The position numbers and the translations under genes are program-made. Below, piece after piece: positions 1 through 64,000 of a stretch of DNA of 64,000 nucleotides; the first letter of the stretch is position 1; every line of letters starts with the position of its first letter. The notes beneath the pieces are model-generated. The model had not been told where the DNA came from. It worked only from the letters and a program-made list of their open reading frames with translations, and made no database searches. This stretch comes from Phycisphaera sp. (lineage in GTDB: Bacteria; Planctomycetota; Phycisphaerae; Phycisphaerales; SM1A02). Location: the NCBI GenBank assembly GCA_016124975.1, contig WGMP01000004.1, positions 1 through 64,000 of the forward strand, given 5' to 3'.

Positions 1-334
1 CATCAGGGGTGCCCGCATGCTTCAGCATGCGGAACGGATGATGTCAGCCGTCGACTCCGACGCGTGTCGTCCCGCAGGTTGAAACCTACGGGTACCCCTG
101 GTTGGCGACTCCCACGACCCGAACCTCGCGACACGAACATCAGGGGTGCCCGCATGCTTCAGCATGCGGAACGGATGATGTCAGCCGTCGACTCCGACGC
201 GTGTCGTCCCGCAGGTTGAAACCTACGGGTACCCCTGGTTGGCGACTCCCACGACCCGAACCGCGCGCCACGAACATCAGGGGTGCCCGCATGCTTCAGC
301 ATGCGGAACGAGTGGCGTCAGCCGTCGACTCCGA
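1..334. repeat. 137-bp tandem repeat, two full copies and one partial
   Basis: Copies start at 1, 138 and 275. The first two are nearly identical, and the third stops matching after about 60 bases at 334. Each unit carries two inverted repeats: CCGCATGC-ttca-GCATGCGG, a perfect 8-bp stem, and CCCGCAGGT-tgaa-ACCTACGGG, a 9-bp stem with one mismatch. No credible protein spans it. The first copy may begin before the window. The hairpins recall REP-type palindromic elements, but I cannot assign a family. Confidence 0.9.
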
Positions 335-414
335 AGGTTCGCATCGCGCGACACAACGGCCCGAGGACGCGCTTCGCGTTTGCAGCCCCGCATCGGCTCT
401 GCTCAGATGCGCGC

Positions 415-816
415 GTGCTTCTTGGCGCGGGCGACATCATCGACCTTGAGCAACTTGATCAATTCGTGCTCGTGCTGCTTGCGGCGGTCGGAACAGCCCT
501 TGGCGCGGTCGCCCGCGACGCGCTCGTGCATGGCGCGCGCGGCGCGCTCGGACGCGCGGACATCGGGCTCGCTGCGGCGCAGGTCGCGGCGTGCGTCGTC
601 GCGGGAATGTGCGCGGGCCTCGGAGAACCCACGGCGTCGTTCCTCGTCGCAGGCTTCGCGGGCGGACTCTCGACCTGGAGCGCCCTCGCGGTCGAGCTCG
701 TCGGGTGGTGGCGCGCGCGGCGGTGGGGTCTGATCGCCTTCCATGGCGCGCTGGTGCTGGCGCTCTCGATGGCCGCGTTTCTTGCGGGCCACGCCCTCGC
801 AGGAGCCTCCGCGTGA
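415..816 (+). CDS. crcB: Fluoride channel CrcB/FluC, first subunit of a pair
   Basis: This is a small membrane protein of about 133 residues with four hydrophobic segments. It has the N-terminal signature AAVGTALGAVARD and the TM3 signature GFAGGLSTWSAL, which match FluC/CrcB channels that export fluoride from the cytoplasm. The family is normally about 120-130 residues. There is no ATG; GTG at 415 is my choice, and GTG at 466 would give 116 residues. Neither has a clear ribosome binding site. The pore position usually filled by Phe is Trp, and the Asn of the NxxG motif is absent. The stop overlaps the GTG start of the second crcB copy (GTGA), so the two probably form an unequal heterodimer, as known in some Firmicutes. 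Confidence 0.8.
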   Translation: MLLGAGDIIDLEQLDQFVLVLLAAVGTALGAVARDALVHGARGALGRADIGLAAAQVAACVVAGMCAGLGEPTASFLVAGFAGGLSTWSALAVELVGWWRARRWGLIAFHGALVLALSMAAFLAGHALAGASA

Positions 817-1259
817 CGGGGGCGCGGCGCGCCATGCTCGTGGCCACGGGTGCCGCGTTCGGCGGGATCTTCCGCATGGTGCTTGCGGTGCTGCTGCCCG
901 TCGCCGCGTCCGACCCTGCGCTTGCCGCGCCCGCGCTGCTCGTCGTGAACATGTCGGGGTCGCTTCTCGCGGGGTTCCTGCGCGGGCTCGCGGCCGACGA
1001 GGAGCGTGCGGGCCGCGGCGCCGAAGGCATGGAGGCGCTCATGGTCGTCGGCTTCTGCGGCGGGTACACAAGCTACTCCGCCTTCGTGGCCTCGCTCTAC
1101 GAGGGCGTCGCAGGCGGGCTGCCCTGGACCGTTGCGCTCGCGGCGGCGACGCTCGTCCTCTGCCCGCTTGCGGCCGCGCTCGGGATGCGCGCCTCAGGCG
1201 GCCCGAGGGGCGGATATCCTGCGAAACCCGTCGGTCGCGCAGAGAGAGAGCCCGCTTGA
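813..1259 (+). CDS. crcB: Fluoride channel CrcB/FluC, second subunit
   Basis: This is the second fluoride-channel subunit, about 148 residues with four hydrophobic segments. It carries the motifs NMSGSLLAGFLRG and GFCGGYTSYSAF, which are closer to the family consensus than those of the first copy, since the NxxG asparagine is present. GTG at 813 overlaps the stop of the upstream gene, which suggests coupled translation; ATG at 834 is the alternative. Its own stop overlaps the TTG start of nadE (TTGA at 1256-1259), so all three genes are probably one transcript. The first TM3 Phe position is Tyr here. A function in fluoride efflux is family knowledge; a dimer of the two copies is inference. 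Confidence 0.85.
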   Translation: MTGARRAMLVATGAAFGGIFRMVLAVLLPVAASDPALAAPALLVVNMSGSLLAGFLRGLAADEERAGRGAEGMEALMVVGFCGGYTSYSAFVASLYEGVAGGLPWTVALAAATLVLCPLAAALGMRASGGPRGGYPAKPVGRAEREPA

Positions 1260-2905
1260 AAGTCGTCCTCGCCCAGTTTCGCACGCCCATTGGTTCGCCC
1301 GACGCGCTGCGCCCGCACCTCGAGGCGCTGCGTGTGGCGAAGGAGCGTGGCGCGGACCTCGTCGTCTGTCCTGAGCTCTCGCTTCTGGGCTACCCACCGC
1401 GAGACCTGCTCCTGCGACACGGCGCCGCGGCGCGTGCGCACGCGATGGCGGAAGCGCTCGCGCGCGAGGTTCCTCCGTCGATCCTCTTCCTCGCGGGGCT
1501 TCCCGTTCCTGCAGCGCAGCGGCCGTTCCGAAACGCCGTGGCCTTGATCCGCGGCGGTCGAATCGAGGGCTATGCCACGAAGCAGTTGCTGCCGAGCTAT
1601 GACGTGTTCGACGAAGACCGCTACTTCGAGCCCGGCGAGGCGACGACCGTGGTCGAGCACGCGGGTGAGCGCGTGGCGGTCCTTCTCTGCGAGGACCTCT
1701 GGCAGGCGGGCGACGCGGCAGGGCAGCGGCGCTACGCGCGCGACCCCGTCGCCGACGCGAGGGCGCAGGGTGCGACGGTGCTCGCGGTGCTCTCGGCGAG
1801 CCCATTCGTGGCTGGCAAGGACGCGCGGCATGTCGAGCTCCTCGCCGAGCGAGCGCGTAGGGCGGGGGCGTTCGTTGCGAGCGTGAACGCCGTCGGCGGG
1901 CAGGACGACCTTGTCTTCGACGGCGGCTCGCGACTGGTGTCGCCCGACGGGCGCGTGCTCGGCGCGTGCGCGCGCTTCGCGGAGGAGAGCACGGTCGTCG
2001 ACATCCGTGCGGAGGGGAGCGCGGTCGTGACCGAACGCTCCGATCCCGACGCGGAGCGCTTCCACGCGATCGTGCTCGGCATCCGCGACTACTTCGCCGC
2101 GACGAAGAGCACGAAGGCGATCCTCGGCCTCTCGGGCGGCATCGACTCGGCGCTCGTCGCTGCGCTCGGCGCGGCTGCGATCGGCGCGGAGAACATCACC
2201 GCGCTCCTCATGCCGTCGCGCTACTCGTCGACGGGCTCGATCGACGACGCGCGTCTCTCGGCGCAGACGCTCGGACTCGGCCGCACCGAGATGCTGCCGA
2301 TCGAGGAGATCCACCGCGCCGTCGAAGGGACCGTGGGCGACGCGTTCGCGACCGACGGGCTCGCGGGCGAGAACCTGCAGTCGCGGGCGCGCGGGCTTCT
2401 CGTCATGCTCGCGTCGAACGCGACGGGCGCGCTCGTCCTGACGACAGGGAACAAGAGCGAGTACGCGACCGGCTACGCCACGCTCTACGGCGACATGAAC
2501 GGCGCGCTCGCGCCGATCGGCGACCTCTACAAGACTGAGGTTTACGCGATGGCGCGCATGCTGAACGCGCGCTTCGCGGAGTTCGGCTTCGCACGGCCGC
2601 CGATTCCCGCGGCGAGCATCGACAAGGCGCCGAGCGCCGAGCTTCGCCCGAACCAGACCGACCAGGACTCGCTGCCGCCGTACGAACTTCTCGACGCCGT
2701 GCTGCGCGTCCTCGTCGACCGCGAGGGCTCGCTCGACAAAGCGGTCGCAGCGACGGGTGCCGCACGCGAGGCCGTCGAGCGCATAGCGCGCATGCTCGAC
2801 CGCGCGCAGTTCAAGCGCGACCAGGCGGCGATCATCCTCAAGCTCTCGCCGCGCGCCTTCGGCCGCGGGCGGCGCTATCCGATCCTCTCGGGCTGGGAGT
2901 GGTGA
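1256..2905 (+). CDS. nadE: Glutamine-dependent NAD+ synthetase
   Basis: This enzyme makes NAD+ from deamido-NAD+ using ATP and ammonia released from glutamine. It is 549 residues, the usual size for the two-domain form. The N-terminal nitrilase-type glutaminase has the triad Glu40 (CPELSLLGY), Lys109 (KQLLPSYDVFDEDRYF) and Cys145 (LLCEDLW). The C-terminal synthetase has the P-loop SGGIDS at 293-298 and the later motif TGNKSEYATGYATLYGD. I chose TTG at 1256 because it lies directly at the family's N-terminus (KVVLAQFR), follows an AGAGAGAG purine run, and overlaps the stop of crcB. Longer in-frame upstream sequence is only the shadow of crcB. Confidence 0.96.
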   Translation: MKVVLAQFRTPIGSPDALRPHLEALRVAKERGADLVVCPELSLLGYPPRDLLLRHGAAARAHAMAEALAREVPPSILFLAGLPVPAAQRPFRNAVALIRGGRIEGYATKQLLPSYDVFDEDRYFEPGEATTVVEHAGERVAVLLCEDLWQAGDAAGQRRYARDPVADARAQGATVLAVLSASPFVAGKDARHVELLAERARRAGAFVASVNAVGGQDDLVFDGGSRLVSPDGRVLGACARFAEESTVVDIRAEGSAVVTERSDPDAERFHAIVLGIRDYFAATKSTKAILGLSGGIDSALVAALGAAAIGAENITALLMPSRYSSTGSIDDARLSAQTLGLGRTEMLPIEEIHRAVEGTVGDAFATDGLAGENLQSRARGLLVMLASNATGALVLTTGNKSEYATGYATLYGDMNGALAPIGDLYKTEVYAMARMLNARFAEFGFARPPIPAASIDKAPSAELRPNQTDQDSLPPYELLDAVLRVLVDREGSLDKAVAATGAAREAVERIARMLDRAQFKRDQAAIILKLSPRAFGRGRRYPILSGWEW

Positions 2906-2906
2906 C

Positions 2907-4700
2907 ATGCCGATCCGCGTCCTGCCGCCCGAACTCGTGAACCAGATCGCGGCAGGCGAGGTGGTCGAGCGTCCTGCGAGCGTGGTGAAGGAACTCGTCG
3001 AGAACGCGATCGACGCGGGCGCGCGCACGGTGCTCGTCGAGGTCGAGGGCGGCGGCGCAGAGCTCGTGCGCATCACCGACGACGGCGGAGGCATTCCCGA
3101 ACACGAACTGCCGCTTGCGGTCGCCGCGCACGCGACGAGCAAGGTCGCGACAAGCGACGACCTCGCCGCGATCCACACCTTCGGTTTTCGCGGCGAGGCG
3201 CTCGCGTCGATCGCAAGCGTGTCGCGCTTTCGCATGCAGTCGTGTGTGCACGGCGCTGCGAGCGGCGCGGAGATCGCGGTCGAGGGAGGCGCGATCGGAC
3301 CCGTGCGGCCCGCGCCCGCGCGCCCGGGCACCGTGGTCGAGGTTCGCACGCTCTTCTTCAATGTGCCCGCGCGGCGCAAGTTCCTGAAGTCTGATTCCGC
3401 GGAGACCGCGCGCGTCACCGAGACGGTCGAGGCGCTCGCGCTCGCGCATCCGACCGTGTCGTTCGAGCTGCGTTCGAACGGGCGGCGGCTCCTCGACCTT
3501 CCCGCGACGGCGGAGCCCGCGAAGCGCACGCTCGATGTCCTCGGCGCGGAGCTCGAGCCCGAGCTTCTTGAGTTCGAGGAGCGCTTCCCCGAGCTCGGCG
3601 GGCTCGTCGTGCGCGGATTCGCGGGCAAGCCGGGAATCGCGCGCCCCTCGTCGCGCGCGATCCGCATCCACCTGAACGGGCGCCCGATCATGGACCGCAC
3701 GGTGCTGCATGCGGTGCGCGAGGCGTATCGCGGGCTCGTCGACCCGGCGCGCACGCCGACGGTGGCGCTCATCCTCGAGCTCGATCCGCGCGAGGTCGAT
3801 GTGAACGTGCATCCTGCGAAGAGCGAGGTCCGCTTCCGCTCGCAGTCGGCGGTGCATTCGGCCGTGCGCAAGGCGCTCGAGCGCACGCTGCGCGCCGCGA
3901 ACCTCGTGCCGAGCTTCGTGCCCGATGCGCTGCGCGCGCCCGCGGAGCCGTACACGGGCCCGCGCGCGCCGCTCTTCGGAAGCGGACTGCCGCGCACGGC
4001 GGGAGCAGGCGCTTCGAGCGACTTCAGCGACTTCGCCGCGCTCGCGGCCGCGACGCTTTCCGCGCCCACGATCGTCGAGCCGTCCGCGGGCGCGGCACCG
4101 GCCGCCGAGCCCGTGCTCGCAGCGGAGTTCCCGTACATCCAGCTCCTCAACGGCTTCGTCGTCACGGAGGACGCAGACGGCATCGTCATCGTCGACCAGC
4201 ACGCGCTGCACGAGCGCGCCATGTTCGCAGCGTTCCTCGCGCGGCTCGAGCAGGGGCCGCTCGAATCGCAGCGTCTCCTCGTGCCGATCGTGGTCGAGAA
4301 GAGCGCGCGCGAGGTCGAGATCCTCGGCGAGATCGCGCCGCTTCTTGCGCGCCTCGGCGTGGAGGCGCGCCCGTTCGGCCCGCGCTCGATCGCGGTCGAG
4401 GCGGTGCCGACGCTGCTTCACTCGCGCAACGCCGACGCCGCGGACTTCGTCGGCGACCTCCTCGACAAGGCGGTCGAGCACGGGTCGCTCGTCTCGCTCG
4501 AGGCGGCTTTGCACGAAGTCGTCGACATGATGGCCTGCAAGGCCGCGGTGAAGGCGGGGGACTCGCTCACGCCGACGGAGATTCGCGGGCTTCTTGCCAT
4601 GCGCGAGTCGATCGAGCGTTCGACCGCGTGTCCGCACGGGCGGCCCACATCGATCCGCATCGCGCGCGGCGAGCTTGAGCGCCGATTCGGGCGAAGCTGA
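2907..4700 (+). CDS. mutL: DNA mismatch repair protein MutL
   Basis: MutL is an ATPase that links mismatch recognition by MutS to strand removal. It is 597 residues. The N-terminal GHKL ATPase has NQIAAGEVVERPASVVKELV, DDGGGI and GFRGEALASI. The C-terminal dimerisation/endonuclease part has IVDQHALHERAMF, ACKAAVKAG and CPHGRP, the motifs of nicking-type MutL. The first motif, normally DQHA-x2-E-x4-E, has Ala where the last Glu is expected (4198-4235), so nicking activity is uncertain. It starts one base after the nadE stop, with ATG at 2907, and is probably co-transcribed with nadE. No mutS is in the window. Confidence 0.95.
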   Translation: MPIRVLPPELVNQIAAGEVVERPASVVKELVENAIDAGARTVLVEVEGGGAELVRITDDGGGIPEHELPLAVAAHATSKVATSDDLAAIHTFGFRGEALASIASVSRFRMQSCVHGAASGAEIAVEGGAIGPVRPAPARPGTVVEVRTLFFNVPARRKFLKSDSAETARVTETVEALALAHPTVSFELRSNGRRLLDLPATAEPAKRTLDVLGAELEPELLEFEERFPELGGLVVRGFAGKPGIARPSSRAIRIHLNGRPIMDRTVLHAVREAYRGLVDPARTPTVALILELDPREVDVNVHPAKSEVRFRSQSAVHSAVRKALERTLRAANLVPSFVPDALRAPAEPYTGPRAPLFGSGLPRTAGAGASSDFSDFAALAAATLSAPTIVEPSAGAAPAAEPVLAAEFPYIQLLNGFVVTEDADGIVIVDQHALHERAMFAAFLARLEQGPLESQRLLVPIVVEKSAREVEILGEIAPLLARLGVEARPFGPRSIAVEAVPTLLHSRNADAADFVGDLLDKAVEHGSLVSLEAALHEVVDMMACKAAVKAGDSLTPTEIRGLLAMRESIERSTACPHGRPTSIRIARGELERRFGRS

Positions 4701-4738
4701 GGGCGTTCTACCCCGTGCCGTTGGCGCGGCTCAAGCGC

Positions 4739-5044
4739 TCAGCGGCGCTCGCTCGGCTTGTCCGACTCCGCGTGCAGCACTTCGGTGAAGACCGTCTCGC
4801 CCGTCTCGAGCATGCGCTCGATGTAGGGCCTGCAGATGCCGCAGCAGCTGCCGCACCCGTAGCGGCGCGCGATCTGGTCCATCGTGGCGGGGCGCTCGTC
4901 GAGCTTCTTCTTGAGGTCGCTGAAGCGAAGGTCGAAGCAGACGCAGCGGTCGATGACGAGATCGCCGCGGCCTGCGTCGCGCGCCGTGTCATCGCGCTGC
5001 GGCCGTTCCCTTCCTTCTGCTTGTGTCGACGAATCGTGTCCCAT
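4739..5044 (-). CDS. Bfd-like (2Fe-2S)-binding ferredoxin
   Basis: This is a 101-residue protein whose core matches bacterioferritin-associated ferredoxin. Cys34-x-Cys36 (DRCVCFDL) is followed about 28 residues later by YGCGSCCGICRPYI, containing Cys64, Cys67, Cys68 and Cys71. The family binds one [2Fe-2S] cluster; Bfd itself helps release iron from bacterioferritin. The first 30 residues are polar and extra to the family. ATG at 5044 has GGAG six bases upstream. It lies 29 bases after the pseudopilin gene on the same strand, so it is probably the last gene of the riboswitch-led unit. Whether its partner is bacterioferritin or something corrinoid-related cannot be told; no bacterioferritin gene is present here. 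Confidence 0.85.
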   Translation of the reverse strand: MGHDSSTQAEGRERPQRDDTARDAGRGDLVIDRCVCFDLRFSDLKKKLDERPATMDQIARRYGCGSCCGICRPYIERMLETGETVFTEVLHAESDKPSERR

Positions 5045-5073
5045 CGCTGCTCCGGAACCTCGCGTGGCGAAAG

Positions 5074-5877
5074 TCAGCGCGGATCATACGAACGGTCGTC
5101 GTGGGAAAGGAAGCCGTTCTTCGGGAAACCCATCACTTCATCGAGGAGTTGCGGAGTCGCATTTCCGCCTTCGCAGCAGTCGCACTCGCCGCGAACATGG
5201 CCGTCGAGATATGCGACATGCGTGCATCCGCCATGTCGGAACGCCTGGGCGCCCGCGTAGACGGTGGCGAAGTCTCCCTCGACCGTCGCGCTCGGTGCGC
5301 GCATGAACTTGTTCGCGCCGCCGCGCCATCCGCCGTCGCCGAAGAGCGCAGTCGTGTCGGTGCGGCGGAAGTTGCCCGTCGCAAGGCCGCGTCGCGCCAC
5401 GGCCCATCCGTCGCGCCATGCGCCGTTCGCATCGACCTCGGGGAATCTTCCCTCTGCGCCGATGTACGAGGTGTTGTAGTTGTAGCCCGTGTAGGGATCC
5501 GCGCCGAAGGTCGACGGGCCGAGGTAGTCGGGGCACTGCTGCACGGAGGTCGGGCTCGAGAGGTAGCTCCAGAGAATGCCCGGGCGGACCACGCCGCCGG
5601 GATGCTGCTCGTGGTCCCACGCACGCGTGACGAGGCCGGCAGGCGACATCTCGTAGAGGACCGCCGCGGGATAGCGCTCTGCGTTCTGCAGCGCATAGGC
5701 GTGCGCCGCGAGCGCGAGCTGCCGCAGGTTCGACTGGCAGTGGCCCGAGCGCGCGTTGGCGCGCACCGCGCTCGTCGCTGGGACGACAAGCGAGAGGAGC
5801 ACCGAGACGATCGCGATCACGACGAGGGTCTCGACGAGCGTGAGGCCGCGGTGCGCGCGGAGCGGTTCGTGCATCAT
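5074..5877 (-). CDS. H-X9-DG type pseudopilin (prepilin-like surface protein)
   Basis: This is a 267-residue protein with a type II secretion/type IV prepilin N-terminus: a short basic leader, then HRG|LTLVETLVVIAIVSVLL, with cleavage after Gly11, Glu at +5 and a hydrophobic helix. The rest is periplasmic or exposed and ends with an H-X9-DG signature (HGGCTHVAYLDG), typical of the very abundant planctomycete pseudopilin family of unknown function. It has a Cys cluster GECDCCEGG near the C-terminus, plus CPDYLG and GHCQSN, so metal or disulfide chemistry is possible. ATG at 5877 overlaps the upstream TGA (ATGA) and follows GGGAGCGGGA. It belongs to the cobalamin-riboswitch unit. Confidence 0.88.
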   Translation of the reverse strand: MMHEPLRAHRGLTLVETLVVIAIVSVLLSLVVPATSAVRANARSGHCQSNLRQLALAAHAYALQNAERYPAAVLYEMSPAGLVTRAWDHEQHPGGVVRPGILWSYLSSPTSVQQCPDYLGPSTFGADPYTGYNYNTSYIGAEGRFPEVDANGAWRDGWAVARRGLATGNFRRTDTTALFGDGGWRGGANKFMRAPSATVEGDFATVYAGAQAFRHGGCTHVAYLDGHVRGECDCCEGGNATPQLLDEVMGFPKNGFLSHDDRSYDPR

Positions 5878-6908
5878 CGTCCCGCTCCCCATGCCGCGAG
5901 GAGGATGGCGAGGTCGGACGCGCCGACGACGCCGTCGCCGTCGAGATCGGCTGCCATGTTCTTGCCGCCAGACGCGCCCCAGGCGGAAAGAAGCGTCGAG
6001 AGATCGCCCGCGCCGACGACGCCGTCGCCGTCGAGATCGGCGGGCGAACCGACGGGCTGCACCGCCGCGATGGCGTCGATCTCGGGCGACATGCCCGCCG
6101 CGCTTGGGCCAGAGATTCGCACGAAGCGCGCGCTTGCGAGTCCGAGCGCGCCGATGTCGATGCCTGCGCCGCCGCCCGACCCCGCGTAGCGCTCGACGAC
6201 CTCGTCGTGCGAGAGCCCGATCAGCGCATGAATCGTGATGCTCGGGTCGACGGGACGCGTGAAGTCGCTCGCGACCTTGCCTGGAACGGTCGAGAACGGC
6301 CCCACATCGAGGTAGCCGAGCGTCGGGAAGAGCCCGTCGGCTGCGAGGCCGACGACGGTGCGCCAGTCGACGCCATCCGCGCTCACGGCGATGGTGCCGC
6401 CCTCCGAGGCGATTCCCGCGACGACGCCGAGCCCGAACGCGCCGTCCGTGAAGAAGGCGTTGCCGAAGACGAGGATGTCGACGCCGAACGGGTGGCGCGG
6501 GTCATCGAAGACCTCGCGGTCGAAGGCGAGGATGATTTCACCGCCGACTCCGAGCGAGACGACCTCGTTCGGGCGAAACGCCGGCTGGAACGGGGTGACG
6601 GCGCCCGGGATCAGCCCCTCGCCCGTGAATCGCTCGGGCGGTCCGAGCGCGACGAGCGGATTGTTGAAGCCCGCCACGGAGCCCGCGCCTGCCGTGTAGG
6701 AGACCACTTCCGAGGCGAAGGGAAAGTCCGCGCGCGACTGTGTGGCGACAGCGACAGCGACGGCGACGGCGACGGCGACGACTCCCAGCGTTTGACGCAT
6801 GCTGCGGTGCGCCATCCCGAGACGGCTTCTCGCTCGCGACGACGAAGCGGGGCATCTCGACGGAGCATGAGAAAGGGAAACGGACAGAAGGCTGCGCGAC
6901 AGGCGCAT
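5874..6908 (-). CDS. Secreted surface protein with two dockerin-like repeats, cobalamin-riboswitch controlled
   Basis: This is a 344-residue exported protein. After a long signal region with the run GVVAVAVAVAVAVA comes a beta-rich domain of about 250 residues: YTAGAGSVAGFNNPLVALG, then VVSLGVGGEIILAFDREV, DILVFGNAFF and TIAVSADGVDWRTV. As I recall, the last motifs resemble surface proteins found with cobalamin-riboswitch loci in Bacteroidetes and Verrucomicrobia; this is unverified. The tail holds two dockerin-like Ca-binding repeats, DLDGDGVVGAGDLSTLLSAW and DLDGDGVVGASDLAILLAAW. ATG at 6908 was chosen for its GGAAGGAG site; the ATGs at MAHRS and MRQTL are alternatives. The riboswitch upstream implies that expression falls when cobalamin is plentiful. 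The stop overlaps the pseudopilin start. Confidence 0.85.
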   Translation of the reverse strand: MRLSRSLLSVSLSHAPSRCPASSSRARSRLGMAHRSMRQTLGVVAVAVAVAVAVATQSRADFPFASEVVSYTAGAGSVAGFNNPLVALGPPERFTGEGLIPGAVTPFQPAFRPNEVVSLGVGGEIILAFDREVFDDPRHPFGVDILVFGNAFFTDGAFGLGVVAGIASEGGTIAVSADGVDWRTVVGLAADGLFPTLGYLDVGPFSTVPGKVASDFTRPVDPSITIHALIGLSHDEVVERYAGSGGGAGIDIGALGLASARFVRISGPSAAGMSPEIDAIAAVQPVGSPADLDGDGVVGAGDLSTLLSAWGASGGKNMAADLDGDGVVGASDLAILLAAWGAGR

Positions 6909-6914
6909 GTGGCA

Positions 6915-6988
6915 CTCCTTCCGGGAGCTCGCGCCCGGATCGGGTGCGCTCCGTTCCGGGAGCGCGCGGCGAGTGTCCGAACGGACAC
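6915..6988 (-). promoter_or_regulatory. Candidate expression-platform hairpins between riboswitch and start codon
   Basis: Three inverted repeats lie between the cobalamin aptamer and the ATG at 6908. They are a 6-bp stem at 6973-6988 (GTGTCC-gaac-GGACAC on the plus strand), a 7-bp stem at 6946-6965 (GCGCTCC/GGAGCGC) and a 4-bp stem at 6915-6927. The last pairs CTCC with the GGAG of the ribosome binding site. This suggests translational control by hiding the binding site, but alternative folds were not computed. Confidence 0.5.
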
Positions 6989-6994
6989 CGTCGT

Positions 6995-7215
6995 GCCTGG
7001 GCAGGTCTTCCGACTTCAGGACCGCCAGAGGCGGCGCTGCAGGCGCCTTCCCGGCCCGAGGGCCAGTGGCTGCCGCGCGAGAAACCTGCGCGGCTGCATG
7101 CAACGGGATGCGTACATCCTCCTGTCACGGCGGCGCGACCGCGGCGGATTTTCACCGCCTTCCCTCGCCGCGACGCACGCGCGTCGCGGCGCCGAAGTTG
7201 CCTTCGGACGCCCAA
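6995..7215 (-). ncRNA. Cobalamin (B12/adenosylcobalamin) riboswitch aptamer
   Basis: Read on the minus strand, the conserved pieces occur in the right order: GGGAAGGCGGTGAAAATCC, then CGCCGTGACAGG, then CAGCCACTGG, then GGGAAGGCGCC, then the B12 box AGTCGGAAGACCTGCC at 7015-7000, which has one mismatch to consensus. A 5' hairpin, CCGAAG-gcaa-CTTCGG, precedes it. It lies just upstream of the dockerin-tailed surface protein gene, on the same strand. In the family, binding of adenosylcobalamin or another cobalamin turns the downstream genes off. The 5' edge is approximate. Confidence 0.93.
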
Positions 7216-7223
7216 GCGGCGCG

Positions 7224-7229
7224 AGTATA
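7224..7229 (-). promoter_or_regulatory. Possible -10 element for the riboswitch transcript
   Basis: TATACT on the minus strand, just upstream of the riboswitch, resembles a sigma-70 -10 box. The matching -35 region (around 7252-7247) is poor. This is a weak call based on position. Confidence 0.35.
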
Positions 7230-7243
7230 CGGACCAACGCCTG

Positions 7244-7273
7244 TTGACGGGTTCTTGTCGCGGGCTGTACATT
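7244..7273 (+). promoter_or_regulatory. Candidate sigma-70 promoter for the HEAT-like gene
   Basis: TTGACG at 7244-7249 and TACATT at 7268-7273 are separated by 18 bases. They stand about 50 bases before the ATG at 7323, in the short region shared with the divergent riboswitch unit. Confidence 0.5.
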
Positions 7274-7322
7274 CCACAATCCGCCTCGGAGCGACCTCCG
7301 AGCGGACCCTTAGGAGACCTCG

Positions 7323-9527
7323 ATGCTGTTCCAGCCGACCGTGAATGCGTCTGTCCGCGCCCGCCGCACGCTCTCGACGATGCTCGTCGCGACGGGGCTC
7401 ATTGCGACGGGGCTCCTTGCCACCGCGCCGACCGCGCTCGCACAGGATGAGTCGGCTTCTGGCAGCGGCCAGCGCGACCTCACGGGCGTCACCAAGAGCC
7501 TGTCGGACTTCGTCCACTATGTGCTGATCGGTAAGACCGACCTGGCCCAGGCCGCCGCGGAGGCCGTGCTCTCCGCGAACGCGACCGACGCCGACCTCGC
7601 GAGCGTGGTCGACGAGCAGGGGCTCGCCGAGCGTCTCGACCGCGCCATCTCGCGCAGCCGCCTGATGGGAGAGGTCTCCGATCTCGCGACCCGCATCGAG
7701 GACCGAGTCGAGGACGGCCGCAAGATGCTCGCGCGCAACCCCGCCCGCATCGGCGAGGCGATCGAGATGCTGAGCAAGACGCTCCGCGAGCGCATGATCG
7801 CCGAGGAGCGCATTACCGCCGCGGGCGAGTACGCCGTGCCGCAGCTCCTCAAGGTACTGGTCGACTCGCGCGACCCCGCGAAGGAGCTCGACGCCGCCAA
7901 GGCGATCCGTCTCCTCGAGTCGAAGGCGGTGCTTCCGCTCGCGATGTCGCTTTCGAACCTCGACGCCTCCGGCCAGCGCAAGGTCGTCGCCCTCCTCGGC
8001 GAGCTCGGCCGCCCGCTTGCGATTCCGTTCATCCTCGAGCTCGGCGCCAAGGCCGACACCTCCGATGATCTCCGCGCCGCGTGCGACGCCGCCGTCACCC
8101 AGCTCGGTGGCCAGGCCCGCGATGTCTCCGCGCAGTTCACGGCGCTCGCCCGCCGCTTCTTCGACCGCGACGACACGCTCGTCCCGAATCCGACCGACAG
8201 CGTCAACAACATCTGGTCGTACGACGCGGGCGGCTTCGGCGGCCTGAGCGCGTCGCCCGTCGCGACCTCGGTCTTCTGCGACGAGATGGCCAAGCTCCTG
8301 TCGCGCCGCGCGCTTGCCGCGGATTCCGCGAACACCGCGGCCCTCGCGATCTTCGTGGCGGCCGACCTGCGCCGCGAGAACACCCTTGGCGGCGACGCCG
8401 AGGCGCAGCGCTACAGCCCGCAGTTCTTTGCGACCGCGTCGGGGCCGTCGATCTGCTCTGAGGTGCTCGGCATGGCGATCGACTCGCGCGACACCGCGCT
8501 GATCCGCGACGCGATCGCCGCGCTCGCCCAGACCGCGGGCGGCGACCTCCTTGTCGCACAGTTGGGCCGCGCGCCCATGCTCGAGGCGCTCCGCTACTCG
8601 GAGCGCCGCGTGCGCCTCGACGCGGCGCTCGCGATCGCCGCGAGCAACCCGACGCAGAGCTTCGCGGGCGACTTCGCGGTCGTCCCCACGCTCGTCTCCG
8701 CGATCGTCGACACGGGCGCCACGCGCGTTGCCGTGATCGGCGGGTCGATCGAGGACCGTCAGGCCATCGGTCGTCAGCTCTCCGAGGTCGGTCTCTCGAT
8801 GGTGGCCGACGCAGCGTCGTTCGACGAGGTCGAGGTCGGGGTCCTGAACGCGAACGGCGTCGATCTCGTGGTCGCGCGCGGTTCGGTCGACGAGGTCTCC
8901 GCAACGCTCGCCCGCGTCCGCGCCAGCGGAGCGACGAGCGCGAGCCCCGTGGTCGCCATCGCCAACGCGCTCGAGGAGTCCGCTGCGCGCCGCGCCTTCG
9001 ACGCCGATTCGGCGGTCGTCGTCTGGACCGAGGGCTCGACCGCAGAGTCGTTCCGCGGTGCTGCGACCCTCGCGATGACGCGCGGCTCGGGCGGCGCGAT
9101 CGAGGAGTCCGAGGCGATCGAGTACGCGGTCCGCTCGGCCGAGGCCCTTCGTGGCCTCGCCTTCGGCGGCAGCAAGATCTTCCCGCTCGCCGACGCTGAG
9201 CCCGCGCTCCTGCGCGCGCTCTCCGAGCGCTCTGGCGGCCTTCGCATGCTGGTCGCCGAGGTGCTTGCCCTCATGGCGTCGCCCGCCGCGCAGAGCGCGC
9301 TGGTCGATGCCGCGATCGGCGCCGAGGGCGAGGAGCAGATCCTTCTCTGCGACTACGCCGCGCTGGCGGCCCGCAGCGGCGGGGCGTCTGCGAGCGAGCG
9401 CCAGCTTGCCGCGCTGCGCGACCTGATCTCGGCCTCGGAGGGTGCGACCGCCGACGCCGCGGGCCGACTCTACGGATCGCTCGACGCGGGCTCTGCCGAG
9501 GCCGTGAAGCTGATCACGCGCGACTGA
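7323..9527 (+). CDS. Secreted HEAT-like repeat protein of unknown function
   Basis: This is a 734-residue protein with a signal peptide (RRTLSTMLVATGLIATGLLATAPTALA, cut before QDES). Residues of about 90-250 and 600-720 are helical, with HEAT-like repeats such as AAGEYAVPQLLKVLVDSRD and KAVLPLAMSLSNL. Between about 455 and 570 there is a stretch like a decayed receiver domain: VAVIGGSIEDRQAIGRQLSE, DLVVARG and ASPVVAIANA, without the acidic phosphorylation pocket. ATG at 7323 has AGGAG upstream. It is transcribed away from the riboswitch unit. I do not recognise a specific family; related long helical-repeat proteins are common in Phycisphaerae. A cell-envelope scaffold role is only a guess. 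Confidence 0.82.
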   Translation: MLFQPTVNASVRARRTLSTMLVATGLIATGLLATAPTALAQDESASGSGQRDLTGVTKSLSDFVHYVLIGKTDLAQAAAEAVLSANATDADLASVVDEQGLAERLDRAISRSRLMGEVSDLATRIEDRVEDGRKMLARNPARIGEAIEMLSKTLRERMIAEERITAAGEYAVPQLLKVLVDSRDPAKELDAAKAIRLLESKAVLPLAMSLSNLDASGQRKVVALLGELGRPLAIPFILELGAKADTSDDLRAACDAAVTQLGGQARDVSAQFTALARRFFDRDDTLVPNPTDSVNNIWSYDAGGFGGLSASPVATSVFCDEMAKLLSRRALAADSANTAALAIFVAADLRRENTLGGDAEAQRYSPQFFATASGPSICSEVLGMAIDSRDTALIRDAIAALAQTAGGDLLVAQLGRAPMLEALRYSERRVRLDAALAIAASNPTQSFAGDFAVVPTLVSAIVDTGATRVAVIGGSIEDRQAIGRQLSEVGLSMVADAASFDEVEVGVLNANGVDLVVARGSVDEVSATLARVRASGATSASPVVAIANALEESAARRAFDADSAVVVWTEGSTAESFRGAATLAMTRGSGGAIEESEAIEYAVRSAEALRGLAFGGSKIFPLADAEPALLRALSERSGGLRMLVAEVLALMASPAAQSALVDAAIGAEGEEQILLCDYAALAARSGGASASERQLAALRDLISASEGATADAAGRLYGSLDAGSAEAVKLITRD

Positions 9528-9561
9528 TTCGATTCGGCCGCGACCGACTGTGCATTGAGAG

Positions 9562-9586
9562 CAGCGCCCCCACAAGCGGGGCGCTG
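9562..9586 (+). terminator. Terminator after the HEAT-like gene
   Basis: A strong GC stem, CAGCGCCCC with GGGGCGCTG, is followed by TTCGTTT, 35 bases after the stop at 9527. The U tract is imperfect. Confidence 0.7.
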
Positions 9587-9764
9587 TTCGTTTGGGAGGA
9601 GGGCGACGACCGCTGCGCACACGGCCCCGAGGCAGGGCGCTGTTCCCGTCGTCGGGCCTGCGTCAGCGCGAGTCGAGCTCAGCGGGGTGGCAAAGAGAGA
9701 GCAGCGGCCGCTTGGCCCGCCGCGCGGGGGCCGAGAGGCCGCTGAAAACCACCCGACGACTGAA

Positions 9765-9836
9765 AGCCACCCATGGGATTTGAACCCACGACCTGCGCTT
9801 TACGAAAGCGCTGCTCTACCGCTGAGCTAGGGTGGC
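9765..9836 (-). tRNA. tRNA-Thr (anticodon CGT)
   Basis: On the minus strand this forms a full cloverleaf: acceptor GCCACCC/GGGTGGC, D-arm GCTCAGCGGTAGAGC, anticodon stem GCGCT/AGCGC with loop TTCGTAA (CGT, reading ACG), and T-arm GTGGGTTCAAATCCCAT. The 3' CCA is not encoded. Confidence 0.95.
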
Positions 9837-10063
9837 AGGGCGGAGAAGCATACACGAAATCGGCGCTGTCGGCGCCGCCATCCCCTCGGGAGCTCTTTCT
9901 CGGCCACGGTGGGGGACGGATGCGCGATCTCTGCGGAATACGCGGGCAAGTCCGAGAGATTTCTTGGGTCGCCGCCTTCGCTTGCCGACAAGGGAAGGGG
10001 TGATGGCGGCCGCCGGCGCTGCAGGCGTCTCAGGGACCTCCTGACCCACTGGAGCGGCCTCCG

Positions 10064-12574
10064 ATGTCTCGAAATCTCATCCTTGCGGCGCGGTTCCTCG
10101 GTCGGGCTTCCTACGGCACCACCGCGGCGCTGCTTGCCGCCGTCGCGACGCTCGCTGCGTGCACCTCCGACGGCGATTCGATGCGTGGGGGCGTCGGAGC
10201 CCAGAGAGACTCGATCACCGTGCAACCCGGGGTTGTGCGCGCGGCGCCCTTGGCGCACACATGCGAGGCAGGGTGCTCGCATGGCGTCGGCTTCGGCGGC
10301 GACCTCGGCTTGGGCTCCACCCCTCGATCCAGCTCCGGCCTCGCGCTGCACGCGGTGCCGATCGGCCCCGTCTCCGCGGAGCCACGCCTCGCGGCGGGGG
10401 CCGCCCCGACGCAGACCGATGGCGCCGTGCAGCGGGGAGACAACCGTCGCGTGCCGCGTGCGCTTCGACCGTTCGTGGCGGTGCTCGAGCTCGACGCCGT
10501 GCGGCTGCGCGCCCTCGCCGACGGTGGTGGCGGCGTCCTCCGCGGCGTTCCCATCGATCCGACGCGCTCCGTCGACCTCGCCCTCGTCCCCGTGCAGCCG
10601 TTCTCGGCAGACGCCGTCATCGAGCGCGCGGGCGTCGGACCTTCATCGACCCTGCCGCTGGCGATGGAGGGCGCGTTCCTCGCGGGCGAAGTGCTCGGGG
10701 TCGAGGAAAGCCGCGCGTTCGTCGCATCGAGCGCCGCGGGGACCTTCGGCTTCATCGAGTTTCCCGAGGAGACCATCATCATCTCGAGCGGCTCCTTCGG
10801 AAGCGGACTCCCCACGGTGGCCTACAGCATGCAGGCTCTTCCGCCAGGATGGATCGAGCAGCCCGCGTGGACCTGCGCCGCAGAGACGGCGGGCGACGGC
10901 TCCGACGATGCGGGTGCGGGCTCTGGCGCCGCGGAAGGGGCGTCGTTCCTCGGCGGCGCGGCGTGCCGTCAGATCCGCGTCGCCTACGACACCGACCACG
11001 AGTTCCTGCAGCTCTTCGACGGCGACACCGACGCCGCCGTCGGCTATGTCGGCACCGTTGCGGCGGCCGTGACCACGATCTTCAGCCGGGATGTCGATGT
11101 GCGGCTCTCTGCGTCGTACCTGCGTCTCTGGCTGGCGCCCTCCGACCCGTGGACCGCGACGAATCTCTCGACGCAGCTCAGCCAGTTCCGCAACCACTGG
11201 ACGACCAACATGGGCGCGGTCTCGCGTGAACTCGCGCACTTCCTCTCGGGCCGCGGGCTCGGCGGCGGCATCGCGGACCTGCCTGGCCTCTGCGGCGGCA
11301 CGAGCTTCGGCTACGGACTCTCTGCGAACCTCGAGGGCTTCTTCCCGACGCCGCTCGAGAACAACAGCCTGCAGAACTGGGACATCTATGTGATCGCGCA
11401 CGAACTTGGGCACAACCTCGGCGCCATCCACACCCACTCGTTCATCCCGCCGATCGACGGATGCGGCCTGAGCCCATCGGACTGCGCCAACGCCGCGCAG
11501 GGGACCATCATGTCCTACTGCGCGTTCTGCCCGGGCGGGCAGGCGAACATCGCGCTGACCTTTCATCCGCAGAACATCGCCGCGATGAGTTCCTATCTCG
11601 ACAGCCTCGGCTGCAACTACACGGGGCCCGCACGCGCGCCTGTCGCCGTCGCAGACGCGGCCACGGCCTACGCGGGGGTCGCGAAGTCGATCGATGTGCT
11701 CGGGAACGACCTTCCGTTCAACTGCGAGGACATCGTGATCGAGTCGTTCACGGCCATGACCGCAGCGGGCGCGACGGTGACCCGCGCATCGAGCACGGGC
11801 CCCGAGAGCTATGACCTGCTCGTCTACTCGCTGCCTGCGGGCTCGGCGTTCACGGGCATCGACACGGTGAGCTATCTCCTGCGCGACAGCTCGGGCCAGA
11901 CGGCCACGGGCACGCTGACCGTGACCGTGGAGACGCTGCGTCCCGCGGAGAATCCCGTCGACACGGATCCGGGCCTCGCCGCCCGCTACTACGCGCTCTC
12001 GTCGCCGACGGTCCTCCCCAACTTCGCCGCGCTGAACCCCTATGCGACGGGCACCGCCACGACGCTCGGGTTCAACCCGACCAACGGCGCCTTCGCGGGA
12101 AGCGGGCGCTCCGACAATGTGGGCGCCGTCTTCGAGGGCTGGATCGAAGTGCCCTCGTCGGGCGGTTGGACCTTCACGCTGACCTCGGACGAGGGGTCGC
12201 GTCTTCTCATCGGCGATGAGGTCGTCGTCTCGCACGACGGGCTCCATTCCTTCACGGCTGCAAGCGGTACCATCGGCCTCGCCGAGGGGCGTCACGCCTT
12301 CCGCGTCGAGTACTTCGAGCGCACGGGCTCCGCGGGCCTCGTTGCGTCGTGGTCGGGCCCGGGCGCCGCCCTCGCCACCATTCCCGCCGCGAACCTGTGG
12401 CAGGGTGGCCGCATCTCGCCCGCGGACTTCAACCAGGACGGCGCCGTCGATGCAGCGGACCTGACGCTCCTGCTCGGCGACTGGGGGCTTCCGAGCTCGC
12501 CCTACGACCTGACGGGTGACGACCGCGTGACAGCGCCCGACCTGAGCGTCCTGCTCTTCGAGTGGACGGGCTGA
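10064..12574 (+). CDS. Metzincin-type metalloprotease lipoprotein with PA14 domain and dockerin-like tail
   Basis: This is an 836-residue exported protein. The signal ends in a lipobox (ATLAAC, Cys at about 33), so it is probably a lipoprotein. The catalytic domain (about 300-520) has HELGHNLGAIHTH from residue 446, the HExxHxxGxxH zinc site of metzincins (reprolysin-like). A Bacteroides-type or cadherin-like Ig segment follows (about 525-625, VLGNDLPFNCEDI). Then come a PA14-like carbohydrate-binding domain (about 630-770, LTSDEGSRLLIGDEVV) and a dockerin-like tail (DFNQDGAVDAADLTLLLGDW plus a second half). ATG at 10064 has GGAG upstream. The roughly 225 bases between the tRNA and this gene hold nothing I recognise. 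The likely job is degrading extracellular protein or glycoprotein. Confidence 0.9.
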   Translation: MSRNLILAARFLGRASYGTTAALLAAVATLAACTSDGDSMRGGVGAQRDSITVQPGVVRAAPLAHTCEAGCSHGVGFGGDLGLGSTPRSSSGLALHAVPIGPVSAEPRLAAGAAPTQTDGAVQRGDNRRVPRALRPFVAVLELDAVRLRALADGGGGVLRGVPIDPTRSVDLALVPVQPFSADAVIERAGVGPSSTLPLAMEGAFLAGEVLGVEESRAFVASSAAGTFGFIEFPEETIIISSGSFGSGLPTVAYSMQALPPGWIEQPAWTCAAETAGDGSDDAGAGSGAAEGASFLGGAACRQIRVAYDTDHEFLQLFDGDTDAAVGYVGTVAAAVTTIFSRDVDVRLSASYLRLWLAPSDPWTATNLSTQLSQFRNHWTTNMGAVSRELAHFLSGRGLGGGIADLPGLCGGTSFGYGLSANLEGFFPTPLENNSLQNWDIYVIAHELGHNLGAIHTHSFIPPIDGCGLSPSDCANAAQGTIMSYCAFCPGGQANIALTFHPQNIAAMSSYLDSLGCNYTGPARAPVAVADAATAYAGVAKSIDVLGNDLPFNCEDIVIESFTAMTAAGATVTRASSTGPESYDLLVYSLPAGSAFTGIDTVSYLLRDSSGQTATGTLTVTVETLRPAENPVDTDPGLAARYYALSSPTVLPNFAALNPYATGTATTLGFNPTNGAFAGSGRSDNVGAVFEGWIEVPSSGGWTFTLTSDEGSRLLIGDEVVVSHDGLHSFTAASGTIGLAEGRHAFRVEYFERTGSAGLVASWSGPGAALATIPAANLWQGGRISPADFNQDGAVDAADLTLLLGDWGLPSSPYDLTGDDRVTAPDLSVLLFEWTG

Positions 12575-12580
12575 ACCCGC

Positions 12581-14986
12581 TCAGGGCGCCGCGGGCGAGC
12601 ACACGATCCGCCGCGCGGCTGCTCCTGGAAGGAGCGGGAACGGAAGCCCGTCCTGCCAGGGCCGATGGAGGCTGCGGAAGTGCGGAGAGGTCGGAAGACC
12701 GCTCTGGCCCGCTGGCGTGACGAGGATTCCATCTTCAAGATGAGCGGGTGAGACGGACGAACGCTGGCTCGCGCCGAAGCCGGGCGTCTGCACGCGCACG
12801 GTGGTCGGATGCCCTGGAAGCGCCGCCGCGGGCATGGCAGCGATGCGCGCCGCGGCGCCGAGCGAGTCGGCGGCGGGATGCCGCATCGCAAGTCTGTTGC
12901 GCTCTCCGCGCGTGACGAATCGCGGCGCTGCGGCGTCTTCGCCGAGAGTGGACGCGGCGGGAGCGGATCTTGCGCTCGCAGCCTCCTTCGCAAGCGATGC
13001 GACCGCCGCGCGCGCAAGCCACGCGCGGGTGGCGGCCGACCACGCGTCGCCCTCCGCGGGTTCGCCGCAGAGGTGCGGGGCACGCGACTCGAGCGACCGA
13101 AGCAGCGCCTCGTCGTCGAGCGCCGACACAACCTCGCGCGCGGAGAGCCCCGCACGGGCTCCCGCCTCGGTCGCAGAGAGCCACCCCGCGTATGCAAGCG
13201 CCATCTCGCGGCGGATTCCGTCGAGGATGACGGGCGCGGACGCCTCCGCGGTGACCGCACCATCCCATGCCTCGATCGTGCGGCGCGCGGACACCGATGG
13301 TTCCTCGAGCGGTCCCGTTCCGAGCGCGGCGAGGATCGCGTCGCGCCAGCGGAGAAGCCGCGGTGAACGCACATCGAGCTGCACGCCGTGGAGAAGCGGC
13401 TCGTCCCAGTCGGAGCGCGCAGAGAGGACTTCGCGGAGTCGATGCGCGCGATCGCCGTGCGCCTCGTCGGTGCCGAGGACGCCGAGCAGCGCGCCCGTCG
13501 GCGCGATCGGCAGCTGGTTCCCGCTCGTCAGGATGCCGCTTGCGGGGTCGAGCAGCATGGGCTTCTCGTCCGCGGGCACCGTGCCGCGCCATGCGGGCGC
13601 TTCGCGCCAGTCGACGACGCGCGGCGTCGGCGCGTCGCGCAGCGGCAGGCTTCCCGAGATCGTCCAGCCGATGCGTCCGTCGCCGCTTGCGACGAGCACA
13701 TTCTGCGGCGGACCCTTCCAGCGGCGGGCGCAATCAATCGCAGACTCGAGCGTCTTCGCCTCGCAGATGTCGAAGAGCCCGAAGTCGATCGCCGCATCGA
13801 GGAGGATCGGCGAGCGCATCGCGAGAAGTCGCCCGTCGGGAAGCGTCGCCACCACGGGGCCGAACTCGGTCGACAGCGTCTCGATCTCGCGGGCGTTCGG
13901 ACCGCTTCCGAGCGTGCGCGCGTGGCGCGTGATCGGCTTCGGTCCCGTCGGAGCGTGGTGAAGTGCGGCGTCTTCGGCGGTGCGCTCGACCAGCACAAGG
14001 TCGCACAGATCCGCCGTCAGGTTGGTGAAGCCCCACGCGACATGGCCGTTCGTGCCTTGGACGAGGAGGGGCACTCCGGGAAGCGAGAGGCCGACGAGGC
14101 GGCCTGTGTCCCACTGGAGGTCGACGCGGTACCAGAAGTTCGGCGCCATCAGCGCCAGATGCATGTCGTTGCCGACGATGGCGCGGCCGTCGCGGGTGCG
14201 CGCGGCGGCCACGGCGAACGCGTTTGAACCTGGCTGCGTGAGCACCTTCTCGGGAGCGGTGGGGCCAGGGGCCGGCGCTGCGGTTGTGCCTCGCGCACGC
14301 AGGTCGAGCAACGCTGCTCCAGGAAGCGCGGGCACCGCGGGCGATGGGCTTCCGTCGACCGTCATGTCGAGCACGCTTCGGCTCGAGGTGAGGAACGCAG
14401 CGACCTCGTCGCCGAACGCGCGATAGAGCGGCGTCCGCACGCGGTCGGCGCGGTCCGAGCCGTCGAGGTAGCGCGCCATCCCGAGCTGGACGAGCATCGA
14501 GTCGACGGGCGTCCACGGCGCGCACTCGGCCTTCAAGAGCTGGTACTCGAACGGCTTCGCCGCGGCGAGCTGCGCGTTGACGCCCGCCGCGTAGGCCTCG
14601 AGCAGCGCGCGGTGCTCCTCGGGGAGCCGCGCGACGGCCGTCTCCGCGATGGCGCGAAGCCCGAGTGCGATGGTGTCGCGATCGCGCTCGATCGCCTCTG
14701 GGATCAGTTGCCCAAGCTCGCCCGCTGGTTCGCGGCGCGCGAGATCCATCTGGAGGAAGCGCTCCCGCGCGTGGATCCAGCCCTGCGCGCAGACCGCGTC
14801 GCGCAGCGAGCGTGCGCGGATCGTGGGGATGTCGAACGAGTCGAGGTCGATCTCGACGGGGGCCGCGAGCGATGGAAGCACCGCGTTCGTGGGTTCGACC
14901 GCGTCGGGGGCGAGTTCGGCCGCGCATGGCCCCGGCGCTGTCGCGAGGAGGATCGCGGACACGATTGAAAGCGTGCAGTGGTGCAT
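12581..14986 (-). CDS. Penicillin acylase family (Ntn-hydrolase) amidase, exported
   Basis: This is an 801-residue protein with a signal peptide (SIVSAILLATAPGPCAA). It follows the penicillin acylase pattern: an alpha part with IPTIRARSLRDAVCAQGWIH and RFLQMDLARR, then the autocatalytic junction QPGSNAFAVAA. Ser254 there would become the N-terminal nucleophile of the beta chain after self-processing. Later family motifs are GNDMHLAL, WYRVDLQW and HVAWGFTNLTAD. The size fits family members that cleave penicillins, acyl-homoserine lactones or other N-acyl amides; the substrate is unknown. The family usually has Gly-Ser-Asn-Asn or -Ala, so this one is intact. It converges with the metalloprotease gene, six bases apart. 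Confidence 0.9.
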   Translation of the reverse strand: MHHCTLSIVSAILLATAPGPCAAELAPDAVEPTNAVLPSLAAPVEIDLDSFDIPTIRARSLRDAVCAQGWIHARERFLQMDLARREPAGELGQLIPEAIERDRDTIALGLRAIAETAVARLPEEHRALLEAYAAGVNAQLAAAKPFEYQLLKAECAPWTPVDSMLVQLGMARYLDGSDRADRVRTPLYRAFGDEVAAFLTSSRSVLDMTVDGSPSPAVPALPGAALLDLRARGTTAAPAPGPTAPEKVLTQPGSNAFAVAAARTRDGRAIVGNDMHLALMAPNFWYRVDLQWDTGRLVGLSLPGVPLLVQGTNGHVAWGFTNLTADLCDLVLVERTAEDAALHHAPTGPKPITRHARTLGSGPNAREIETLSTEFGPVVATLPDGRLLAMRSPILLDAAIDFGLFDICEAKTLESAIDCARRWKGPPQNVLVASGDGRIGWTISGSLPLRDAPTPRVVDWREAPAWRGTVPADEKPMLLDPASGILTSGNQLPIAPTGALLGVLGTDEAHGDRAHRLREVLSARSDWDEPLLHGVQLDVRSPRLLRWRDAILAALGTGPLEEPSVSARRTIEAWDGAVTAEASAPVILDGIRREMALAYAGWLSATEAGARAGLSAREVVSALDDEALLRSLESRAPHLCGEPAEGDAWSAATRAWLARAAVASLAKEAASARSAPAASTLGEDAAAPRFVTRGERNRLAMRHPAADSLGAAARIAAMPAAALPGHPTTVRVQTPGFGASQRSSVSPAHLEDGILVTPAGQSGLPTSPHFRSLHRPWQDGLPFPLLPGAAARRIVCSPAAP

Positions 14987-15081
14987 AGGGTCTCGTTCCG
15001 CGGCGCTTGCGGCTGCGGCGGGTTCGGGTAGCGTATCTCCGCACGGCCCGTTGGGCCGACTCGGACGACCTCGGAGGTGGC

Positions 15082-16035
15082 ATGCATCGACGCGACGCGC
15101 TTGGAGTCCTCGGCCTGGCTTCGCTCGGCGGACTTGTGAACCACGCCCTTGCCGCGGCGCCGCGATGGCAGGCGACCGCGCAGCCGGCTTCGGATGCGAA
15201 GCGCGGGGACGACGCGCCGCGCAACACGATCTCGCTTGCGCAATGGTCGCTCCACCGGCGCTTCGGCTTCGGGCGCCCCGAAGAGCGCGCGAAGGACCCC
15301 GCCGACCCGCTCGACTTCGGCAAGATCGCGCGCGAGGAGTTCGGGATCTCGCAGATCGAGCTCGTGAACTCGTTCTACCGCCCGCGGATCGGCGACAAGA
15401 CGCTCGCGGGCGAGATGCGCAGGCGCTTCGACGATGCGGGCGTCTCCACGATCCTCATCATGTGCGATGGCGAAGGCCTGTGCGGCGCGGCGGACGACGC
15501 GGCGCGCGCGACCTTCGCCGCGAACCATGTGAAGTGGCTCGAACTTGCGAAGGCGCTCGGCTGCCACTCGATCCGCGTGAACGCGATCGGAGAGGGCGAC
15601 GCGGCCGAGCAGGCGAAGCGCTGTGCGGACGGGCTTGCGAAGCTGGTGGCGCTCGCGAAGCCCTTCGCGCTCTCCGTCATCGTCGAGAACCACGGCGGAC
15701 TCTCGTCGGACGGCAACTGGCTGGTCGGCGTCATCAAGGCCGTGAACGACCCCGCGTGCGGCACGCTGCCCGACTTCGGCAACTGGCGCGACGCGAGCGG
15801 CACGCTCGTCGACCCCGTGCGCAATGTCGAGCTCGTGATGCCCTATGCGAAGGCCGTGTCTGCGAAGAGCTACGACTTCGATGCCTCTGGGAAAGAGACC
15901 CTCCTCGACTATCCGCGCCTGCTGCAGGTGGTGCGCGCGGCGGGCTACCGCGGCGCGATCGGCATCGAGTATGAGGGCAAGCGCCTCAGCGAGGCCGACG
16001 GGATCCGCGCCACGAAGGCGCTGCTGGAGGCTTGA
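15082..16035 (+). CDS. Tat-exported TIM-barrel protein, sugar phosphate isomerase/epimerase family
   Basis: This is a 317-residue protein with a twin-arginine signal (MHRRDALGVLGLASLGGL). The mature part fits the AP endonuclease 2 / xylose isomerase-like TIM barrel: ISQIELVNSFYRPRI, HSIRVNAIGEG, IVENHGGLSSD, DFGNW and IGIEYEG at the positions of the barrel's metal-binding strands. Many planctomycete and Verrucomicrobia paralogues are exported in this way; the substrates are not known. ATG at 15082 has GGAGG a few bases before it. It stands alone, divergent from the penicillin acylase gene. Confidence 0.87.
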   Translation: MHRRDALGVLGLASLGGLVNHALAAAPRWQATAQPASDAKRGDDAPRNTISLAQWSLHRRFGFGRPEERAKDPADPLDFGKIAREEFGISQIELVNSFYRPRIGDKTLAGEMRRRFDDAGVSTILIMCDGEGLCGAADDAARATFAANHVKWLELAKALGCHSIRVNAIGEGDAAEQAKRCADGLAKLVALAKPFALSVIVENHGGLSSDGNWLVGVIKAVNDPACGTLPDFGNWRDASGTLVDPVRNVELVMPYAKAVSAKSYDFDASGKETLLDYPRLLQVVRAAGYRGAIGIEYEGKRLSEADGIRATKALLEA

Positions 16036-16097
16036 GCGCGCGCCGCTGCGGCGGCTTGCTTTGGTGCTAGGGATGCATTGGCCGACGGTTGGGCGCG

Positions 16098-16535
16098 TCA
16101 ATCGCGGATCTGGAACCTCTCGAAGAGGAAGGCGGGGCTCACCGTGCATCCGACGAGGGTCCAGGGGCCAAGGCTGCGCGCGCGCTGCCAGGCGCCTGCG
16201 GGCACCTCGATCTGCGGGCGTTCGCCGTCGTGCAGGGCGGTTCCAAGGATGCGTGTCCGCACGGGCTGCCCCTCCTCCTCGATCGAGAGCTCGAGCGGGC
16301 TGCCTGCGTAGAAGTGCCAGATCTCGGCCGCGTCGACGCGGTGCCAGCGGTTCTCGACGCCGTGGGGAAGCAGGAAGTAGATCGCCGTTCCCGCGCCGCG
16401 CCCGCCGTCCGCGGCGGCGTGCCGCCAGGTCTCGCGGTAGAAGCCGCCCTCGGGGTGCGGAGCGAGGTCAAGGAGCGCGATGATCTCCTCCGCGGATTCG
16501 GGGCGGGGTGGAAGCGGGATGGCTCGTTCCTGCAT
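16098..16535 (-). CDS. Cupin_5 (DUF985) domain protein
   Basis: This is a 145-residue protein matching the DUF985 cupin family: ALLDLAPHPEGGFYRETWR, TAIYFLLPHG, WHRVDAAEIWHFYAGSPLEL and VPAGAWQRARSLGPWTLVG. The fold is a small beta-barrel; family members are of uncertain function, with sugar or metal binding suggested by structures. ATG at 16535 is the start at the natural N-terminus. It is divergent from the threonine dehydrogenase gene, 60 bases apart. Confidence 0.88.
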   Translation of the reverse strand: MQERAIPLPPRPESAEEIIALLDLAPHPEGGFYRETWRHAAADGGRGAGTAIYFLLPHGVENRWHRVDAAEIWHFYAGSPLELSIEEEGQPVRTRILGTALHDGERPQIEVPAGAWQRARSLGPWTLVGCTVSPAFLFERFQIRD

Positions 16536-16595
16536 GCCGCACACCCTATACTTGCCGCCCGTTTCCCGCCGCACGACCCTTTCCTGCAGGAACCG

Positions 16596-17669
16596 ATGAG
16601 CCAGCTTGCAATGACGGAACCCAAGACGAAAGAGCCGCGTCCAGGCGCGCATGGCGCCATCCTCGTGTCGGGCGCAGGTGGCGAGATGGGGCACACCCTC
16701 CTCGCGATGCTGGCCGCACAGCACCACGGAACGCGCGAGATCGTCGCGCTCGACCTGCGGGCGCTGCCCTCCGAGAGCGCGGGCCACGCCACCGCAGCCT
16801 ACGCGGGCGATGTCTCAGACCCCGCCTTCATCGAGGATCTCGCGCTCCGCCACGACATCTCCGAGGTCTGGCACCTCGCCGCGCTTCTCTCGACGCGCGG
16901 CGAGAAGAGCCCGGAGCTCGCGCTCAAGGTGAATGTCATGGGCAGCGCGAACCTGCTGAAGCTCGCGGCCGACAGCGCCGCGCGGCGCGGGTCGAGCGTG
17001 AAGTTCATGTTCCCGTCGACGATCGCGGTCTACGGCGTGCCCACGCTCGACGCGAAGCGTGCGGCTGGCCGCGTGACCGAGGACCAGTGCCTCGAGCCGA
17101 TCACGATGTACGGCGTCAACAAGCGCGCGGTCGAGGAGATGGGCCGCTACTACGCGCGGCACTATCGCCTGCTCGCGGCCGACCGCATGGACTGCGCGGT
17201 CGACTTCCGCTCGATCCGCTTCCCGGGCATCATCTCGGCCGACACGGTTCCGACGGGCGGCACCAGCGACTATGGCCCCGAGATGCTGCATGCCGCCGCG
17301 CAGGGGAAGCCCTACGCCTGCTTCGTGCGGCCCGATGCGCGCATTCCGTTCATGACGATGCCCGACGCCGTGCGTTCGCTGATGGAGCTTGCCGACGCCC
17401 CGCGCGCGCAGTTGACGCGCCTCGTCTACAACGTGGCCGCGTTCGCGCCGAGCGCTGCCGAGATCGCCGAGAAGGTGCGCGAGTTCTTCCCGAAGGCCGA
17501 GATCACCTACGCGCCCACGCTCGAGCGGCAGAAGATCGTCGACAGCTGGCCCGAGGACTGCGACGACAGCGCCGCGCGCCGCGACTGGGGCTGGAAGCCC
17601 GAGCACGGGTTTCACGAGGCTTTCGCGGAGTATCTCGTTCCGAAGATCAAGGCGCGCTACGGGGCCTGA
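16596..17669 (+). CDS. L-threonine 3-dehydrogenase, SDR (epimerase-like) type
   Basis: This is a 357-residue short-chain dehydrogenase. A Rossmann motif (ILVSGAGGEMGHTL) and the YxxxK pair (MYGVNKRAVEEMG) come with features specific to SDR-type threonine dehydrogenase: SIRFPGIISADTVPTGGTSDY and IVDSWPEDCDDSAARRDWGW. The enzyme oxidises threonine to 2-amino-3-ketobutyrate with NAD+. Glycine C-acetyltransferase, the next enzyme of the pathway, is encoded 2.6 kb downstream on the same strand, which supports the call. ATG at 16596 has AGGA upstream. A general NAD-dependent epimerase is the fallback. Confidence 0.88.
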   Translation: MSQLAMTEPKTKEPRPGAHGAILVSGAGGEMGHTLLAMLAAQHHGTREIVALDLRALPSESAGHATAAYAGDVSDPAFIEDLALRHDISEVWHLAALLSTRGEKSPELALKVNVMGSANLLKLAADSAARRGSSVKFMFPSTIAVYGVPTLDAKRAAGRVTEDQCLEPITMYGVNKRAVEEMGRYYARHYRLLAADRMDCAVDFRSIRFPGIISADTVPTGGTSDYGPEMLHAAAQGKPYACFVRPDARIPFMTMPDAVRSLMELADAPRAQLTRLVYNVAAFAPSAAEIAEKVREFFPKAEITYAPTLERQKIVDSWPEDCDDSAARRDWGWKPEHGFHEAFAEYLVPKIKARYGA

Positions 17670-17699
17670 AGCCTCGGTGCATGAAGGTGGTGCGCGGGG

Positions 17700-19031
17700 A
17701 TGGCGACGGACCCGTACTCGATCCTTCTCCTCTCGGGCGGGCTCATCGCGTCGCTTCCGCTCGCCTACTTCTCGATGCGCGCGGCGCGCAAGCGGCGCCA
17801 CATCCGCGACACGCCGACCTCGAAGACCGCGGGCGTCTTCATCGGGGATGTCGAGGTCAAGGGCACCGCGGAGATCGACCGCGCGCTTGTCAGCTATCTC
17901 GCGGAGCGCCGCTGCGTGCACTACGAGTGGAGCGTCGCGGAGCACTGGCGGCGCACCGTGGTCGAGAGCTACACCGATTCGAAGGGAAACCGCCGCACGC
18001 GCACGCGCGTCGAGAGCGGGTGGACCACGGTCGCCTCGGGCGGCGAGTCACGGCCCTTCTATGTGCTCGACGACACGGGCCACATCCTCGTCAGGCCCGA
18101 GGGGATGACGGTCGAGGGGCGCACGGTCTTCTCGCTCTCCTGCGGGCCTGGCCACGCCTTCTACTATGGCCGCGGGCCCTCGGGCGCCATCGCGAACTCG
18201 ACCTTCACGCGGCAGTTCTCAGAGACCGCGGTTCCCTTGCATGAGCCCGTGTTCGTGATGGGGCGCGCGCGGCAACGCGCCGACATCGTGGCCGCGGAGA
18301 TCGCGCATGACCGCGACGCGCGCTTCTCGCTCGTCACCTTGCGAAGCGAGGACGATGTCGCGCGCGGCTACGGCACGACGGGATGGCTGCTCGGGATCCT
18401 CGGCCTCGTGGTGGCGACGGCCGGTGGCCTGATCGGCGTGGTGGGGGAGGCGCAGGGCGATCGCGCCGTGCTCGCCCTCTGGGGCGGAATGGGAGCCGCG
18501 GGGTACCTCGCCGCGCTTGCGCTCCTGTGGGCCGTCATGACCTTTAACGCGCTCGTCGCCCTGCGCGAGCGCGTGCGCCGCGGCTGGGCCAACATCGATG
18601 TCGAGCTGAAGCGCCGCGCAGACCTCATCCCGAACCTCGCCGAGACGGTAAAGGGCGCGCGCCTCCACGAGGCCGAGACGCAGCGACTCCTCGCGCTCCT
18701 CCGCTCGCAGGCGGCGGTCGACCCCGCGGCCGTGCGCGAGGGGCGTGCGGCCGTCGAGGGCATCGCGCCCGCCATGCTCGCGATCGCCGAGGCGTATCCA
18801 GATCTCAAGACGGGGAAGAACTTCCTCGCGCTGCAGGAGGAGCTGACGCGCACCGAGTCCCGCATCGCGCTCGCGCGGACCTACTACAACGGCACGGTGA
18901 CGGCGTTCAACGCCCGCATCGCGGTCGTCCCCGACAGCGCGCTCGCGCGGATCGGCGGGCTCAGACCCTTCGCGTTCTTCGAGGCGAAGGGCCTCGAGCG
19001 CGAGGCGGTGGAGGTCGAGTTCGCCAGCTGA
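17700..19031 (+). CDS. GIDE-domain and LemA-domain fusion membrane protein
   Basis: This is a 443-residue protein. After one N-terminal membrane segment, residues of about 35-215 look like the GIDE domain of MUL1-type proteins (IRDTPTSKTAGVFIGDVEVK, RRCVHYEWSVAEHW). Two more membrane segments follow (about 228-290: GWLLGILGLVVATAGGLIG and AAGYLAALALLWAVM). The C-terminal part is LemA: ERVRRGWANIDVELKRRADL, IPNLAETVKG, FLALQEELTRTESRIALART and YYNGTVTAFN. LemA proteins are membrane-anchored helical bundles of unsettled role. There is no RING finger, so no ubiquitin-ligase role is implied. It starts 30 bases after the dehydrogenase gene. Confidence 0.85.
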   Translation: MATDPYSILLLSGGLIASLPLAYFSMRAARKRRHIRDTPTSKTAGVFIGDVEVKGTAEIDRALVSYLAERRCVHYEWSVAEHWRRTVVESYTDSKGNRRTRTRVESGWTTVASGGESRPFYVLDDTGHILVRPEGMTVEGRTVFSLSCGPGHAFYYGRGPSGAIANSTFTRQFSETAVPLHEPVFVMGRARQRADIVAAEIAHDRDARFSLVTLRSEDDVARGYGTTGWLLGILGLVVATAGGLIGVVGEAQGDRAVLALWGGMGAAGYLAALALLWAVMTFNALVALRERVRRGWANIDVELKRRADLIPNLAETVKGARLHEAETQRLLALLRSQAAVDPAAVREGRAAVEGIAPAMLAIAEAYPDLKTGKNFLALQEELTRTESRIALARTYYNGTVTAFNARIAVVPDSALARIGGLRPFAFFEAKGLEREAVEVEFAS

Positions 19032-19232
19032 CTTTCGGCGGACGCGCGCACCTTGTGGCGACTCGTCAGACAGAACCGAGAAGGGCGCAGGAGTGCTGGC
19101 CACGGAGGTGCGAAGGGCGGCGTTGGATCAAAGTCCCAGCGGCGAGCACGGAGCCGCGGCGCCGTCCGTCGGGATCAGGCTTGCCCCGCGGTAGCCCCGT
19201 TCAACCTCGCGGAGCCGAGTTAGAGTGCCTGC

Positions 19233-20246
19233 ATGGAATCCTCGCCCGACCGCGACAACGGAGAATGGCGTTCTGAGAGGGCCGAGCCACCGCCGCCTGC
19301 GAGCGACTCGCGTGTCGCGCAGCCAGGTGCGCCCTACATTCCGTCGGGCGAGCTCGGTTCGTGGTGGTTCGCGTCGATCGGCGCCATCGTCATCGGGCTG
19401 TGTGCAGGCTGTGGATCGGGATTGCTCGCGGCGTGGCTCGTGGTTTCGACCACTCGGACTTCGGCCCTGCTCAAGGGGGTGTCCATCGCGCTCGTCGTCG
19501 GCGTGGTGGTCGCGAGCCTCGCGACCGCCTTCCTCTCGAGGCTCGCCAAGGTACGGTCGCTGAGCTTCGTAGGGTGGTTGGGCCTTGGCGCGGGCATCGC
19601 GTTCGGCTACGGCGGCACCTGCGGCGCGATTCAGTGCTTCCTCACGCCCCCGCCACCCGACTGGTCGACCGCGATCAGCGGCTGGTGGGACAACATCTTG
19701 GATGGCACGGTGCTGCTCAACACGCTGCAGGCCGCACTGCCCGCAGTCTGGCAGGTCGTGGTGCTCCTCGCGGTCGCCGTTTTCTCCGCGGTGCTGATTT
19801 GCGTCGGATCAGGCATCGCGTGCACGTACCTCACGCACGGATTCCTGTTCGAGGAGGCCACTGGCGGCTGGTTCAGGAAGCCGGTCCTCATCGCGCGCAC
19901 CCATGCAGCCCAGCCAAACTGGCTGTTCGCGATCGACCCGAGCATCTTCGGAAAGCATGGAATCATCGACTCGGACCTCTCGAAGCCGGCACCAGATGGC
20001 TTCGACGAGTGGGTCGACGTCTACCTGCACCCTTCGATCAGCCCGCACGAACTGTCGCTCGTGCGCTTCCGATCGGCGAAGGTCGAGATCAAGCAGACCT
20101 TCCTGATGAAGAAGAAGCGCGTTGCCGACTACGACGGGATCGGCGAAGCCTACTTCATGCGCACGGCCGATGTCGAGCGGGTGCGCGAGCAGGCGCGCGC
20201 CGCGGGGAAGCTGCGGTTGGCCGATTCCGACGGGCCCTCGCGCTGA
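19233..20246 (+). CDS. Hypothetical multi-pass membrane protein
   Basis: This is a 337-residue protein I do not recognise. The N-terminal 40 residues are polar and proline-rich. Four membrane segments follow (about 45-68, 80-102, 108-128 and 165-200), and a soluble C-terminal domain of about 130 residues begins near GWFRKPVLIARTHAAQ. The last part is charged (FRSAKVEIKQTFLMKKKR). ATG at 19233 lacks a clear ribosome binding site. It lies between the GIDE-LemA gene and kbl; a 200-base gap before it holds nothing I can identify. Base composition is slightly less GC-rich than its neighbours. Confidence 0.7.
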   Translation: MESSPDRDNGEWRSERAEPPPPASDSRVAQPGAPYIPSGELGSWWFASIGAIVIGLCAGCGSGLLAAWLVVSTTRTSALLKGVSIALVVGVVVASLATAFLSRLAKVRSLSFVGWLGLGAGIAFGYGGTCGAIQCFLTPPPPDWSTAISGWWDNILDGTVLLNTLQAALPAVWQVVVLLAVAVFSAVLICVGSGIACTYLTHGFLFEEATGGWFRKPVLIARTHAAQPNWLFAIDPSIFGKHGIIDSDLSKPAPDGFDEWVDVYLHPSISPHELSLVRFRSAKVEIKQTFLMKKKRVADYDGIGEAYFMRTADVERVREQARAAGKLRLADSDGPSR

Positions 20247-20271
20247 CGCCAACCTCCGATAGACTCACGGC

Positions 20272-21495
20272 ATGACCACGCTCGCCGCCCCGACCTTTCC
20301 TTCGCGCACCCAGCAGATCCTCGAGACCCTTCGCCAGAACGGGCAGCTGAAGCACCTTCAGACGATCGAAGGCCCGATGGACGCGACCGTGAAGCTGAAG
20401 GGCTACGGCGAGGTCGCGTGCTTCTGCTCGAACAACTATCTCGGCCTTGCGAACCACCCCGAGGTGGTCGAGGCGGGCATCGCGGGCATCCGCAAGTACG
20501 GCGCCGGCACTGCGAGCGTGCGCTTCATCTGCGGCACCTTCGACTGCCACCACTCGCTCGAGGCGCGCATCGCCGAGTTCTACGGCGTCGAGGCGTCGTA
20601 CACCTTCACGAGCTGCTGGAACGCGAACGAGGCGATTTTCCCGACGCTCTGCGAGCCGGGCGACATCATCATCTCGGACGAGCTGAACCACGCGTCGATC
20701 ATCGACGGAATCCGACTCGCTGCGGTGATCAAGAAGGGCCTCCTCAAGACGGTCTACCGCCACAACGACCTCGCCTCGCTGCGGGCGAAGCTCGCGGAGG
20801 CGCGCGCGAACCCCGAGATGACGGGCACGATCTGGGTCGTCACCGACGGCGTCTTCTCGATGGAGGGCGACATCGCAGACCTTCCCGCGATGCGAAGGCT
20901 TTGCGACGAGTTCGGCGCGTACCTTGTGGTCGACGACTCGCACGGCACGGGCGTGATGGGCGCGACGGGCCGCGGCACCCACGAGCACCAGGGGCTCGCG
21001 GGAACGCAGATCGACTACATCACGGGCACCCTCGGCAAAGCGCTCGGCGGCGGCGCTGGCGGCTACATCGCGGGCTCGCGCAAGGCGATCGACCTCCTGA
21101 TCCAGCGCGGGCGGCCGACGCTCTTCTCGAACGCGCTTCCGTGCACGATCGCGTGCAGCGCCGAGAAGGCGATCGAGGTCTTGATGCGCGAGCCGCAGCG
21201 CGTGGCCAAGCTGCGCGCCAATGTCGACGCTGCGCGCGCGGGAATCCGCGCGGCGGGCTTCGAGGTCCTCGCGAGCCCGACCGCGATCTGCCCGATCATC
21301 GTCCACGACACGGCGAAGGCAATCGCGATGTCGAAGCGGCTGCTCGAGCTCGGCGTCTTCGTGATCGGATTCGGCTTCCCCGTCGTTCCCGAGGGGCATG
21401 CGCGCCTGCGCGTCCAGATCTCGGCGGCGCACGAGGCGGCGCACATCAAGCAGCTCGTCGATGGCCTCGCCGTCCTGCGCCGCGAGTTCGCCTGA
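20272..21495 (+). CDS. kbl: Glycine C-acetyltransferase (2-amino-3-ketobutyrate CoA ligase)
   Basis: This is a 407-residue PLP enzyme of the alpha-oxoamine synthase family. It converts 2-amino-3-ketobutyrate and CoA into glycine and acetyl-CoA. The family features are clear: FCSNNYLGLANHPEV, GTASVRFICGTFDCHHSLEA, VVDDSHGTGVMGATGRG, and the PLP-binding Lys256 in GTLGKALGGGAGGY. The phrase ICGT...HHSLEA fits Kbl better than BioF or ALAS, and threonine dehydrogenase is encoded upstream. ATG at 20272 is 25 bases after the previous gene. Confidence 0.94.
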   Translation: MTTLAAPTFPSRTQQILETLRQNGQLKHLQTIEGPMDATVKLKGYGEVACFCSNNYLGLANHPEVVEAGIAGIRKYGAGTASVRFICGTFDCHHSLEARIAEFYGVEASYTFTSCWNANEAIFPTLCEPGDIIISDELNHASIIDGIRLAAVIKKGLLKTVYRHNDLASLRAKLAEARANPEMTGTIWVVTDGVFSMEGDIADLPAMRRLCDEFGAYLVVDDSHGTGVMGATGRGTHEHQGLAGTQIDYITGTLGKALGGGAGGYIAGSRKAIDLLIQRGRPTLFSNALPCTIACSAEKAIEVLMREPQRVAKLRANVDAARAGIRAAGFEVLASPTAICPIIVHDTAKAIAMSKRLLELGVFVIGFGFPVVPEGHARLRVQISAAHEAAHIKQLVDGLAVLRREFA

Positions 21496-21639
21496 CCGCA
21501 GCGCGCGGGCGCCCCGGCCCGACGCGACCGTTCGCCTTCGGTGAGGCCGCCGTCAGGAATTCGTGGAATCGCGGTGCTTTCCTCGACCCCGGCTTGCGCG
21601 GACCACGGCGGGCGTGGGACACTCCCCGTGGAGGAATGC

Positions 21640-23433
21640 ATGCCGAGCGGGCAGACTGGTGCAACCCAAGCCAACGGTGCGCGGCTTCCGCGGCCTGAAG
21701 GTTCGCTGCTCTCCGCGCTTGTCGATCCGCCGCTGCGACTCGCGGAGTGGGCGTTCGGGCTTGACGAGATCGACCGCATGGCCGACGAGGTCGCTGCGGG
21801 CCGACCCGTCGAAGGCGCCGACACGGACCTGATGAAGCGCATCCTTCGGGCCACGCGCATCGAGGCGCGCATCGACGCGGACGAGCTCACGCGCATCCCC
21901 GCGACGGGCCCCGTCCTCTGCTGCTCGAACCACCCGCTTGGCGGCGCAGACAGCACCGCGCTTCTCGGCGCCGTGGTCGCCAGGAGGCCCGACACCAAGA
22001 TCCTCGCGAACAGCCTGATGGCGCGCTTTCCGTTCCTGGCGCAGTACTGCATCTTCGTCGACCCGTTCGGCGGGCGCGATGCGGCGCGCAGGAACGCTGC
22101 TGCGATTCGCGAGGCGCTCGAGTGGCTGAAGAAGGGCGGCGCGCTCGTCGCGTTTCCTGCGGGCGAAGTGAGCGCGATCGCGTGGGGTCGTTGGACGCCC
22201 GCCGATCCGCCCTGGTCGACGGTTCCCGCCCGCATCGCGCTGAAGGCTGGCGCCAAGGTCGTCCCCATCTGGTGCGAAGGAACCAACCGCGGCGTCTTCC
22301 ACGCGGCGGGCCTCGTCCACCCGCGTCTGCGGACCGCGCTGCTGCCGGCGGAGTTCATCTCGCGCCGCGGCACGGCGGTCGAGTTCCGCGTCGGGCGCGC
22401 GCTGTCGACCGAGGGCCTCGGCCTCGACGCGGAGAGCCTGACACGGCTCGTGCGCGGGCGCAGCGAGCTCCTGCGTCGCAACGCGCCCGCCCCGCGCACG
22501 GTGCAGTCGATGGCGGAGATCGCGCCCTGCGCCTCGACGCGCGAAGAGCTTGCCGCGGAGTTCGACGCGCTCCCTGCGGAAGCGCTTCTTTCCCGCGACG
22601 GCGACTTCCGCACCTTTGCGGTGCGCGCATCGCAGATCCCGCGCGCCTTCGCCGAGATCGGCCGCCTGCGCGAGATCGCCTATCGCGCGGTCGGCGAGGG
22701 AAGCGGCAAGCCGAGCGACACGGACCGCTTCGACCCCGCCTACTGGCAGCTCGTCGTGTGGCACGCCGCGAACCGCGAGATCGTCGGCGGCTACAGGATC
22801 GGCGTCGTCGACGAGCTCTTGCGCGCGTCGGGCGTCGACGGGCTCTACTCCGCGACGCTCTTCGAGTATGCGCCCGAACTCGTGGAGGAGCTCCGCGACG
22901 CCGTCGAGCTCGGGCGCTCGTTCGTGCGGCTCGAGTACCAGCGGCAGCCGCTTCCGCTTTCGCTTCTCTGGAAGGGAATCGGGCTCTTCCTCCTTCGCCA
23001 CGGCCTTTCGCGCATGTTCGGGCCCGTGAGCATCTCGAATGACTACGACTCGACCTCGAAGGAGCTCATCATGGAGTTCCTAGAGCGTCATCGGCTTGCC
23101 GCGCCGTTCGCGAAGCAGGTGCGGCCGCGCACGCCGCCCGAGCGTCGCGGGATCCCGTCATGGACGGCGCAGGAGCGCGCCGTGGCGGCGTCCGACTTCG
23201 GGCAGCTCGAGCGGCTCGTCGACGAGATCGAGCGCGGCAAGCGCGCGGTGCCCGTCCTGCTGCGGCATTACCTCCGGCTGAACGCGCGGCTCCTCGCCTT
23301 CAACCTCGACCGCGACTTCGGCGATGTGGTCGACGCGCTGATGCTCGTCGACATGCGGCAGATCGACGAGCGCATCGTGCGCTACTACCTCGGCTCGCAA
23401 GGGGCGCCCGACGAGGGCGTCAGCGGACGCTGA
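21640..23433 (+). CDS. Two-domain acyltransferase, PlsC-like plus OlsB/GNAT-like (OlsF-like candidate ornithine-lipid synthase)
   Basis: This is a 597-residue protein. Residues of about 60-290 are a lysophospholipid acyltransferase-like domain with SNHPLGGADSTAL (an H-x5-D form of the catalytic motif) and AFPAGEVSAI. Residues of about 330-530 match the OlsB/hemolysin-type N-acyltransferase: EIGRLREIAYRAVGEGSGK, IVGGYRIG, GLYSATLFEY, LGRSFVRLEYQ and FGPVSISNDY. Known OlsF proteins combine both activities and make ornithine lipids from ornithine and acyl donors; transfer of that role here is inference. ATG at 21640 has GGAGG just upstream, better than earlier in-frame codons. The 3' end overlaps the convergent mrp gene by 14 bases. 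Confidence 0.82.
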   Translation: MPSGQTGATQANGARLPRPEGSLLSALVDPPLRLAEWAFGLDEIDRMADEVAAGRPVEGADTDLMKRILRATRIEARIDADELTRIPATGPVLCCSNHPLGGADSTALLGAVVARRPDTKILANSLMARFPFLAQYCIFVDPFGGRDAARRNAAAIREALEWLKKGGALVAFPAGEVSAIAWGRWTPADPPWSTVPARIALKAGAKVVPIWCEGTNRGVFHAAGLVHPRLRTALLPAEFISRRGTAVEFRVGRALSTEGLGLDAESLTRLVRGRSELLRRNAPAPRTVQSMAEIAPCASTREELAAEFDALPAEALLSRDGDFRTFAVRASQIPRAFAEIGRLREIAYRAVGEGSGKPSDTDRFDPAYWQLVVWHAANREIVGGYRIGVVDELLRASGVDGLYSATLFEYAPELVEELRDAVELGRSFVRLEYQRQPLPLSLLWKGIGLFLLRHGLSRMFGPVSISNDYDSTSKELIMEFLERHRLAAPFAKQVRPRTPPERRGIPSWTAQERAVAASDFGQLERLVDEIERGKRAVPVLLRHYLRLNARLLAFNLDRDFGDVVDALMLVDMRQIDERIVRYYLGSQGAPDEGVSGR

Positions 23434-24517
23434 TCGTCGGCTGGACGAGCGTGCCTTGGAAGGACAGGGTCGAGACGCGCGCGGCCACATTGCGCGCCAC
23501 GAGGTCAAGCTCCGCCCCGAGTCGCGCGTCGTTCCAGTTCGCGAGCGGCGTGCCACGGTCGCTGTGAACGCGAAGCGCGGGGCGGATCGCGATCGAGCCG
23601 AGGAAGTTCAGACCCATCGCGTGCGCCATGATCTCCGCGCCGCCCTTTCCGAAGAGGTCGTGCTCGCGGCCCGTGTCGTCGACGAAGACGCTCATGTTCT
23701 CGACGACGCCGATGACGGGGACGCCGAGCTGTTCGAACATCTTCGCGGCGCGGCGCGCGTCGTCCTGCGCGACCTGCTGCGGCGTGCACACGATCACCGC
23801 GCCCGAGAGCGGCAGGAGCTGCGAGAGCGTCAGCGGCACATCGCCCGTCCCTGGCGGCAGATCGACGATCAGGTAGTCGAGCTCGCCCCATTCGGTCTGG
23901 GTCGCGAGCTGCTTGAAGGCGCCGTGCGCCATCGGTCCGCGCCAGATCAGCGGCTTGTCGGGGTCGACGAGCTTGCCGATCGTCATCGCCTTGATGCCGT
24001 GCACCTCGAACGGAAGCAGCATGTTGCCGCGCGCCTGCGTCGGCTCGTCCTCGAGCCCGAGCATGGTCGGCGCGCTCGGCCCGTAGATGTCGCCATCGAG
24101 GAGGCCCGTGCGCGCGCCCATCCGCGCGAGCGCGACCGCGAGGTTGACGGCCACGGTCGACTTGCCGACGCCGCCCTTGCCCGCACCGACCGCGATGACC
24201 TGACGGACGCCAGGAAGCGGGTTGGCGCCGTCCTTGGTGCGCTCGTTGGCGCGGCGGACATCGGCGGTGAAGGTGACCTCGACGCCCGAGTGGCGCGCGC
24301 CGCGTTCGGCGGCCTTGGCGGCGATCGCGGCCTCGATGTCGCCGCGGATCTTGTCCTTCATCGGGCAGGCGGGCGTGGTCAGCTCGACCGTCACGAGCGC
24401 CCGGTCGCCCTCGACCTTGGTCTCCTTCACCATCCCGAGGGTGACGAGATCCTTGCGGATGTCGGGGTCGAGGACGGTGCGGAGGGCGTCGATGAGGTCG
24501 GCTGGGGTCAGGTTCAT
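23420..24517 (-). CDS. Mrp/ApbC-family P-loop ATPase (iron-sulfur carrier)
   Basis: This is a 365-residue protein. An N-terminal MIP18/DUF59 domain (about 1-90, with TTPACPMKDKI) is followed by the Mrp NTPase: deviant Walker A GKGGVGKST at 113-121, LLDGDIYGPSAPTMLG, DLPPGTGDVPLTL and LFGKGGAE. The family inserts or carries Fe-S clusters. The CxxC that normally precedes the FGxGG motif is missing: here the text is ENMSVFVDDTGREHDLFGKG. That removes the usual cluster ligands, so the classic carrier role is uncertain. The symbols mrp and apbC would both be used for this family. Transcription converges with the acyltransferase. Confidence 0.88.
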   Translation of the reverse strand: MNLTPADLIDALRTVLDPDIRKDLVTLGMVKETKVEGDRALVTVELTTPACPMKDKIRGDIEAAIAAKAAERGARHSGVEVTFTADVRRANERTKDGANPLPGVRQVIAVGAGKGGVGKSTVAVNLAVALARMGARTGLLDGDIYGPSAPTMLGLEDEPTQARGNMLLPFEVHGIKAMTIGKLVDPDKPLIWRGPMAHGAFKQLATQTEWGELDYLIVDLPPGTGDVPLTLSQLLPLSGAVIVCTPQQVAQDDARRAAKMFEQLGVPVIGVVENMSVFVDDTGREHDLFGKGGAEIMAHAMGLNFLGSIAIRPALRVHSDRGTPLANWNDARLGAELDLVARNVAARVSTLSFQGTLVQPTISVR

Positions 24518-24701
24518 GGCGAGGAAGCCCTCGAAAGTGCTTGAAATGATCTCGGACCGCCCCTCATAGCCGAGCGAGCGGGGAAGGATGGTAGCGTGAC
24601 ACGAGCGTCGGGCGGCAATGAAGCGGGCCTACGCTGCGTTTGGACGAAAGAATGGAACGCGAGACCCCGCGGCGCGGCGCGTTTGCGCAGGCCTCACCGC
24701 C

Positions 24702-24745
24702 GGAACACCACGGGAACACCACGGGAACACCACGGGAACACCACG
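24702..24745 (+). repeat. Four exact 11-bp repeats abutting a start codon
   Basis: The unit GGAACACCACG occurs four times in a row without change, and the last base directly precedes the ATG at 24746. Each unit supplies a GGA that could act as a weak ribosome binding site. Confidence 0.95.
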
Positions 24746-25570
24746 ATGAACAGCACGCCCGAACCGACGCACTGCATCCATCGCAACGGACTTCGCGCCC
24801 TGCTCTCGGTGGTGGCGCCGATCGCGGTCGCAGGCGCGCTGGGCGCAGCGTCCGTTGCGCATGCGCAGGACGGAGCGCAGGGCAGCAAGCAGGAAGGCAA
24901 GCAGGAAGGCAAGCAGGAAGGACGGCAGGGCGCGAAGCCGGACGACATCCTCCGCGGCCCCGCTGTGCCGAAGGAGGACGTCGAGTCCTCGCGGGGCTTC
25001 ACAGGCGGTTCGCGCGCGAAGCCTGCAGAAGGCATGCAGGACTCGGGCGAGAAGAAGGACGCGAAGCCCGATCGTGGCCGCACGGGCGCATCGCGCGCCG
25101 ACATCGAGCACCGCGCGTTCGTCGAGGCGGTCGCGCGGCTTGGGCTCGACGGCGAGCGCGCGAAGGCCGCTGACGCTGCCATCGCGGACTTCGCCGCGCG
25201 ACTCGAGGCGTGGCGTGAGATGGCGAAGTCGAAGCAGGAGGAGATGCAGCGCCTGCGCCGCAACGCTCCGAGCGACCAGCCGCCGAGCGAGGAGTTCAAG
25301 CGCGTGGCGTCGTCGATCGAGAAGAGCCGCCCAAAGCTCGCAGAGCTCGAGCAGCAGGTCTATGCCATGCTCGACGAGTCGGAGGGCGCGGCGCTCAAGG
25401 AGCACCACGACGCGGTCCGCAAGGAGATCCGCACCGCCATGGCACGCGAGGCAGAGGCGAAGCGCGCCGCTGCGAAGGAGGAGATGGAACGCAAGCGCAA
25501 GGCCCGTGAGGGGCGCGACGACAAGCCGTCAGGCGGCTCGAGCGGCTCGCCCGCGATGAATCCAGAATGA
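24746..25570 (+). CDS. Secreted charged helical protein with KQEG repeats
   Basis: This is a 274-residue protein. The signal peptide ends near VAHA|QDGAQG (hydrophobic LLSVVAPIAVAGALGAASVA). Next comes a short repeat, KQEGKQEGKQEGRQG, encoded by 12-bp tandem units around 24886-24925. A disordered, Lys/Asp-rich linker leads into a long charged helix, probably a coiled coil (about 115-255: LARLGLDGERAKAADA and KLAELEQQVYAMLDESEG). I recognise no family; the helical part recalls periplasmic LTxxQ/Spy-like or adaptor proteins only in general. ATG at 24746 follows the 11-bp repeats directly. It is divergent from mrp. Confidence 0.78.
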   Translation: MNSTPEPTHCIHRNGLRALLSVVAPIAVAGALGAASVAHAQDGAQGSKQEGKQEGKQEGRQGAKPDDILRGPAVPKEDVESSRGFTGGSRAKPAEGMQDSGEKKDAKPDRGRTGASRADIEHRAFVEAVARLGLDGERAKAADAAIADFAARLEAWREMAKSKQEEMQRLRRNAPSDQPPSEEFKRVASSIEKSRPKLAELEQQVYAMLDESEGAALKEHHDAVRKEIRTAMAREAEAKRAAAKEEMERKRKAREGRDDKPSGGSSGSPAMNPE

Positions 25571-25607
25571 GTCGGGCGCGCGACGCGCGCGAGGACGGCC
25601 TCGACGC

Positions 25608-26645
25608 TCAGCCGCCGCCGAAGACGCGGATGTCGTCGTATTCAGCCACCACATACGGACCCTTCGGGTTCGTCGCGGAGTTCACGATGTCGGTGACGGG
25701 CTGCGAAGGGTTGCCCGGGCCGTCGATGCGCGAGAAGAAGATGCCGTCCTGGCCCGCGGAGATCAGCACGAACGCACCGCGCGGCGCGCCTTGAAGCGGC
25801 TGATTGTTCGTGCCGTAGCTCACATTGCGGATGATCTGGGCAAGCGTGGCGTCCTGGTTCGCGGCAGGAGTCACGCGCAGGATGCTGCCCGTCAGCTGGT
25901 TCTGCGACAGCTCGCCGAGCTCGACCGAATTCACATAGCCGAGGATGCTCTGGAAGTTGAAGATGCAGTCGCTCAGCGAGCCAGACGGCAGCGCGCCCGC
26001 GACGAGGGTCGAGCCCTGCGGACGCATCTGGCGCATGTAGATCACGGGCTGCCCCCACGCGTCGACGAGGTCGGGGATGCGATACGGGTCCGCGGAGAAC
26101 GGTGCGCCGCCGACCGAAGTCATGTTCTGGCCAGGAACGGCGGCGAGGTCATCGACCTTCGGCGAGAAGAACGCTTTGTACTGGACGCCGCGGATGCGCG
26201 GGCCTTCGCCGACCTTCGCGGGGTTCACCTTGATGGCGAAGGTGTTGCCCGCGCCGCCGTTGAAGGTGATCTCGGTCCAGCCGTTGTACTGAGCGGCGCC
26301 ATAGTTCGGGTCGTCCTGCCCGACCGCGCCGCCGCAGAGGTGGAGGATCGCGTTCTCGGCGCCCGTGATCTTCGGGTCGGCCGCGAGGATCGCCTCGGGC
26401 ACGATGCCTGGGTAGAACCCGAACTGCTGCTGGAAGGTCTCGCAGGCCTTCGCGAACTCCTGCAGGAGGTTCTCCGTCTGCGTCTTGCGCGCACGCTCCT
26501 GCACACGGCTGAGCGCGGGAAGCAGGATCCCGATCAGGAGCGCGATGATGCCGATGACGACCAGCATCTCGGTCAGGGTGAAGGCGCGGCGGGCGGACGC
26601 CATGTTCGGGCGGGCGCGACGGGTCGATGGGATCGATGCGGACAT
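25608..26645 (-). CDS. Type II secretion-like pseudopilin
   Basis: This is a 345-residue protein with a prepilin leader: ASARRA|FTLTEMLVVIGIIALLI, with Ala instead of Gly before the cut and Glu at +5. The membrane helix continues into a heptad stretch (LSRVQERARKTQTENLLQEF), then a large exposed domain. It lacks the H-X9-DG end of the 5074 gene, so it belongs to a different pseudopilin group. ATG at 26645 has AGGA upstream; ATG at 26604 (MASARR) is possible and gives a tighter leader. No secretion-system genes lie nearby. The function is unknown beyond a filament-like or surface role. Confidence 0.82.
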   Translation of the reverse strand: MSASIPSTRRARPNMASARRAFTLTEMLVVIGIIALLIGILLPALSRVQERARKTQTENLLQEFAKACETFQQQFGFYPGIVPEAILAADPKITGAENAILHLCGGAVGQDDPNYGAAQYNGWTEITFNGGAGNTFAIKVNPAKVGEGPRIRGVQYKAFFSPKVDDLAAVPGQNMTSVGGAPFSADPYRIPDLVDAWGQPVIYMRQMRPQGSTLVAGALPSGSLSDCIFNFQSILGYVNSVELGELSQNQLTGSILRVTPAANQDATLAQIIRNVSYGTNNQPLQGAPRGAFVLISAGQDGIFFSRIDGPGNPSQPVTDIVNSATNPKGPYVVAEYDDIRVFGGG

Positions 26646-26809
26646 GCGGAGAATCCTAACGGGAGAACCGCTCACGGCGGAGCGGGCGCGACGAAGCGCG
26701 CGCACGGGCATGATTACGGATGGGAGGGCCTTCGAGCCGCGGCCGGGGTGGAAAGTGTGGCGGAATCGATATTGGACACCTAGTTTCACGCGCAGGCGCC
26801 GCGCGGCCC

Positions 26810-27358
26810 TCACGAGGGCTCGCGGGTCGAGATCTGCCGATACCCCTCGTAGCCCGCGATCGCGACCGCCGTCGCAAGGTTCAGGCTGCGCACGGAGGTC
26901 GTGGCGGTCGCAGGCGTCGCCCCTGCGGCGGCTGGGGCGCACAGGCCGTCCGTGCCGGGCTGCGGGATGCGCAGGAGCGCCTCCTCCCCGAAGGACGCGA
27001 GCACAAACGCGGCCGTCTCTGGGTCGACGCCGCTCGACTCCTTGCCAAAGAGGAGATAGTCGCCACGCTCGAAGCTGGCGTCGTAGAGCGATCGCTGCCC
27101 CCGCGCGGTGAACAGCCAGAGTCGCCTTGGCCGCTCCGAGTCGAGAAACGCCTGCCAGTCGGCGTGCTCGACGCAGTCGACCAGATGCCAATAGTCGAGG
27201 CCCGCGCGTCTGCGGGCCTTGTCGTCCATGTCGAAACCGATCGGATGGATGATGTGGAGCCTGCAGCCGAGCGCCGCGGCCGTGCGCCCGATGTTTCCCG
27301 TGTTGTTCGGGATCTCGGGGTGGAGCAGGACGAGGTGGAGCAGCGGGGCGTCAGGCAC
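26810..27358 (-). CDS. trmL: tRNA (cytidine/uridine-34 2'-O)-methyltransferase
   Basis: This is a 182-residue SPOUT methyltransferase. It has LLHPEIPNNTGNIGRTAAAL, GCRLHIIHPIGFDMDDKARR, AGLDYWHLV, LFGKESSGVD, LRIPQ and VRSLNLATAVAIAGYEGYRQ, the knot and AdoMet loop of TrmL (YibK). The enzyme methylates the wobble base of certain tRNA-Leu species. I chose GTG at 27358 because GGAGG lies nine bases before it and it sits at the family's natural N-terminus; a TTG eight codons earlier lacks this support. A 47-codon ORF ends 30 bases upstream on the same strand. Confidence 0.92.
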   Translation of the reverse strand: MPDAPLLHLVLLHPEIPNNTGNIGRTAAALGCRLHIIHPIGFDMDDKARRRAGLDYWHLVDCVEHADWQAFLDSERPRRLWLFTARGQRSLYDASFERGDYLLFGKESSGVDPETAAFVLASFGEEALLRIPQPGTDGLCAPAAAGATPATATTSVRSLNLATAVAIAGYEGYRQISTREPS

Positions 27359-27388
27359 GGAGAAGCCTCCAGCCGCCGGCAAGTCAGA

Positions 27389-27532
27389 TCAGCGCTCGAG
27401 CTCTTCCTTCGAGAGCGGGCGCTGGAAGCCGCCGCCCTTGGCGCGGTCGGCGCGGGCCTGTCCGACGCAGAGAAGGCACCAGATGGCACAGACGACGATC
27501 CAGAGGACATTCGAGAAGAGGACGAGTTCCAT
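27389..27532 (-). CDS. 47-residue single-pass membrane microprotein
   Basis: This small ORF reads MELVLFSNVLWIVVCAIWCL, then LCVGQARADRAKGGGFQRPL, then SKEELER and stop. One hydrophobic helix (about 3-24, with three Cys) is followed by a basic linker and an acidic tail. ATG at 27532 has AAGGA eight bases upstream. The helix-then-charged-tail layout, the good start site and the 30-base spacing to trmL argue for a real gene, probably co-transcribed with trmL. I know no family for it. Confidence 0.65.
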   Translation of the reverse strand: MELVLFSNVLWIVVCAIWCLLCVGQARADRAKGGGFQRPLSKEELER

Positions 27533-27661
27533 GGTGCGGTTCCTTCAGGCTTCGTGCGTGGCTGCGTGCGCGGCGGGTGTTCCGCCCTCTCGGGTATCGG
27601 CGCGATGGTCCGCAGGATTGAATCTGCAGGCGCCCGTCTCGCGGCGCGTCGGAATCGGAAG

Positions 27662-27735
27662 CGCCCCCTGCGGGATTCGAACCTGCGACCTGCGCTTTAG
27701 GAAAGCGCTGCTCTATCCAGCTGAGCTAAGAGGGC
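27662..27735 (-). tRNA. tRNA-Arg (anticodon CCT)
   Basis: This is a minus-strand cloverleaf: acceptor GCCCTCT/AGGGGGC (one G-T pair), D-arm GCTCAGCTGGATAGAGC, anticodon stem GCGCT/AGCGC with loop TTCCTAA (CCT, reading AGG), and T-arm GCAGG/CCCGC with one A-C mismatch. CCA is not encoded. Confidence 0.93.
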
Positions 27736-27759
27736 ACCGAAGGGTCGCAGTATAGCCGT

Positions 27760-28173
27760 TCAGCGCAGGTGTTCGCGCACAGCCTGGATCGAGTGGTAGC
27801 CGTTCCAGACGATGAAGATCGCGAGGAGCCAGCCCGGGCATGAGAAGGCGTACTCCTTGTCGACCTGGTCCCACACAAGGATCGCGAGGAGCCCGAGCGT
27901 GGCGGCGAGGCCCGCGAGGCCAGAGGCGAGCCCCGCGATCGGGGCGCGGGCCATGGCGAGCCCCGCGGCGCCCGCGAAGAGGATCGTCGAGAGGCGCAGG
28001 ATCCACAGCGATCCGACCCAGAGGGGGACCGTCTCGCCCGCTGCGTTCACGACCTGCGAGGTCGTCTCGCTGAGGAAGCCGAAGTACCCGAAGATCGCCG
28101 CCGAAAGCAGCGGCCCGAGCGCATCGGGTGCGGAACGCGGCGCGGAGCGGGGCGCGGGGCGGTTCTCGTCCAT
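27760..28173 (-). CDS. Small four-helix membrane protein, hypothetical
   Basis: This is a 137-residue protein with a proline-rich N-terminus (ENRPAPRSAPRSAPDALG), then four hydrophobic segments (LSAAIFGYFGFL, LWILRLSTILFAGAAGLAMA, LASGLAGLAATLGLLAILVW and WLLAIFIVWNGYHSI). I do not recognise a family. ATG at 28173 faces the divergent cardiolipin synthase gene across 21 bases, so the two share a promoter region. A membrane-lipid link is suggested only by position. Confidence 0.7.
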   Translation of the reverse strand: MDENRPAPRSAPRSAPDALGPLLSAAIFGYFGFLSETTSQVVNAAGETVPLWVGSLWILRLSTILFAGAAGLAMARAPIAGLASGLAGLAATLGLLAILVWDQVDKEYAFSCPGWLLAIFIVWNGYHSIQAVREHLR

Positions 28174-28194
28174 GCCCGTAGAGTACCAGCTGCG

Positions 28195-29694
28195 GTGCTT
28201 CCGTTGCTTCGATCCATCTTCTCCGAGTGGCCGTGGGTGGCGCCCCTCCTCGTGGTGGCGTCGGTCACGATGTCGCTCACGACCGTGGCGGCGGTCCTCC
28301 TCGACCGGCGCTGCCGCTCGCAGAGCGCGATGTCGTGGGTGCTCCTCGTCATTGCGGCGCCGTTCGTCGGGCCGATCATCTACTGGATCTTCGGAAAGCC
28401 GTGGCTCTCGGCGCGGCGGGAGGCGTCGTATCGCGCGGTGGCGGGGGAGCGCGCCGAGGTTCGCCGACGCGAAGAGGCGGGGGGTGCGGGCGCCGCGCGG
28501 CGGAGGGCGCGGGAGAGCGTCTTCCGCTCGCTGACGCAGGACCAGCGTCATATCGCAACGCAGGCATCGTCGATCTCGGGCGACTTCCCCCTCGGTGGCA
28601 ACGAAATCGAGCTCTTCGACGAGGCGGAGGAGCTCTTCCGCCGCATGGCCGAGGACATCGACCGCGCCGAGCGGCATGTCCACATCGTGTTCTACATCGC
28701 GCTCGACGATGCGACGAGCTGCCATGTCTTCACGGCGCTCGAGCAGGCGGCGAGGCGCGGCATCCCATGCAGGCTGCTCCTCGACGGCCTCGGGTCGCGC
28801 GCGTTCCTCAAGAGCAGGCGCTGCGCCGAGCTCGAGAAGGCGAGCGTGCAGGTGGTCGAGGCGCTTCCCGTCGGCATGCTGCGGCGCCGCTTCGGCCGCA
28901 TCGACCTGCGCAACCACCGCAAGATCGTGGTGATCGACGGCGCCGTCGGGTACATCGGCAGCCACAACCTCGCCTCGAAGGACTTCAAGGTGAAGGAGCG
29001 CTATGCGCCGTGGATCGACGCGACCATGCGCATCAAGGGACGCGTGGCCAACGACCTCCAGAAGATCTTCGTCGAGGACTGGTTCCTCGAGACGGACGAG
29101 GACCTCTGGTCGCTCGTCGCGCTGAATGTGGGCGACGGCGTCGAGCCCGCGATCGCGCAGGTCCTCGGCACGGGCCCCGCGACCTACGAGAGCGCGATGC
29201 CGCAGATGATCCTGTCGCTCGTCCACCTCGCGGAAGAGGAGGTCGTGCTCACGACGCCGTACTTCGTGCCCGACGAGCCGACCCTCGCTGCGCTGCTGAC
29301 AGCCGCGCGCCGCGGCGTGCGCACGGTGCTGATCATGCCCGAGTTCAACGACTCGATGCTCGTCAAGCTGGCGAGCCGCAAGTTCTTTCAGCGGCTCCTC
29401 GAGGCGGGCGTCGAGCTCTGGCTCTATCGCGGCGGGCTCCTCCACTCGAAGACCATCGTGGCCGACGGGCGCACCTCGCTGATGACGAGCGCGAACCTCG
29501 ACCGCCGCAGCTTCGAGCTGAACCTCGAGGCGAGCATGGTGGTCTATGACGCCGAGGTCAGCATGCGCCTCCGATCCCTGCAGGAGGGCTACCTCGCGCG
29601 CTCGCGCCGCATCCTGCCGGCCGAGTGGTATGCGCGGCCGTGGTGGAAGCGGCTCGTCGAGAACGCGGTCGGGCTGCTGTCGCCGCTTCTCTGA
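28195..29694 (+). CDS. cls: Cardiolipin synthase (phospholipase D family)
   Basis: This is a 499-residue membrane enzyme that joins two phosphatidylglycerols to make cardiolipin. Two N-terminal membrane segments (about 12-36 and 45-65) are followed by two HKD motifs: NHRKIVVIDGAVGYIGSHNL and LLHSKTIVADGRTSLMTSAN. Between them are the family's HIVFYIALDD and LLLDGLGSR. GTG at 28195 is the start that keeps both membrane segments; its ribosome binding site is poor. A short stem (CTCCGC-cgaa-GCGGAG, 29752-29767) follows the gene without a U tract. Confidence 0.93.
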   Translation: MLPLLRSIFSEWPWVAPLLVVASVTMSLTTVAAVLLDRRCRSQSAMSWVLLVIAAPFVGPIIYWIFGKPWLSARREASYRAVAGERAEVRRREEAGGAGAARRRARESVFRSLTQDQRHIATQASSISGDFPLGGNEIELFDEAEELFRRMAEDIDRAERHVHIVFYIALDDATSCHVFTALEQAARRGIPCRLLLDGLGSRAFLKSRRCAELEKASVQVVEALPVGMLRRRFGRIDLRNHRKIVVIDGAVGYIGSHNLASKDFKVKERYAPWIDATMRIKGRVANDLQKIFVEDWFLETDEDLWSLVALNVGDGVEPAIAQVLGTGPATYESAMPQMILSLVHLAEEEVVLTTPYFVPDEPTLAALLTAARRGVRTVLIMPEFNDSMLVKLASRKFFQRLLEAGVELWLYRGGLLHSKTIVADGRTSLMTSANLDRRSFELNLEASMVVYDAEVSMRLRSLQEGYLARSRRILPAEWYARPWWKRLVENAVGLLSPLL

Positions 29695-29861
29695 CCGAGG
29701 CGCGGGGGCGCTGAACGGGGCCGCGTCAGCGGGCTCCGCAAAAACGACAGACTCCGCCGAAGCGGAGCCTGCGCGCCGAATGTTTGCCAAGTCTCCGCGG
29801 GCCGCGTCGGCCGTTCCAGCGGCGGGCGGCTGCCTCGCCGACAAGCGGAGACCTCGAGAAG

Positions 29862-29936
29862 TGCCGATGGACGGACTCGAACCGTCGACCTCCGGGTTAT
29901 GAATCCAGCGCTCTAAACCAGCTGAGCTACATCGGC
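29862..29936 (-). tRNA. tRNA-Met-type (anticodon CAT)
   Basis: This is a minus-strand cloverleaf: acceptor GCCGATG/CATCGGC, D-arm GCTCAGCTGGTTTAGAGC, anticodon loop TTCATAA, and T-arm GACGGTTCGAGTCCGTC. The first acceptor pair is G-C, so it is not an initiator. It is elongator Met, or less likely the CAT-anticodon Ile tRNA. CCA is not encoded. Confidence 0.92.
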
Positions 29937-30050
29937 GGAGGGGGCAGGAGTATAGCGGGTTCGTCGCTCCGCTCAAGCCAACGAGGTCGCCCTGCCTGCG
30001 TGGACTTCGGCGGGAGACGCGAGGGCGGGGGGCTTGGTTCGCGGAACGGC

Positions 30051-31796
30051 TCAGTCCGCGAGATGCCCCCAGCCTGCAAGCACGATTGCAAGGTCGTGAC
30101 CGTTCACGACGCCGTCCTCGTCGATATCGGCCGGAGTCAGGTTCGTGGACCCCCACTGGGCGAGCACGAGCGCGAGATCCTCGCCATCGGCAACCCAGTC
30201 GCAGTTCACATCGGCGGGAAATGTGCGAGCCCAAGGTTGGCTTGCCGGCGGAGCGCCTGGATCGCGGAAGAGAAGCACGGGCACATCGGGAATCGCGCAG
30301 GCCACGGTCCGACCATTCGAAGCCTTCTGCTGGACCTGTACCGTGAGCGTTCGCACTGAGACGCGCAGGTTCTGAAGGGTGAGCACCCGGACCTGATACG
30401 AGCCCGGCTTGGAGTAGGAGTGCGAGAGCGCGCCCGAGACATGGGGCTTCACGGTTCCGTCGCCGAAGTCGACGATGACGAGGCTCTCCTGGGGACGCGT
30501 GATCGCGAGAGAGAGCGTCGAATTCGTCCGCAGCGCTGTCGAGCCGAGGTCGATGCCGACGATCTCGTAGCCAAGTTCCTGCGCCATCGCCGCGGGGTCG
30601 GCGACGATCCTCTCGGTCGCGATGCCTGCGTCGAAGAGGCCGTCCTGGGAGCCGAAGTGGTTGGTGGGAACGCCCGCGACATATCCGCAGCGGCCAAGGA
30701 GCGCGCCCTCTTCAACGATGATCCGACTGCACTCGCGATTGAATGCTCGCGGCGACCGCCAGAGTGTAGGGAGCTGGAGGCAGTTCGGAATCGGACATCC
30801 CGCCGCGATCATGAACTCCGCGGCGAAGTCGATACAGCTTCCGTCTCCGAGCGACCATCGGCTTGGGTTGGTCAGCTCGCGGCTCAGAACAGCCATCGCG
30901 GCGTTGTACTCCGCATGCGTCACAGGGAACCACGCAGTGTGCAGGCTCGGTCGATCGCCCTCTGGCCTTATCTCTCCAGGCGCCCACGGTACGACTTGAT
31001 CGTAGTTCAGTTCATCGGCCGGCCACTTCCCATACGCCCATCGCCCCCCAGGGCCGCCTTCGAATCCACCACCCTTCACGAGGATGCGGATCCACGCATG
31101 GCCCGACCGAACGCTTGCGTCGGAGTACGCCGACATGCCGAGGAAGTACCCGGCGTTCTTTCCCTTGATGCGAATTCCGACGACGCCTCGGTTGAGAAGT
31201 GGGGGCGAGTCGATCCTGATCTTGTAGCGCGGAAGCGGGGCGCAGGTGCCTGGAATCAAGTTCTTGCTGTATCGAAGCAGCGAACCGTGCTGGTCGAGCC
31301 GTGTGAGCGACGCAGTCGGACTCCCCCAGCAGGGCGGGTTTCCCGGTCCGAGGCTCGCCATGCCGTCGCCGTCGCAGTCGTTGACCATCCACAAGCCGTC
31401 GTAGACGAAGAGGAACTGCGCGCGGGGATGGCGCTCGCCGTAAGCCTGGATGAGCTCGTTCGTCGTTCGCGTGGGCGGCCCCGGCGGATCTGAGAAGAGC
31501 ACATGTTCGGGGAGCGCAGGGAAGAGCTCGATGTCGAAGTTCTCGTGTACGCCATGCTTGATGAGGACATTGAAGCTGATCTCGATGCTCGAGGTCACTG
31601 GCCCCTGCGTGGGTACGCCGTTCACGGATTCAAGCCACGGGCCGCCGCACCAGTAGTCCGACGGGAAGCTCGCCTTCGGATTCGCGCTCCAGACCTGGGC
31701 TTCGGAGTAACGACAAGCCGCGAGCGCCAGCGCTGCGGCGGCGAGCCAGCGAAGAACGCTTACTGAGCGGGTTCCCAGCAGATTCGACAGGCACAT
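30051..31796 (-). CDS. Large secreted protein: possible permuted papain-like domain, PKD domain, dockerin-like tail
   Basis: This is a 581-residue exported protein (signal LRWLAAAALALAACRYSEAQ, possibly a lipobox at LAAC). The N-terminal half is beta-rich and unassigned. From about 225 it has SGHAWIRILV and, about 95 residues later, DGSCIDFAAEFMIAAGC. His before a helix-borne Cys in this order recalls circularly permuted NlpC/P60 folds, but this is tentative. A PKD-like domain follows (IVDFGDGTVKPHVSG, SHSYSKPGSYQVRV), then two dockerin-like repeats (DVNCDWVADGEDLALVLAQW and DIDEDGVVNGHDLAIVLAGW). ATG at 31796 has AGAGGA upstream. The 206 bases before it are less GC-rich and may hold its promoter. 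Confidence 0.78.
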   Translation of the reverse strand: MCLSNLLGTRSVSVLRWLAAAALALAACRYSEAQVWSANPKASFPSDYWCGGPWLESVNGVPTQGPVTSSIEISFNVLIKHGVHENFDIELFPALPEHVLFSDPPGPPTRTTNELIQAYGERHPRAQFLFVYDGLWMVNDCDGDGMASLGPGNPPCWGSPTASLTRLDQHGSLLRYSKNLIPGTCAPLPRYKIRIDSPPLLNRGVVGIRIKGKNAGYFLGMSAYSDASVRSGHAWIRILVKGGGFEGGPGGRWAYGKWPADELNYDQVVPWAPGEIRPEGDRPSLHTAWFPVTHAEYNAAMAVLSRELTNPSRWSLGDGSCIDFAAEFMIAAGCPIPNCLQLPTLWRSPRAFNRECSRIIVEEGALLGRCGYVAGVPTNHFGSQDGLFDAGIATERIVADPAAMAQELGYEIVGIDLGSTALRTNSTLSLAITRPQESLVIVDFGDGTVKPHVSGALSHSYSKPGSYQVRVLTLQNLRVSVRTLTVQVQQKASNGRTVACAIPDVPVLLFRDPGAPPASQPWARTFPADVNCDWVADGEDLALVLAQWGSTNLTPADIDEDGVVNGHDLAIVLAGWGHLAD

Positions 31797-32002
31797 AGGG
31801 TGATCCTCTTCAAGAGCCTCGGTGAAGCAGATTCCGGCGAGGCGGAGTTCGCCTCGACATGGACCGCGCAGAGTGATGGCTTCCGCGTCGTTCGAGGCCC
31901 AGTGCAAGGACTCCGAAGTCGGCACAGACCCAAGAATGGGAGCGTTTCGAATCAAATCCACCGGTACACGCCTTCTCCCAGTCCTTTGCAGTCTTTGTGA
32001 AC

Positions 32003-32440
32003 TTATTGGGCGCGCGCCGCGCCCATCGAGGCGATCCGCCGCACCAGTCGCGCGATCGCCTGTTCGCGCCGTGCAGTCGTGCGCAGGGAGCACTCCCAGA
32101 CCGTGAGCACGCGCCAGCCCGCGCGGCGCAGCGCCGCGGCCGTGCGCTTGTCGCGTGAGACATTGCGGGCGAACTTCTCGCGCCAGAACGCGCGGCGCGT
32201 GGTGGGCTCGCTCGAGAGGGCGCAGCCGTGTCGGTGCCAGAAGCAGCCGTGCACGAACACCACCGTGCGGTGCTTCGCCAGCACGATGTCGGGGCTCCCA
32301 GGAAGCGAGCGGTTGTGGATGCGGAAGCGCAGGCCCGCGCGATGCAGCCCCGAACGCACGAGGACCTCGGGCTTCGTGTTCGTGCCGCGGATCTTCGCCA
32401 TCAGCGCGCTGCGCTCGGACTTGGTCAGTGTGTCAGCCAT
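32003..32440 (-). CDS. vsr: Very-short-patch repair (Vsr) DNA mismatch endonuclease
   Basis: This is a 145-residue Vsr-family nuclease. It has RSALMAKIRGTNTKPEVLVR, LHRAGLRFRIHNRSLPGSPD, IVLAKHRTVVFVHGCFWHRH and WRVLTVWECSL, the full catalytic set including the metal-binding Asp and the zinc-associated Cys/His. In other bacteria it nicks T:G mismatches left by deamination of 5-methylcytosine, alongside a Dcm-type methylase; none is visible here. ATG at 32440 is preceded directly by 16-bp repeats that each carry a GGAGAGG-like site. Confidence 0.93.
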   Translation of the reverse strand: MADTLTKSERSALMAKIRGTNTKPEVLVRSGLHRAGLRFRIHNRSLPGSPDIVLAKHRTVVFVHGCFWHRHGCALSSEPTTRRAFWREKFARNVSRDKRTAAALRRAGWRVLTVWECSLRTTARREQAIARLVRRIASMGAARAQ

Positions 32441-32488
32441 GCGGCCTCTCCACCACGCGGCCTGTCCACCACGCGGCCTCTCCACCAC
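32441..32488 (-). repeat. Three 16-bp repeats abutting the vsr start codon
   Basis: On the minus strand the unit GTGGTGGAGAGGCCGC occurs three times (the middle copy has one change) and runs straight into the ATG of vsr. Each unit holds a GGAGAGG or GGACAGG purine stretch that could serve as a ribosome binding site. Confidence 0.93.
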
Positions 32489-32529
32489 GCGGCCTCGCAC
32501 GCACGCCGCCAGACCGACGGCGCGGGGCG

Positions 32530-34365
32530 TCAGGCTTTCACGGCCTTCGGCGCGCTGCGCACCCAGCGGCGGCCGAGGTCGGTCTGCGCGAACTCGGGCT
32601 CGACGCTTGCGATCGCGGCGGCGATGAGGCCCATGAACATCGGATTCGGCCCGAGCGGCCGGCTGGTCAGCTCGGGGTGGAACTGGCCACCCACGAAGTA
32701 GGGGTGCGTGTCCTGCGGGAGCTCGAGAACCTGCATGATCGGGAACTTCGGATGCCGACCGCTGAAGCGCAGGCCCGCCGCCTGCAGTTGCTCGATGTAG
32801 GCGGGCTCGACCTCGTAGCGGTGTCGGAAGCGCTCGCGCATCTCGGTCTTCGACCCGTAGAGGAAGCTCGCGAGCGAACCTGGCTCGAGGATGACCTCCT
32901 GCGCGCCGAGACGCATGGTGCCGCCCATGATTCCCTCGAGCTTCTTCTGGTCGGGCAGCTCGGAGATCATCGGGTGCGCGCAGTTCGGCTCGAACTCGGT
33001 CGAGTTCGCGCCTGCGAGCCCGAGCACGCTGCGTCCGAACTCGATGACGGCCATCTGGAAGCCGAGGCAGATCCCGAGGAAGGGCACGCGGTTCGTGCGC
33101 GCCCAGCGCACGCAGCGGATCTTGCCCTCGACGCCGCGCTGGCCGAAGCCGCCCGGAACGATCACCGCGTGCACGCCTTCGAGCGCCTTCGCCGTGAGCG
33201 CGTCGTCGGTGAGTTCGCCCGTGTCGATCCAGCGCGTCTTGATGTCGCAGGAGAGCTGGATCGAGCAGTGCTCGATGGCCTTGTCGATCGACGCGTAGGC
33301 GTCGCGCAGCGCTGCGTACTTGCCCGTGATCCCGAGCTCGATGTGGTGCTTGCGCGGCGCGAAGATGCGGCGCGAGAAGTCGAGCCACTCGACGCGCGCG
33401 ACATCCTCCTTCGCGGGGTTCGTGCGGTCGTGGAGGTTGAGGATCGAGAGGATCTCGCGGTCGAGGCCCGCGGCGCGCATCGCCTCGGGAATGGCGTAGA
33501 CGCTCTCGCGGTCGTGCATGGAGAACACGCGGCGCAGCGGCACATTCGAGAACATCGCGATCTTCTCCATCACCTTGTCGGTGACGGGGTTCTTGGCGCG
33601 GCAGGCCACGATGTTCGGCTGGATGCCCGCTTCCATCAGGCGCTTGATGCCGAGCTGCGCGGCCTTCGACTTCTGCTCGCCGAGGATCGAGGGCTCGAGG
33701 ATGTAGGTGAGCGCGACGAAGCAGGTCGACTCGTCGCCTTCCTCGAACGCGAGCTCGCGCAGCGCCTCGATGTAGAAGCCGTTCTCGTAGTCGCCCGCGG
33801 TGCCGCCGACCTCGACGAACACGACATCGGCCTGCTTGCCGTTGTTGCCCGTCATCGCGAGCTCACGCAGGCGCATCTTCACGACACCCGTCACATGCGG
33901 GATCATCTGGACATCGCGGCCGAGATAGCCGCCGCGGCGCTCGCGCTCGAGGACCTCGGTGTAGACCTGCCCCGCGGTGACGAAGTTCTTGCGCGTGAGG
34001 TCCTGGTTCAGGATGCGCTCGTAGGTGCCGAGGTCCATGTCGGTCTCGCACCCGTCGGCGAGCACGAACACCTCGCCGTGGCGATAGGGGTTCAGCGTGC
34101 CCGAGTCGATGTTGAGGTAGCCCTCCATCTTGATGGGGGCGACCGAAAGGCCCTTGTCCTTGATCAGCTTCGCGAGTGAGCTTGCGAAGATGCCCTTGCC
34201 GAGTCCGCTCATCACGGTCCCGATCACGACCACGAACTTCGTGCGGCCGCGCTGATAGCCCGCGGGGGCTGGCGAATGCCACTCCGAGCTCTCTTCGCTC
34301 TTACCAAACTGTGAGAGGAACCCGCAACCGTCGGGAAGGTCCGCAGGATGATCCGAGTGGGGCAT
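32530..34365 (-). CDS. pyrG: CTP synthase, divergent
   Basis: This is a 611-residue enzyme converting UTP to CTP with ATP and glutamine. The synthetase domain keeps the P-loop Lys (GLGKGIF), the Mg ligands in GCETDMDLGTYERI and VEVGGTAGD, and HGEVFV. The near-invariant LDPY...DPGT block reads MEGYLNIDSGTLNP, and the P-loop region reads IGTVMSGLGKG. The glutaminase domain is normal: GGFGQRGVEGK, LGICLGFQ (nucleophile Cys) and QFHPELTSRP. About 42 residues precede the usual N-terminus (TKFVVVIG). ATG at 34365 has AGGA very close, so the start is not certain. It lies 41 bases after kdsB, probably in one operon. Confidence 0.94.
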   Translation of the reverse strand: MPHSDHPADLPDGCGFLSQFGKSEESSEWHSPAPAGYQRGRTKFVVVIGTVMSGLGKGIFASSLAKLIKDKGLSVAPIKMEGYLNIDSGTLNPYRHGEVFVLADGCETDMDLGTYERILNQDLTRKNFVTAGQVYTEVLERERRGGYLGRDVQMIPHVTGVVKMRLRELAMTGNNGKQADVVFVEVGGTAGDYENGFYIEALRELAFEEGDESTCFVALTYILEPSILGEQKSKAAQLGIKRLMEAGIQPNIVACRAKNPVTDKVMEKIAMFSNVPLRRVFSMHDRESVYAIPEAMRAAGLDREILSILNLHDRTNPAKEDVARVEWLDFSRRIFAPRKHHIELGITGKYAALRDAYASIDKAIEHCSIQLSCDIKTRWIDTGELTDDALTAKALEGVHAVIVPGGFGQRGVEGKIRCVRWARTNRVPFLGICLGFQMAVIEFGRSVLGLAGANSTEFEPNCAHPMISELPDQKKLEGIMGGTMRLGAQEVILEPGSLASFLYGSKTEMRERFRHRYEVEPAYIEQLQAAGLRFSGRHPKFPIMQVLELPQDTHPYFVGGQFHPELTSRPLGPNPMFMGLIAAAIASVEPEFAQTDLGRRWVRSAPKAVKA

Positions 34366-34406
34366 TCCTGAATGTAGTCAGGAAGAGGCAGGAATTGCAA
34401 GTCGGG

Positions 34407-35195
34407 TCATCGCGATTGCGCGCGGCGGACGAAGGCGGCGTACTGCTCGGGGGTGTCGATGCCCTGGCTCGACACCGCGCGGACCGAGACCGCGATGCCA
34501 TGTCCGCGTTCGAGGACCCGCAGCTGCTCAAGGCTCTCGGTCTCCTCGAGCGGAGCGGTGGGCCAGGCCGCGAAGGCCGGGAGGAAGGCCGCCCGATAGG
34601 CGTAGAGCCCGACATGCCTCAGGGGGGTGGCGCGGGGGGTGGAGCCCGAGGCGGCGTCGCGATGGTGGGGGATCGCCGCGCGGGAGAAGTAGAGCGCGCG
34701 GCCACCCTCGCCGAGGACGACCTTGACGAGGTTCGGGTCGAGTGGCGACTCGCCCGCCGCAAAGGGCGTGGCGATGGTGGCGACCTCCGCCCAAGGGGAG
34801 CGTGCCAGAAGTTCGACCGCCGCATCGATCGACTCGGGCTCGATCTCGGGTTCGTCGCCCTGGATGTTGACCACGATTTCGGGCCGCTCGGAGGCGGGGC
34901 GGCCTGCCTCGATCAGTTCGAGCGCCTCCGCAAGGCGGCTCGTGCCGTTTGGGTGGTCGACCCGCGTCAGGACCGCGCGCCCGCCCGCCCGCTCGACGGC
35001 CTCGACGATGCGCCGATGGTCGGCCGCCACGAACACGGCGTCGAGGCTTGCCGCACGCAGCGCCTGCTCGAGGACATGCACGATGAGTGGCTTTCCCGTC
35101 TCGGACGCGAGGACCTTCTCGGGAAAGCGAGAGGAGGCGAGGCGTGCAGGAATGATGCCGATCGCGCGCGGGCGCTGCATGGGCGCGGTCGTCAC
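34407..35195 (-). CDS. kdsB: 3-deoxy-manno-octulosonate cytidylyltransferase (CMP-KDO synthetase)
   Basis: This is a 262-residue enzyme that activates KDO with CTP for lipopolysaccharide core assembly. Motifs are GIIPARLASSRFPEKVLA, TRVDHPNGTSRLAEAL, VNIQGDEPEIEPESID and RHVGLYAYRAAFL, with the closing GIDTPEQYAAF. GTG at 35195 overlaps the stop of the upstream TPR gene (GTGA) and has AAGGA nine bases before it; ATG at 35180 is the alternative. Placement before pyrG is logical, because the enzyme consumes CTP. It implies a KDO-containing outer membrane. Confidence 0.94.
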   Translation of the reverse strand: MTTAPMQRPRAIGIIPARLASSRFPEKVLASETGKPLIVHVLEQALRAASLDAVFVAADHRRIVEAVERAGGRAVLTRVDHPNGTSRLAEALELIEAGRPASERPEIVVNIQGDEPEIEPESIDAAVELLARSPWAEVATIATPFAAGESPLDPNLVKVVLGEGGRALYFSRAAIPHHRDAASGSTPRATPLRHVGLYAYRAAFLPAFAAWPTAPLEETESLEQLRVLERGHGIAVSVRAVSSQGIDTPEQYAAFVRRAQSR

Positions 35196-36706
35196 GCGGG
35201 CAGGTCCTTCACGAGCGCGTCGATTTCCTTGCGCTTCGCGCGGATGTCGCGGTAGGAGATGTCGCGCCGCACGATGGCGGAGCAGATCTCGCCAGCCTCA
35301 CGCGCGTAGGTTCCGTTCTTCTCCGCCTTCGCAAGCTCCATCAGCGAGACCATCAGGTCGTACTTGATGGGAAGTTCACGCTCGGACTCGCCTGCGCCGA
35401 GCGCGCTGAGCGCCTCGCGGTACTCGCTTGCAGCCTCGGAATGCCAGCCTTCGGCGGCGAAGCAGCGGCCGAGCATGTGCGTCGAGCCGATGCGGAGCTT
35501 CGCGTCGTCCTTGCAGGCCTGGAAGGCTGCCATCGCCTCCTCGAAGTTTCCGAGCTCGAACTCGATGCGGCCGAGCTCGGCCTTGATCGATCGGTCGGTC
35601 GGGTAGTTGCGCTGGCGCTCGCGGAGTTCGCCGCCCTCGAGGTCGAGGAGCTCGCGGCGGAGCGCGGCGTGCGTGCTGCGCGCGGCCTCGTCGGCGGGGT
35701 TCGCCTCCACGGCCTTCTGCGCCGACGAGACGCGGCGACGCATCTGCGAGACCCTGATCTCGCCCGCGAACATCTTGAAGCGGTACTCGTTGAGGCGCTC
35801 GAAGCCCGTCATGAAGACGGCGTGCGCCTCGTTCTCCGATTCCTCCGTCGCGCGACGGCGAAGCAGGGTGCCGAGCCGCTGGATCGCCTCGGGCGACATC
35901 GGGTTCGCCTCGTACTCGGCGCGCGCGCGCTCGACATTGCGAGCCTCGGTCTCCTCACTCGCCGCGATCTGGTTCTGCTCCTGCAGCTGCTGCTGCTTGC
36001 CGCTGTCCTTCACCATCGAGGTGAAGTTGCCGCCGCCGCCCGTGGCCTTGTCGTAGCCGCCTTGCTTGAGGGCGTGGCGCGCGGTGAGTTCCTTGAGATC
36101 CGCCGAGAGCTGCGTGTCGGTCGGGTCGACGCGCACGGCCTCTTCAACGCAGGCGAACGCCTCCGCGTAGGCCTCGACATTCGTGAAGAGCGTCTTCGCC
36201 TTCAGCCACATCGACTTCGACTGCTTCTTCTGCTTGCGCAGGAGGTCGAGGAGCTTCGGGGCAATCCAGCCACCGAACTCGACCTGTCCCGCCTTCGCGG
36301 CGGTCTCGAGCATCTTGAATGCGGCGTCCATGTTGAGGACATCGCGCGCCCAGACATACTCCGCCTGCACGAACTTATCGATCGGCCCCGGGCCTTCGAG
36401 CTCGCGGATCTCCTCGCGGCCGGCCGGCTTGCCGCCCGACTGGTAGAAGCTTACGGCGAGCTTGTAGAACTCCTCGTGGCGAGGCAGGCCGTTCGGGTCA
36501 AAGCGAAAGCCCTTGGCGTAGAGCATGAGGGCATACTCGTAGTTGCCCGTCTGCGCGATGGTCTTGGCGTGGTCGAAGAACTTGCGCGCCTTGTCCGGCT
36601 GCGGGACGAACGCGCCCTCGACGGCCGGCTGCCCAGCCGAGGGCGTCGTGGCGTCCTGCGCGGGCTGGTCGGCTGGCTTCTTCTTACCGAAGGAAAAGAG
36701 ACCCAA
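35192..36706 (-). CDS. TPR-like helical repeat protein, hypothetical
   Basis: This is a 504-residue soluble protein made of helical TPR-like repeats: KARKFFDHAKTIAQTGNYEY with ALMLYAKGFRFDPNG, AYAEAFACVEEAVRVDPTD, and AELGRIEFELGNFEEAMAAF. A coiled-coil-like stretch (KQQQLQEQNQIAASEETEAR) lies in the middle. There is no signal peptide, so it is cytoplasmic. I chose TTG at 36706 because GAGGAG lies nine bases upstream and the protein then begins MGLFSFGKKK; the longer in-frame reading from 36760 lacks a site. The gene overlaps kdsB by four bases. It is probably a scaffold; the partner is unknown. Confidence 0.78.
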   Translation of the reverse strand: MGLFSFGKKKPADQPAQDATTPSAGQPAVEGAFVPQPDKARKFFDHAKTIAQTGNYEYALMLYAKGFRFDPNGLPRHEEFYKLAVSFYQSGGKPAGREEIRELEGPGPIDKFVQAEYVWARDVLNMDAAFKMLETAAKAGQVEFGGWIAPKLLDLLRKQKKQSKSMWLKAKTLFTNVEAYAEAFACVEEAVRVDPTDTQLSADLKELTARHALKQGGYDKATGGGGNFTSMVKDSGKQQQLQEQNQIAASEETEARNVERARAEYEANPMSPEAIQRLGTLLRRRATEESENEAHAVFMTGFERLNEYRFKMFAGEIRVSQMRRRVSSAQKAVEANPADEAARSTHAALRRELLDLEGGELRERQRNYPTDRSIKAELGRIEFELGNFEEAMAAFQACKDDAKLRIGSTHMLGRCFAAEGWHSEAASEYREALSALGAGESERELPIKYDLMVSLMELAKAEKNGTYAREAGEICSAIVRRDISYRDIRAKRKEIDALVKDLPA

Positions 36707-36926
36707 ATCCTGGCTCCTCGGGTGGCGCGATTGCGGAACCGTCCGCGGAGACACCGCCACGGCGTGGCGGTCGAAATCCTCAGACGAGGCGATCGCGAAG
36801 GGTACCCGCGGTCGGGGGCATCGGTCAAACGCCTCCGCGGCGCGTGGTCGGACGCCGCAACATCCGCGCTCCGCGAGAGATCAGTTGCGGGCGGGCCGCG
36901 GGAAGGGGAGAGTCTATGATGGACGA

Positions 36927-37430
36927 ATGGCCCAAGGGCGCTCCATCGTCGTTCATCCCGATCCCGTGCTTCGGCTGAAGGCGCGTCCCGTCGAGCGGAT
37001 CGACGCCTTCGTCATCGAACTCGTCGAAGACATGCGGCGGGTGATGGCCGAGCTCGAGGGCGCGGGCATCGCTGCGCCGCAGCTCGGGGAGAGCGTGCGC
37101 ATCTTCCTGACGAGCGAGCGCGAGGGCGAGCCTGAGCGCGTCTTCATCAACCCCGTGCTCGAGGCGGTGGGAAGCGTGGAGCCGTTCGAGGAGGGCTGCC
37201 TAAGCCTGCCCGACATCCGTGCAGAGATCCTGCGGCCGAAGGTCGCGAAGATCAGGGCGATGGGGCTCGACGGGGCGGAGTTCACGCTTGAGAGCGATGG
37301 GTTCCCCGCCCGCGTCTGGCAGCACGAGTTCGATCATCTCGAGGGCGTCCTCATCATCGACCGCATGCGGCCGATCGACCGTCTCGCGAACCGCCGCGCG
37401 CTCCGCTCGCTCGAGCGGGCGGGGGGCTGA
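36927..37430 (+). CDS. def: Peptide deformylase
   Basis: This is a 167-residue metalloenzyme that removes the formyl group from new proteins. It has the three family motifs: GAGIAAPQLG, EGCLSLP (metal-binding Cys) and QHEFDHLEG (two metal-binding His and the catalytic Glu). ATG at 36927 has GGGGAG somewhat far upstream. fmt follows after 14 bases, the standard pairing. The 220 bases before it, shared with the divergent TPR gene, show no other gene. Confidence 0.96.
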   Translation: MAQGRSIVVHPDPVLRLKARPVERIDAFVIELVEDMRRVMAELEGAGIAAPQLGESVRIFLTSEREGEPERVFINPVLEAVGSVEPFEEGCLSLPDIRAEILRPKVAKIRAMGLDGAEFTLESDGFPARVWQHEFDHLEGVLIIDRMRPIDRLANRRALRSLERAGG

Positions 37431-37444
37431 ATGCGGGGCGTGCG

Positions 37445-38389
37445 ATGAGGCTCGTCTTCCTCGGGGCGGGGGCGTTCGGCATTCCGTCGCTCGATGCGCT
37501 TGCGCAGGATCACGAGGTTGCGCTCGTCGTGACGCAGCCCGACCGGCCCGCTGGGCGCGGCAAAGTGCTGACGCCGACCCCGATCGCGGTGCGCGCGGCG
37601 GAGCTCGGGATCCGCGTGGTCAAGCCGCCCGATGTGAACGCCGCTTCCGTGGTCGAGGAGATCCGCGGCATCGGCGCCGACGCGTGGGTCGTGATCGCGT
37701 TTGGCCAGAAGCTCTCGCGTGAACTCGTCGACGGCGTGTTCGCGATCAATCTCCACGGCTCGGTGCTGCCTGCCTATCGCGGGGCGGCGCCGATCCAGCG
37801 CGCCGTCATGGACGGGTGCGCGGAGACGGGTGTCAGCGTGATCGGAATTGCGGAGCGAATGGACGCGGGGCTCGTCTACGCGACCCGTTCGCGCGCGATC
37901 GGCGCGACGGAGACGGCCGATGAGGTGCACGATGCCCTGGCGCTCCTCGGGCCTGAGGTGCTGTCGGCCGTGCTCGCCGACCATGCCGCGGGCCGCGCGA
38001 AGGGCGAGGTGCAGGACGAGTCGAAGGCGACGCGGGCGCGCAAGCTCTCGAAGGCGGAGGCGACGGTCGATCTGGCCTCGCTCGAGGCTCACGCGGTGCG
38101 GGCGCGCATCAACGGGCTGAACTCGTGGCCCGGGTGCACGGTGCTCGTTGGCGAGCTGCCCGTGAAGATCCTGCGGGTGGCCGCGTGTCGGGACGGTGAA
38201 GGGGCCGCGGCGGAAGCGTCCTGTGGCGCGCTCTGCGCCGACGGCACGGTGCGGACGCTGACGGGCGCGGTTCGGCTCCTGGAAGTGCAGCCGGTCGGCG
38301 GAAAGGCCATGACGGCGGCTGCGTTCCTGAACGGAAGGCCTGCCCTGATCGGTGCGCCCGTGCGGCCGCTCCCGGCCAGTGCTTCCTGA
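37445..38389 (+). CDS. fmt: Methionyl-tRNA formyltransferase
   Basis: This is a 314-residue enzyme that formylates initiator Met-tRNA using 10-formyltetrahydrofolate. Motifs are RLVFLGAGAFGIPSLDAL, VVTQPDRPAGRGK and INLHGSVLPAYRGAAPIQRA (the Asn-x-His-x-Ser core), then MDAGLVYA. The C-terminal OB-like part (about 205-310) is complete. ATG at 37445 lies just after def, and the two are co-transcribed. Confidence 0.96.
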   Translation: MRLVFLGAGAFGIPSLDALAQDHEVALVVTQPDRPAGRGKVLTPTPIAVRAAELGIRVVKPPDVNAASVVEEIRGIGADAWVVIAFGQKLSRELVDGVFAINLHGSVLPAYRGAAPIQRAVMDGCAETGVSVIGIAERMDAGLVYATRSRAIGATETADEVHDALALLGPEVLSAVLADHAAGRAKGEVQDESKATRARKLSKAEATVDLASLEAHAVRARINGLNSWPGCTVLVGELPVKILRVAACRDGEGAAAEASCGALCADGTVRTLTGAVRLLEVQPVGGKAMTAAAFLNGRPALIGAPVRPLPASAS

Positions 38390-38439
38390 GGCGCATCCTG
38401 AGTCGAGGGGGGTTGCGCGAATCGCCGATAGACCGCGCG

Positions 38440-39072
38440 ATGGCTGTGGTGCAGCTCCTCTTCGACTTTGCGCTCGAGCACCTCGGTTTCGGACCGAGGC
38501 GCCCAAGGCGTGCATCGAAGGAGGCCAGCAAGGAGGCGAGCAAGCGCCCGCCGAAGCGGACGCGCCCGCCGAGGCCGCGGACGCATGCCGTCGTGCAGGT
38601 GCAGCACCTCTCGTCCGACGCGCCCCGCATGCCGAGGCCCCCGCGCGGGATCGATCACGAGAAGCCGTCGCAGCGTCGCTATGACGCCGTGGTGACGCAA
38701 ATGCTTGCGGCGCATGGGCTCGCCGTGCGGAGGTGGCGGAACTCGCTCTCGGGCGTGGCCATCGAGCGGACCTTTCGCGATGGACGCGTCGAGCGCACCA
38801 TCGAGTCGCCGTATCCGACGAGCCCGCTGCGGCTTGCGATCTTCCTGCATGAGGTCGGCCACCATGTGCTTGGCCTCGGCGTGCACAAGCCGCGCTGTCT
38901 CGAGGAGTTTCTCGCGTGGCGGTTCGCCATCGACCGCATGGACGAGATGGGCTTCCCGACCGCTGGGGCCGTGGCGCGTCGGTTCGAGCGCTCAATGCGG
39001 TATGCGGTGGCGAAGTCGACGCGGCGCGGGATTCGCGCGCTTCCTTCCGAGGTCGCGCGTTTCGCGGCGTAG
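38440..39072 (+). CDS. Small zincin-like protein with HEVGHH motif
   Basis: This is a roughly 210-residue protein. The first 75 residues are basic and low complexity (SKEASKEASKRPPKRTRPP). The C-terminal half has IFLHEVGHHVLGLGV, a classic HExxH zinc site, and a following helix EEFLAWRFAIDRM that could give the third ligand (Glu). It resembles ImmA/IrrE-type or minimal gluzincin proteins in layout only. ATG at 38440 was chosen; TTG at 38413 follows a GAGGGGGG run and is possible. It sits between fmt and the VWA gene, with no helix-turn-helix or repressor gene nearby. Confidence 0.68.
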   Translation: MAVVQLLFDFALEHLGFGPRRPRRASKEASKEASKRPPKRTRPPRPRTHAVVQVQHLSSDAPRMPRPPRGIDHEKPSQRRYDAVVTQMLAAHGLAVRRWRNSLSGVAIERTFRDGRVERTIESPYPTSPLRLAIFLHEVGHHVLGLGVHKPRCLEEFLAWRFAIDRMDEMGFPTAGAVARRFERSMRYAVAKSTRRGIRALPSEVARFAA

Positions 39073-39102
39073 GGCGGCCGTCGTGGCTCCTAGCATGCGC
39101 CC

Positions 39103-42093
39103 ATGCTTGAGTTTGGCCGGCCTGAATTCCTGTGGCTTCTTCTGCTGATCGCGCCGATCGCTGCGCTGTCGTGGCCTGGCCGCGCGCACGAGGGCCACTG
39201 GCGCTGGCTTGCGTCGCTCTCGCTGCGCGTGCTCGTCGTCGTGGCGATGGTCGGTTCGCTTTCGGTTCCCTCGCTCAGGAAGGAAAGCGACGCGGTGGCC
39301 ACGGCGTTCGTGGTCGATCAGAGTGGGTCGCTTCCGCCGCAGATCGCTTCCGAGGCGCAGCGCTTCGCCGGCGGCCTCGCTGCGGCGAAGTCGGCGGACG
39401 AAGACCAGGTGGCGTTTGTCTATGTGGCGCGCGTCGCGGAGATCGCGGCGCCGCCGAGCACGAACGCGACGCCCGTGATCGACGCCTATACGGCTCCGCG
39501 CGACGCGACCGACCTCGCTGCTGGCGTGCGCCGCGCGATCTCGATCCTTCCCCCCGAACTCGCGAAGCGCGTCGTCCTCATATCCGATGGCAACGAGAAC
39601 GCGGGGAGCCTTCTTGCCGAGGCAGAACTGGCGGCGGCGCGCGGCATACCGATCGATGTCGTGCCGCTCGACTTCGAGGCTGCGAACGAGGTGCTGATCG
39701 AGTCGCTCCGCGCGCCGACGCGGGCGAGCATCGAGCAGACGATCGAGCTGCGCCTCGCGGTGCGCAGCCAAGGATTCGCGGAAGGCACGATCTTTCTGCG
39801 TGACACGGGGATGCTCGTCGACCTCGACCCCGACGCACCGGGCGATGGACTCTTCGTCGCGCTCGAGCCTGGGGTGCGCACCTTCGTCTTCCCGCGCCAG
39901 CTGTCTGGCGCGGGGACGCATCGCTTCGAGGCGATCTTCGAGCCCGCGACTGCGGCAGAGGACCGCATTGAGGTGAACAACCGCGGAACCGCCGTGACCA
40001 TCGTCGATGGCGCGGGGCGCGTGCTCGTCATCGACGGATCGGGCGGCGTCGAGAGCGCGCCGCTCGTCGAGGCGCTCGGACAGGCCTCGATCGAGGCGCT
40101 GGTCCTCGAGCCTTCGGAGGTGCTTTCGGACGGCGCGGTGCTGTCCGGATTCGACGCGATCATCCTCGCGAATGTGCCGCGGTGGACGATCGACGGCGAA
40201 CTCGATCGACTCCTCCGCGCCTATGTCCACGATGTGGGCGGCGGGCTCCTGATGCTCGGTGGGCCGCAGAGCCTCGGCGCGGGAGGGTGGATCGCGTCAG
40301 AGGTCGCGTCGACGCTTCCCGTCCTCCTCGACCCGCCTGCCACGCGCAGCTACCTTCGCGGTTCCGTCGCGATCGTGCTCGACGCCTCTGGGTCGATGGC
40401 GTCGCCTGCGATGGGCGCCTTCGCGCACAAGCAGGCGATGGCGAACGAGGCGGCCGCTGCGGGGGTGCGGTCGCTCAGCCATCTCGATGAAGTCTGCGTG
40501 ATCGCCTTCAGCGGCGCGCCCGAGATCGTCGTGCCGCGGCGGCCGATCGGGCGCGACACCTTCGTCGAACGGCAGATCCGCGGCATCACATCGGGCGGCG
40601 GCACGAACCTGCACTGGGCGATGAAGGTCGCGCTCGACGAACTCGCCCAGTCGACGGCGGGCACGAAGCACATGATCGTCCTGACCGACGGAATGACCGC
40701 GGGAGCGCCAGAGGACGGCTTCGCGCTTGCCGAGCGCGCCCGCAGCCTCGGCGTGACCGTCTCCACCATCGGCATCGAGGAGGGGGCGGGCGACCCGCAT
40801 CTGAAGCGGATCGCGGAGATCGCGAGCGGGCGCTTCCACCCCGTGACGGACCTCGCGAGCGCGCGCGCGCTGCCCGAGATCTTCATCCGCGAGTTCAACC
40901 AGTCGGGTCGGCGCATGTCGGTCGAAGGCGAGTTCCAGCCGACGGTGCTCCCCGCGACAAGCGGACCGCTGCGCGGCCTGCAGGCTGTTCCGCGGATCTC
41001 TGGCTACACGGTGACGCTGCCACGGCCAGGCCTCGCCGCGCTCGACATCGTGCTTGCGAACTCAGAGGCGACCGACCCGATCTTCGCGTCGTGGAACCAC
41101 GGCCTCGGCCGCGCGGCCGTCTTCACCTCGGACGCTGGCGCGCGCTGGGCGACGGAGTGGCCGTCGTGGGGCGAGTACCGCGCCTTCTGGGAGCAGACGG
41201 TGCGCTGGCTCATGCGACCGAGTGCTCCCTCGAATGCCGTTGCGCGCACGCGGATTGACGGCGACCGCGCCATCGTCGACCTCGAGATCACGCGGAAGGA
41301 CGGCGGATTCGACCTCGTGACTGAGCCGAGAGGCGCGGTCGTGTCCCCCGACGGCTCGCTCGCCTCGCTGCGACTCGAGCAGGTCGGCGCGGGACGCTGG
41401 CGTGGCGAGTTCGATCTTTCGACGGCGGGAACCCATCTCGCGAGCATCGCGCTTTCCGAGGACGAGTTCGGGCGGCGCAGCAGCGTGTTCACGGCCGTGC
41501 ATGCGCCGTATGCGCGGGAGTACCGGGTGCTGGGCTCGAACCGCGCGCTCCTCGAGCAGGTCGCGGCGCGCACGGGCGGCCGCGTCATCGAGCTGTCGGC
41601 GCCCGTCGAGTCGGTCGACGCCTTCCTTCGGGCGGGAGCGCTGACGCCGCTGATGTCGCGCGGGCTGTGGGATCTCCTCGCGATCGCCGCAGGCGTGCTG
41701 TTCCTGCTCGATGTGGCCTATCGACGGGTGGTGTTTGACTGGAGCGCGCTCGGTGGAGCGGCGCGCGAAGGTCTCGCGCCGCGCGCACCGAGAGATGGCA
41801 TCCCTGCCGTGCTTGCGGCGCTCGGGCGCGTGCGAGCAGGCGCGCGCGCGGGGCACGCGACCGAGACGGAGGTCGCCGCCCCGCGGCCCGCCGTCGATGT
41901 GGCGGCGAGGGCATTCTCCGTCACGCGCGTTGCCGCGCAGCCGAGCGCGCCGAGTCCCGCAGTGGAGGTCGCCGCTCCGTCCGAGCCAGAAGGCCCGCGA
42001 GGCGCGGGCACAGACGGTGCGGAGAGCACCGCGGCGAAGTTGCTGCGCGCCAAGCGGCGCGCGGCGGAGGATCTCGACGGCCGCGGTGGCTGA
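39103..42093 (+). CDS. Membrane protein with two von Willebrand factor A-type domains
   Basis: This is a 996-residue membrane-anchored protein. Two membrane helices (about 8-22 and 37-55) precede a first VWA-like region (VVDQSGS, about 70-200). A GATase1-like segment follows (about 305-410, VLVIDGSGGVESAPLVEAL and LLMLGGPQSLGAGG). A second, complete VWA domain has the MIDAS motif VLDASGSM near 425, then GGGTNLHWAM and VLTDG. A third membrane helix lies at about 850-870, before a Pro/Ala-rich cytoplasmic tail. Such proteins occur in planctomycetes near BatA/MoxR operons, but no MoxR gene is visible here. The role is unknown. The ribosome binding site is weak. Confidence 0.87.
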   Translation: MLEFGRPEFLWLLLLIAPIAALSWPGRAHEGHWRWLASLSLRVLVVVAMVGSLSVPSLRKESDAVATAFVVDQSGSLPPQIASEAQRFAGGLAAAKSADEDQVAFVYVARVAEIAAPPSTNATPVIDAYTAPRDATDLAAGVRRAISILPPELAKRVVLISDGNENAGSLLAEAELAAARGIPIDVVPLDFEAANEVLIESLRAPTRASIEQTIELRLAVRSQGFAEGTIFLRDTGMLVDLDPDAPGDGLFVALEPGVRTFVFPRQLSGAGTHRFEAIFEPATAAEDRIEVNNRGTAVTIVDGAGRVLVIDGSGGVESAPLVEALGQASIEALVLEPSEVLSDGAVLSGFDAIILANVPRWTIDGELDRLLRAYVHDVGGGLLMLGGPQSLGAGGWIASEVASTLPVLLDPPATRSYLRGSVAIVLDASGSMASPAMGAFAHKQAMANEAAAAGVRSLSHLDEVCVIAFSGAPEIVVPRRPIGRDTFVERQIRGITSGGGTNLHWAMKVALDELAQSTAGTKHMIVLTDGMTAGAPEDGFALAERARSLGVTVSTIGIEEGAGDPHLKRIAEIASGRFHPVTDLASARALPEIFIREFNQSGRRMSVEGEFQPTVLPATSGPLRGLQAVPRISGYTVTLPRPGLAALDIVLANSEATDPIFASWNHGLGRAAVFTSDAGARWATEWPSWGEYRAFWEQTVRWLMRPSAPSNAVARTRIDGDRAIVDLEITRKDGGFDLVTEPRGAVVSPDGSLASLRLEQVGAGRWRGEFDLSTAGTHLASIALSEDEFGRRSSVFTAVHAPYAREYRVLGSNRALLEQVAARTGGRVIELSAPVESVDAFLRAGALTPLMSRGLWDLLAIAAGVLFLLDVAYRRVVFDWSALGGAAREGLAPRAPRDGIPAVLAALGRVRAGARAGHATETEVAAPRPAVDVAARAFSVTRVAAQPSAPSPAVEVAAPSEPEGPRGAGTDGAESTAAKLLRAKRRAAEDLDGRGG

Positions 42094-42099
42094 ACGCGG

Positions 42100-42687
42100 C
42101 TAACGCCGTCGTCCTCGCACGAGTCCGCCGCCGAGGGCGAGGAGCGCCATCACGCCTGGCGCGGGAACGACGCCCCAGGCCTGCACCTCGCTGAGCGAGT
42201 GGGCGCCGTCGCCGCCGATCGCGCCGATGCGGATCGAGTCGGTGAGCACGGACGAGCCAAAGTAGAAGATCTCGCCGTTGTTGCCCGGGTTCGGCCGCGT
42301 TCGCATGCCCGCGCCGCCCACGGCGCCCACCGTCCAGAGCTCGACATACGAGCCCGACCCGAGGTCGCGGTACCACATGCGGTAGGTGTCGTTGTTGTCG
42401 GCCTGCACGACCGCGCCCATCACCTCGACAGTGCCGCCGAGGTCGATCTCGAAGATCGACTCCGTGCCGCTCCACCACACGGTGCCGCTCTGCCAATGCG
42501 TTCCTGCGGGGAGGAAGAGTCCGTCGGTGAGGGTCGAGAGCGCCGCGCCGTTGGCGGTGCCTGCGGCAATCGAGACATCGCGTCCGAGCGCGAGGTTCTG
42601 GATGCCGTCGCCCGCGAACACATGCGCGGCGGAAGATGCCGCGACCGCCGCGGCAATGGTGGTGGTCAGGAGCGATCTGGTCTTCAT
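42100..42687 (-). CDS. Secreted discoidin-like protein with PEP-CTERM-like sorting tail
   Basis: This is a 195-residue protein. A signal peptide (LLTTTIAAAVAASSAAHVFA) is followed by an F5/8-type-C-like beta domain: NLALGRDVSIAAGTA, WWSGTESIFEIDLGG and TDSIRIGAIGGDGAHSLSEV. The tail VPAPGVMALLALGGGLVRGRRR matches the PEP-CTERM-like layout of a Pro motif, a short membrane helix and an Arg run, so it is probably processed by an exosortase-type system. No exosortase is in the window. ATG at 42687 has GAGGGGAAG upstream. It converges with the VWA gene. Confidence 0.82.
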   Translation of the reverse strand: MKTRSLLTTTIAAAVAASSAAHVFAGDGIQNLALGRDVSIAAGTANGAALSTLTDGLFLPAGTHWQSGTVWWSGTESIFEIDLGGTVEVMGAVVQADNNDTYRMWYRDLGSGSYVELWTVGAVGGAGMRTRPNPGNNGEIFYFGSSVLTDSIRIGAIGGDGAHSLSEVQAWGVVPAPGVMALLALGGGLVRGRRR

Positions 42688-42868
42688 CACTTCCCCTCTT
42701 TCCGTTGATCTCGCGCTCCGCGGCCCTGCGCGGAGACGGTCGAGCGGTCCGCCTTGCAGGCGACGACCTGGTCACGATGCACCAAACCGACATCGGTGGC
42801 GCGATTCGAGTGCAACCGTAGGGTTCGCCCTTCGCGCCGCCACCGCGGATCCGTCCCCGAAGCGGCGC

Positions 42869-43972
42869 TCACGGAAGGATCAGCATCGCGTCGCCATAGC
42901 TGTAGAAGCGGTATCGCTCGCGCACGGCGGTCGCGTAGGCCTCGCGCATCAGCTCCATGCCGCAGAAACTTCCGACAAGCGCAAGCAGCGTCGAGCGGGG
43001 CAGGTGGAAGTTCGTCATCAGGGCGTCGGTGAAGCGCCAGCGGAAGCCCGGAGAGATCAGGATGCGGGTGATGGCGTCGAAGTCGCGGTCGGCCGCGGGC
43101 AGCGGGTCGGGAAGACTCTCGAGCGCGCGCACGGTGGTGGTTCCCACCGCGACGATGCGGCGCGAGCCCGCGGCGCGCGCGCGGGCTGCGTCCGCGAGCA
43201 TGGCGAGGACCTCGCGCGGCACCATGAAGCGCTCGGCGTGCATGTCGTGCGCCTCGAGGGTGTCCGACTCGACGGGCTTGAAGGTGCCCGCGCCGACATC
43301 GAGGATGAGTTCGTGCCGTCCGACGCCGCGCGCAGCGAGCGCCGCGAGGAGCGCGTCCGTGAAGTGGAGCCCCGCGGTCGGCGCTGCGACGGAACCGCGC
43401 GCGCTCGCCTTTGCGTAGACCGTCTCGTACTCCGCGCGGTCGAGGTCGTCGTCGACCTCGATGCGCTGATCGCGTCGCGCCTTCAGGATGTAGGGCGGAA
43501 GGGGCGTCTGCCCCGAGCGCTCGAGCACGGCGCCGAGATCGCCTCCGAGGGGGCCGGGGACGACGCGCGCGAGCCACGCCTCGTCGTCGCGTCGAACGAG
43601 CTCGATCGCGTCGCCATGGTTGCGGCCGTGGCCGTCGCGCAGCGCGAGCCGCGTGCCCGCGTCGAAGCGCTTCGCCTGTCGCACGAGCACCCGCCACAGC
43701 GGCGCCTCGGCGGACGGCTCGAGCAGGAGGCCTTCCGTCTCGCGGCCGCGGGCCTCGTCGACGAGACCGAGCCGCGCACGAAGCACGCTCGTCGCGTTCA
43801 CCACGAGTTCGTCGCCCGCGCCGAGGATCTCGGCGAGGTCGCGCACCGTGCGGTGCTCGATCGTGCCGCGCGCGCGGCGGATCACCATCAGCCGCGCGGC
43901 GTCGCGCGGCTCCGCAGGCGTGGTCGCGACGAGCGACGGATCGAAGTCGTAGTCGAGTTCATCGGTGCGCAC
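42869..43972 (-). CDS. queA: tRNA preQ1(34) S-adenosylmethionine ribosyltransferase-isomerase
   Basis: This is a 367-residue enzyme of queuosine synthesis that moves the ribose of AdoMet to 7-aminomethyl-7-deazaguanine in tRNA. Motifs are LDYDFDPSLVATTPAEPRDA, GDELVVNATSVLRARL, VAAPTAGLHFTDALL and AVGTTTVRALES, with a closing NFHLPRSTLLALVGSFCG. GTG at 43972 gives the correct N-terminus; no ATG fits the frame. It lies 18 bases after ffh and is probably co-transcribed with it. About 180 bases downstream are empty. Confidence 0.94.
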   Translation of the reverse strand: MRTDELDYDFDPSLVATTPAEPRDAARLMVIRRARGTIEHRTVRDLAEILGAGDELVVNATSVLRARLGLVDEARGRETEGLLLEPSAEAPLWRVLVRQAKRFDAGTRLALRDGHGRNHGDAIELVRRDDEAWLARVVPGPLGGDLGAVLERSGQTPLPPYILKARRDQRIEVDDDLDRAEYETVYAKASARGSVAAPTAGLHFTDALLAALAARGVGRHELILDVGAGTFKPVESDTLEAHDMHAERFMVPREVLAMLADAARARAAGSRRIVAVGTTTVRALESLPDPLPAADRDFDAITRILISPGFRWRFTDALMTNFHLPRSTLLALVGSFCGMELMREAYATAVRERYRFYSYGDAMLILP

Positions 43973-43990
43973 GGTGCGGCCCCACGCGCG

Positions 43991-45490
43991 TCACTTCTTG
44001 CGCTGCTTGAACTTCGACTTGATCGACTGGGTCGCGCTCGAACCCTTCGTGCTGAGGCCAGGAAGCCCCGCCATGCCGCCGAGGCCCGGCATGCCGCCCG
44101 ACTTCGCCATGTCGCGCGCGGCCTTGATGCGCCCCGCCATGCCGCCCGAGGCGAGCGACGCAGTCATCTTCTGCACGGCCTCGAACTGCGTGGTGAGGCG
44201 GTTCACTTCGTTCGGGGTCGTGCCCGAACCCGCGGCGATGCGGCGCACACGGCTCTTGTTGAAGAGCTTGAGGTCCTTGCGCTCGGCGGCGGTCATCGAG
44301 TGGACCATGCCCTCGAGGCGGTCGAACTGCTTGTCGTCGATGTTGACATCCTTGAGCGCGCTTCCGACGCCTGGAAGAAGCCCGAGCAGCTGCTTCATCG
44401 GGCCCATGCGGCGGAGCGACTTCATCTGCGACAGGAAGTCGTCCATGGTGAGCTTGCCCTTCGCAAGCTTCTCCGCCATCTTCTCGGCTTCCTCCTCGGT
44501 CACTTCCTCGCGCGCCTTCTCGACGAGCGCGACCACATCGCCCATGCCGAGGATGCGGCCGGCCATGCGCTTCGGGCTGAACTCGTCGAGCGCATCGAAC
44601 TTCTCGCCCGTGCCGAGGAACTTGATCGGCGCGCCCGTGACCTTGCGCACGGTGAGCGCGGCGCCGCCGCGCGTGTCGCTGTCGAGCTTCGTCAGGATCA
44701 CGCCGTCGACCTTGAGGCGATCGTGGAAGGTCTTCGCGCTGCGCACCGCGTCCTGGCCCGTCATCGCGTCGACGACGAGGAGGATCTGGTGCGGCTGCAC
44801 GGCGAGACGCACGCCCTCGAGCTCCTTCATCAGCTCGTCGTTCACATGGAGTCGACCCGCCGTGTCGAGGATGACGATGTCGTAGCCTTCGCTGCGGCCC
44901 TTGGCGACCGCACGGCGGCAGACTCCGATGGCGGCGCCCACGGCCTTGCCGTACTCGGCGCACTGGTCTGGCTCGCCGTGGAACCCGACGCGCGCTCCGC
45001 CCTTCGCCTCCGTGGCGACGCCCTCGATCACCTGCTTCAGCTGCTCGACTGCAGCGGGGCGCTGGAGGTCGGCCGCCGCGACGAGGCACGAGCGGCCCGT
45101 CTTCTTGAAGTACGCGGCGAGCTTGCCGCAGGTCGTGGTCTTGCCCGAGCCCTGCAGGCCGCAGAGCATGATGACGGTCGGACCCGGATCGACGAGGAAG
45201 ATCTTCGAGCCGTTCTCCTCGCCTTCGGCTCCCATGAGCGCCACGAGCTCGTCGTGGACGATGCCGACGAGTTCCTGCCCAGGCTGCAGGCTCTTCGTGA
45301 CCTCGCGGCCCACGGCCTTCGCCATCACATCGTCGCAGAACTGCTTGGCGATCCCGAGCTCGACATCCGCCTCGAGGAGCGCTGTCTTCACCTCGTCGAG
45401 CGCCTCGCGCACATTCGACTCGGAGATGGTGCCGCGGCCCGAGAGCGAGCGGAAGGCGGTGGAGAGGCGTTCAGTCAGGTTCTCGAACAT
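43991..45490 (-). CDS. ffh: Signal recognition particle protein Ffh
   Basis: This is a 499-residue SRP GTPase that delivers nascent membrane proteins to the Sec machinery. The N domain is followed by the G domain: GLQGSGKTTTCGKLA (P-loop), DLQRPAAVEQL, DTAGRLHVND, TKLDSDTRGGAAL and GTGEKFDALDEF. The Met-rich M domain has GDVVALVEKA, MLxPGVG-like GLLPGVGSALKD, and IAAGSGTTPNEVNRLTTQF. The C-terminal tail is rich in Gly-Met (SGGMPGLGGMAGLPG) and ends in a basic stretch. ATG at 45490 is clear. It heads the ffh-queA pair. Confidence 0.97.
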   Translation of the reverse strand: MFENLTERLSTAFRSLSGRGTISESNVREALDEVKTALLEADVELGIAKQFCDDVMAKAVGREVTKSLQPGQELVGIVHDELVALMGAEGEENGSKIFLVDPGPTVIMLCGLQGSGKTTTCGKLAAYFKKTGRSCLVAAADLQRPAAVEQLKQVIEGVATEAKGGARVGFHGEPDQCAEYGKAVGAAIGVCRRAVAKGRSEGYDIVILDTAGRLHVNDELMKELEGVRLAVQPHQILLVVDAMTGQDAVRSAKTFHDRLKVDGVILTKLDSDTRGGAALTVRKVTGAPIKFLGTGEKFDALDEFSPKRMAGRILGMGDVVALVEKAREEVTEEEAEKMAEKLAKGKLTMDDFLSQMKSLRRMGPMKQLLGLLPGVGSALKDVNIDDKQFDRLEGMVHSMTAAERKDLKLFNKSRVRRIAAGSGTTPNEVNRLTTQFEAVQKMTASLASGGMAGRIKAARDMAKSGGMPGLGGMAGLPGLSTKGSSATQSIKSKFKQRKK

Positions 45491-45533
45491 GGGAGCGGCA
45501 GTATAGGGCGGCCATGGACGCCGCCCGCGCCCG

Positions 45534-46031
45534 TCAGAGCGGCCGCACCGCGCGCATGTCGTGCTTCGTCTCGAGGACGCTGCGGAGGTTGCAGAGGTAC
45601 CACCGCCAGCTTTCCGCGCTGTCTGCGACGGTCAGGAGCGTCTCTGGGTCGTCGCGGAAGGGGCCCTGGCGCACGATCACGCGCGCGCCGCCCGTGTCTC
45701 CGCCCTTGTCGCGCAGGGGCGACACCGCGATCTCGATCGGCACAGGGTTGTCGTCGAGGGGCGATGGAAACCACTCCCACTTGACGCGCGCGCGGCCGTC
45801 GCGGAGGCCCTCGCAGTCGTGGTCGAGCACCTTGACCTCGGTCGTGCGGTTCCACTCGCGGTCCCACGCGATCTCGAGCGTGCCGCCCGCCTCCTCGGGA
45901 TACTCCGCGCCGACGGCAAGCCAGCGGCAGAGGCCGCTCGCGCTCGCGATGCACGAGGCGACCTCCTCGGGCGAGGCGTGGATCTCCTCCTTGAGCGTGA
46001 TCCAGACGCCGTCTTCCTCGCGGCCGACCAT
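45534..46031 (-). CDS. SRPBCC (START/AHSA1-like) domain protein
   Basis: This is a 165-residue protein with a helix-grip pattern: ITLKEEIHASPEEVASCIAS, LCRWLAVGAEYPEEAGG, LEIAWDREWNRTTEVKVLDH and VIVRQGPFRDDPETLLTVAD. AHSA1-type proteins bind hydrophobic ligands or Hsp90-like partners; the role here is unknown. The gene starts at 46031 inside the stop of the 128-residue ORF (TGATG) and is the last of three overlapping genes led by lysA. Confidence 0.83.
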   Translation of the reverse strand: MVGREEDGVWITLKEEIHASPEEVASCIASASGLCRWLAVGAEYPEEAGGTLEIAWDREWNRTTEVKVLDHDCEGLRDGRARVKWEWFPSPLDDNPVPIEIAVSPLRDKGGDTGGARVIVRQGPFRDDPETLLTVADSAESWRWYLCNLRSVLETKHDMRAVRPL

Positions 46032-46417
46032 CAGCGGCTCTCCGAGGCCGCGCCCGTTGGCGGAGCGGGCGGAAGGATCTCAACGAGCCGCGCGTTGAGC
46101 GACCCGCGCGAGTGGACCTGGTGCCTCCCGCCCGACGCGGCGAGCCGCGCCTGCGCCGCGCGGAGCTTGTCAGCCTGCAGATGCCCCGCGAAGGCGTAGA
46201 CGCAGAGATGCGGGTGGCCGAGGGCCGCGTCGAGGAGTTCCTCGGCCGATTCGCCCTCTGCGAGGTCCGCCTCGAGGTCGAGGAAGTAGTGCGTCGCCTG
46301 CGGGGCGTGCTGCGACAGCGCGCCGCGGTTGCGGACGCCTTGCCCGCGCAGTCCCGCGTGCTTGGCGGCGCCGAGGATCTTGCTTCCAAAGAGAAGGTCG
46401 CTTGTGAAGAGGATCAT
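46031..46417 (-). CDS. 128-residue protein, possibly receiver-like fold, unknown
   Basis: This protein begins MILFTSDLLFGSKILGAAKH with AGLRGQGVRN, then has HYFLDLEADL and HLCVYAFAGHLQADKL. The alternating strand-helix layout recalls a CheY-like fold without the phosphorylation pocket, which is tentative. Its SD, AGGAGGTG, is excellent, and its ATG at 46417 overlaps the lysA stop (ATGA). The downstream SRPBCC gene starts in its stop. The tight coupling suggests that the three products are needed together. Confidence 0.72.
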   Translation of the reverse strand: MILFTSDLLFGSKILGAAKHAGLRGQGVRNRGALSQHAPQATHYFLDLEADLAEGESAEELLDAALGHPHLCVYAFAGHLQADKLRAAQARLAASGGRHQVHSRGSLNARLVEILPPAPPTGAASESR

Positions 46418-47748
46418 GCGTGCACCTCCTGCGCCGCCTCGAGGGCGAGCGCGCGCGGGGCACGCTCGTGCTCGACGAGCGCCGCGTAGTCCTCGCGTTC
46501 GCGCACCACTTCGGCCGTTGCGCCCGACACGAGCACCTCCGCGGGCAGCGGCGACGAGTTGTAGCGGCTCGCCATGCTCATCCCGTAGGCGCCCGCCGTG
46601 AACACCGCGAGAAGATCGCCCCGCGCGATCGAGTCTGGAAGCGCGCGGTCGAGCGCGAGGAAGTCGCCCGTCTCGCAGAGCGGCCCGACGACATCCTGCG
46701 GCACGGTTCCCGCGAGGCCTGGGTCGGGAGCGCGGCGCGCGGGTGTCAGGGCGACGCCAGGTGCCACGGGCCAGATGAAGTGGAAGCTGCCATAGTGCGA
46801 CGGGCGAAGGAGCGCGTTCATGCCCGTGTCGCAGATCGCGAAGCGCTTGTCGCCAGAGGTCTTCGTGTAGAGCACCTTGGTGACGAGGATCCCCGCGTTC
46901 GCGACGATGGTGCGGCCTGGCTCGAGGATGAAGCGCACGCCCCTGTCGTGGAGGGGCTTTGCGATCGGAATGATCGCGGCCGCATAGTCGACGAGCGCGG
47001 GCGACTGCGCGCTCTCGTAGTCGGCGCCGAAGCCGCCGCCGAGGTCGATCGAGCGGATGGCGAACCCGTCGCGCGCGAGGTCCTCGACGAGCGCCGCGGT
47101 CTTCGCCATCGCCTCTCGGTACGGATCGACCGTGTAGATGGGCGAACCGATGTGGAGGTGCAGGCCCTCGAGCCGGGCGTGCGGGTCGCGCCCGTAGTTG
47201 GCGAAGAATCGCCGCGCGCGCTCGAGATCGACGCCGAACTTCGTCTCCTTCTTGCCTGTCGAGGTGTAGCGGTGGGTCTTCGGGTCCACATCGGGGTTGA
47301 TGCGCAGCGCCACGCGCACGGTGGCGCGCTCGGCGGCGGCGAGCCGCGCGATGTTCTCGAACTCTTCTTCGCTTTCACAATTGAAGAGCCCGAGCCCCGC
47401 GCGGATCGCGCCGACGATCTCGGCGTCGGTCTTGCCGACGCCCGCGTAGACGCACTTCGCGGCGGATACACCCGCCTCGCGCGCGCGGAAGAGTTCGCCG
47501 CCCGAGACGACATCCATGCCGGCGCCGCGCTCGGCGAGGACGCGCAGCACAGACAGGTTCGCGCAACTCTTCACCGAATAGCAGACGAGCGGGTCGATGG
47601 GCGCGAAGGCCGCGACGAGGCGGTCGTAGTGCGCTTCGATCGTCTGCCGCGAGTAGATGAAGCAGGGCGTGCCCGCCTCCGCCGCGATCGCCGCCACCCG
47701 CGCGTCCTCGGCGTAGAGCTCGCCGTTTCGATAGGAGAAGAGATCCAT
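46414..47748 (-). CDS. lysA: Diaminopimelate decarboxylase
   Basis: This is a 444-residue PLP enzyme that makes lysine from meso-diaminopimelate. It is a fold-III decarboxylase: CYSVKSCANLSVLRVL (PLP Lys), GMDVVSGGELFRA, GLHLHIGS, IDLGGGFG, EPGRTIVANAG, and the substrate-binding CETGDFLA and AGAYGMSMAS. The length is normal. ATG at 47748 is the family start. Two small genes follow with overlapping ends. Confidence 0.95.
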   Translation of the reverse strand: MDLFSYRNGELYAEDARVAAIAAEAGTPCFIYSRQTIEAHYDRLVAAFAPIDPLVCYSVKSCANLSVLRVLAERGAGMDVVSGGELFRAREAGVSAAKCVYAGVGKTDAEIVGAIRAGLGLFNCESEEEFENIARLAAAERATVRVALRINPDVDPKTHRYTSTGKKETKFGVDLERARRFFANYGRDPHARLEGLHLHIGSPIYTVDPYREAMAKTAALVEDLARDGFAIRSIDLGGGFGADYESAQSPALVDYAAAIIPIAKPLHDRGVRFILEPGRTIVANAGILVTKVLYTKTSGDKRFAICDTGMNALLRPSHYGSFHFIWPVAPGVALTPARRAPDPGLAGTVPQDVVGPLCETGDFLALDRALPDSIARGDLLAVFTAGAYGMSMASRYNSSPLPAEVLVSGATAEVVREREDYAALVEHERAPRALALEAAQEVHA

Positions 47749-47760
47749 GGCGCGATGCTA

Positions 47761-48678
47761 TCAGGGGCGTGCGCGCGCGTTGGACTTCTCGTTCCCCCGG
47801 GAGTCCTCCCCGCGCTCGCGCTCCGCTCGGCTCGACTGGAAGATCCATCCCGCAAGCGCGAGCGCCGCCCAGAGAAGCAGCCACCCGATCGGCGCGATGG
47901 GCACCACGGGGCGCCCCGCGAGATGCGCCGCCAGCGGAAGCGCGCCCGACACGGCGAAGAGCCCGCCGACGATGCTCGTGAGGAACGCGGCGGACGACCG
48001 CGGCAGCCAAACTCCGAGAACGAATCCAATGAACGCGCCGCCCGACGCGGCCGCCTTCAGCAGGGTGCGGACCTGCGGCGGCTCCGCGTGCCAGCGGTCG
48101 TCGGCCCAGGCGACGAGCGGTCGCACGAACTCGGGTGAGCGCGCGAGCCGTTCGTCGCGCGCGGCGACCGCGGCGAGACTCGTGGTGCCGTCGTCCTCGG
48201 CTCCCGTCTTCGACGCCGCGGCATCCGATGCGGTTCCACCTGTCGGCGTGCGTGCGTCGATGAGGCCCGCCTCGATGCCCGAGATCACGAGCAGCACAGC
48301 GAGCGACGCGGCCACGACGCCCGTCGTCGCGCCGAGCGCGACGCGCCAGGTGATCGCGGCCAGCACCACGCCAATCGCGACGCCGAGCGCGGTCGCGAGC
48401 CCCGCGCCGATCGATGTGAACACCAGCGCCAGCACGGGCGGCGCGAAGAGGACGGACGCAAGGAACAGCGCGGCCACGAGGACGGGCTTCAGCAGGCGCT
48501 GGCCGAAGAGGAGAAGCGTGAGCCCGCCGACGAGCAGCACGACCGCCGGCGCGAGGCTCAGGAGGGGCAGCGACTGCGCCTTCAGGGCGAGGGTCTCGAG
48601 AGTTCCCGGCACCTCAAGGGTCCCGTCGAGCCCTGCGCTCTCCCCGATTGAGGAGGGGTGATTGGACGAATCCTGCAT
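47761..48678 (-). CDS. Multi-pass membrane protein, hypothetical
   Basis: This is a 305-residue protein with about seven hydrophobic segments: LLSLAPAVVLLVGGLTLLLF, VLVAALFLASVLFAPPVLAL, TSIGAGLATALGVAIGVVLA and TGVVAASLAVLLVISGIEAG, then a soluble loop of about 75 residues (WADDRWHAEPPQVRTLLKAA), and further helices near 225-290. I recognise no family. ATG at 48678 has GGAAGGG upstream, better than the ATG at 48720. It ends 12 bases before the lysA start, on the same strand, so it may be in the lysA operon. Confidence 0.75.
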   Translation of the reverse strand: MQDSSNHPSSIGESAGLDGTLEVPGTLETLALKAQSLPLLSLAPAVVLLVGGLTLLLFGQRLLKPVLVAALFLASVLFAPPVLALVFTSIGAGLATALGVAIGVVLAAITWRVALGATTGVVAASLAVLLVISGIEAGLIDARTPTGGTASDAAASKTGAEDDGTTSLAAVAARDERLARSPEFVRPLVAWADDRWHAEPPQVRTLLKAAASGGAFIGFVLGVWLPRSSAAFLTSIVGGLFAVSGALPLAAHLAGRPVVPIAPIGWLLLWAALALAGWIFQSSRAERERGEDSRGNEKSNARARP

Positions 48679-48828
48679 CGTGGGCCCTTCCGTGGCAACG
48701 ACTCGATCCGTAAGCCTCATGCCCCCCTCGAAGGGAGCCGATACCGAGCTTATCCCGTATCCCGTATCCCGCTTCCTGCGAACTCGTGCGGTTGCACGCG
48801 GTGAAAGGTTAGCACACTCGTCTCCGGC

Positions 48829-49935
48829 ATGAGTAGAGATCCGAACGCCAGCCCAGCCGATCCACGCCCGCTCGAGGAGCTGCGGCAGCTGATCGACGCC
48901 GTGGACGAGCGGCTCGTCGCGCTCCTCGCCGAGCGCGCGCGCCTGGTGATCGAGGTCGGTGAGCGCAAGCGGCACTGCGGGACGCCCACCTATGTTCCGA
49001 GCAGGGAGCGCGCCGTCATCGAGCGCGCGGTCGCCCGCAACCAAGGGCCGCTCTCCCCGCGCACGATCGAGGCCGTCTTCCGCGAGATCATGTCGGGCTC
49101 GTTCGCGCTCGAGCGGCCGCTGCGCGTGGCCTGCCTCGGGCCTGCGGGAAGCTTCAGCCACCTCGCCACCATCCGCCACTTCGGCTCGAGCGTCGAGACC
49201 GTGTTTCTTCCCGCCATCGAGGATGTCGTCGTTGAGGTCGAGGCGAGCCGCTGCGACCACGGACTCGTGCCCTACGAGAATTCGTCGATGGGCTCCGTGC
49301 TCGAGACGCTCGATGCGCTCGTGGCGCACCCCGTGTCGGTGCGCGCCGAGTCGCTCGTCGCCGTCAGGCTTGCGCTCCTCGCGAACGACCCGATCGGCGC
49401 GATCCGCCGTGTCTACTCGAAGCAGCAGGCGTTCGCGCAGTGCCGCGCGTGGTGCGCGCGGGTGCTGCCGCACGCCGAACTCGTCACCGAGTCGAGCACA
49501 AGCGCTGCGGTCGCGCGTGCGAGCGGAGAGCCCGGCGCCGCTGCGATCGCATCGTCTTTCGCGGGTGAACTCCACGGTCTGCCAACCGTTGTCGACGGCA
49601 TCGAGGACCGCGCGGGGAACGCGACTCGATTCCTCGTCATCGGCCGCGAACCCGTGGCGCCCACGGGGAACGACAAGACCACGGTCATGTTTGCCCTCTC
49701 CGACCGCGCGGGCGCGCTCGTCGAGGTGCTCGAGAGCTTCCGTCGCGAAGGCGTGAACCTCTCGCACATCGAGAAGCGGCCGAGCGGCGACGCCCACTGG
49801 GACTACCTCTTCTTCATTGACGCGCTGGCGCACGAGTCCGACCCTGCGATGGCGCGCGCGCTCGTGGAGGCGCGGCTGCACTGCGCGCGGCTCCTCGTCC
49901 TTGGAAGCTATCCAAGAGCCGAGCGTGTCCTCTGA
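48829..49935 (+). CDS. pheA: Chorismate mutase / prephenate dehydratase (P-protein)
   Basis: This is a 368-residue bifunctional enzyme of phenylalanine synthesis. The AroQ mutase domain (about 8-95) reads LRQLIDAVDERLVALLAER, VIEVGERKRH and VPSRERAVIERAV. The dehydratase domain (about 100-280) has LGPAGSFSHLA, VPYENSSMGSVLETLD and NATRFLVIGR. An ACT domain closes it (about 290-365), with the ESFRREGVNLSHIEKRPSGD regulatory Phe-binding motif. ATG at 48829 is the start. The DUF255 gene follows after 18 bases. Confidence 0.95.
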   Translation: MSRDPNASPADPRPLEELRQLIDAVDERLVALLAERARLVIEVGERKRHCGTPTYVPSRERAVIERAVARNQGPLSPRTIEAVFREIMSGSFALERPLRVACLGPAGSFSHLATIRHFGSSVETVFLPAIEDVVVEVEASRCDHGLVPYENSSMGSVLETLDALVAHPVSVRAESLVAVRLALLANDPIGAIRRVYSKQQAFAQCRAWCARVLPHAELVTESSTSAAVARASGEPGAAAIASSFAGELHGLPTVVDGIEDRAGNATRFLVIGREPVAPTGNDKTTVMFALSDRAGALVEVLESFRREGVNLSHIEKRPSGDAHWDYLFFIDALAHESDPAMARALVEARLHCARLLVLGSYPRAERVL

Positions 49936-49953
49936 ATCAGGTACGATTTCACC

Positions 49954-52209
49954 ATGGCGAACCGCCTCGCGCTTGAGACCAGCCCGTATCTTCTGCAGCA
50001 CGCGGGCAACCCCGTCGACTGGTTTCCGTGGGGCGAAGAGGCGATCGCCAAGGCCCGTTCCCAAGACAAGCCGATCTTCGTCTCGGTCGGCTACTCCACC
50101 TGCTACTGGTGCCATGTGATGGAGCGCGAGAGCTTCGCCGACCCCGCGGTCGCCGCGCTTCTCAACCGCGACTTCGTGTCGGTGAAGGTCGACCGCGAGG
50201 AGCGGCCCGACATCGACGAGGTGATGATGACGGCCTGCCAGGCCTACACGGCGCTCAGCGAGGGCCGTTCGCGCGGTGGCTGGCCGCTCACGGTGTTCCT
50301 CGAGCCGAAGACGCTGCGGCCGTTCTTCGCGGGGACCTACTTCGCGCCCGAGTCGAGCGAGGAACGCGAGTCGTTCGTCGAGCTCGTGGAGTCGATCGCG
50401 GAGTCTTGGCGCAACCATCGGCGTGGCGTTGAGGTGCAGGCAGAGCGCATCTTTCACGCGATCGCCACAGCGGTGGACGGCGACGCCCTGCTCGATGCCG
50501 AGGAGCGGTCGTTCGCGCTGCGGGGGGTGACGGACGCCGCCCGGCCGGCCAACGGATTCGGATGGGCGCGCCGCACCGTTCCGGCGGCGGAGCTTGTCTC
50601 GGTCGCCCGACAAACGGCAAGCGTGATCCTGCGCCACGAGGACAAGGCGCATGGCGGATTCGGCGACGCGCCCAAGTTCCCGCACACCTCATGGCTGATG
50701 CTGCTCGAGGCCCTCTCCGCGCGCTTCGAGGGCGCGGGCGCCGCGCTCGACCGCGGGCTCCGCGCCATCGTCCGCGGCGGAATCCACGACCACCTCGGGG
50801 GCGGATTCCATCGCTACGCGGTCGATGCAGGCTGGCAGGTGCCGCACTTCGAGAAGATGCTGCCCGACACGGCGCTCCTCGTTCCGCTTCTCGCGGCGCG
50901 GCGCGACCCGTGGCTTGCGCGCGCGGCGGTGCGCGGGCTCGAGTGGATGTCGCGCGAAATGCTGCGCGACGACGGGCTCTTCCGCGCTGCGCTCGACGCG
51001 GAAGTTGACGGCCGCGACGGTGCGTTCTATCTGTGGCGGCGCACCGATCTCGAGGCGCCGATCGAGGGTCTCTCGCGGGAGGACGCCCGGTGGGCGGCTG
51101 CGGTCTTCGGCCTCGATCGGACGCCCAGCTTCCACGACCCGTCGCATCCGACGGCGGATTCGGCGCATGTGCTGTCGCTCGCGGAAGAGCCCGACGGGCG
51201 CGCCGATGGATGGGCGCGGCTCGATCGGGTTTCCGAGGCGATGCGCAGGGCGCGTCTTGCGCGGCCCGCGCCTCGCGCCGACGACAAGGCGATCCTGGCG
51301 TGGAATGCGCTGGCGATCCGCGCCTTCGCACTCGGCGCGCCTGCGATGAAGGATGACGGGGGACGCGCGTGGGCGCTCGAGGTCGCCGTGCGCGCCTTCT
51401 CGGTGGCGTGGGCGGAGTTCGTCGAGTCGCACGACGAGCGGGTGATCCGCGTGTGGCGGGTCCTGCGCCGTGGGCTCGTTCCGTATGCAGCGCAGCTTGA
51501 GGATGTCGCGGCGCTGGCGTGGGCGGCCACGGCGCTCGCGGAGGCGACGGGGGAGGCGTGGTACGACGACCGCGCGTGGAAGCTGGTCGAGTTCGCGACC
51601 GAGATCCACCGTGACGAGGTCGGCCGCTGGTGCGAGCGCCGCGGGCTCGATGCGTGGGGGCTGCGCGGCCGAAGCCTTCAGGATGGTGCCACGCCAGGGG
51701 GCGCCGGCATGATCGCGCGCGTGCTCGCCACGCTCGCGCGGCGCGGCGATGGCCTCATGCGGGCGCGCTCGCTTCTGGGCGCGGGTCTGGCGGCCTCCGC
51801 CTCCACGGTCGCCGCGCATCCGACCGATGCGGCGCTCACCCTCTGCGCGGCCTACGAGGCGGAGGGTCTCCTCCTTCCGATGGGGCTCGCCGAGATCTAT
51901 GTCCACCACGACGAGCCCAACGCGGATGGAAACCCGCGCGCGGTCGAACTCGAGGTGATCTTCGCGTGGGGCTTCCATGTGGCTGTCGACCCCGCGCATG
52001 GCAGGGAGGCGGCGCTTCTCATCGGTGGGGACATCGCGGCCGCGTCGCTGCCCGAGCCAAACGCCCGCGTCGGTGACGCGCCCTGCTACGAAGGCCGCGT
52101 CGTGATCCCCGTGACGCTGGCGGCGGGCGCGCGCGAGGTCACCCTCCGATGCGCGCCCTGCGACGCCACGCGCTGTCTCGCGCCCGTCACCGTGAGGATT
52201 CCGCTGTAG
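49954..52209 (+). CDS. DUF255 thioredoxin-like / AGE-fold protein (YyaL family)
   Basis: This is a 751-residue protein. The N-terminal thioredoxin-like domain has [20 protein letters not shown], then WFPWGEEA, and the redox-type motif [14 protein letters not shown], followed by [12 protein letters not shown]. The rest is an (alpha/alpha)6 barrel like N-acylglucosamine 2-epimerases, with [14 protein letters not shown] and [12 protein letters not shown]. The family is widespread and its substrate is unknown. ATG at 49954 is the family start. Confidence 0.93.
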
Positions 52210-52244
52210 GCCTCGCTCGCCCGCCTCGCTATCCTGCGCGGCCT

Positions 52245-52817
52245 ATGCCCGCCGACCAGTCGTCACGCGCCCCCCAGGACCCCGGCCTCGGAATGAAGCC
52301 GTTCCGCGTGGCGCTGATCTCAACCGGCGGCACCATCGAGAAGACCTACGACGAGCTCGGGGGCGTCCTCGCCAACCGCGTCAATGTGCTCGACCTTCTG
52401 CTTGCGTCGCTCGACCTGAACGGCGTGACGATCGACCGCGTGCCGCTGATGAACAAGGACTCGCTCGACATGACCGAGTCCGACCACGACCTCATCGCAG
52501 ACACCGCCGAGCTGATGGCCCGCAACCACGACGGCGTCGTCGTGGTGCACGGCACCGACCGGCTCGCGAAGACGGGCGACCGCATCCACGAGCGCCTCGC
52601 CGCGAAGGGCGGCGCCACGCGCGCGATCGTGCTGACGGGGGCGATGCGGCCCTTCGAGATGAAGCGCACCGACGCGGCGCAGAATGTCACCGAGGCGCTC
52701 CTCGCGGTGCAGATCCTGCCCGCGGGCGTCTATGTGGCGATGCACAACCGCGTGCTGCGCTTTCCAGGCGTGGTGAAGGACCGCGCGCAGGGCACCTTCG
52801 TCAGGGCAGCGACCTGA
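52245..52817 (+). CDS. Single-domain asparaginase-like protein
   Basis: This is a 190-residue protein matching only the N-terminal half of type I/II asparaginases. It has ISTGGTIEKTYDE (first catalytic Thr), VVVHGTDRLAKTGD (the second Thr-Asp) and VLTGAMRPFEMKRTDAAQN (the Lys region). The C-terminal domain of about 150 residues is absent, and the gene ends cleanly. One-domain forms are known, so this is probably not a broken gene. ATG at 52245 or 52293 (MKPFRVALI). The AbgT transporter follows after 58 bases. Confidence 0.87.
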   Translation: MPADQSSRAPQDPGLGMKPFRVALISTGGTIEKTYDELGGVLANRVNVLDLLLASLDLNGVTIDRVPLMNKDSLDMTESDHDLIADTAELMARNHDGVVVVHGTDRLAKTGDRIHERLAAKGGATRAIVLTGAMRPFEMKRTDAAQNVTEALLAVQILPAGVYVAMHNRVLRFPGVVKDRAQGTFVRAAT

Positions 52818-52875
52818 GGCGTCGCGTCGCGCCCCGCGCGTCGCCCCTCAGCCAACCGAGCAACAGGAGCAACCG

Positions 52876-54456
52876 ATGGCAACAGAAGAACGCGGGCCGC
52901 AACTCGACGGACTGAACGACCCGAGCGACCCTGGCGCGAAGCGGGGGCTGACCACGCGTCTCCTCGCCGTCGTCGAGCGCGTGGGCAACCGCCTGCCCGA
53001 CCCTGCCACGCTCTTCGTGATCCTCGGCGTGGTGGTGCTCGTCCTCAGCTTCATCGGCGCGCGCTTCGAGTGGTCCGTCGCCGATCCGCGCGACCCGTCG
53101 AAGTCGATCGTGGTCGACAACCTGCTCGATGTCGAGAGCATCCGCTGGATCCTCACAAGCGCGATGAGGAACTTCCTGGACTTCCCGCCGCTCGCGATCG
53201 TGCTCGTCGCGATGCTCGGCATCGGCGTCGCCGAGCGCACGGGCCTATTCAAGGCGCTCCTCAAGCTGCTCGTGGCGGCGATCCCCTCGTGGCTCCTCTA
53301 TCCCGCGCTCGTCTTCATCGGCGTCTGCTCGAACGCAGCGTCCGACGCGGGCTATGTCGTGCTTCCGCCGCTCGCGGCGGGCGTGTGCGCCATGCTCGGG
53401 CGGTCGCCGCTCGTCGGCATCGCGGCGGTCACCTTCGGCGTCGCGGGCGGCTTCAGCGCCAATCTCCTCGTCACGAGCCTCGATCCGCTCCTCTCGAGCC
53501 TCACGCAGCAGGCCGCGCAGGTGCTCGAGCCCAACCGCGTGGTGAAGCCCACCGCGAACTACTGGTTCATGGTCGCGTCGACGCCGCTCCTCACGCTCAT
53601 CGGCTGGGCCGTCACGGTGTGGGTCGTCGAGCCGCGCTTCGACAAGAAGACGGTGGCGCGGCAGATCGAGACGGGCGGCGTCGACGACGGCGGACTCGCG
53701 CTCACGAGCCCCGAGAAGCGGGGGCTTCTCGCGGCGCTTGCAGCGCTCGTCGTCCTCGGAGGCACCTTCGCGGCGTGCGCGCTCGTCGAGGGCGGGCCGC
53801 TCCACGGCACGATCACGCGGCCTGGAACGCGGCTCGAGGTGCCCGCATGGAGCGAGGCGATCGTGCCGATGATCCTCATCCTCTTCCTCGTCCCCGGCAT
53901 CGCCTACGGCCTCGTCACGCGCGAGATCCGCTCCGACCGCTGCGTCTCGCGGCGGATGACGGAAGCCATGGGCTCGATGGGCACCTATCTCGTCCTCGCG
54001 TTCTTCGCGGGGCAGACGATCGCGTGGTTCAACAAGTCGAACCTCACGAGCTTCCTCGGCGTCTCGGGCGGCGAGGCGATCAAGGCGATGGGCCTGAGCG
54101 AAGGGCCGATGGTCGCGGCGATCGTCGTGGTCGTGGCGGGCCTCAACCTGCTCGTCTCGAGCGCGAGCGCCAAGTGGGCGTTCCTCGCGCCGATCCTCGT
54201 GCCGCTCCTCGGGACGGCGGGCGTCTCGCCCGAGGTCGTGCAGGCCGCCTATCGCGTGGGCGACTCGTGCACGAACCCGATCGCGCCGCTCTCGCCGTAT
54301 CTCGTCGTCATCCTCATCGCCATCCAGCGCTACGAGAAGACGGCGGGGCTCGGCACGCTCATCGCGCTGCTCGTTCCGTACTGCCTCACGGCGCTCGTCG
54401 TGTGGACTGCGTTCCTGGTGCTGTGGATCTCGCTCGGGATCCCGCTCGGGATCTGA
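52876..54456 (+). CDS. AbgT-family transporter
   Basis: This is a 526-residue membrane protein of the p-aminobenzoyl-glutamate transporter family. It has LLAVVERVGNRLPDPATLFV, NFLDFPPLAIVLVAMLGIGV with AERTGLFKAL, NAASDAGYVVLPPLAAGVCA, VSSASAKWAFLAPILVPLL and RVGDSCTNPIAPLSPYLVVI, all typical. About 12 membrane segments are visible. Members take up p-aminobenzoyl-glutamate (folate salvage) or export sulfonamides; which applies is unknown. ATG at 52876 has AGGAG upstream. Confidence 0.92.
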   Translation: MATEERGPQLDGLNDPSDPGAKRGLTTRLLAVVERVGNRLPDPATLFVILGVVVLVLSFIGARFEWSVADPRDPSKSIVVDNLLDVESIRWILTSAMRNFLDFPPLAIVLVAMLGIGVAERTGLFKALLKLLVAAIPSWLLYPALVFIGVCSNAASDAGYVVLPPLAAGVCAMLGRSPLVGIAAVTFGVAGGFSANLLVTSLDPLLSSLTQQAAQVLEPNRVVKPTANYWFMVASTPLLTLIGWAVTVWVVEPRFDKKTVARQIETGGVDDGGLALTSPEKRGLLAALAALVVLGGTFAACALVEGGPLHGTITRPGTRLEVPAWSEAIVPMILILFLVPGIAYGLVTREIRSDRCVSRRMTEAMGSMGTYLVLAFFAGQTIAWFNKSNLTSFLGVSGGEAIKAMGLSEGPMVAAIVVVVAGLNLLVSSASAKWAFLAPILVPLLGTAGVSPEVVQAAYRVGDSCTNPIAPLSPYLVVILIAIQRYEKTAGLGTLIALLVPYCLTALVVWTAFLVLWISLGIPLGI

Positions 54457-54469
54457 CGGGGCCGCGCGC

Positions 54470-56089
54470 CTACGCGGCCGCGTCCTCCGCGCTCTGCAGG
54501 TACTCCCGCTCGCGGTAGAAGAGCGACACCACGATGTAGACGACCGCGGCCGCGAGCATGAGCGTGGTGAAGAACCAGTAGTAGCTCGCGCCGGGAAGAA
54601 GCGAGTTGCCGTCCGCGTCCTGCGTGAACTTGTTCACGAGCGCCGTCAGCACATTGCCCGCGGACACGCTGAGCAGGTAGAGGCTCATCACGAACGACTT
54701 CATCTTCTTGGGGGCCTGCGTGTAGCTGAACTCGAGGCAGGTGACGGAGACGAGGACCTCCGCGGCGGTCAGCACCAGGAACGCGACGATCTGCCACGCG
54801 ATCGACGGCCATTCCGCGTCGAGGCGGCTTCCGTTGGCCGCGATCGCCACGCCGCCGCGCGCGATGGTCTCGGACACCTTCGACCGCCACGCCTCGTCGC
54901 CCGCCTTGGGCTCCTTTGCAAGCGTCTCAAGCGCCTGCGCGGGCGCGTTTCGCTCGGAGGCGCGAAGCACCTCGATCGTCTTCGGGTAGTCGACCGACGC
55001 ATCGGCGACCATCGGCGCGACCTGCGCCGAGAACGCCGCCTGCGCGGCGTCGATCCGCTGCTGCGCAAGCGAGCTGATGCCGAACGCGACGACGCAGAGG
55101 AAGAAGCCCGCGCCGATCTTGCGAAGCGGCGTGAGCTTCACCACGCGGCCGACGAGCGGATAGACCACGAAGGAGAAAAGCGGGATGTAGCAGAGGATCA
55201 GCAGGGGGTTGATCGCCTGGATCTGCGACTCGAGCCACTCGATCCCGAGGAAGTTGCGGTCCATCTGGCCCGCCTGCAGCACCCACGCGCCGCCCGACTG
55301 GTCGTAGAGCGACCAGAAGACCGCGACGAAGGCGTAGATCGAGAGAAGCCCCGCCATGGCGCCGAGGCCCTCGCGCGAGAAGACCTCGCGGACGAAGCCG
55401 ATTCCCTTCGGCGGAATGTGGATGTAGCGGTGGCGTCCGAGCCAGAAGACGAGCGTGGCGAGCGCCATGAGGATTCCGGGCACGCCGAAGGCCCAGCCAG
55501 GGCCGTAGTGCTTCAGGAGCCACGGCGTGAGCAGCGTCGAGAAGAACGCGCCGAAGTTGATCGAGAAGTAGAACCAGCCGAAGACCTTCGAGAGGAGGTG
55601 GCTGTTCGACCTGCCGAACTGGTCGCCGACATGGGCGGAGACGCAGGGCTTGATGCCGCCCGAGCCGAGCGCGATCAGGAAGAGGCCTGCGACGAGCCAG
55701 CCCTTCGGGTCCATCGTCGCCTGCAGGAACGCGCTCGGCATGTCGATCATGGCAAGCGCGCCATGGCCGATGCAGTAGACGATCGAGAGCAGCATGATCG
55801 TGCGGTACTTGCCAAGGATCGCGTCCGACAGGATCGCGCCGAGCACGGGGAAGAAGTACGCGCTCGCCACGAACCACGCCACATACTCGCGCGCCTGCGC
55901 CTCGGTGAGGTAGGCGGCCTCGCCCGACGCGTTCACGAGGTACTGCGTCATGAAGACGGCGAGGATCACCTTCATCCCGTAGAAGGAGAAGCGCTCGGCG
56001 GCCTCGTTGCCGATGATGAAGGGGATGCCGCCTGGCATCCCCGTCGTCTCGGTGGGCGTGCTGCGGTACGGTGTCGACTGCTGAGACAT
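54470..56089 (-). CDS. Proton-dependent oligopeptide transporter (POT/PTR family)
   Basis: This is a 539-residue membrane protein. It has FIIGNEAAERFSFYGMK with the proton-coupling ExxER motif, DAILGKYRTIMLLSIVYCIG, GSGGIKPCVSAHVGDQF and FGWFYFSINFGAFF, then late helices FVMSLYLLSVSAGNVLTALV. The family takes up di- and tripeptides with protons. Between late helices there is a hydrophilic loop of roughly 90 residues (about 360-450: SVDYPKTIEVLRASERNAPA), larger than in typical bacterial POTs. ATG at 56089. It converges with abgT, 13 bases apart. Confidence 0.94.
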   Translation of the reverse strand: MSQQSTPYRSTPTETTGMPGGIPFIIGNEAAERFSFYGMKVILAVFMTQYLVNASGEAAYLTEAQAREYVAWFVASAYFFPVLGAILSDAILGKYRTIMLLSIVYCIGHGALAMIDMPSAFLQATMDPKGWLVAGLFLIALGSGGIKPCVSAHVGDQFGRSNSHLLSKVFGWFYFSINFGAFFSTLLTPWLLKHYGPGWAFGVPGILMALATLVFWLGRHRYIHIPPKGIGFVREVFSREGLGAMAGLLSIYAFVAVFWSLYDQSGGAWVLQAGQMDRNFLGIEWLESQIQAINPLLILCYIPLFSFVVYPLVGRVVKLTPLRKIGAGFFLCVVAFGISSLAQQRIDAAQAAFSAQVAPMVADASVDYPKTIEVLRASERNAPAQALETLAKEPKAGDEAWRSKVSETIARGGVAIAANGSRLDAEWPSIAWQIVAFLVLTAAEVLVSVTCLEFSYTQAPKKMKSFVMSLYLLSVSAGNVLTALVNKFTQDADGNSLLPGASYYWFFTTLMLAAAVVYIVVSLFYREREYLQSAEDAAA

Positions 56090-56149
56090 AGGAGCGGAGT
56101 GTAATGCAATCGCAGCGCAGCCTGCCCTCGGCGGCCGCGAGGCCCATCG

Positions 56150-56809
56150 ATGCCTGATTCCCGAACGATCCATCTCCGCCGCCCGCCCGTCCTCGTCGAG
56201 GTCGAGGGTCGGTTCGTGCCGAGGGGCGTGTCGCTGGCCGAGGTCGACGCGGCATGGGAGTCGCTCTGTGCCGCGAACCCGCGTTTCTTCGACGGCCCCG
56301 TGCTGCAGGTCCTCGGCGTCCACCGCAACGGCCACGGCGGCGTCCAGATCCATGTGCAGGAGAGTTCGTACCGCTTCGGCGCGGTCGCCGCGCTTGGCGT
56401 CGACTGCGGCGCGCGCGCGCTCGGCGTGAAGGGGTTCGTGCGCGACGGCGGGCGCGTGCTCGTTGGCCGTCGGTCTGGCTCGGTCGCGCGCGATCCGCGC
56501 GCGTGGGAGTTCGTGCCGGGAGGAACGCTCGAGCCGCGCGAAGCGCCCGAACAGGCGATCGCGCGCGAGCTTCGCGAGGAGGCCGGGCTTGCGCTCGCGG
56601 CGCCGCCCGTCGCGGTCGCCGTTCTCTTCGACGAAACGGCGTCCACTTGGGAGATCGTCTATCGCCTGTCTGCGCCGCTCGTGGCCACGCCCGAGATCGG
56701 ATGGGAGTACGACGAGTTCCGCGTCGTAGGCGTCGAGGAGGTGCCGTCGCTCGCGCCGATGTCCGCGTCGGCGCGGCTGATCGCGCCGCTCGCGGTGGCC
56801 GCTCGATAG
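56150..56809 (+). CDS. Nudix hydrolase
   Basis: This is a 219-residue protein with a complete Nudix box: GGTLEPREAPEQAIARELRE followed by EAGL (G-x5-E-x7-REL-x-EE-x-G-L), at about residues 125-148. The N-terminal 80 residues (RRPPVLVEVEGRFVPRGVSL) are an extra domain of about the size seen in NUDIX proteins with a pre-domain. It would hydrolyse a nucleoside-diphosphate derivative; the substrate is unknown. ATG at 56150. It is divergent from the POT gene. Confidence 0.9.
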   Translation: MPDSRTIHLRRPPVLVEVEGRFVPRGVSLAEVDAAWESLCAANPRFFDGPVLQVLGVHRNGHGGVQIHVQESSYRFGAVAALGVDCGARALGVKGFVRDGGRVLVGRRSGSVARDPRAWEFVPGGTLEPREAPEQAIARELREEAGLALAAPPVAVAVLFDETASTWEIVYRLSAPLVATPEIGWEYDEFRVVGVEEVPSLAPMSASARLIAPLAVAAR

Positions 56810-56868
56810 GTGCTGCGGCGCGCGCCTTCGTTCGGTTCACGCGCAATCGACGCGCGGGAAATCGCGGC

Positions 56869-58065
56869 TCACGCGCGTCGCGCGGTCAGCGCCGAGAGCG
56901 CGTGGTCGAGGTGGTCGAGCGCGATCGGCTTCATCATCACGCGCGTTGCCGCGTGTCCGTCGGCGATCGCGCGCTCATCAAGCGCCTCGCCGCTTGCGAC
57001 AAGCACGGGCAGCGCGCTCCCGCGCGCCCGCAGGCGGCGCAGCGCCTCGAGCCCGCCGCCACCTGCGTCGAGGATGACGACATCGAAGAGCTCGAGCTCT
57101 GGGTGCTCGAGCAGCGCGGACGGATCCGCGATGGTGTCGATCTCGTCGCCGACCGACTCGAGCGCCGCGACGAGGATGGCGCGCACCGCAGGATCGTCGT
57201 CGGCCACGAGAATGTGGCGCGGTCGGCGGGAGCTCTGGCAGTTCTCCTCGCAGGATGCCTCGCAACCCCGCGCCGCGCGCTGCGTGCAGGTCGCCGCCTC
57301 CTCGAGGGGCGATGGTGTCGCGTCGAGCGCGATCGGAAGCTCGATCGTGCTCCGAAGCCCGCCCGCGATCGGCTCGAGCGCGGCCTTTCCGCCCATGTCG
57401 CGCAGGGCCCGCTGTGCGGCCGCCAGAGGAAGCGTCTCGAGGTGGCAGGATCCGTTGAGGATCGACGGCGGCGTGCACGGGTGTGGCCACGCGCCGCCGT
57501 CGTCCGAGATGGAGAGCCGGACGCGCGGAGACGCGCCGTCGGCGTCAAAGGACGCGGAGATATGCAGCGGGCGAGCCGTGCGGCGGCGGTGGAGGTGCAC
57601 CAGCTGCCGAAGCGCATGGGCGAGTTCCGTCGCGCTGCCCTCGAAGGTCGTGCCTGTTGGAATCGCCGCGATCGCGCGTGCGACGCCATCATGGCCGTCG
57701 TCACCCGCGGCCCCATGAGGCGCTTCGGTCGCGCGAAGCGCCTCGACGAGCGCCGTCTCGACAGCCTGCCGCGCCTGCAACACGGAGAACGGAGCCTCCT
57801 CGCGCTGACAGGCCGAATGCAGCGAACCGACGAGCGACTCAAGGAGGCGAACCGTCTCAAGGATGTCGGCGACGGACTTCGAGATCTGCGGGTCCGTGAC
57901 CTGGCGCTTCAGGAGCTGGACCCGCCCGAGCAGCGCGAAGATCGCGTTGTTCAGGTCGTGCACGACGACGCTGCCGAGCTGACGGACGCGCTCGAGTTCC
58001 TCCGCGTCTCGCCTGCGGTGTGCCTGTGAGCACGCCTGCCGAACAACTTCTGGTCTCGTCTCCAT
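56869..58065 (-). CDS. Histidine kinase-like protein with degenerate ATPase and C-terminal receiver domain
   Basis: This is a 398-residue protein. A HisKA-like helix has the phospho-accepting pattern VVVHDLNNAIFALLGR (His at about 42). The ATPase-like region (about 150-250) lacks a normal N-box Asn (ALRQLVHLHRRR), and its G1 box reads DDGGAW, so catalysis is doubtful. A Cys-rich linker (TCTQRAARGCEASCEENCQ) leads to a complete receiver domain (about 285-395: ILVADDDPAVRAILVAALES, VVILDAGGGG, with Lys in MMKPIALDHL). There is no sensor domain or signal peptide. ATG at 58065. It is probably a soluble two-component adaptor. Confidence 0.82.
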   Translation of the reverse strand: METRPEVVRQACSQAHRRRDAEELERVRQLGSVVVHDLNNAIFALLGRVQLLKRQVTDPQISKSVADILETVRLLESLVGSLHSACQREEAPFSVLQARQAVETALVEALRATEAPHGAAGDDGHDGVARAIAAIPTGTTFEGSATELAHALRQLVHLHRRRTARPLHISASFDADGASPRVRLSISDDGGAWPHPCTPPSILNGSCHLETLPLAAAQRALRDMGGKAALEPIAGGLRSTIELPIALDATPSPLEEAATCTQRAARGCEASCEENCQSSRRPRHILVADDDPAVRAILVAALESVGDEIDTIADPSALLEHPELELFDVVILDAGGGGLEALRRLRARGSALPVLVASGEALDERAIADGHAATRVMMKPIALDHLDHALSALTARRA

Positions 58066-58357
58066 GCCACTAGTGTGACAAATTCCGCGCACCGATGGGA
58101 GGGGGAGCGTTGCTCAGCCGCGATCTTCCGAGTTCGGCGTGGAGATTCCGTTCCGCGCGAGGCGAGCGTATCGCGGCAGAGAGCAGACACGACGGCCTGC
58201 CGGCTCCAAGGGCGGTATCACAGCAGCGCGAACCCGCGACACCTTGGTCTGGCGCGCCTTCTCTCTCGCAGCGGCTTGCCTGCACGAGTCGGCAGGCATG
58301 TGGCCAGGCGACCGGCCAAGCCAATACCCGCGCGGCTTGGCGCAGGGGCGACTCGAA

Positions 58358-58430
<73 letters not shown>

Positions 58431-58779
58431 GAAGAGGGGAGAATCCTAGCGACTTCCGCCGCGCCGTCAAGCGCACGGGCGCGCTGCGTCCCGCATCGTC
58501 CTGCGGGGGCGTGGGTTGCGCGTGATTCAGCCCTCAAGGCGTGTCGTGGCGTGGCGCGGCGCGGCATGGGCAAGCAGATGGGCGGCCAGGGGCCCCGCAC
58601 AGGTGCGCGCGGCTGCCCCTCTCGAGCCTCCTCCCTCGCTCGCGCTTCTTCCCTCGCTCGCGTTTCTTCTCTCGAATGCAGAGATCGCAAGGCGATCGGC
58701 CGCGCCAAGGAAGAAGCGCCCTCGGCGGGCGCTTCTTCTTAGGTGTCAGGGCGGCGAGCTGCCAGTGCGCGCGGGGGAG
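58431..58779. other. Non-coding stretch between tRNA-Lys and the next gene
   Basis: No convincing gene is visible. It contains a short imperfect direct repeat (CCTCGCTCGCG twice, around 58635-58665) and the terminator hairpin listed separately. The rest shows nothing I can identify. Confidence 0.6.
58711..58737 (-). terminator. Strong terminator hairpin
   Basis: AAGAAGCGCCC pairs perfectly with GGGCGCTTCTT around a five-base loop. It lies about 40 bases past the stop of the minus-strand gene at 58780. The A/T flanks make it work on either strand. Confidence 0.8.
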
Positions 58780-59322
58780 TCAATAGAAGTGCACGCAGGA
58801 TGGGAAGAGACCGCTCTGCTCCCACGCCGGGAGGCAGCCGCCCCACGGAATCACGTCAAACATTCCCCAGTAGAGGATCGTGCAGCCGTCACTCGGCACG
58901 ATGACTTTCCGTGAGGGGTACCCCGTCACCGGATCGCAGCCACCCACGAAGTGCTCGTCGGCGCTGTCCACGATGCCGTCGCCATCACAGTCGAGGAACG
59001 TGATGAAGTAGAGCGTGCACGGGGTCCAGTTCAAGAGATCAAGCCACTGCGAGCTGCACTTGAAGAAGTAGATCGGCCAGGGAAAGTCGGAGGCGAGCGC
59101 TTCGCCGATGCAGGACTGCGCTTCGTCGATGGAGATCGGCGACTGCAACGAGCCGTTGCCGGTTGGCCGCTCGTGCACCGAATCGTGCCCATCGTCTCCG
59201 GGTGCGGCTTGCAGGATGTCGGAGTGCGCGAGAAGACCAGCGCTGCCTGCCGCGATGGCAAGCAAGACCACCGGCAGGCGAGGAACGAGGTCGACAAGGC
59301 GATGCATGCTGCTCTGGCTCAT
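58780..59322 (-). CDS. Small secreted Cys-rich protein, hypothetical
   Basis: This is a 180-residue protein with a signal peptide (LPVVLLAIAAGSAGLLAHSD). The mature part has seven or more Cys (SCIGEAL, FFKCSSQW, TPCTLYF, DGCTILYW, WGGCLPAW, PSCVHFY) and one Ca-binding loop, DCDGDGIVDSADEHF, of the thrombospondin type 3/dockerin kind. Disulfide-stabilised and extracellular is likely. I recognise no family. ATG at 59322 has GGGA nine bases upstream, better than the upstream in-frame codon at 59397. Confidence 0.72.
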   Translation of the reverse strand: MSQSSMHRLVDLVPRLPVVLLAIAAGSAGLLAHSDILQAAPGDDGHDSVHERPTGNGSLQSPISIDEAQSCIGEALASDFPWPIYFFKCSSQWLDLLNWTPCTLYFITFLDCDGDGIVDSADEHFVGGCDPVTGYPSRKVIVPSDGCTILYWGMFDVIPWGGCLPAWEQSGLFPSCVHFY

Positions 59323-59995
59323 GATGTTTGATCCCACGTGAAGTGTGAATTGGCGCGCACAGTCCGCTGCCATGCACGATGAATGAGCCCGCGTCATCGC
59401 GAGCCGTACAGCCTCCGTGCGAGGAATCGCCGAATCGCTCTCACCCGGACGTCCGGCTCATGATGCTTGGAGGTCGCTCGGGCGTTCCCCACCGATGTCG
59501 CGGACCAAGACTTCGGAAACGGTGCCGCGCAGCGACCGCGCGGTACCCGGTGGGACCCGCGAGGTACCCGGCACCACGAGGAGACGAGGTAGTCGAGGGA
59601 GTCGAGTGCCGCGACCAGGGAGTTCTCGCGCTGTGCGCAGTTTCCCGAATGGAACGCCGTGCTGTCACGCGGTGCCAGGAAGCTACCCGCTGGTACCCGC
59701 AAGTACCCGGTAGCTACCCGACACCTGGCCCTGACACCTGGCCCTGGAGTTTCTGGACGCCTTGCGCAAGAAGACGCTGGTGCGGGTCGGCATGGAGGAG
59801 AGGGCGCGCGTGAAGCCGAGTGCGAAGCGGCTGCGGTGACGGCGGAGTGGTCGGGTGGTTCCGACTGATGATGGCCCATGGCGCCGGGGCCACGCATGAT
59901 CGCCGTCGCGAGCCAGAACATTGGATCTCGCCGCGGCGCACTCGCGTTTCTGTCGTCTCGGCATGCCGCTGAGGCTCGCCTGCGGAGCGGGCGCT
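59323..59995. other. 673-bp non-coding region with TACCCG repeats
   Basis: No gene is supported. It holds six TACCCG hexamers (59544, 59565, 59684, 59694, 59704, 59715) and a doubled ACACCTGGCCCTG (59721-59745). Just after this, a plus-strand fragment reads LEFLDALRKKTLVRVGMEER up to a stop near 59839; it looks like a gene remnant without a start. The remnant's origin is unknown. Confidence 0.6.
59684..59720. repeat. Four TACCCG hexamers at 10-11 bp spacing
   Basis: TACCCG starts at 59684, 59694, 59704 and 59715, about one helical turn apart, with two more copies upstream at 59544 and 59565. This could be a multi-site protein-binding array or the core of a decayed repeat. Confidence 0.75.
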
Positions 59996-61645
59996 TCAGG
60001 CGAGTCGAAGGATTCTCCGCGCCAGCGACTGTGGCCGTGCGGGGAGCAGCACGATGGTCTCGCGGAGCGTGTCTGCAGCGAGGAATCGGAGGATGGCCGC
60101 CGCGCATGCGAGATAGAGCACGCCCGTCGAGCTCGCCTCGACAAGGGCGAGTGATCGGCCGGCCAGCCCCGGAACGCCCGACGCGAGCGCCTGCGCGACG
60201 AGCGACCCGATCGCGACCGATGCGGCCGCTGCAGCCGCCGACAGAAGCGGCCCCGTCGCCAGGACGCGGATGGTCGATGTGATTCGCGCGTCATGGCTTC
60301 TCAGAAGCCACGCCAACTGCCCGATGCTGACGACCGCGACCGCGACACCCGTCGCGATGCCGACGATCGTCGAGTCGAAGCTGTGCAGCGAGGACGCCGA
60401 AGTCGATGCAGGCACGAGCGTCGACTGGCCGGCCGTCGCGGCCGCTGCGTCGCGCAGAAGGTCGGCGAAAGGAAGCGCTCCGCGGTGGTCGAGCGCCAGA
60501 AGCCCTGCGCTGAGCGCCGCTCCGCTGAAGATTCCGAGGCACTTCAGGGCCTCGAAGGACGCCATCGCGCGGAACCGTCGCAGGCCCGCAAGCGCTGGAC
60601 CAAGCAGGCCGACCGCGGTCGTCCAGCAGCCCGCGCCGGCGAGTGCGAAGACGGCCAGCGTCGCCTCCGACCACTTGCCCGCCCACAGCATCCGCTCGAC
60701 CGACGGGAAGAGCGCGATGATCGCGAAGCAGACGATCGACGCGAAGAGGACGGCGCCGCTGGCGACCGAGATCATCGCGTGAGCCTCGCGCTCGCGTTCG
60801 CCGCGCTGCGCCGCGAAGTAGGTCGCGAGGACATTCGTGAGGGGCGTCGCGATGGCGAGCAGCGGCTGCGACGCGATCTGGTAGGCGAAGTAGAACACGC
60901 CCATGCTGGCGAGCGCGAGCATGGGCTTGACGATCAGGAAGTTCGACTGCGAGTTGAGCGAGATCAGGATCGACACGGCCGCGGGCCACAGCATCGCCCG
61001 CGCGGTCTCTCGAAGGGCTCCCTTCGGCCAGCGGTAGTCGATCGCGCGCATCGTCCCGTTCGCGAGGTAGTACAGCAGCTCGACCGCAGGTCCCATGGCG
61101 ATCGGGATCACGAGGGCCAGGGCGCCCGCGCCTCCCCATGCGAGCAGGGCTGTTGCGGCCACCCTGAGCGCCGCCACCGCGATGTCGAGACGCGCAAGAT
61201 CGGTGAAGCGCTGGCGAACCGCCATCCTGATGCGACCGACGATCGAGAACGCGAACACGATCTGGCTGAGCGCGAACACGCCAAGCACCTCGGGAAGCTG
61301 GGGAGGCGGGTCGACGAGCTCGAGCGCAGGAATCAACAGCGCCGCCGCGAGCGTCAGGAGCGCGGCGAGGATTCGAAACCAGAAACCCCACCAGAAGACG
61401 CGGCCAATGCCTCCGTCATACTCGTCCAGGCGGAAGGTCGGCAGGTAGTGCGAGGCGCCTCCGCTCCGCAACACGCAGGTGAACCCCGTGATGCCGACCG
61501 CGACCGCGTAGGCGCCGACTTCCCGTTCGGTCAGGAAGACCCCGACGATGATCTGGCACAGCAGGGTCGCTCCGCGCGACAGACCGCCTGCCGTGGTCAT
61601 CGCCAGAATCGAGAGAGCGGAGAGTCTTCCAGGTTTCTGCGACAC
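59996..61645 (-). CDS. Oligosaccharide/polysaccharide flippase (Wzx/MOP-like)
   Basis: This is a 549-residue membrane protein with about 12-14 hydrophobic segments, such as SRGATLLCQIIVGVFLTERE, FRILAALLTLAAALLIPALE and NFLIVKPMLALASMGVFYFA. The layout and the spacing of charged loops fit the oligosaccharide flippase (Wzx/RfbX-like) branch of the MOP superfamily. Members move lipid-linked sugars across the inner membrane. GTG at 61645 is the start; its ribosome binding site is weak. No glycosyltransferase genes are next to it. The substrate is unknown. Confidence 0.82.
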   Translation of the reverse strand: MSQKPGRLSALSILAMTTAGGLSRGATLLCQIIVGVFLTEREVGAYAVAVGITGFTCVLRSGGASHYLPTFRLDEYDGGIGRVFWWGFWFRILAALLTLAAALLIPALELVDPPPQLPEVLGVFALSQIVFAFSIVGRIRMAVRQRFTDLARLDIAVAALRVAATALLAWGGAGALALVIPIAMGPAVELLYYLANGTMRAIDYRWPKGALRETARAMLWPAAVSILISLNSQSNFLIVKPMLALASMGVFYFAYQIASQPLLAIATPLTNVLATYFAAQRGEREREAHAMISVASGAVLFASIVCFAIIALFPSVERMLWAGKWSEATLAVFALAGAGCWTTAVGLLGPALAGLRRFRAMASFEALKCLGIFSGAALSAGLLALDHRGALPFADLLRDAAAATAGQSTLVPASTSASSLHSFDSTIVGIATGVAVAVVSIGQLAWLLRSHDARITSTIRVLATGPLLSAAAAAASVAIGSLVAQALASGVPGLAGRSLALVEASSTGVLYLACAAAILRFLAADTLRETIVLLPARPQSLARRILRLA

Positions 61646-62106
61646 GGTTGGCGAGGGGCGGGGACGCTGGGTTCGTCTGGATGGGCGGAGGCGGCGGACC
61701 CGAGGCTACACGAAATGAATCCGACTTCGAAACCTGAAAGTGCTGATCGGACCTTCGATCGAAGGCAAGGTCAGACCTTCAATGAACTCCTGAATCGGTT
61801 CTTGCACGGATTTCCGACTTCCTACATGGCATATCGGCGCTTGGGCGACGGTCGGCCTTGCCGCGCACGAGACGCTCGTGCCGATCCTGGCGCTTCCACG
61901 CGCGCATGCTGCGAACGCGCTCCTCCTGCCGAAGGTGCCCGGGTCGTCGGCGCAGGCCCGCGAGCGATTCTCGACCACGACTGACCGGAGCGTGCGGGGG
62001 AAATCTCCCGACCCGTCGTCTGGACGCGAGACTTGCCGAGCTCCAACGGAACAGCGCCGGGGGGCGCGACCCCCGGCGCCTCCAACGCGAAGTCATGCGA
62101 GCCTCG
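61646..62106. other. 461-bp intergenic region with a doubtful 90-codon ORF
   Basis: It lies between the flippase start and the secA stop. A plus-strand ORF at 61715-61984 begins MNPTSKPESADRTFDRRQGQ and contains FNELLNRFLHGFPTSYMAYR, then turns into compositionally odd Arg/Ala/Cys sequence. It has no ribosome binding site and I do not call it. An inverted repeat, CCTTCGATCGAAGG, lies at about 61759-61772. The 61715-61850 part is visibly less GC-rich than the flanks. Confidence 0.55.
62054..62079 (-). terminator. Terminator hairpin after secA
   Basis: GCGCCGGGGG pairs perfectly with CCCCCGGCGC around a six-base loop, 28 bases past the secA stop. The following minus-strand bases are only moderately U-rich. 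Confidence 0.7.
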
Positions 62107-64000
62107 CTACTCCTGCGCCTCGGGCTTCTTGCCGTGGCACTGGCGGTACTTCATGCCGCTTCCGCAGGGGCAGGGCTCGTTGCGGCCGACGACGGGGATC
62201 GATGCGGGATCGACGGGCGATTCCGCGGCGAGCGCGCGTTCGGCGGCCGCGGGGGGCTGCTGCGGTCGCTGCTCGGGCAGCGAACGCGCCGCCGTGTCGG
62301 CGCCGCCGTCGGCCGCAGGCGCTGCGCCTGCGAGCGCGCCGGCGACGGTGCCGGTGCCCGCGCCTGCCGCTGCCATCGCGGGCCTCGGCGCCACGCGCGG
62401 CGTCTGCGGCGCAAGCCTGCCGCGGAACGCGATGTCGGTCACGCGGTCGCGCACGGTCTCCTGCATCTCGTTGAAGACCTTGGCGCTCTCGCGCTTGAAC
62501 TCGATGCGCGGGTCCTTCTGGCTGAACGCGCGCAGGCCGATCGCGTCGCGGATCTGGTCCATCGAGTGGAGGTTGTCCTTCCACGCGTTGTCGAGGATCG
62601 AGAGGAGCACCCAGCGCTCGAACGCCGTCAGCTCGAGCCGCGGCAGGTCGAGGAGTTTGCGGCGCACGAATCCGTCCGCGTCGGTCGCGATCTCCTCGCG
62701 CTCGCTCTCGCCGATGCGCACCATGCACTCCTCGGCGAACCATGCCGAGATCGAGTCCGCGTCGCGGCCGCGCGCGAGGCACTGCGCCGCGCGCGACTCG
62801 GCCTCGGCCTTTCCGATCGCGGCCGCGCGCTCGACGAGCTGGCGCCGCAGTTCGTTCGGATCGTTCGAGGGAAGCTGCGCGGGATCCCACGCGAGCCCGT
62901 AGCGCGCCTTCACGAAGGCGCAGAACTGGGCGAGCGCCGCCGCGGCGTCCTGCTGCATCAGCGCGTTCGTCTGCTCGATCGCGTAGTCGATCGCGTAGGC
63001 GCGCTCGCGCTCGGCGTAGAGCTCGCGCGCCTTTGTCGCGAGCGTCGCGGCCGCGGCTTCGGGGGTCGTTGCCCCTGCGAAGAGATCGGCGTCGAAGGTT
63101 GTGCCGAACTTGCGGTTCGCCCACGCGGCGAGCTGCCGCGCGCCGAAGTCGGGAACGAGGTAGTCCGCGATCGGCGAGAGGTCGATCTCGGCGAACTTCG
63201 CGAGCGCGGCGTCGGAGACGAGCTCGATCGCCTCACCGCGGTCCATGCCGCGGATCGCCTCGGGCGAAAGCTCCGCGCCGAAGTTCGCGCGCGCCCAGGC
63301 CGCGAAGCCCTCCGCGTCCCACTCCTCCGGCTCGAGCTCGATCGGCAGGCACTCGCCCGCGGTCGCGCGCACCTGCTCCTGCGCGTCTTCCGAGCAGTCG
63401 ATGCGGATCATCTGCTCGATCTCCTCGCGGTCCTTCTTGAGGAAGCGCTCAGGCTCGATGCGCACGCCGCAGTTCTCGCGCACCCATTCCGCGAGCGTGT
63501 TCGGCACATGCATCGGGCCAAGGAAGTCCTCGGCGGCCTTGTCGATCGACTCCTCGACATAGCGGAGGACGAGGTCCTTCACGCCCTTGCCCTCGACGAT
63601 CGGCTGGCGCATGCCGTAGAACGCACGCCGCTGGTGCTCCATCGGCTCGTCGTACTCGAGGATGCCCTTGCGCATCTGGAAGTTGCGCTCCTCGACCTTG
63701 CGCTGCGCCTTCTCGATCTGGCGCGTGAGCATCGAGTCCTCGAGGTCGTCGCCTTCGCGCATGCCGAGCGTGGCGAGCACCTTCAGCATCGCCTTGCCCG
63801 CGAAGAGCTTCATGAGGTCGTCTTCCATCGAGAGGAAGAAGCGGCTGGAGCCGTTGTCGCCCTGGCGTCCCGCGCGGCCGCGCAGCTGGTTGTCGATTCG
63901 GCGGCTTTCGTGTCGCTCGGTGCCGACGATGTGGAGTCCGCCCATCTCCTCGATGTCGGACCACATCGCGAGGCGGTGGAGCGGCGGGAAGCCCGCCGCG
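62107..64000 (-). CDS. secA: Preprotein translocase ATPase SecA, C-terminal part (truncated by window edge)
   Basis: This is the last 631 residues of SecA; the start lies outside the window. Visible parts are the second nucleotide-binding domain end ([39 protein letters not shown]), the helical scaffold ([38 protein letters not shown]), and a Pro/Ala-rich linker. The C-terminal zinc-binding tail is [19 protein letters not shown]. Between scaffold and wing there is an insertion of roughly 200 residues with two similar segments ([13 protein letters not shown] and [13 protein letters not shown]), larger than in E. coli. SecA drives secretory proteins through SecYEG. Confidence 0.96.

Follow-up and report, generated by a model that had tools for sequence, protein, structure and literature searches.

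A cobalamin riboswitch operon in Planctomycetota encodes a BtuH-type surface protein and a dedicated pseudopilin: a candidate corrinoid-scavenging system

The riboswitch and its three genes

The window analysed here is a stretch of 64,000 nucleotides from a Phycisphaera sp. contig (WGMP01000004.1). In it, a cobalamin riboswitch aptamer is followed, on one strand, by genes encoding a dockerin-tailed secreted protein (P0001), a pseudopilin and a BFD [2Fe-2S] ferredoxin, in that order (Table 1). An earlier note had described a well-formed cobalamin aptamer at this place and proposed a search with Rfam RF00174. That model matches above its gathering score and over its full length (model positions 1-189), and the presence of an RF00174 aptamer ahead of a three-gene operon is confirmed as real; only the outer limit had been set too short, at 7215, 15 bases before the end of the match at 7230. 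Among the best 150 of 215 candidates scored, this is the sole match in the genome, a 97.6%-complete Phycisphaerae genome. Membership of this riboswitch family suggests that the operon is controlled by cobalamin. A search of the minus strand found no terminator, and folding gave no support for an expression platform (z -0.33). The gene spacing described earlier was recovered: the first two genes overlap by 4 bases (ATGA) when the pilin start is placed at ATG 5877, and the ferredoxin gene starts 29 bases past the pilin stop.

Table 1. Features of the riboswitch operon (positions in the window)
Feature	Positions	Strand	Basis and remarks
Cobalamin riboswitch aptamer (RF00174)	6983..7230	minus	Rfam covariance model, 52.3 bits (gathering score 31.5)
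Shine-Dalgarno-like GGAAGGAG	6915..6922	minus	Read from sequence; 6 bases before ATG 6908
Secreted surface protein gene (P0001)	5874..6908	minus	Stop 5874; sequence-favoured start ATG 6908; later ATG 6800
Predicted BtuH-type (B12-binding-fold) domain	6051..6731	minus	AlphaFold model, fold comparison, profile search
Dockerin type I repeat pair, C-terminal tail	5901..6041	minus	PF00404; residues 255-301 of P0001
Dedicated pseudopilin	5074..5892	minus	Start 5892 or ATG 5877; PF07963, 25.4 bits; N-methylation motif, H-X9-DG
BFD-like [2Fe-2S] ferredoxin	4739..5044	minus	PF04324; C34-X-C36-X31-C68-X2-C71

The third gene product matches Fer2_BFD with 29.6 bits (Pfam cut-off 26), and we take its C-X-C-X31-C-X2-C arrangement to be the BFD-like four-Cys motif. 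The gene is present in 21 of 40 loci of one set and in 36 of 80 named loci of another. The ferredoxin might conceivably supply electrons that reduce cobalt ahead of cofactor use; any role in corrinoid handling is speculative.

The surface protein and its relatives

P0001 has a signal peptide, judged by eye, and a Dockerin_1 match of 28.3 bits (Pfam cut-off 22.9); many secreted proteins of related genomes carry such a tail. The secreted domain matched no family in a Pfam search. Its AlphaFold model (pLDDT 96.5) was compared with solved structures, and the closest, among the Foldseek matches listed, were the B12-binding domains of Bacteroides BtuH2 (7biz; VIA Z 12.8, rmsd 2.4 over 137 aligned residues, 28% identity) and 8blw_B (Z 12.5; Foldseek E 2.2e-6). 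The next neighbours among these matches were PAPP-A (Z 10.4) and carbohydrate-binding modules (Z 9.5 and below). A profile of P0001 with 12 relatives spanning the order matched BtuG1 (E 1.9e-23) and BtuH2 (E 2.3e-18). The P0001-like profile on its own gave 84.5% probability for BtuH, limited to residues 5-132, and a 27-row profile searched against PDB sequences gave a single chance match, BtuH being absent. A resemblance to proteins of B12-regulated loci in other phyla, pointed out in the earlier note, is borne out by fold and profile, which lead to the Bacteroides BtuH B12-binding domain.

The residues of BtuH2 that contact B12 (Gln333, Asn399, Phe401, His476, Tyr510, Trp511, Trp577 and Leu578) were compared with those of P0001. 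Asn399, which contacts the B12 phosphate according to the available text of PMC8941943, is matched by an Asn in P0001, Asn91 in domain numbering; 51 of 51 close relatives and 9 of 9 divergent ones have it too. The Phe401 position is kept in P0001 and in 29 of the 51 close relatives; Gln333 is replaced in P0001 and kept in five of the nine divergent ones. P0001 does not have the loops bearing His476, Trp577 and Leu578, and the remaining contact residues fall in loops that are missing or unaligned; a GYLD motif is paired with Tyr510 in the alignment of the 13-sequence profile, and the contact-residue alignment disagrees. From fold, homology and regulation together, P0001 is predicted to capture corrinoids.

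DUF4465 (PF14717) is a tested B12-binding family (PMC13398666). P0001 was rejected as a member by sequence, with no match in 27 relatives at E 10 and none in its own genome; BtuJ/DUF4465 structures were absent among the best 50 fold matches listed, which has no bearing on relatedness. DUF4465 genes lie in the same kind of riboswitch operon at two related loci (L233 and L234), and one genome (G049) encodes a BtuH-like region and DUF4465 within one open frame. The protein in the first slot varies (BtuH-type, propeller-like, DUF4465 or small PEP-CTERM) and the pilin is constant. No convincing solved relative was found for the small PEP-CTERM family, and the solved relatives of the propeller-like proteins were generic propellers alone (E 2.5e-6 and 1.1e-4).

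The pilin group and its riboswitches

The second gene product matches N_methyl above the Pfam cut-off of 21.2 bits, and the H-X9-DG motif reported earlier is present as His205 and Asp215-Gly216. DUF1559 (PF07596) matches it with 21.1-21.3 bits, under the cut-off of 23.3; across its group, 29 of 54 members match DUF1559 at E<=0.001. The model (pLDDT 93.4) has a 51-residue N-terminal helix (4-54). Foldseek returned no match under 0.001 with this model; by VIA, the best neighbour was Thermus PilA4 (Z 5.8), and a Vibrio T2SS pseudopilin was a weak one (Z 4.5). Pilins of the H-X9-DG/DUF1559 type are numerous, with 23-141 matches per genome among the matches listed. In ten genomes, riboswitch-linked pilins scored 167-371 bits versus at most 115 for other paralogues, again among the matches listed. 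Pilins tied to the riboswitch form one distinct group.

Homologous loci were drawn from 40 related genomes. RF00174 lies above its gathering score at the same place in 26 of 29 such loci, and the association of aptamer and operon therefore exceeds chance; of the other three loci, one is truncated where its contig ends and reaches 26 bits, a second has a score of 18.7 bits and the third lacks RF00174. Gene order, which the earlier note proposed to compare among relatives, is conserved: 78 of 80 named loci have the pilin downstream. When 58 riboswitches from this genome and 60 related ones were examined, a pilin of the distinct group was downstream of 52 and a BtuH-type domain downstream of 50. 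Within this set, the pilin accompanies 24 of the 29 riboswitches whose loci had given the profile no member, many of which are close kin of members. The link between pseudopilin and B12 suggested earlier is, with 52 of 58 riboswitches, far stronger than one sequence could reveal.

The pilin profile alone led to at least 13 genomes outside the order, in other orders and classes, and RF00174 lies upstream of the pilin in 11 of these 13, with differing neighbouring genes; the other two (L239 and L241) have no RF00174 within about 5 kb upstream. A BtuH-type domain is encoded in just 4 of the 11 riboswitch-pilin loci. In L233 the order is DUF4465, BtuH-type, pilin, BtuF-like; in L240, BtuF-, BtuC- and BtuD-like genes precede the pilin, and there is no surface protein; in L238, L243, L244 and L245 the pilin domain starts 170-371 bases past the riboswitch with no gene between.

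B12 supply and a proposed uptake route

We surveyed 25 genomes picked for completeness, most of which are drafts. CbiC, which serves here as the one marker of de novo synthesis, was found in none of the 25, whereas FecCD permeases, B12-binding proteins and secretin were found in all. The genome analysed here encodes MetH (1230 bits) and an importer cluster in which the permease has BtuC as its best model (160 of the 334 bits needed) and the ATPase a heme transporter. The host planctomycetes seem incapable of B12 synthesis. Two models (PF07715 and PF00593) detected no TonB-dependent receptor in 11 of the 25 genomes. No receptor of the BtuB type lies at the operon locus; the genome has one TonB receptor, of the CarboxypepD_reg type, on a different contig, and TonB-dependent B12 entry is therefore possible in it. 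The pilin does not track TonB receptor loss: 24 of the 25 genomes encode it, 13 of which have a receptor and 11 of which do not. In a single case (G048), a TonB receptor gene lies downstream of the riboswitch, and such a pilin was not found in the genome.

We propose, with a probability of about 0.6, that the operon scavenges corrinoids and that its dedicated pseudopilin acts at the outer-membrane step. Low cellular cobalamin would let the riboswitch permit expression, and the secreted BtuH-type protein would capture corrinoid outside the cell. The pseudopilin, assembled by machinery resembling type II secretion or type IV pili, would move the corrinoid, or a protein carrying it, through the outer membrane in place of BtuB/TonB and pass it on to an importer of the periplasmic-binding-protein/FecCD/ABC type, whose genes lie at another place in the genome. 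At somewhat less than even odds, we further propose that B12 uptake through the outer membrane in Planctomycetota is TonB-independent and pseudopilus-based, with a conserved dedicated H-X9-DG pilin and interchangeable catchers. By the same logic, the similar pilins, which number from dozens to more than a hundred in each genome, would belong to one fibre machine as pilins specific for the uptake or capture of particular ligands.

In known type II systems, pseudopilins work in export, and the pilin could instead lend substrate specificity to an exporter of the type II secretion kind that surfaces the B12-binding protein, B12 itself entering by an unrelated route such as an undetected channel or, in genomes that have one, a TonB receptor. 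Most loci within the order do have a secreted protein beside the pilin, the pilin's fold neighbours include, weakly, the Vibrio pseudopilin, secretins are universal in the survey, and the pilin is retained where TonB receptors exist. However, it persists while the first-slot protein changes, follows BtuFCD-like genes without a surface protein in L240, and has no preceding gene in the four loci where it comes directly after the riboswitch, although substrates could there be encoded elsewhere. We therefore consider export rather unlikely.

Two further alternatives concern single genes. P0001 might not bind corrinoids and might instead be a surface protein with some other role whose expression B12 represses, as the loss of most BtuH2 contact residues and the frequency of dockerin tails here would allow; its two nearest solved structures among the matches listed are nevertheless B12-binding domains, divergent relatives keep Asn399 and in part Gln333, and DUF4465 occupies the same operons in L233 and L234, which makes this improbable. 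The pilin might be a bystander, one of many DUF1559-type genes that follow genes for secreted proteins, inherited with the operon and with no B12 role. Paralogue numbers are indeed large, 68 in Planctopirus limnophila and 74 in Rhodopirellula baltica according to the available text of PMC10632474 and PMC2754498. The separation of riboswitch-linked pilins by score, among the matches listed, and the return of the pilin profile to RF00174 beyond the order, amid different neighbours, render it quite improbable.

Returning to the proposed scavenging operon, to our knowledge known Gram-negative B12 uptake requires BtuB and TonB. B12 has a mass of about 1.36 kDa. This exceeds the porin limit of about 600 Da cited for planctomycetes in the available text of PMC5394234, and the riboswitch operon holds a pilin in genomes that look auxotrophic. 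Riboswitch control of a BtuH-type catcher together with a pilin suggests an unrecognised way to take up B12. The operon, found also in genomes where no TonB receptor was detected (11 of the 25), offers a defined ligand, gene and phenotype for testing, and bears on two questions: by which route planctomycetes get large molecules past their outer membrane, and which functions the huge DUF1559/H-X9-DG pilin families have. No B12-linked pilin was found in the open-licence PMC literature by title and start of abstract, which is weak evidence of absence; in the available text of a study of essential genes in Planctopirus, DUF1559 appears, but the words pilin, cobalamin, B12 and secretion system do not.

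Among known systems, BtuH2 and the BtuG1 H-domain of Bacteroides thetaiotaomicron (7biz, 8blw) share with P0001 the fold, profile homology, the phosphate Asn, a cobalamin-riboswitch locus and apparent secretion. A 2022 report gave the BtuH fold no known structural homologues; by model and profile, this B12-binding fold reaches another phylum. P0001 has fewer residues, and most of the contact loops are missing from it; no lipobox is visible by eye, and its end is a dockerin rather than a PKD or propeller fusion. Its locus has no adjoining btuB, unlike those of BtuH2 and BtuG1; over 80% of gut BtuH homologues have btuB in the same operon, according to the available text of PMC8941943. DUF4465/BtuJ proteins, which include 'Pan' of Mucisphaera calidilacus (PMC13398666), occur in related riboswitch operons and are set apart from P0001 by sequence only. 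With TonB-dependent BtuBFCD uptake, the system shares BtuFCD-family importer genes and riboswitch control, and differs in the missing BtuB, the pseudopilin in the operon and the 11 receptor-less genomes. The pilin has the methylation motif and long N-terminal helix of ComGC and GspG, whose models match it partially and below cut-off, but a C-terminal domain of its own with H-X9-DG, and B12 riboswitch control. A precedent within the phylum is the proposal, in the available text of Boedeker 2017 (PMC5394234), of outer-membrane uptake into the periplasm linked to dextran-binding pili-like fibres and crateriform structures; no gene is assigned there, whereas a ligand and a gene are proposed here from sequence.

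Operon conservation behind the cobalamin riboswitch

The cobalamin riboswitch of the window is the single match to its family (RF00174) found in this 3.61 Mb, 97.6% complete genome (150 of 215 candidates scored), and it is followed on the minus strand by three genes, encoding an apparently secreted protein that ends in a dockerin (P0001), a pseudopilin and a BFD-like ferredoxin (see table). On sequence grounds the ATG at 6908 is the likelier start of the surface gene, because GGAAGGAG lies six bases before it and the relative in locus L040 likewise begins MRLSR; a start at 6800 is possible. The operon end adjoins a gene that we take to be mutL-like, and a mutL-like frame also lies near one related locus (L061), its synteny with the window being judged by eye only. 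Elsewhere in the window, near-identical peptide repeats in overlapping frames point to a direct DNA repeat.

RF00174 exceeded its gathering score ahead of the surface gene in 26 of 29 homologous loci scanned; the other three gave 26 bits (a contig end cuts the riboswitch), 18.7 bits and no match. In longer loci from 40 related genomes, a same-strand relative of the window pilin lay downstream in 39 of 40, and a ferredoxin relative in 21. Among the best 80 of 200 relatives, kept from a search of named genomes, these numbers were 78 and 36; informative labels were mostly Phycisphaerae, Phycisphaerales or Planctomycetota MAGs, some apparently mislabelled. One ferredoxin frame (L057) continues into what is presumably MoeA-type sequence, either a real fusion or a frame error.

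Starting from the riboswitch, 56 of 61 genomes (the window's own and 60 relatives) had RF00174 above the cut-off, one copy in 53 and two in three (59 matches). The DNA within 5.5 kb downstream was examined for 58 of them: a riboswitch-group pilin (at least 120 bits) followed 52, and a BtuH-type domain (at least 70 bits) followed 50, several of the 58 loci having supplied members to the BtuH-type profile. The pilin profile took no member from 29 of the 58 loci, though many of these are close kin of members, and the pilin was present in 24 of them. Among the six riboswitches that lacked it, three run into contig ends (less than 2.8 kb), two are second riboswitches, each with a small PEP-CTERM protein after it, and one belongs to genome G048, where a TonB receptor comes next.

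Features of the window and of related loci (L, loci; G, genomes)
Locus	Coordinates	Strand	Feature
Window	6983-7230	minus	RF00174, 52.3 bits (gathering score 31.5)
Window	5874-6908	minus	surface protein P0001
Window	5074-5892	minus	pseudopilin (H-X9-DG)
Window	4739-5044	minus	BFD-like [2Fe-2S] ferredoxin
Window	2907-4700		presumed mutL-like gene
Window	102-450		peptide repeats ATPTTRTxRHEHQGCPHASACGT
L061	13316-13996		mutL-like frame
L057	4367-5431		BFD ferredoxin/presumed MoeA-type molybdopterin-like frame
L066	7034-8458		propeller-like protein, first slot
L154	4387-5421		propeller-like protein, first slot
L166	3615-4700		propeller-like protein, first slot
L155, L158, L167, L168, L172			propeller-like protein, first slot
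L061	8422-9012		small secreted PEP-CTERM protein
L236	3533-4093		small secreted PEP-CTERM protein
L156, L159, L163, L165, L170, L171, L242			small secreted PEP-CTERM protein
L240			BtuF-, BtuC-, BtuD-like, then pilin
L233			DUF4465, BtuH-type, pilin, BtuF-like
L234			BtuH-type, DUF4465, pilin
L235, L236			BtuH-type and pilin
L242, L237			small PEP-CTERM and pilin (L237: judged solely from riboswitch-pilin distance)
L238, L243, L244, L245			pilin immediately after riboswitch
L205 (G048)	5659-8529		riboswitch, TonB receptor, PF01902 gene, no pilin

The riboswitch-linked pilin

Ten genomes were searched with a profile built from 30 riboswitch-linked pilins. In nine, the riboswitch pilin scored 167-371 bits (one each, two in G056), three of the nine (G037, G044, G053) being outside the profile and the other six scoring high partly by construction; the other listed pilins stayed at or below 115 bits (23-141 matches per genome). 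In the tenth, G048, the profile found no riboswitch-group pilin (best 110 bits).

The same profile, starting from the pilin and not from the riboswitch, matched 19 of 147 genomes of the phylum at an E cut-off of 1e-38, with 18 scored candidates in each genome; 13 of the 19 lie outside the order. RF00174 (70-117 bits) lay upstream on the same strand in 11 of these 13 loci, whose gene contents vary; four of the 11 have a BtuH-type domain (67-97 bits). A PF01902 gene lies further downstream in L238 and L244, and this enzyme family may be part of B12 loci. The remaining two, L239 and L241, had no RF00174 within roughly 5 kb upstream of the pilin and provide a possible control for its role without the riboswitch; they come from one genus (G101, G120), and an NHL-repeat-looking gene, judged by eye, lies further downstream.

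In the model of the pilin (pLDDT 93.4), an N-terminal helix of 51 residues precedes a beta-rich domain. Thermus PilA4 (Z 5.8) comes closest among solved pilins, ahead of a Vibrio T2SS pseudopilin (Z 4.5); both matches are weak. In Planctopirus, DUF1559 is described as the largest paralogue group (68), of unknown function (PMC10632474).

The surface domain and other first-slot proteins

Pfam gave no significant or shared match for the surface domain among 27 relatives scanned. Its AlphaFold model (mean pLDDT 96.5) aligned best by VIA-align with BtuH2 of Bacteroides thetaiotaomicron (7biz; Z 12.8, rmsd 2.4, 137 aligned, 28% identity), then with the H-domain of BtuG1 (8blw_B; Z 12.5, 149 aligned), ahead of PAPP-A chains (Z 10.4) and carbohydrate-binding modules (9.5 or less); 8blw_B was the one Foldseek match below 0.001. 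By sequence search, a profile of P0001 and 12 order-wide relatives reached 8blw_B at 1.9e-23 and 7biz at 2.3e-18; narrower profiles reached them weakly or not at all. The BtuH-type fold and descent of the domain are well supported. BtuH2 uses this domain to bind B12, and the same study describes it as lacking known structural homologues (PMC8941943); BtuG1 is described as having an extension homologous to BtuH (PMC10404256). Asn399, which meets the B12 phosphate in BtuH2, is kept in P0001, in all 51 close relatives and in all nine divergent ones, whereas the contact Gln333 is kept in five of the nine divergent relatives but not in P0001, and His476, Trp577 and Leu578 sit in loops absent from it. 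P0001 itself is a putative B12 binder.

Elsewhere in the order the riboswitch is followed by divergent BtuH-type domains, propeller-like proteins or small PEP-CTERM proteins. In G049, one 718-residue open frame joins a BtuH-like region to DUF4465, a family with tested B12 binders, including one of the planctomycete Mucisphaera calidilacus (PMC13398666). The propeller-like proteins are possible analogues of BtuG; Pfam identified that of L066 as PQQ_2, with a weak dockerin, and gave no match for that of L166. The small PEP-CTERM proteins share GxGxN..V.D...WDG and several Trp; the one member scanned had no Pfam match, a search for solved relatives gave none convincing, and they are a candidate further corrinoid-binding family.

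Proposed corrinoid delivery and a possible role of the pilin

Genome content was compared in 25 of the 61 genomes, chosen by completeness (at least 92%) and spread. All 25 had B12-binding domains, a secretin and a FecCD permease, a family that includes BtuC but also iron and heme permeases; the corrin-synthesis marker CbiC was found in none, the same search being positive in 7 of 14 control genomes. At least one TonB receptor was present in 14 and none in 11, plug and barrel models agreeing. Riboswitch and pilin occurred in all 11 genomes without receptor, and the pilin in 13 of the 14 with one (exception G048); therefore, the pilin is general and not tied to TonB-receptor loss. The window's genome encodes MetH (TIGR02082, 1230 bits, cut-off 1011), one TonB receptor of the CarboxypepD_reg type on another contig, and a Peripla_BP_2-FecCD-ABC ATPase cluster. 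The latter is only a putative B12 importer, as its permease best fits BtuC models (160 bits versus 334 needed) and its ATPase a heme transporter model (183 versus 261); BtuFCD is described as difficult to distinguish from iron and heme systems (PMC2667541).

With its regulatory element, homology, conservation and genome content established, the operon is best read as a riboswitch-controlled system for corrinoid capture and outer-membrane delivery, in which a dedicated pseudopilin replaces BtuB. The surface protein would bind the corrinoid, the pseudopilin, presumably assembled into a pilus, would carry it inward over the outer membrane, and the ferredoxin may reduce the cobalt. The chief alternative is export of the surface protein by the pilin; it is made less likely by five loci in which riboswitch and pilin have no surface protein between them.

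Surface binders are already known from B12-uptake loci; a riboswitch-tied pseudopilin as the constant member of such loci was not found in our literature search. For planctomycetes, Boedeker et al. proposed a fibre-linked, uncharacterised outer-membrane uptake route and gave a porin limit of about 600 Da (PMC5394234). Corrinoid delivery by a pilus in place of BtuB, if true, would be categorically new.
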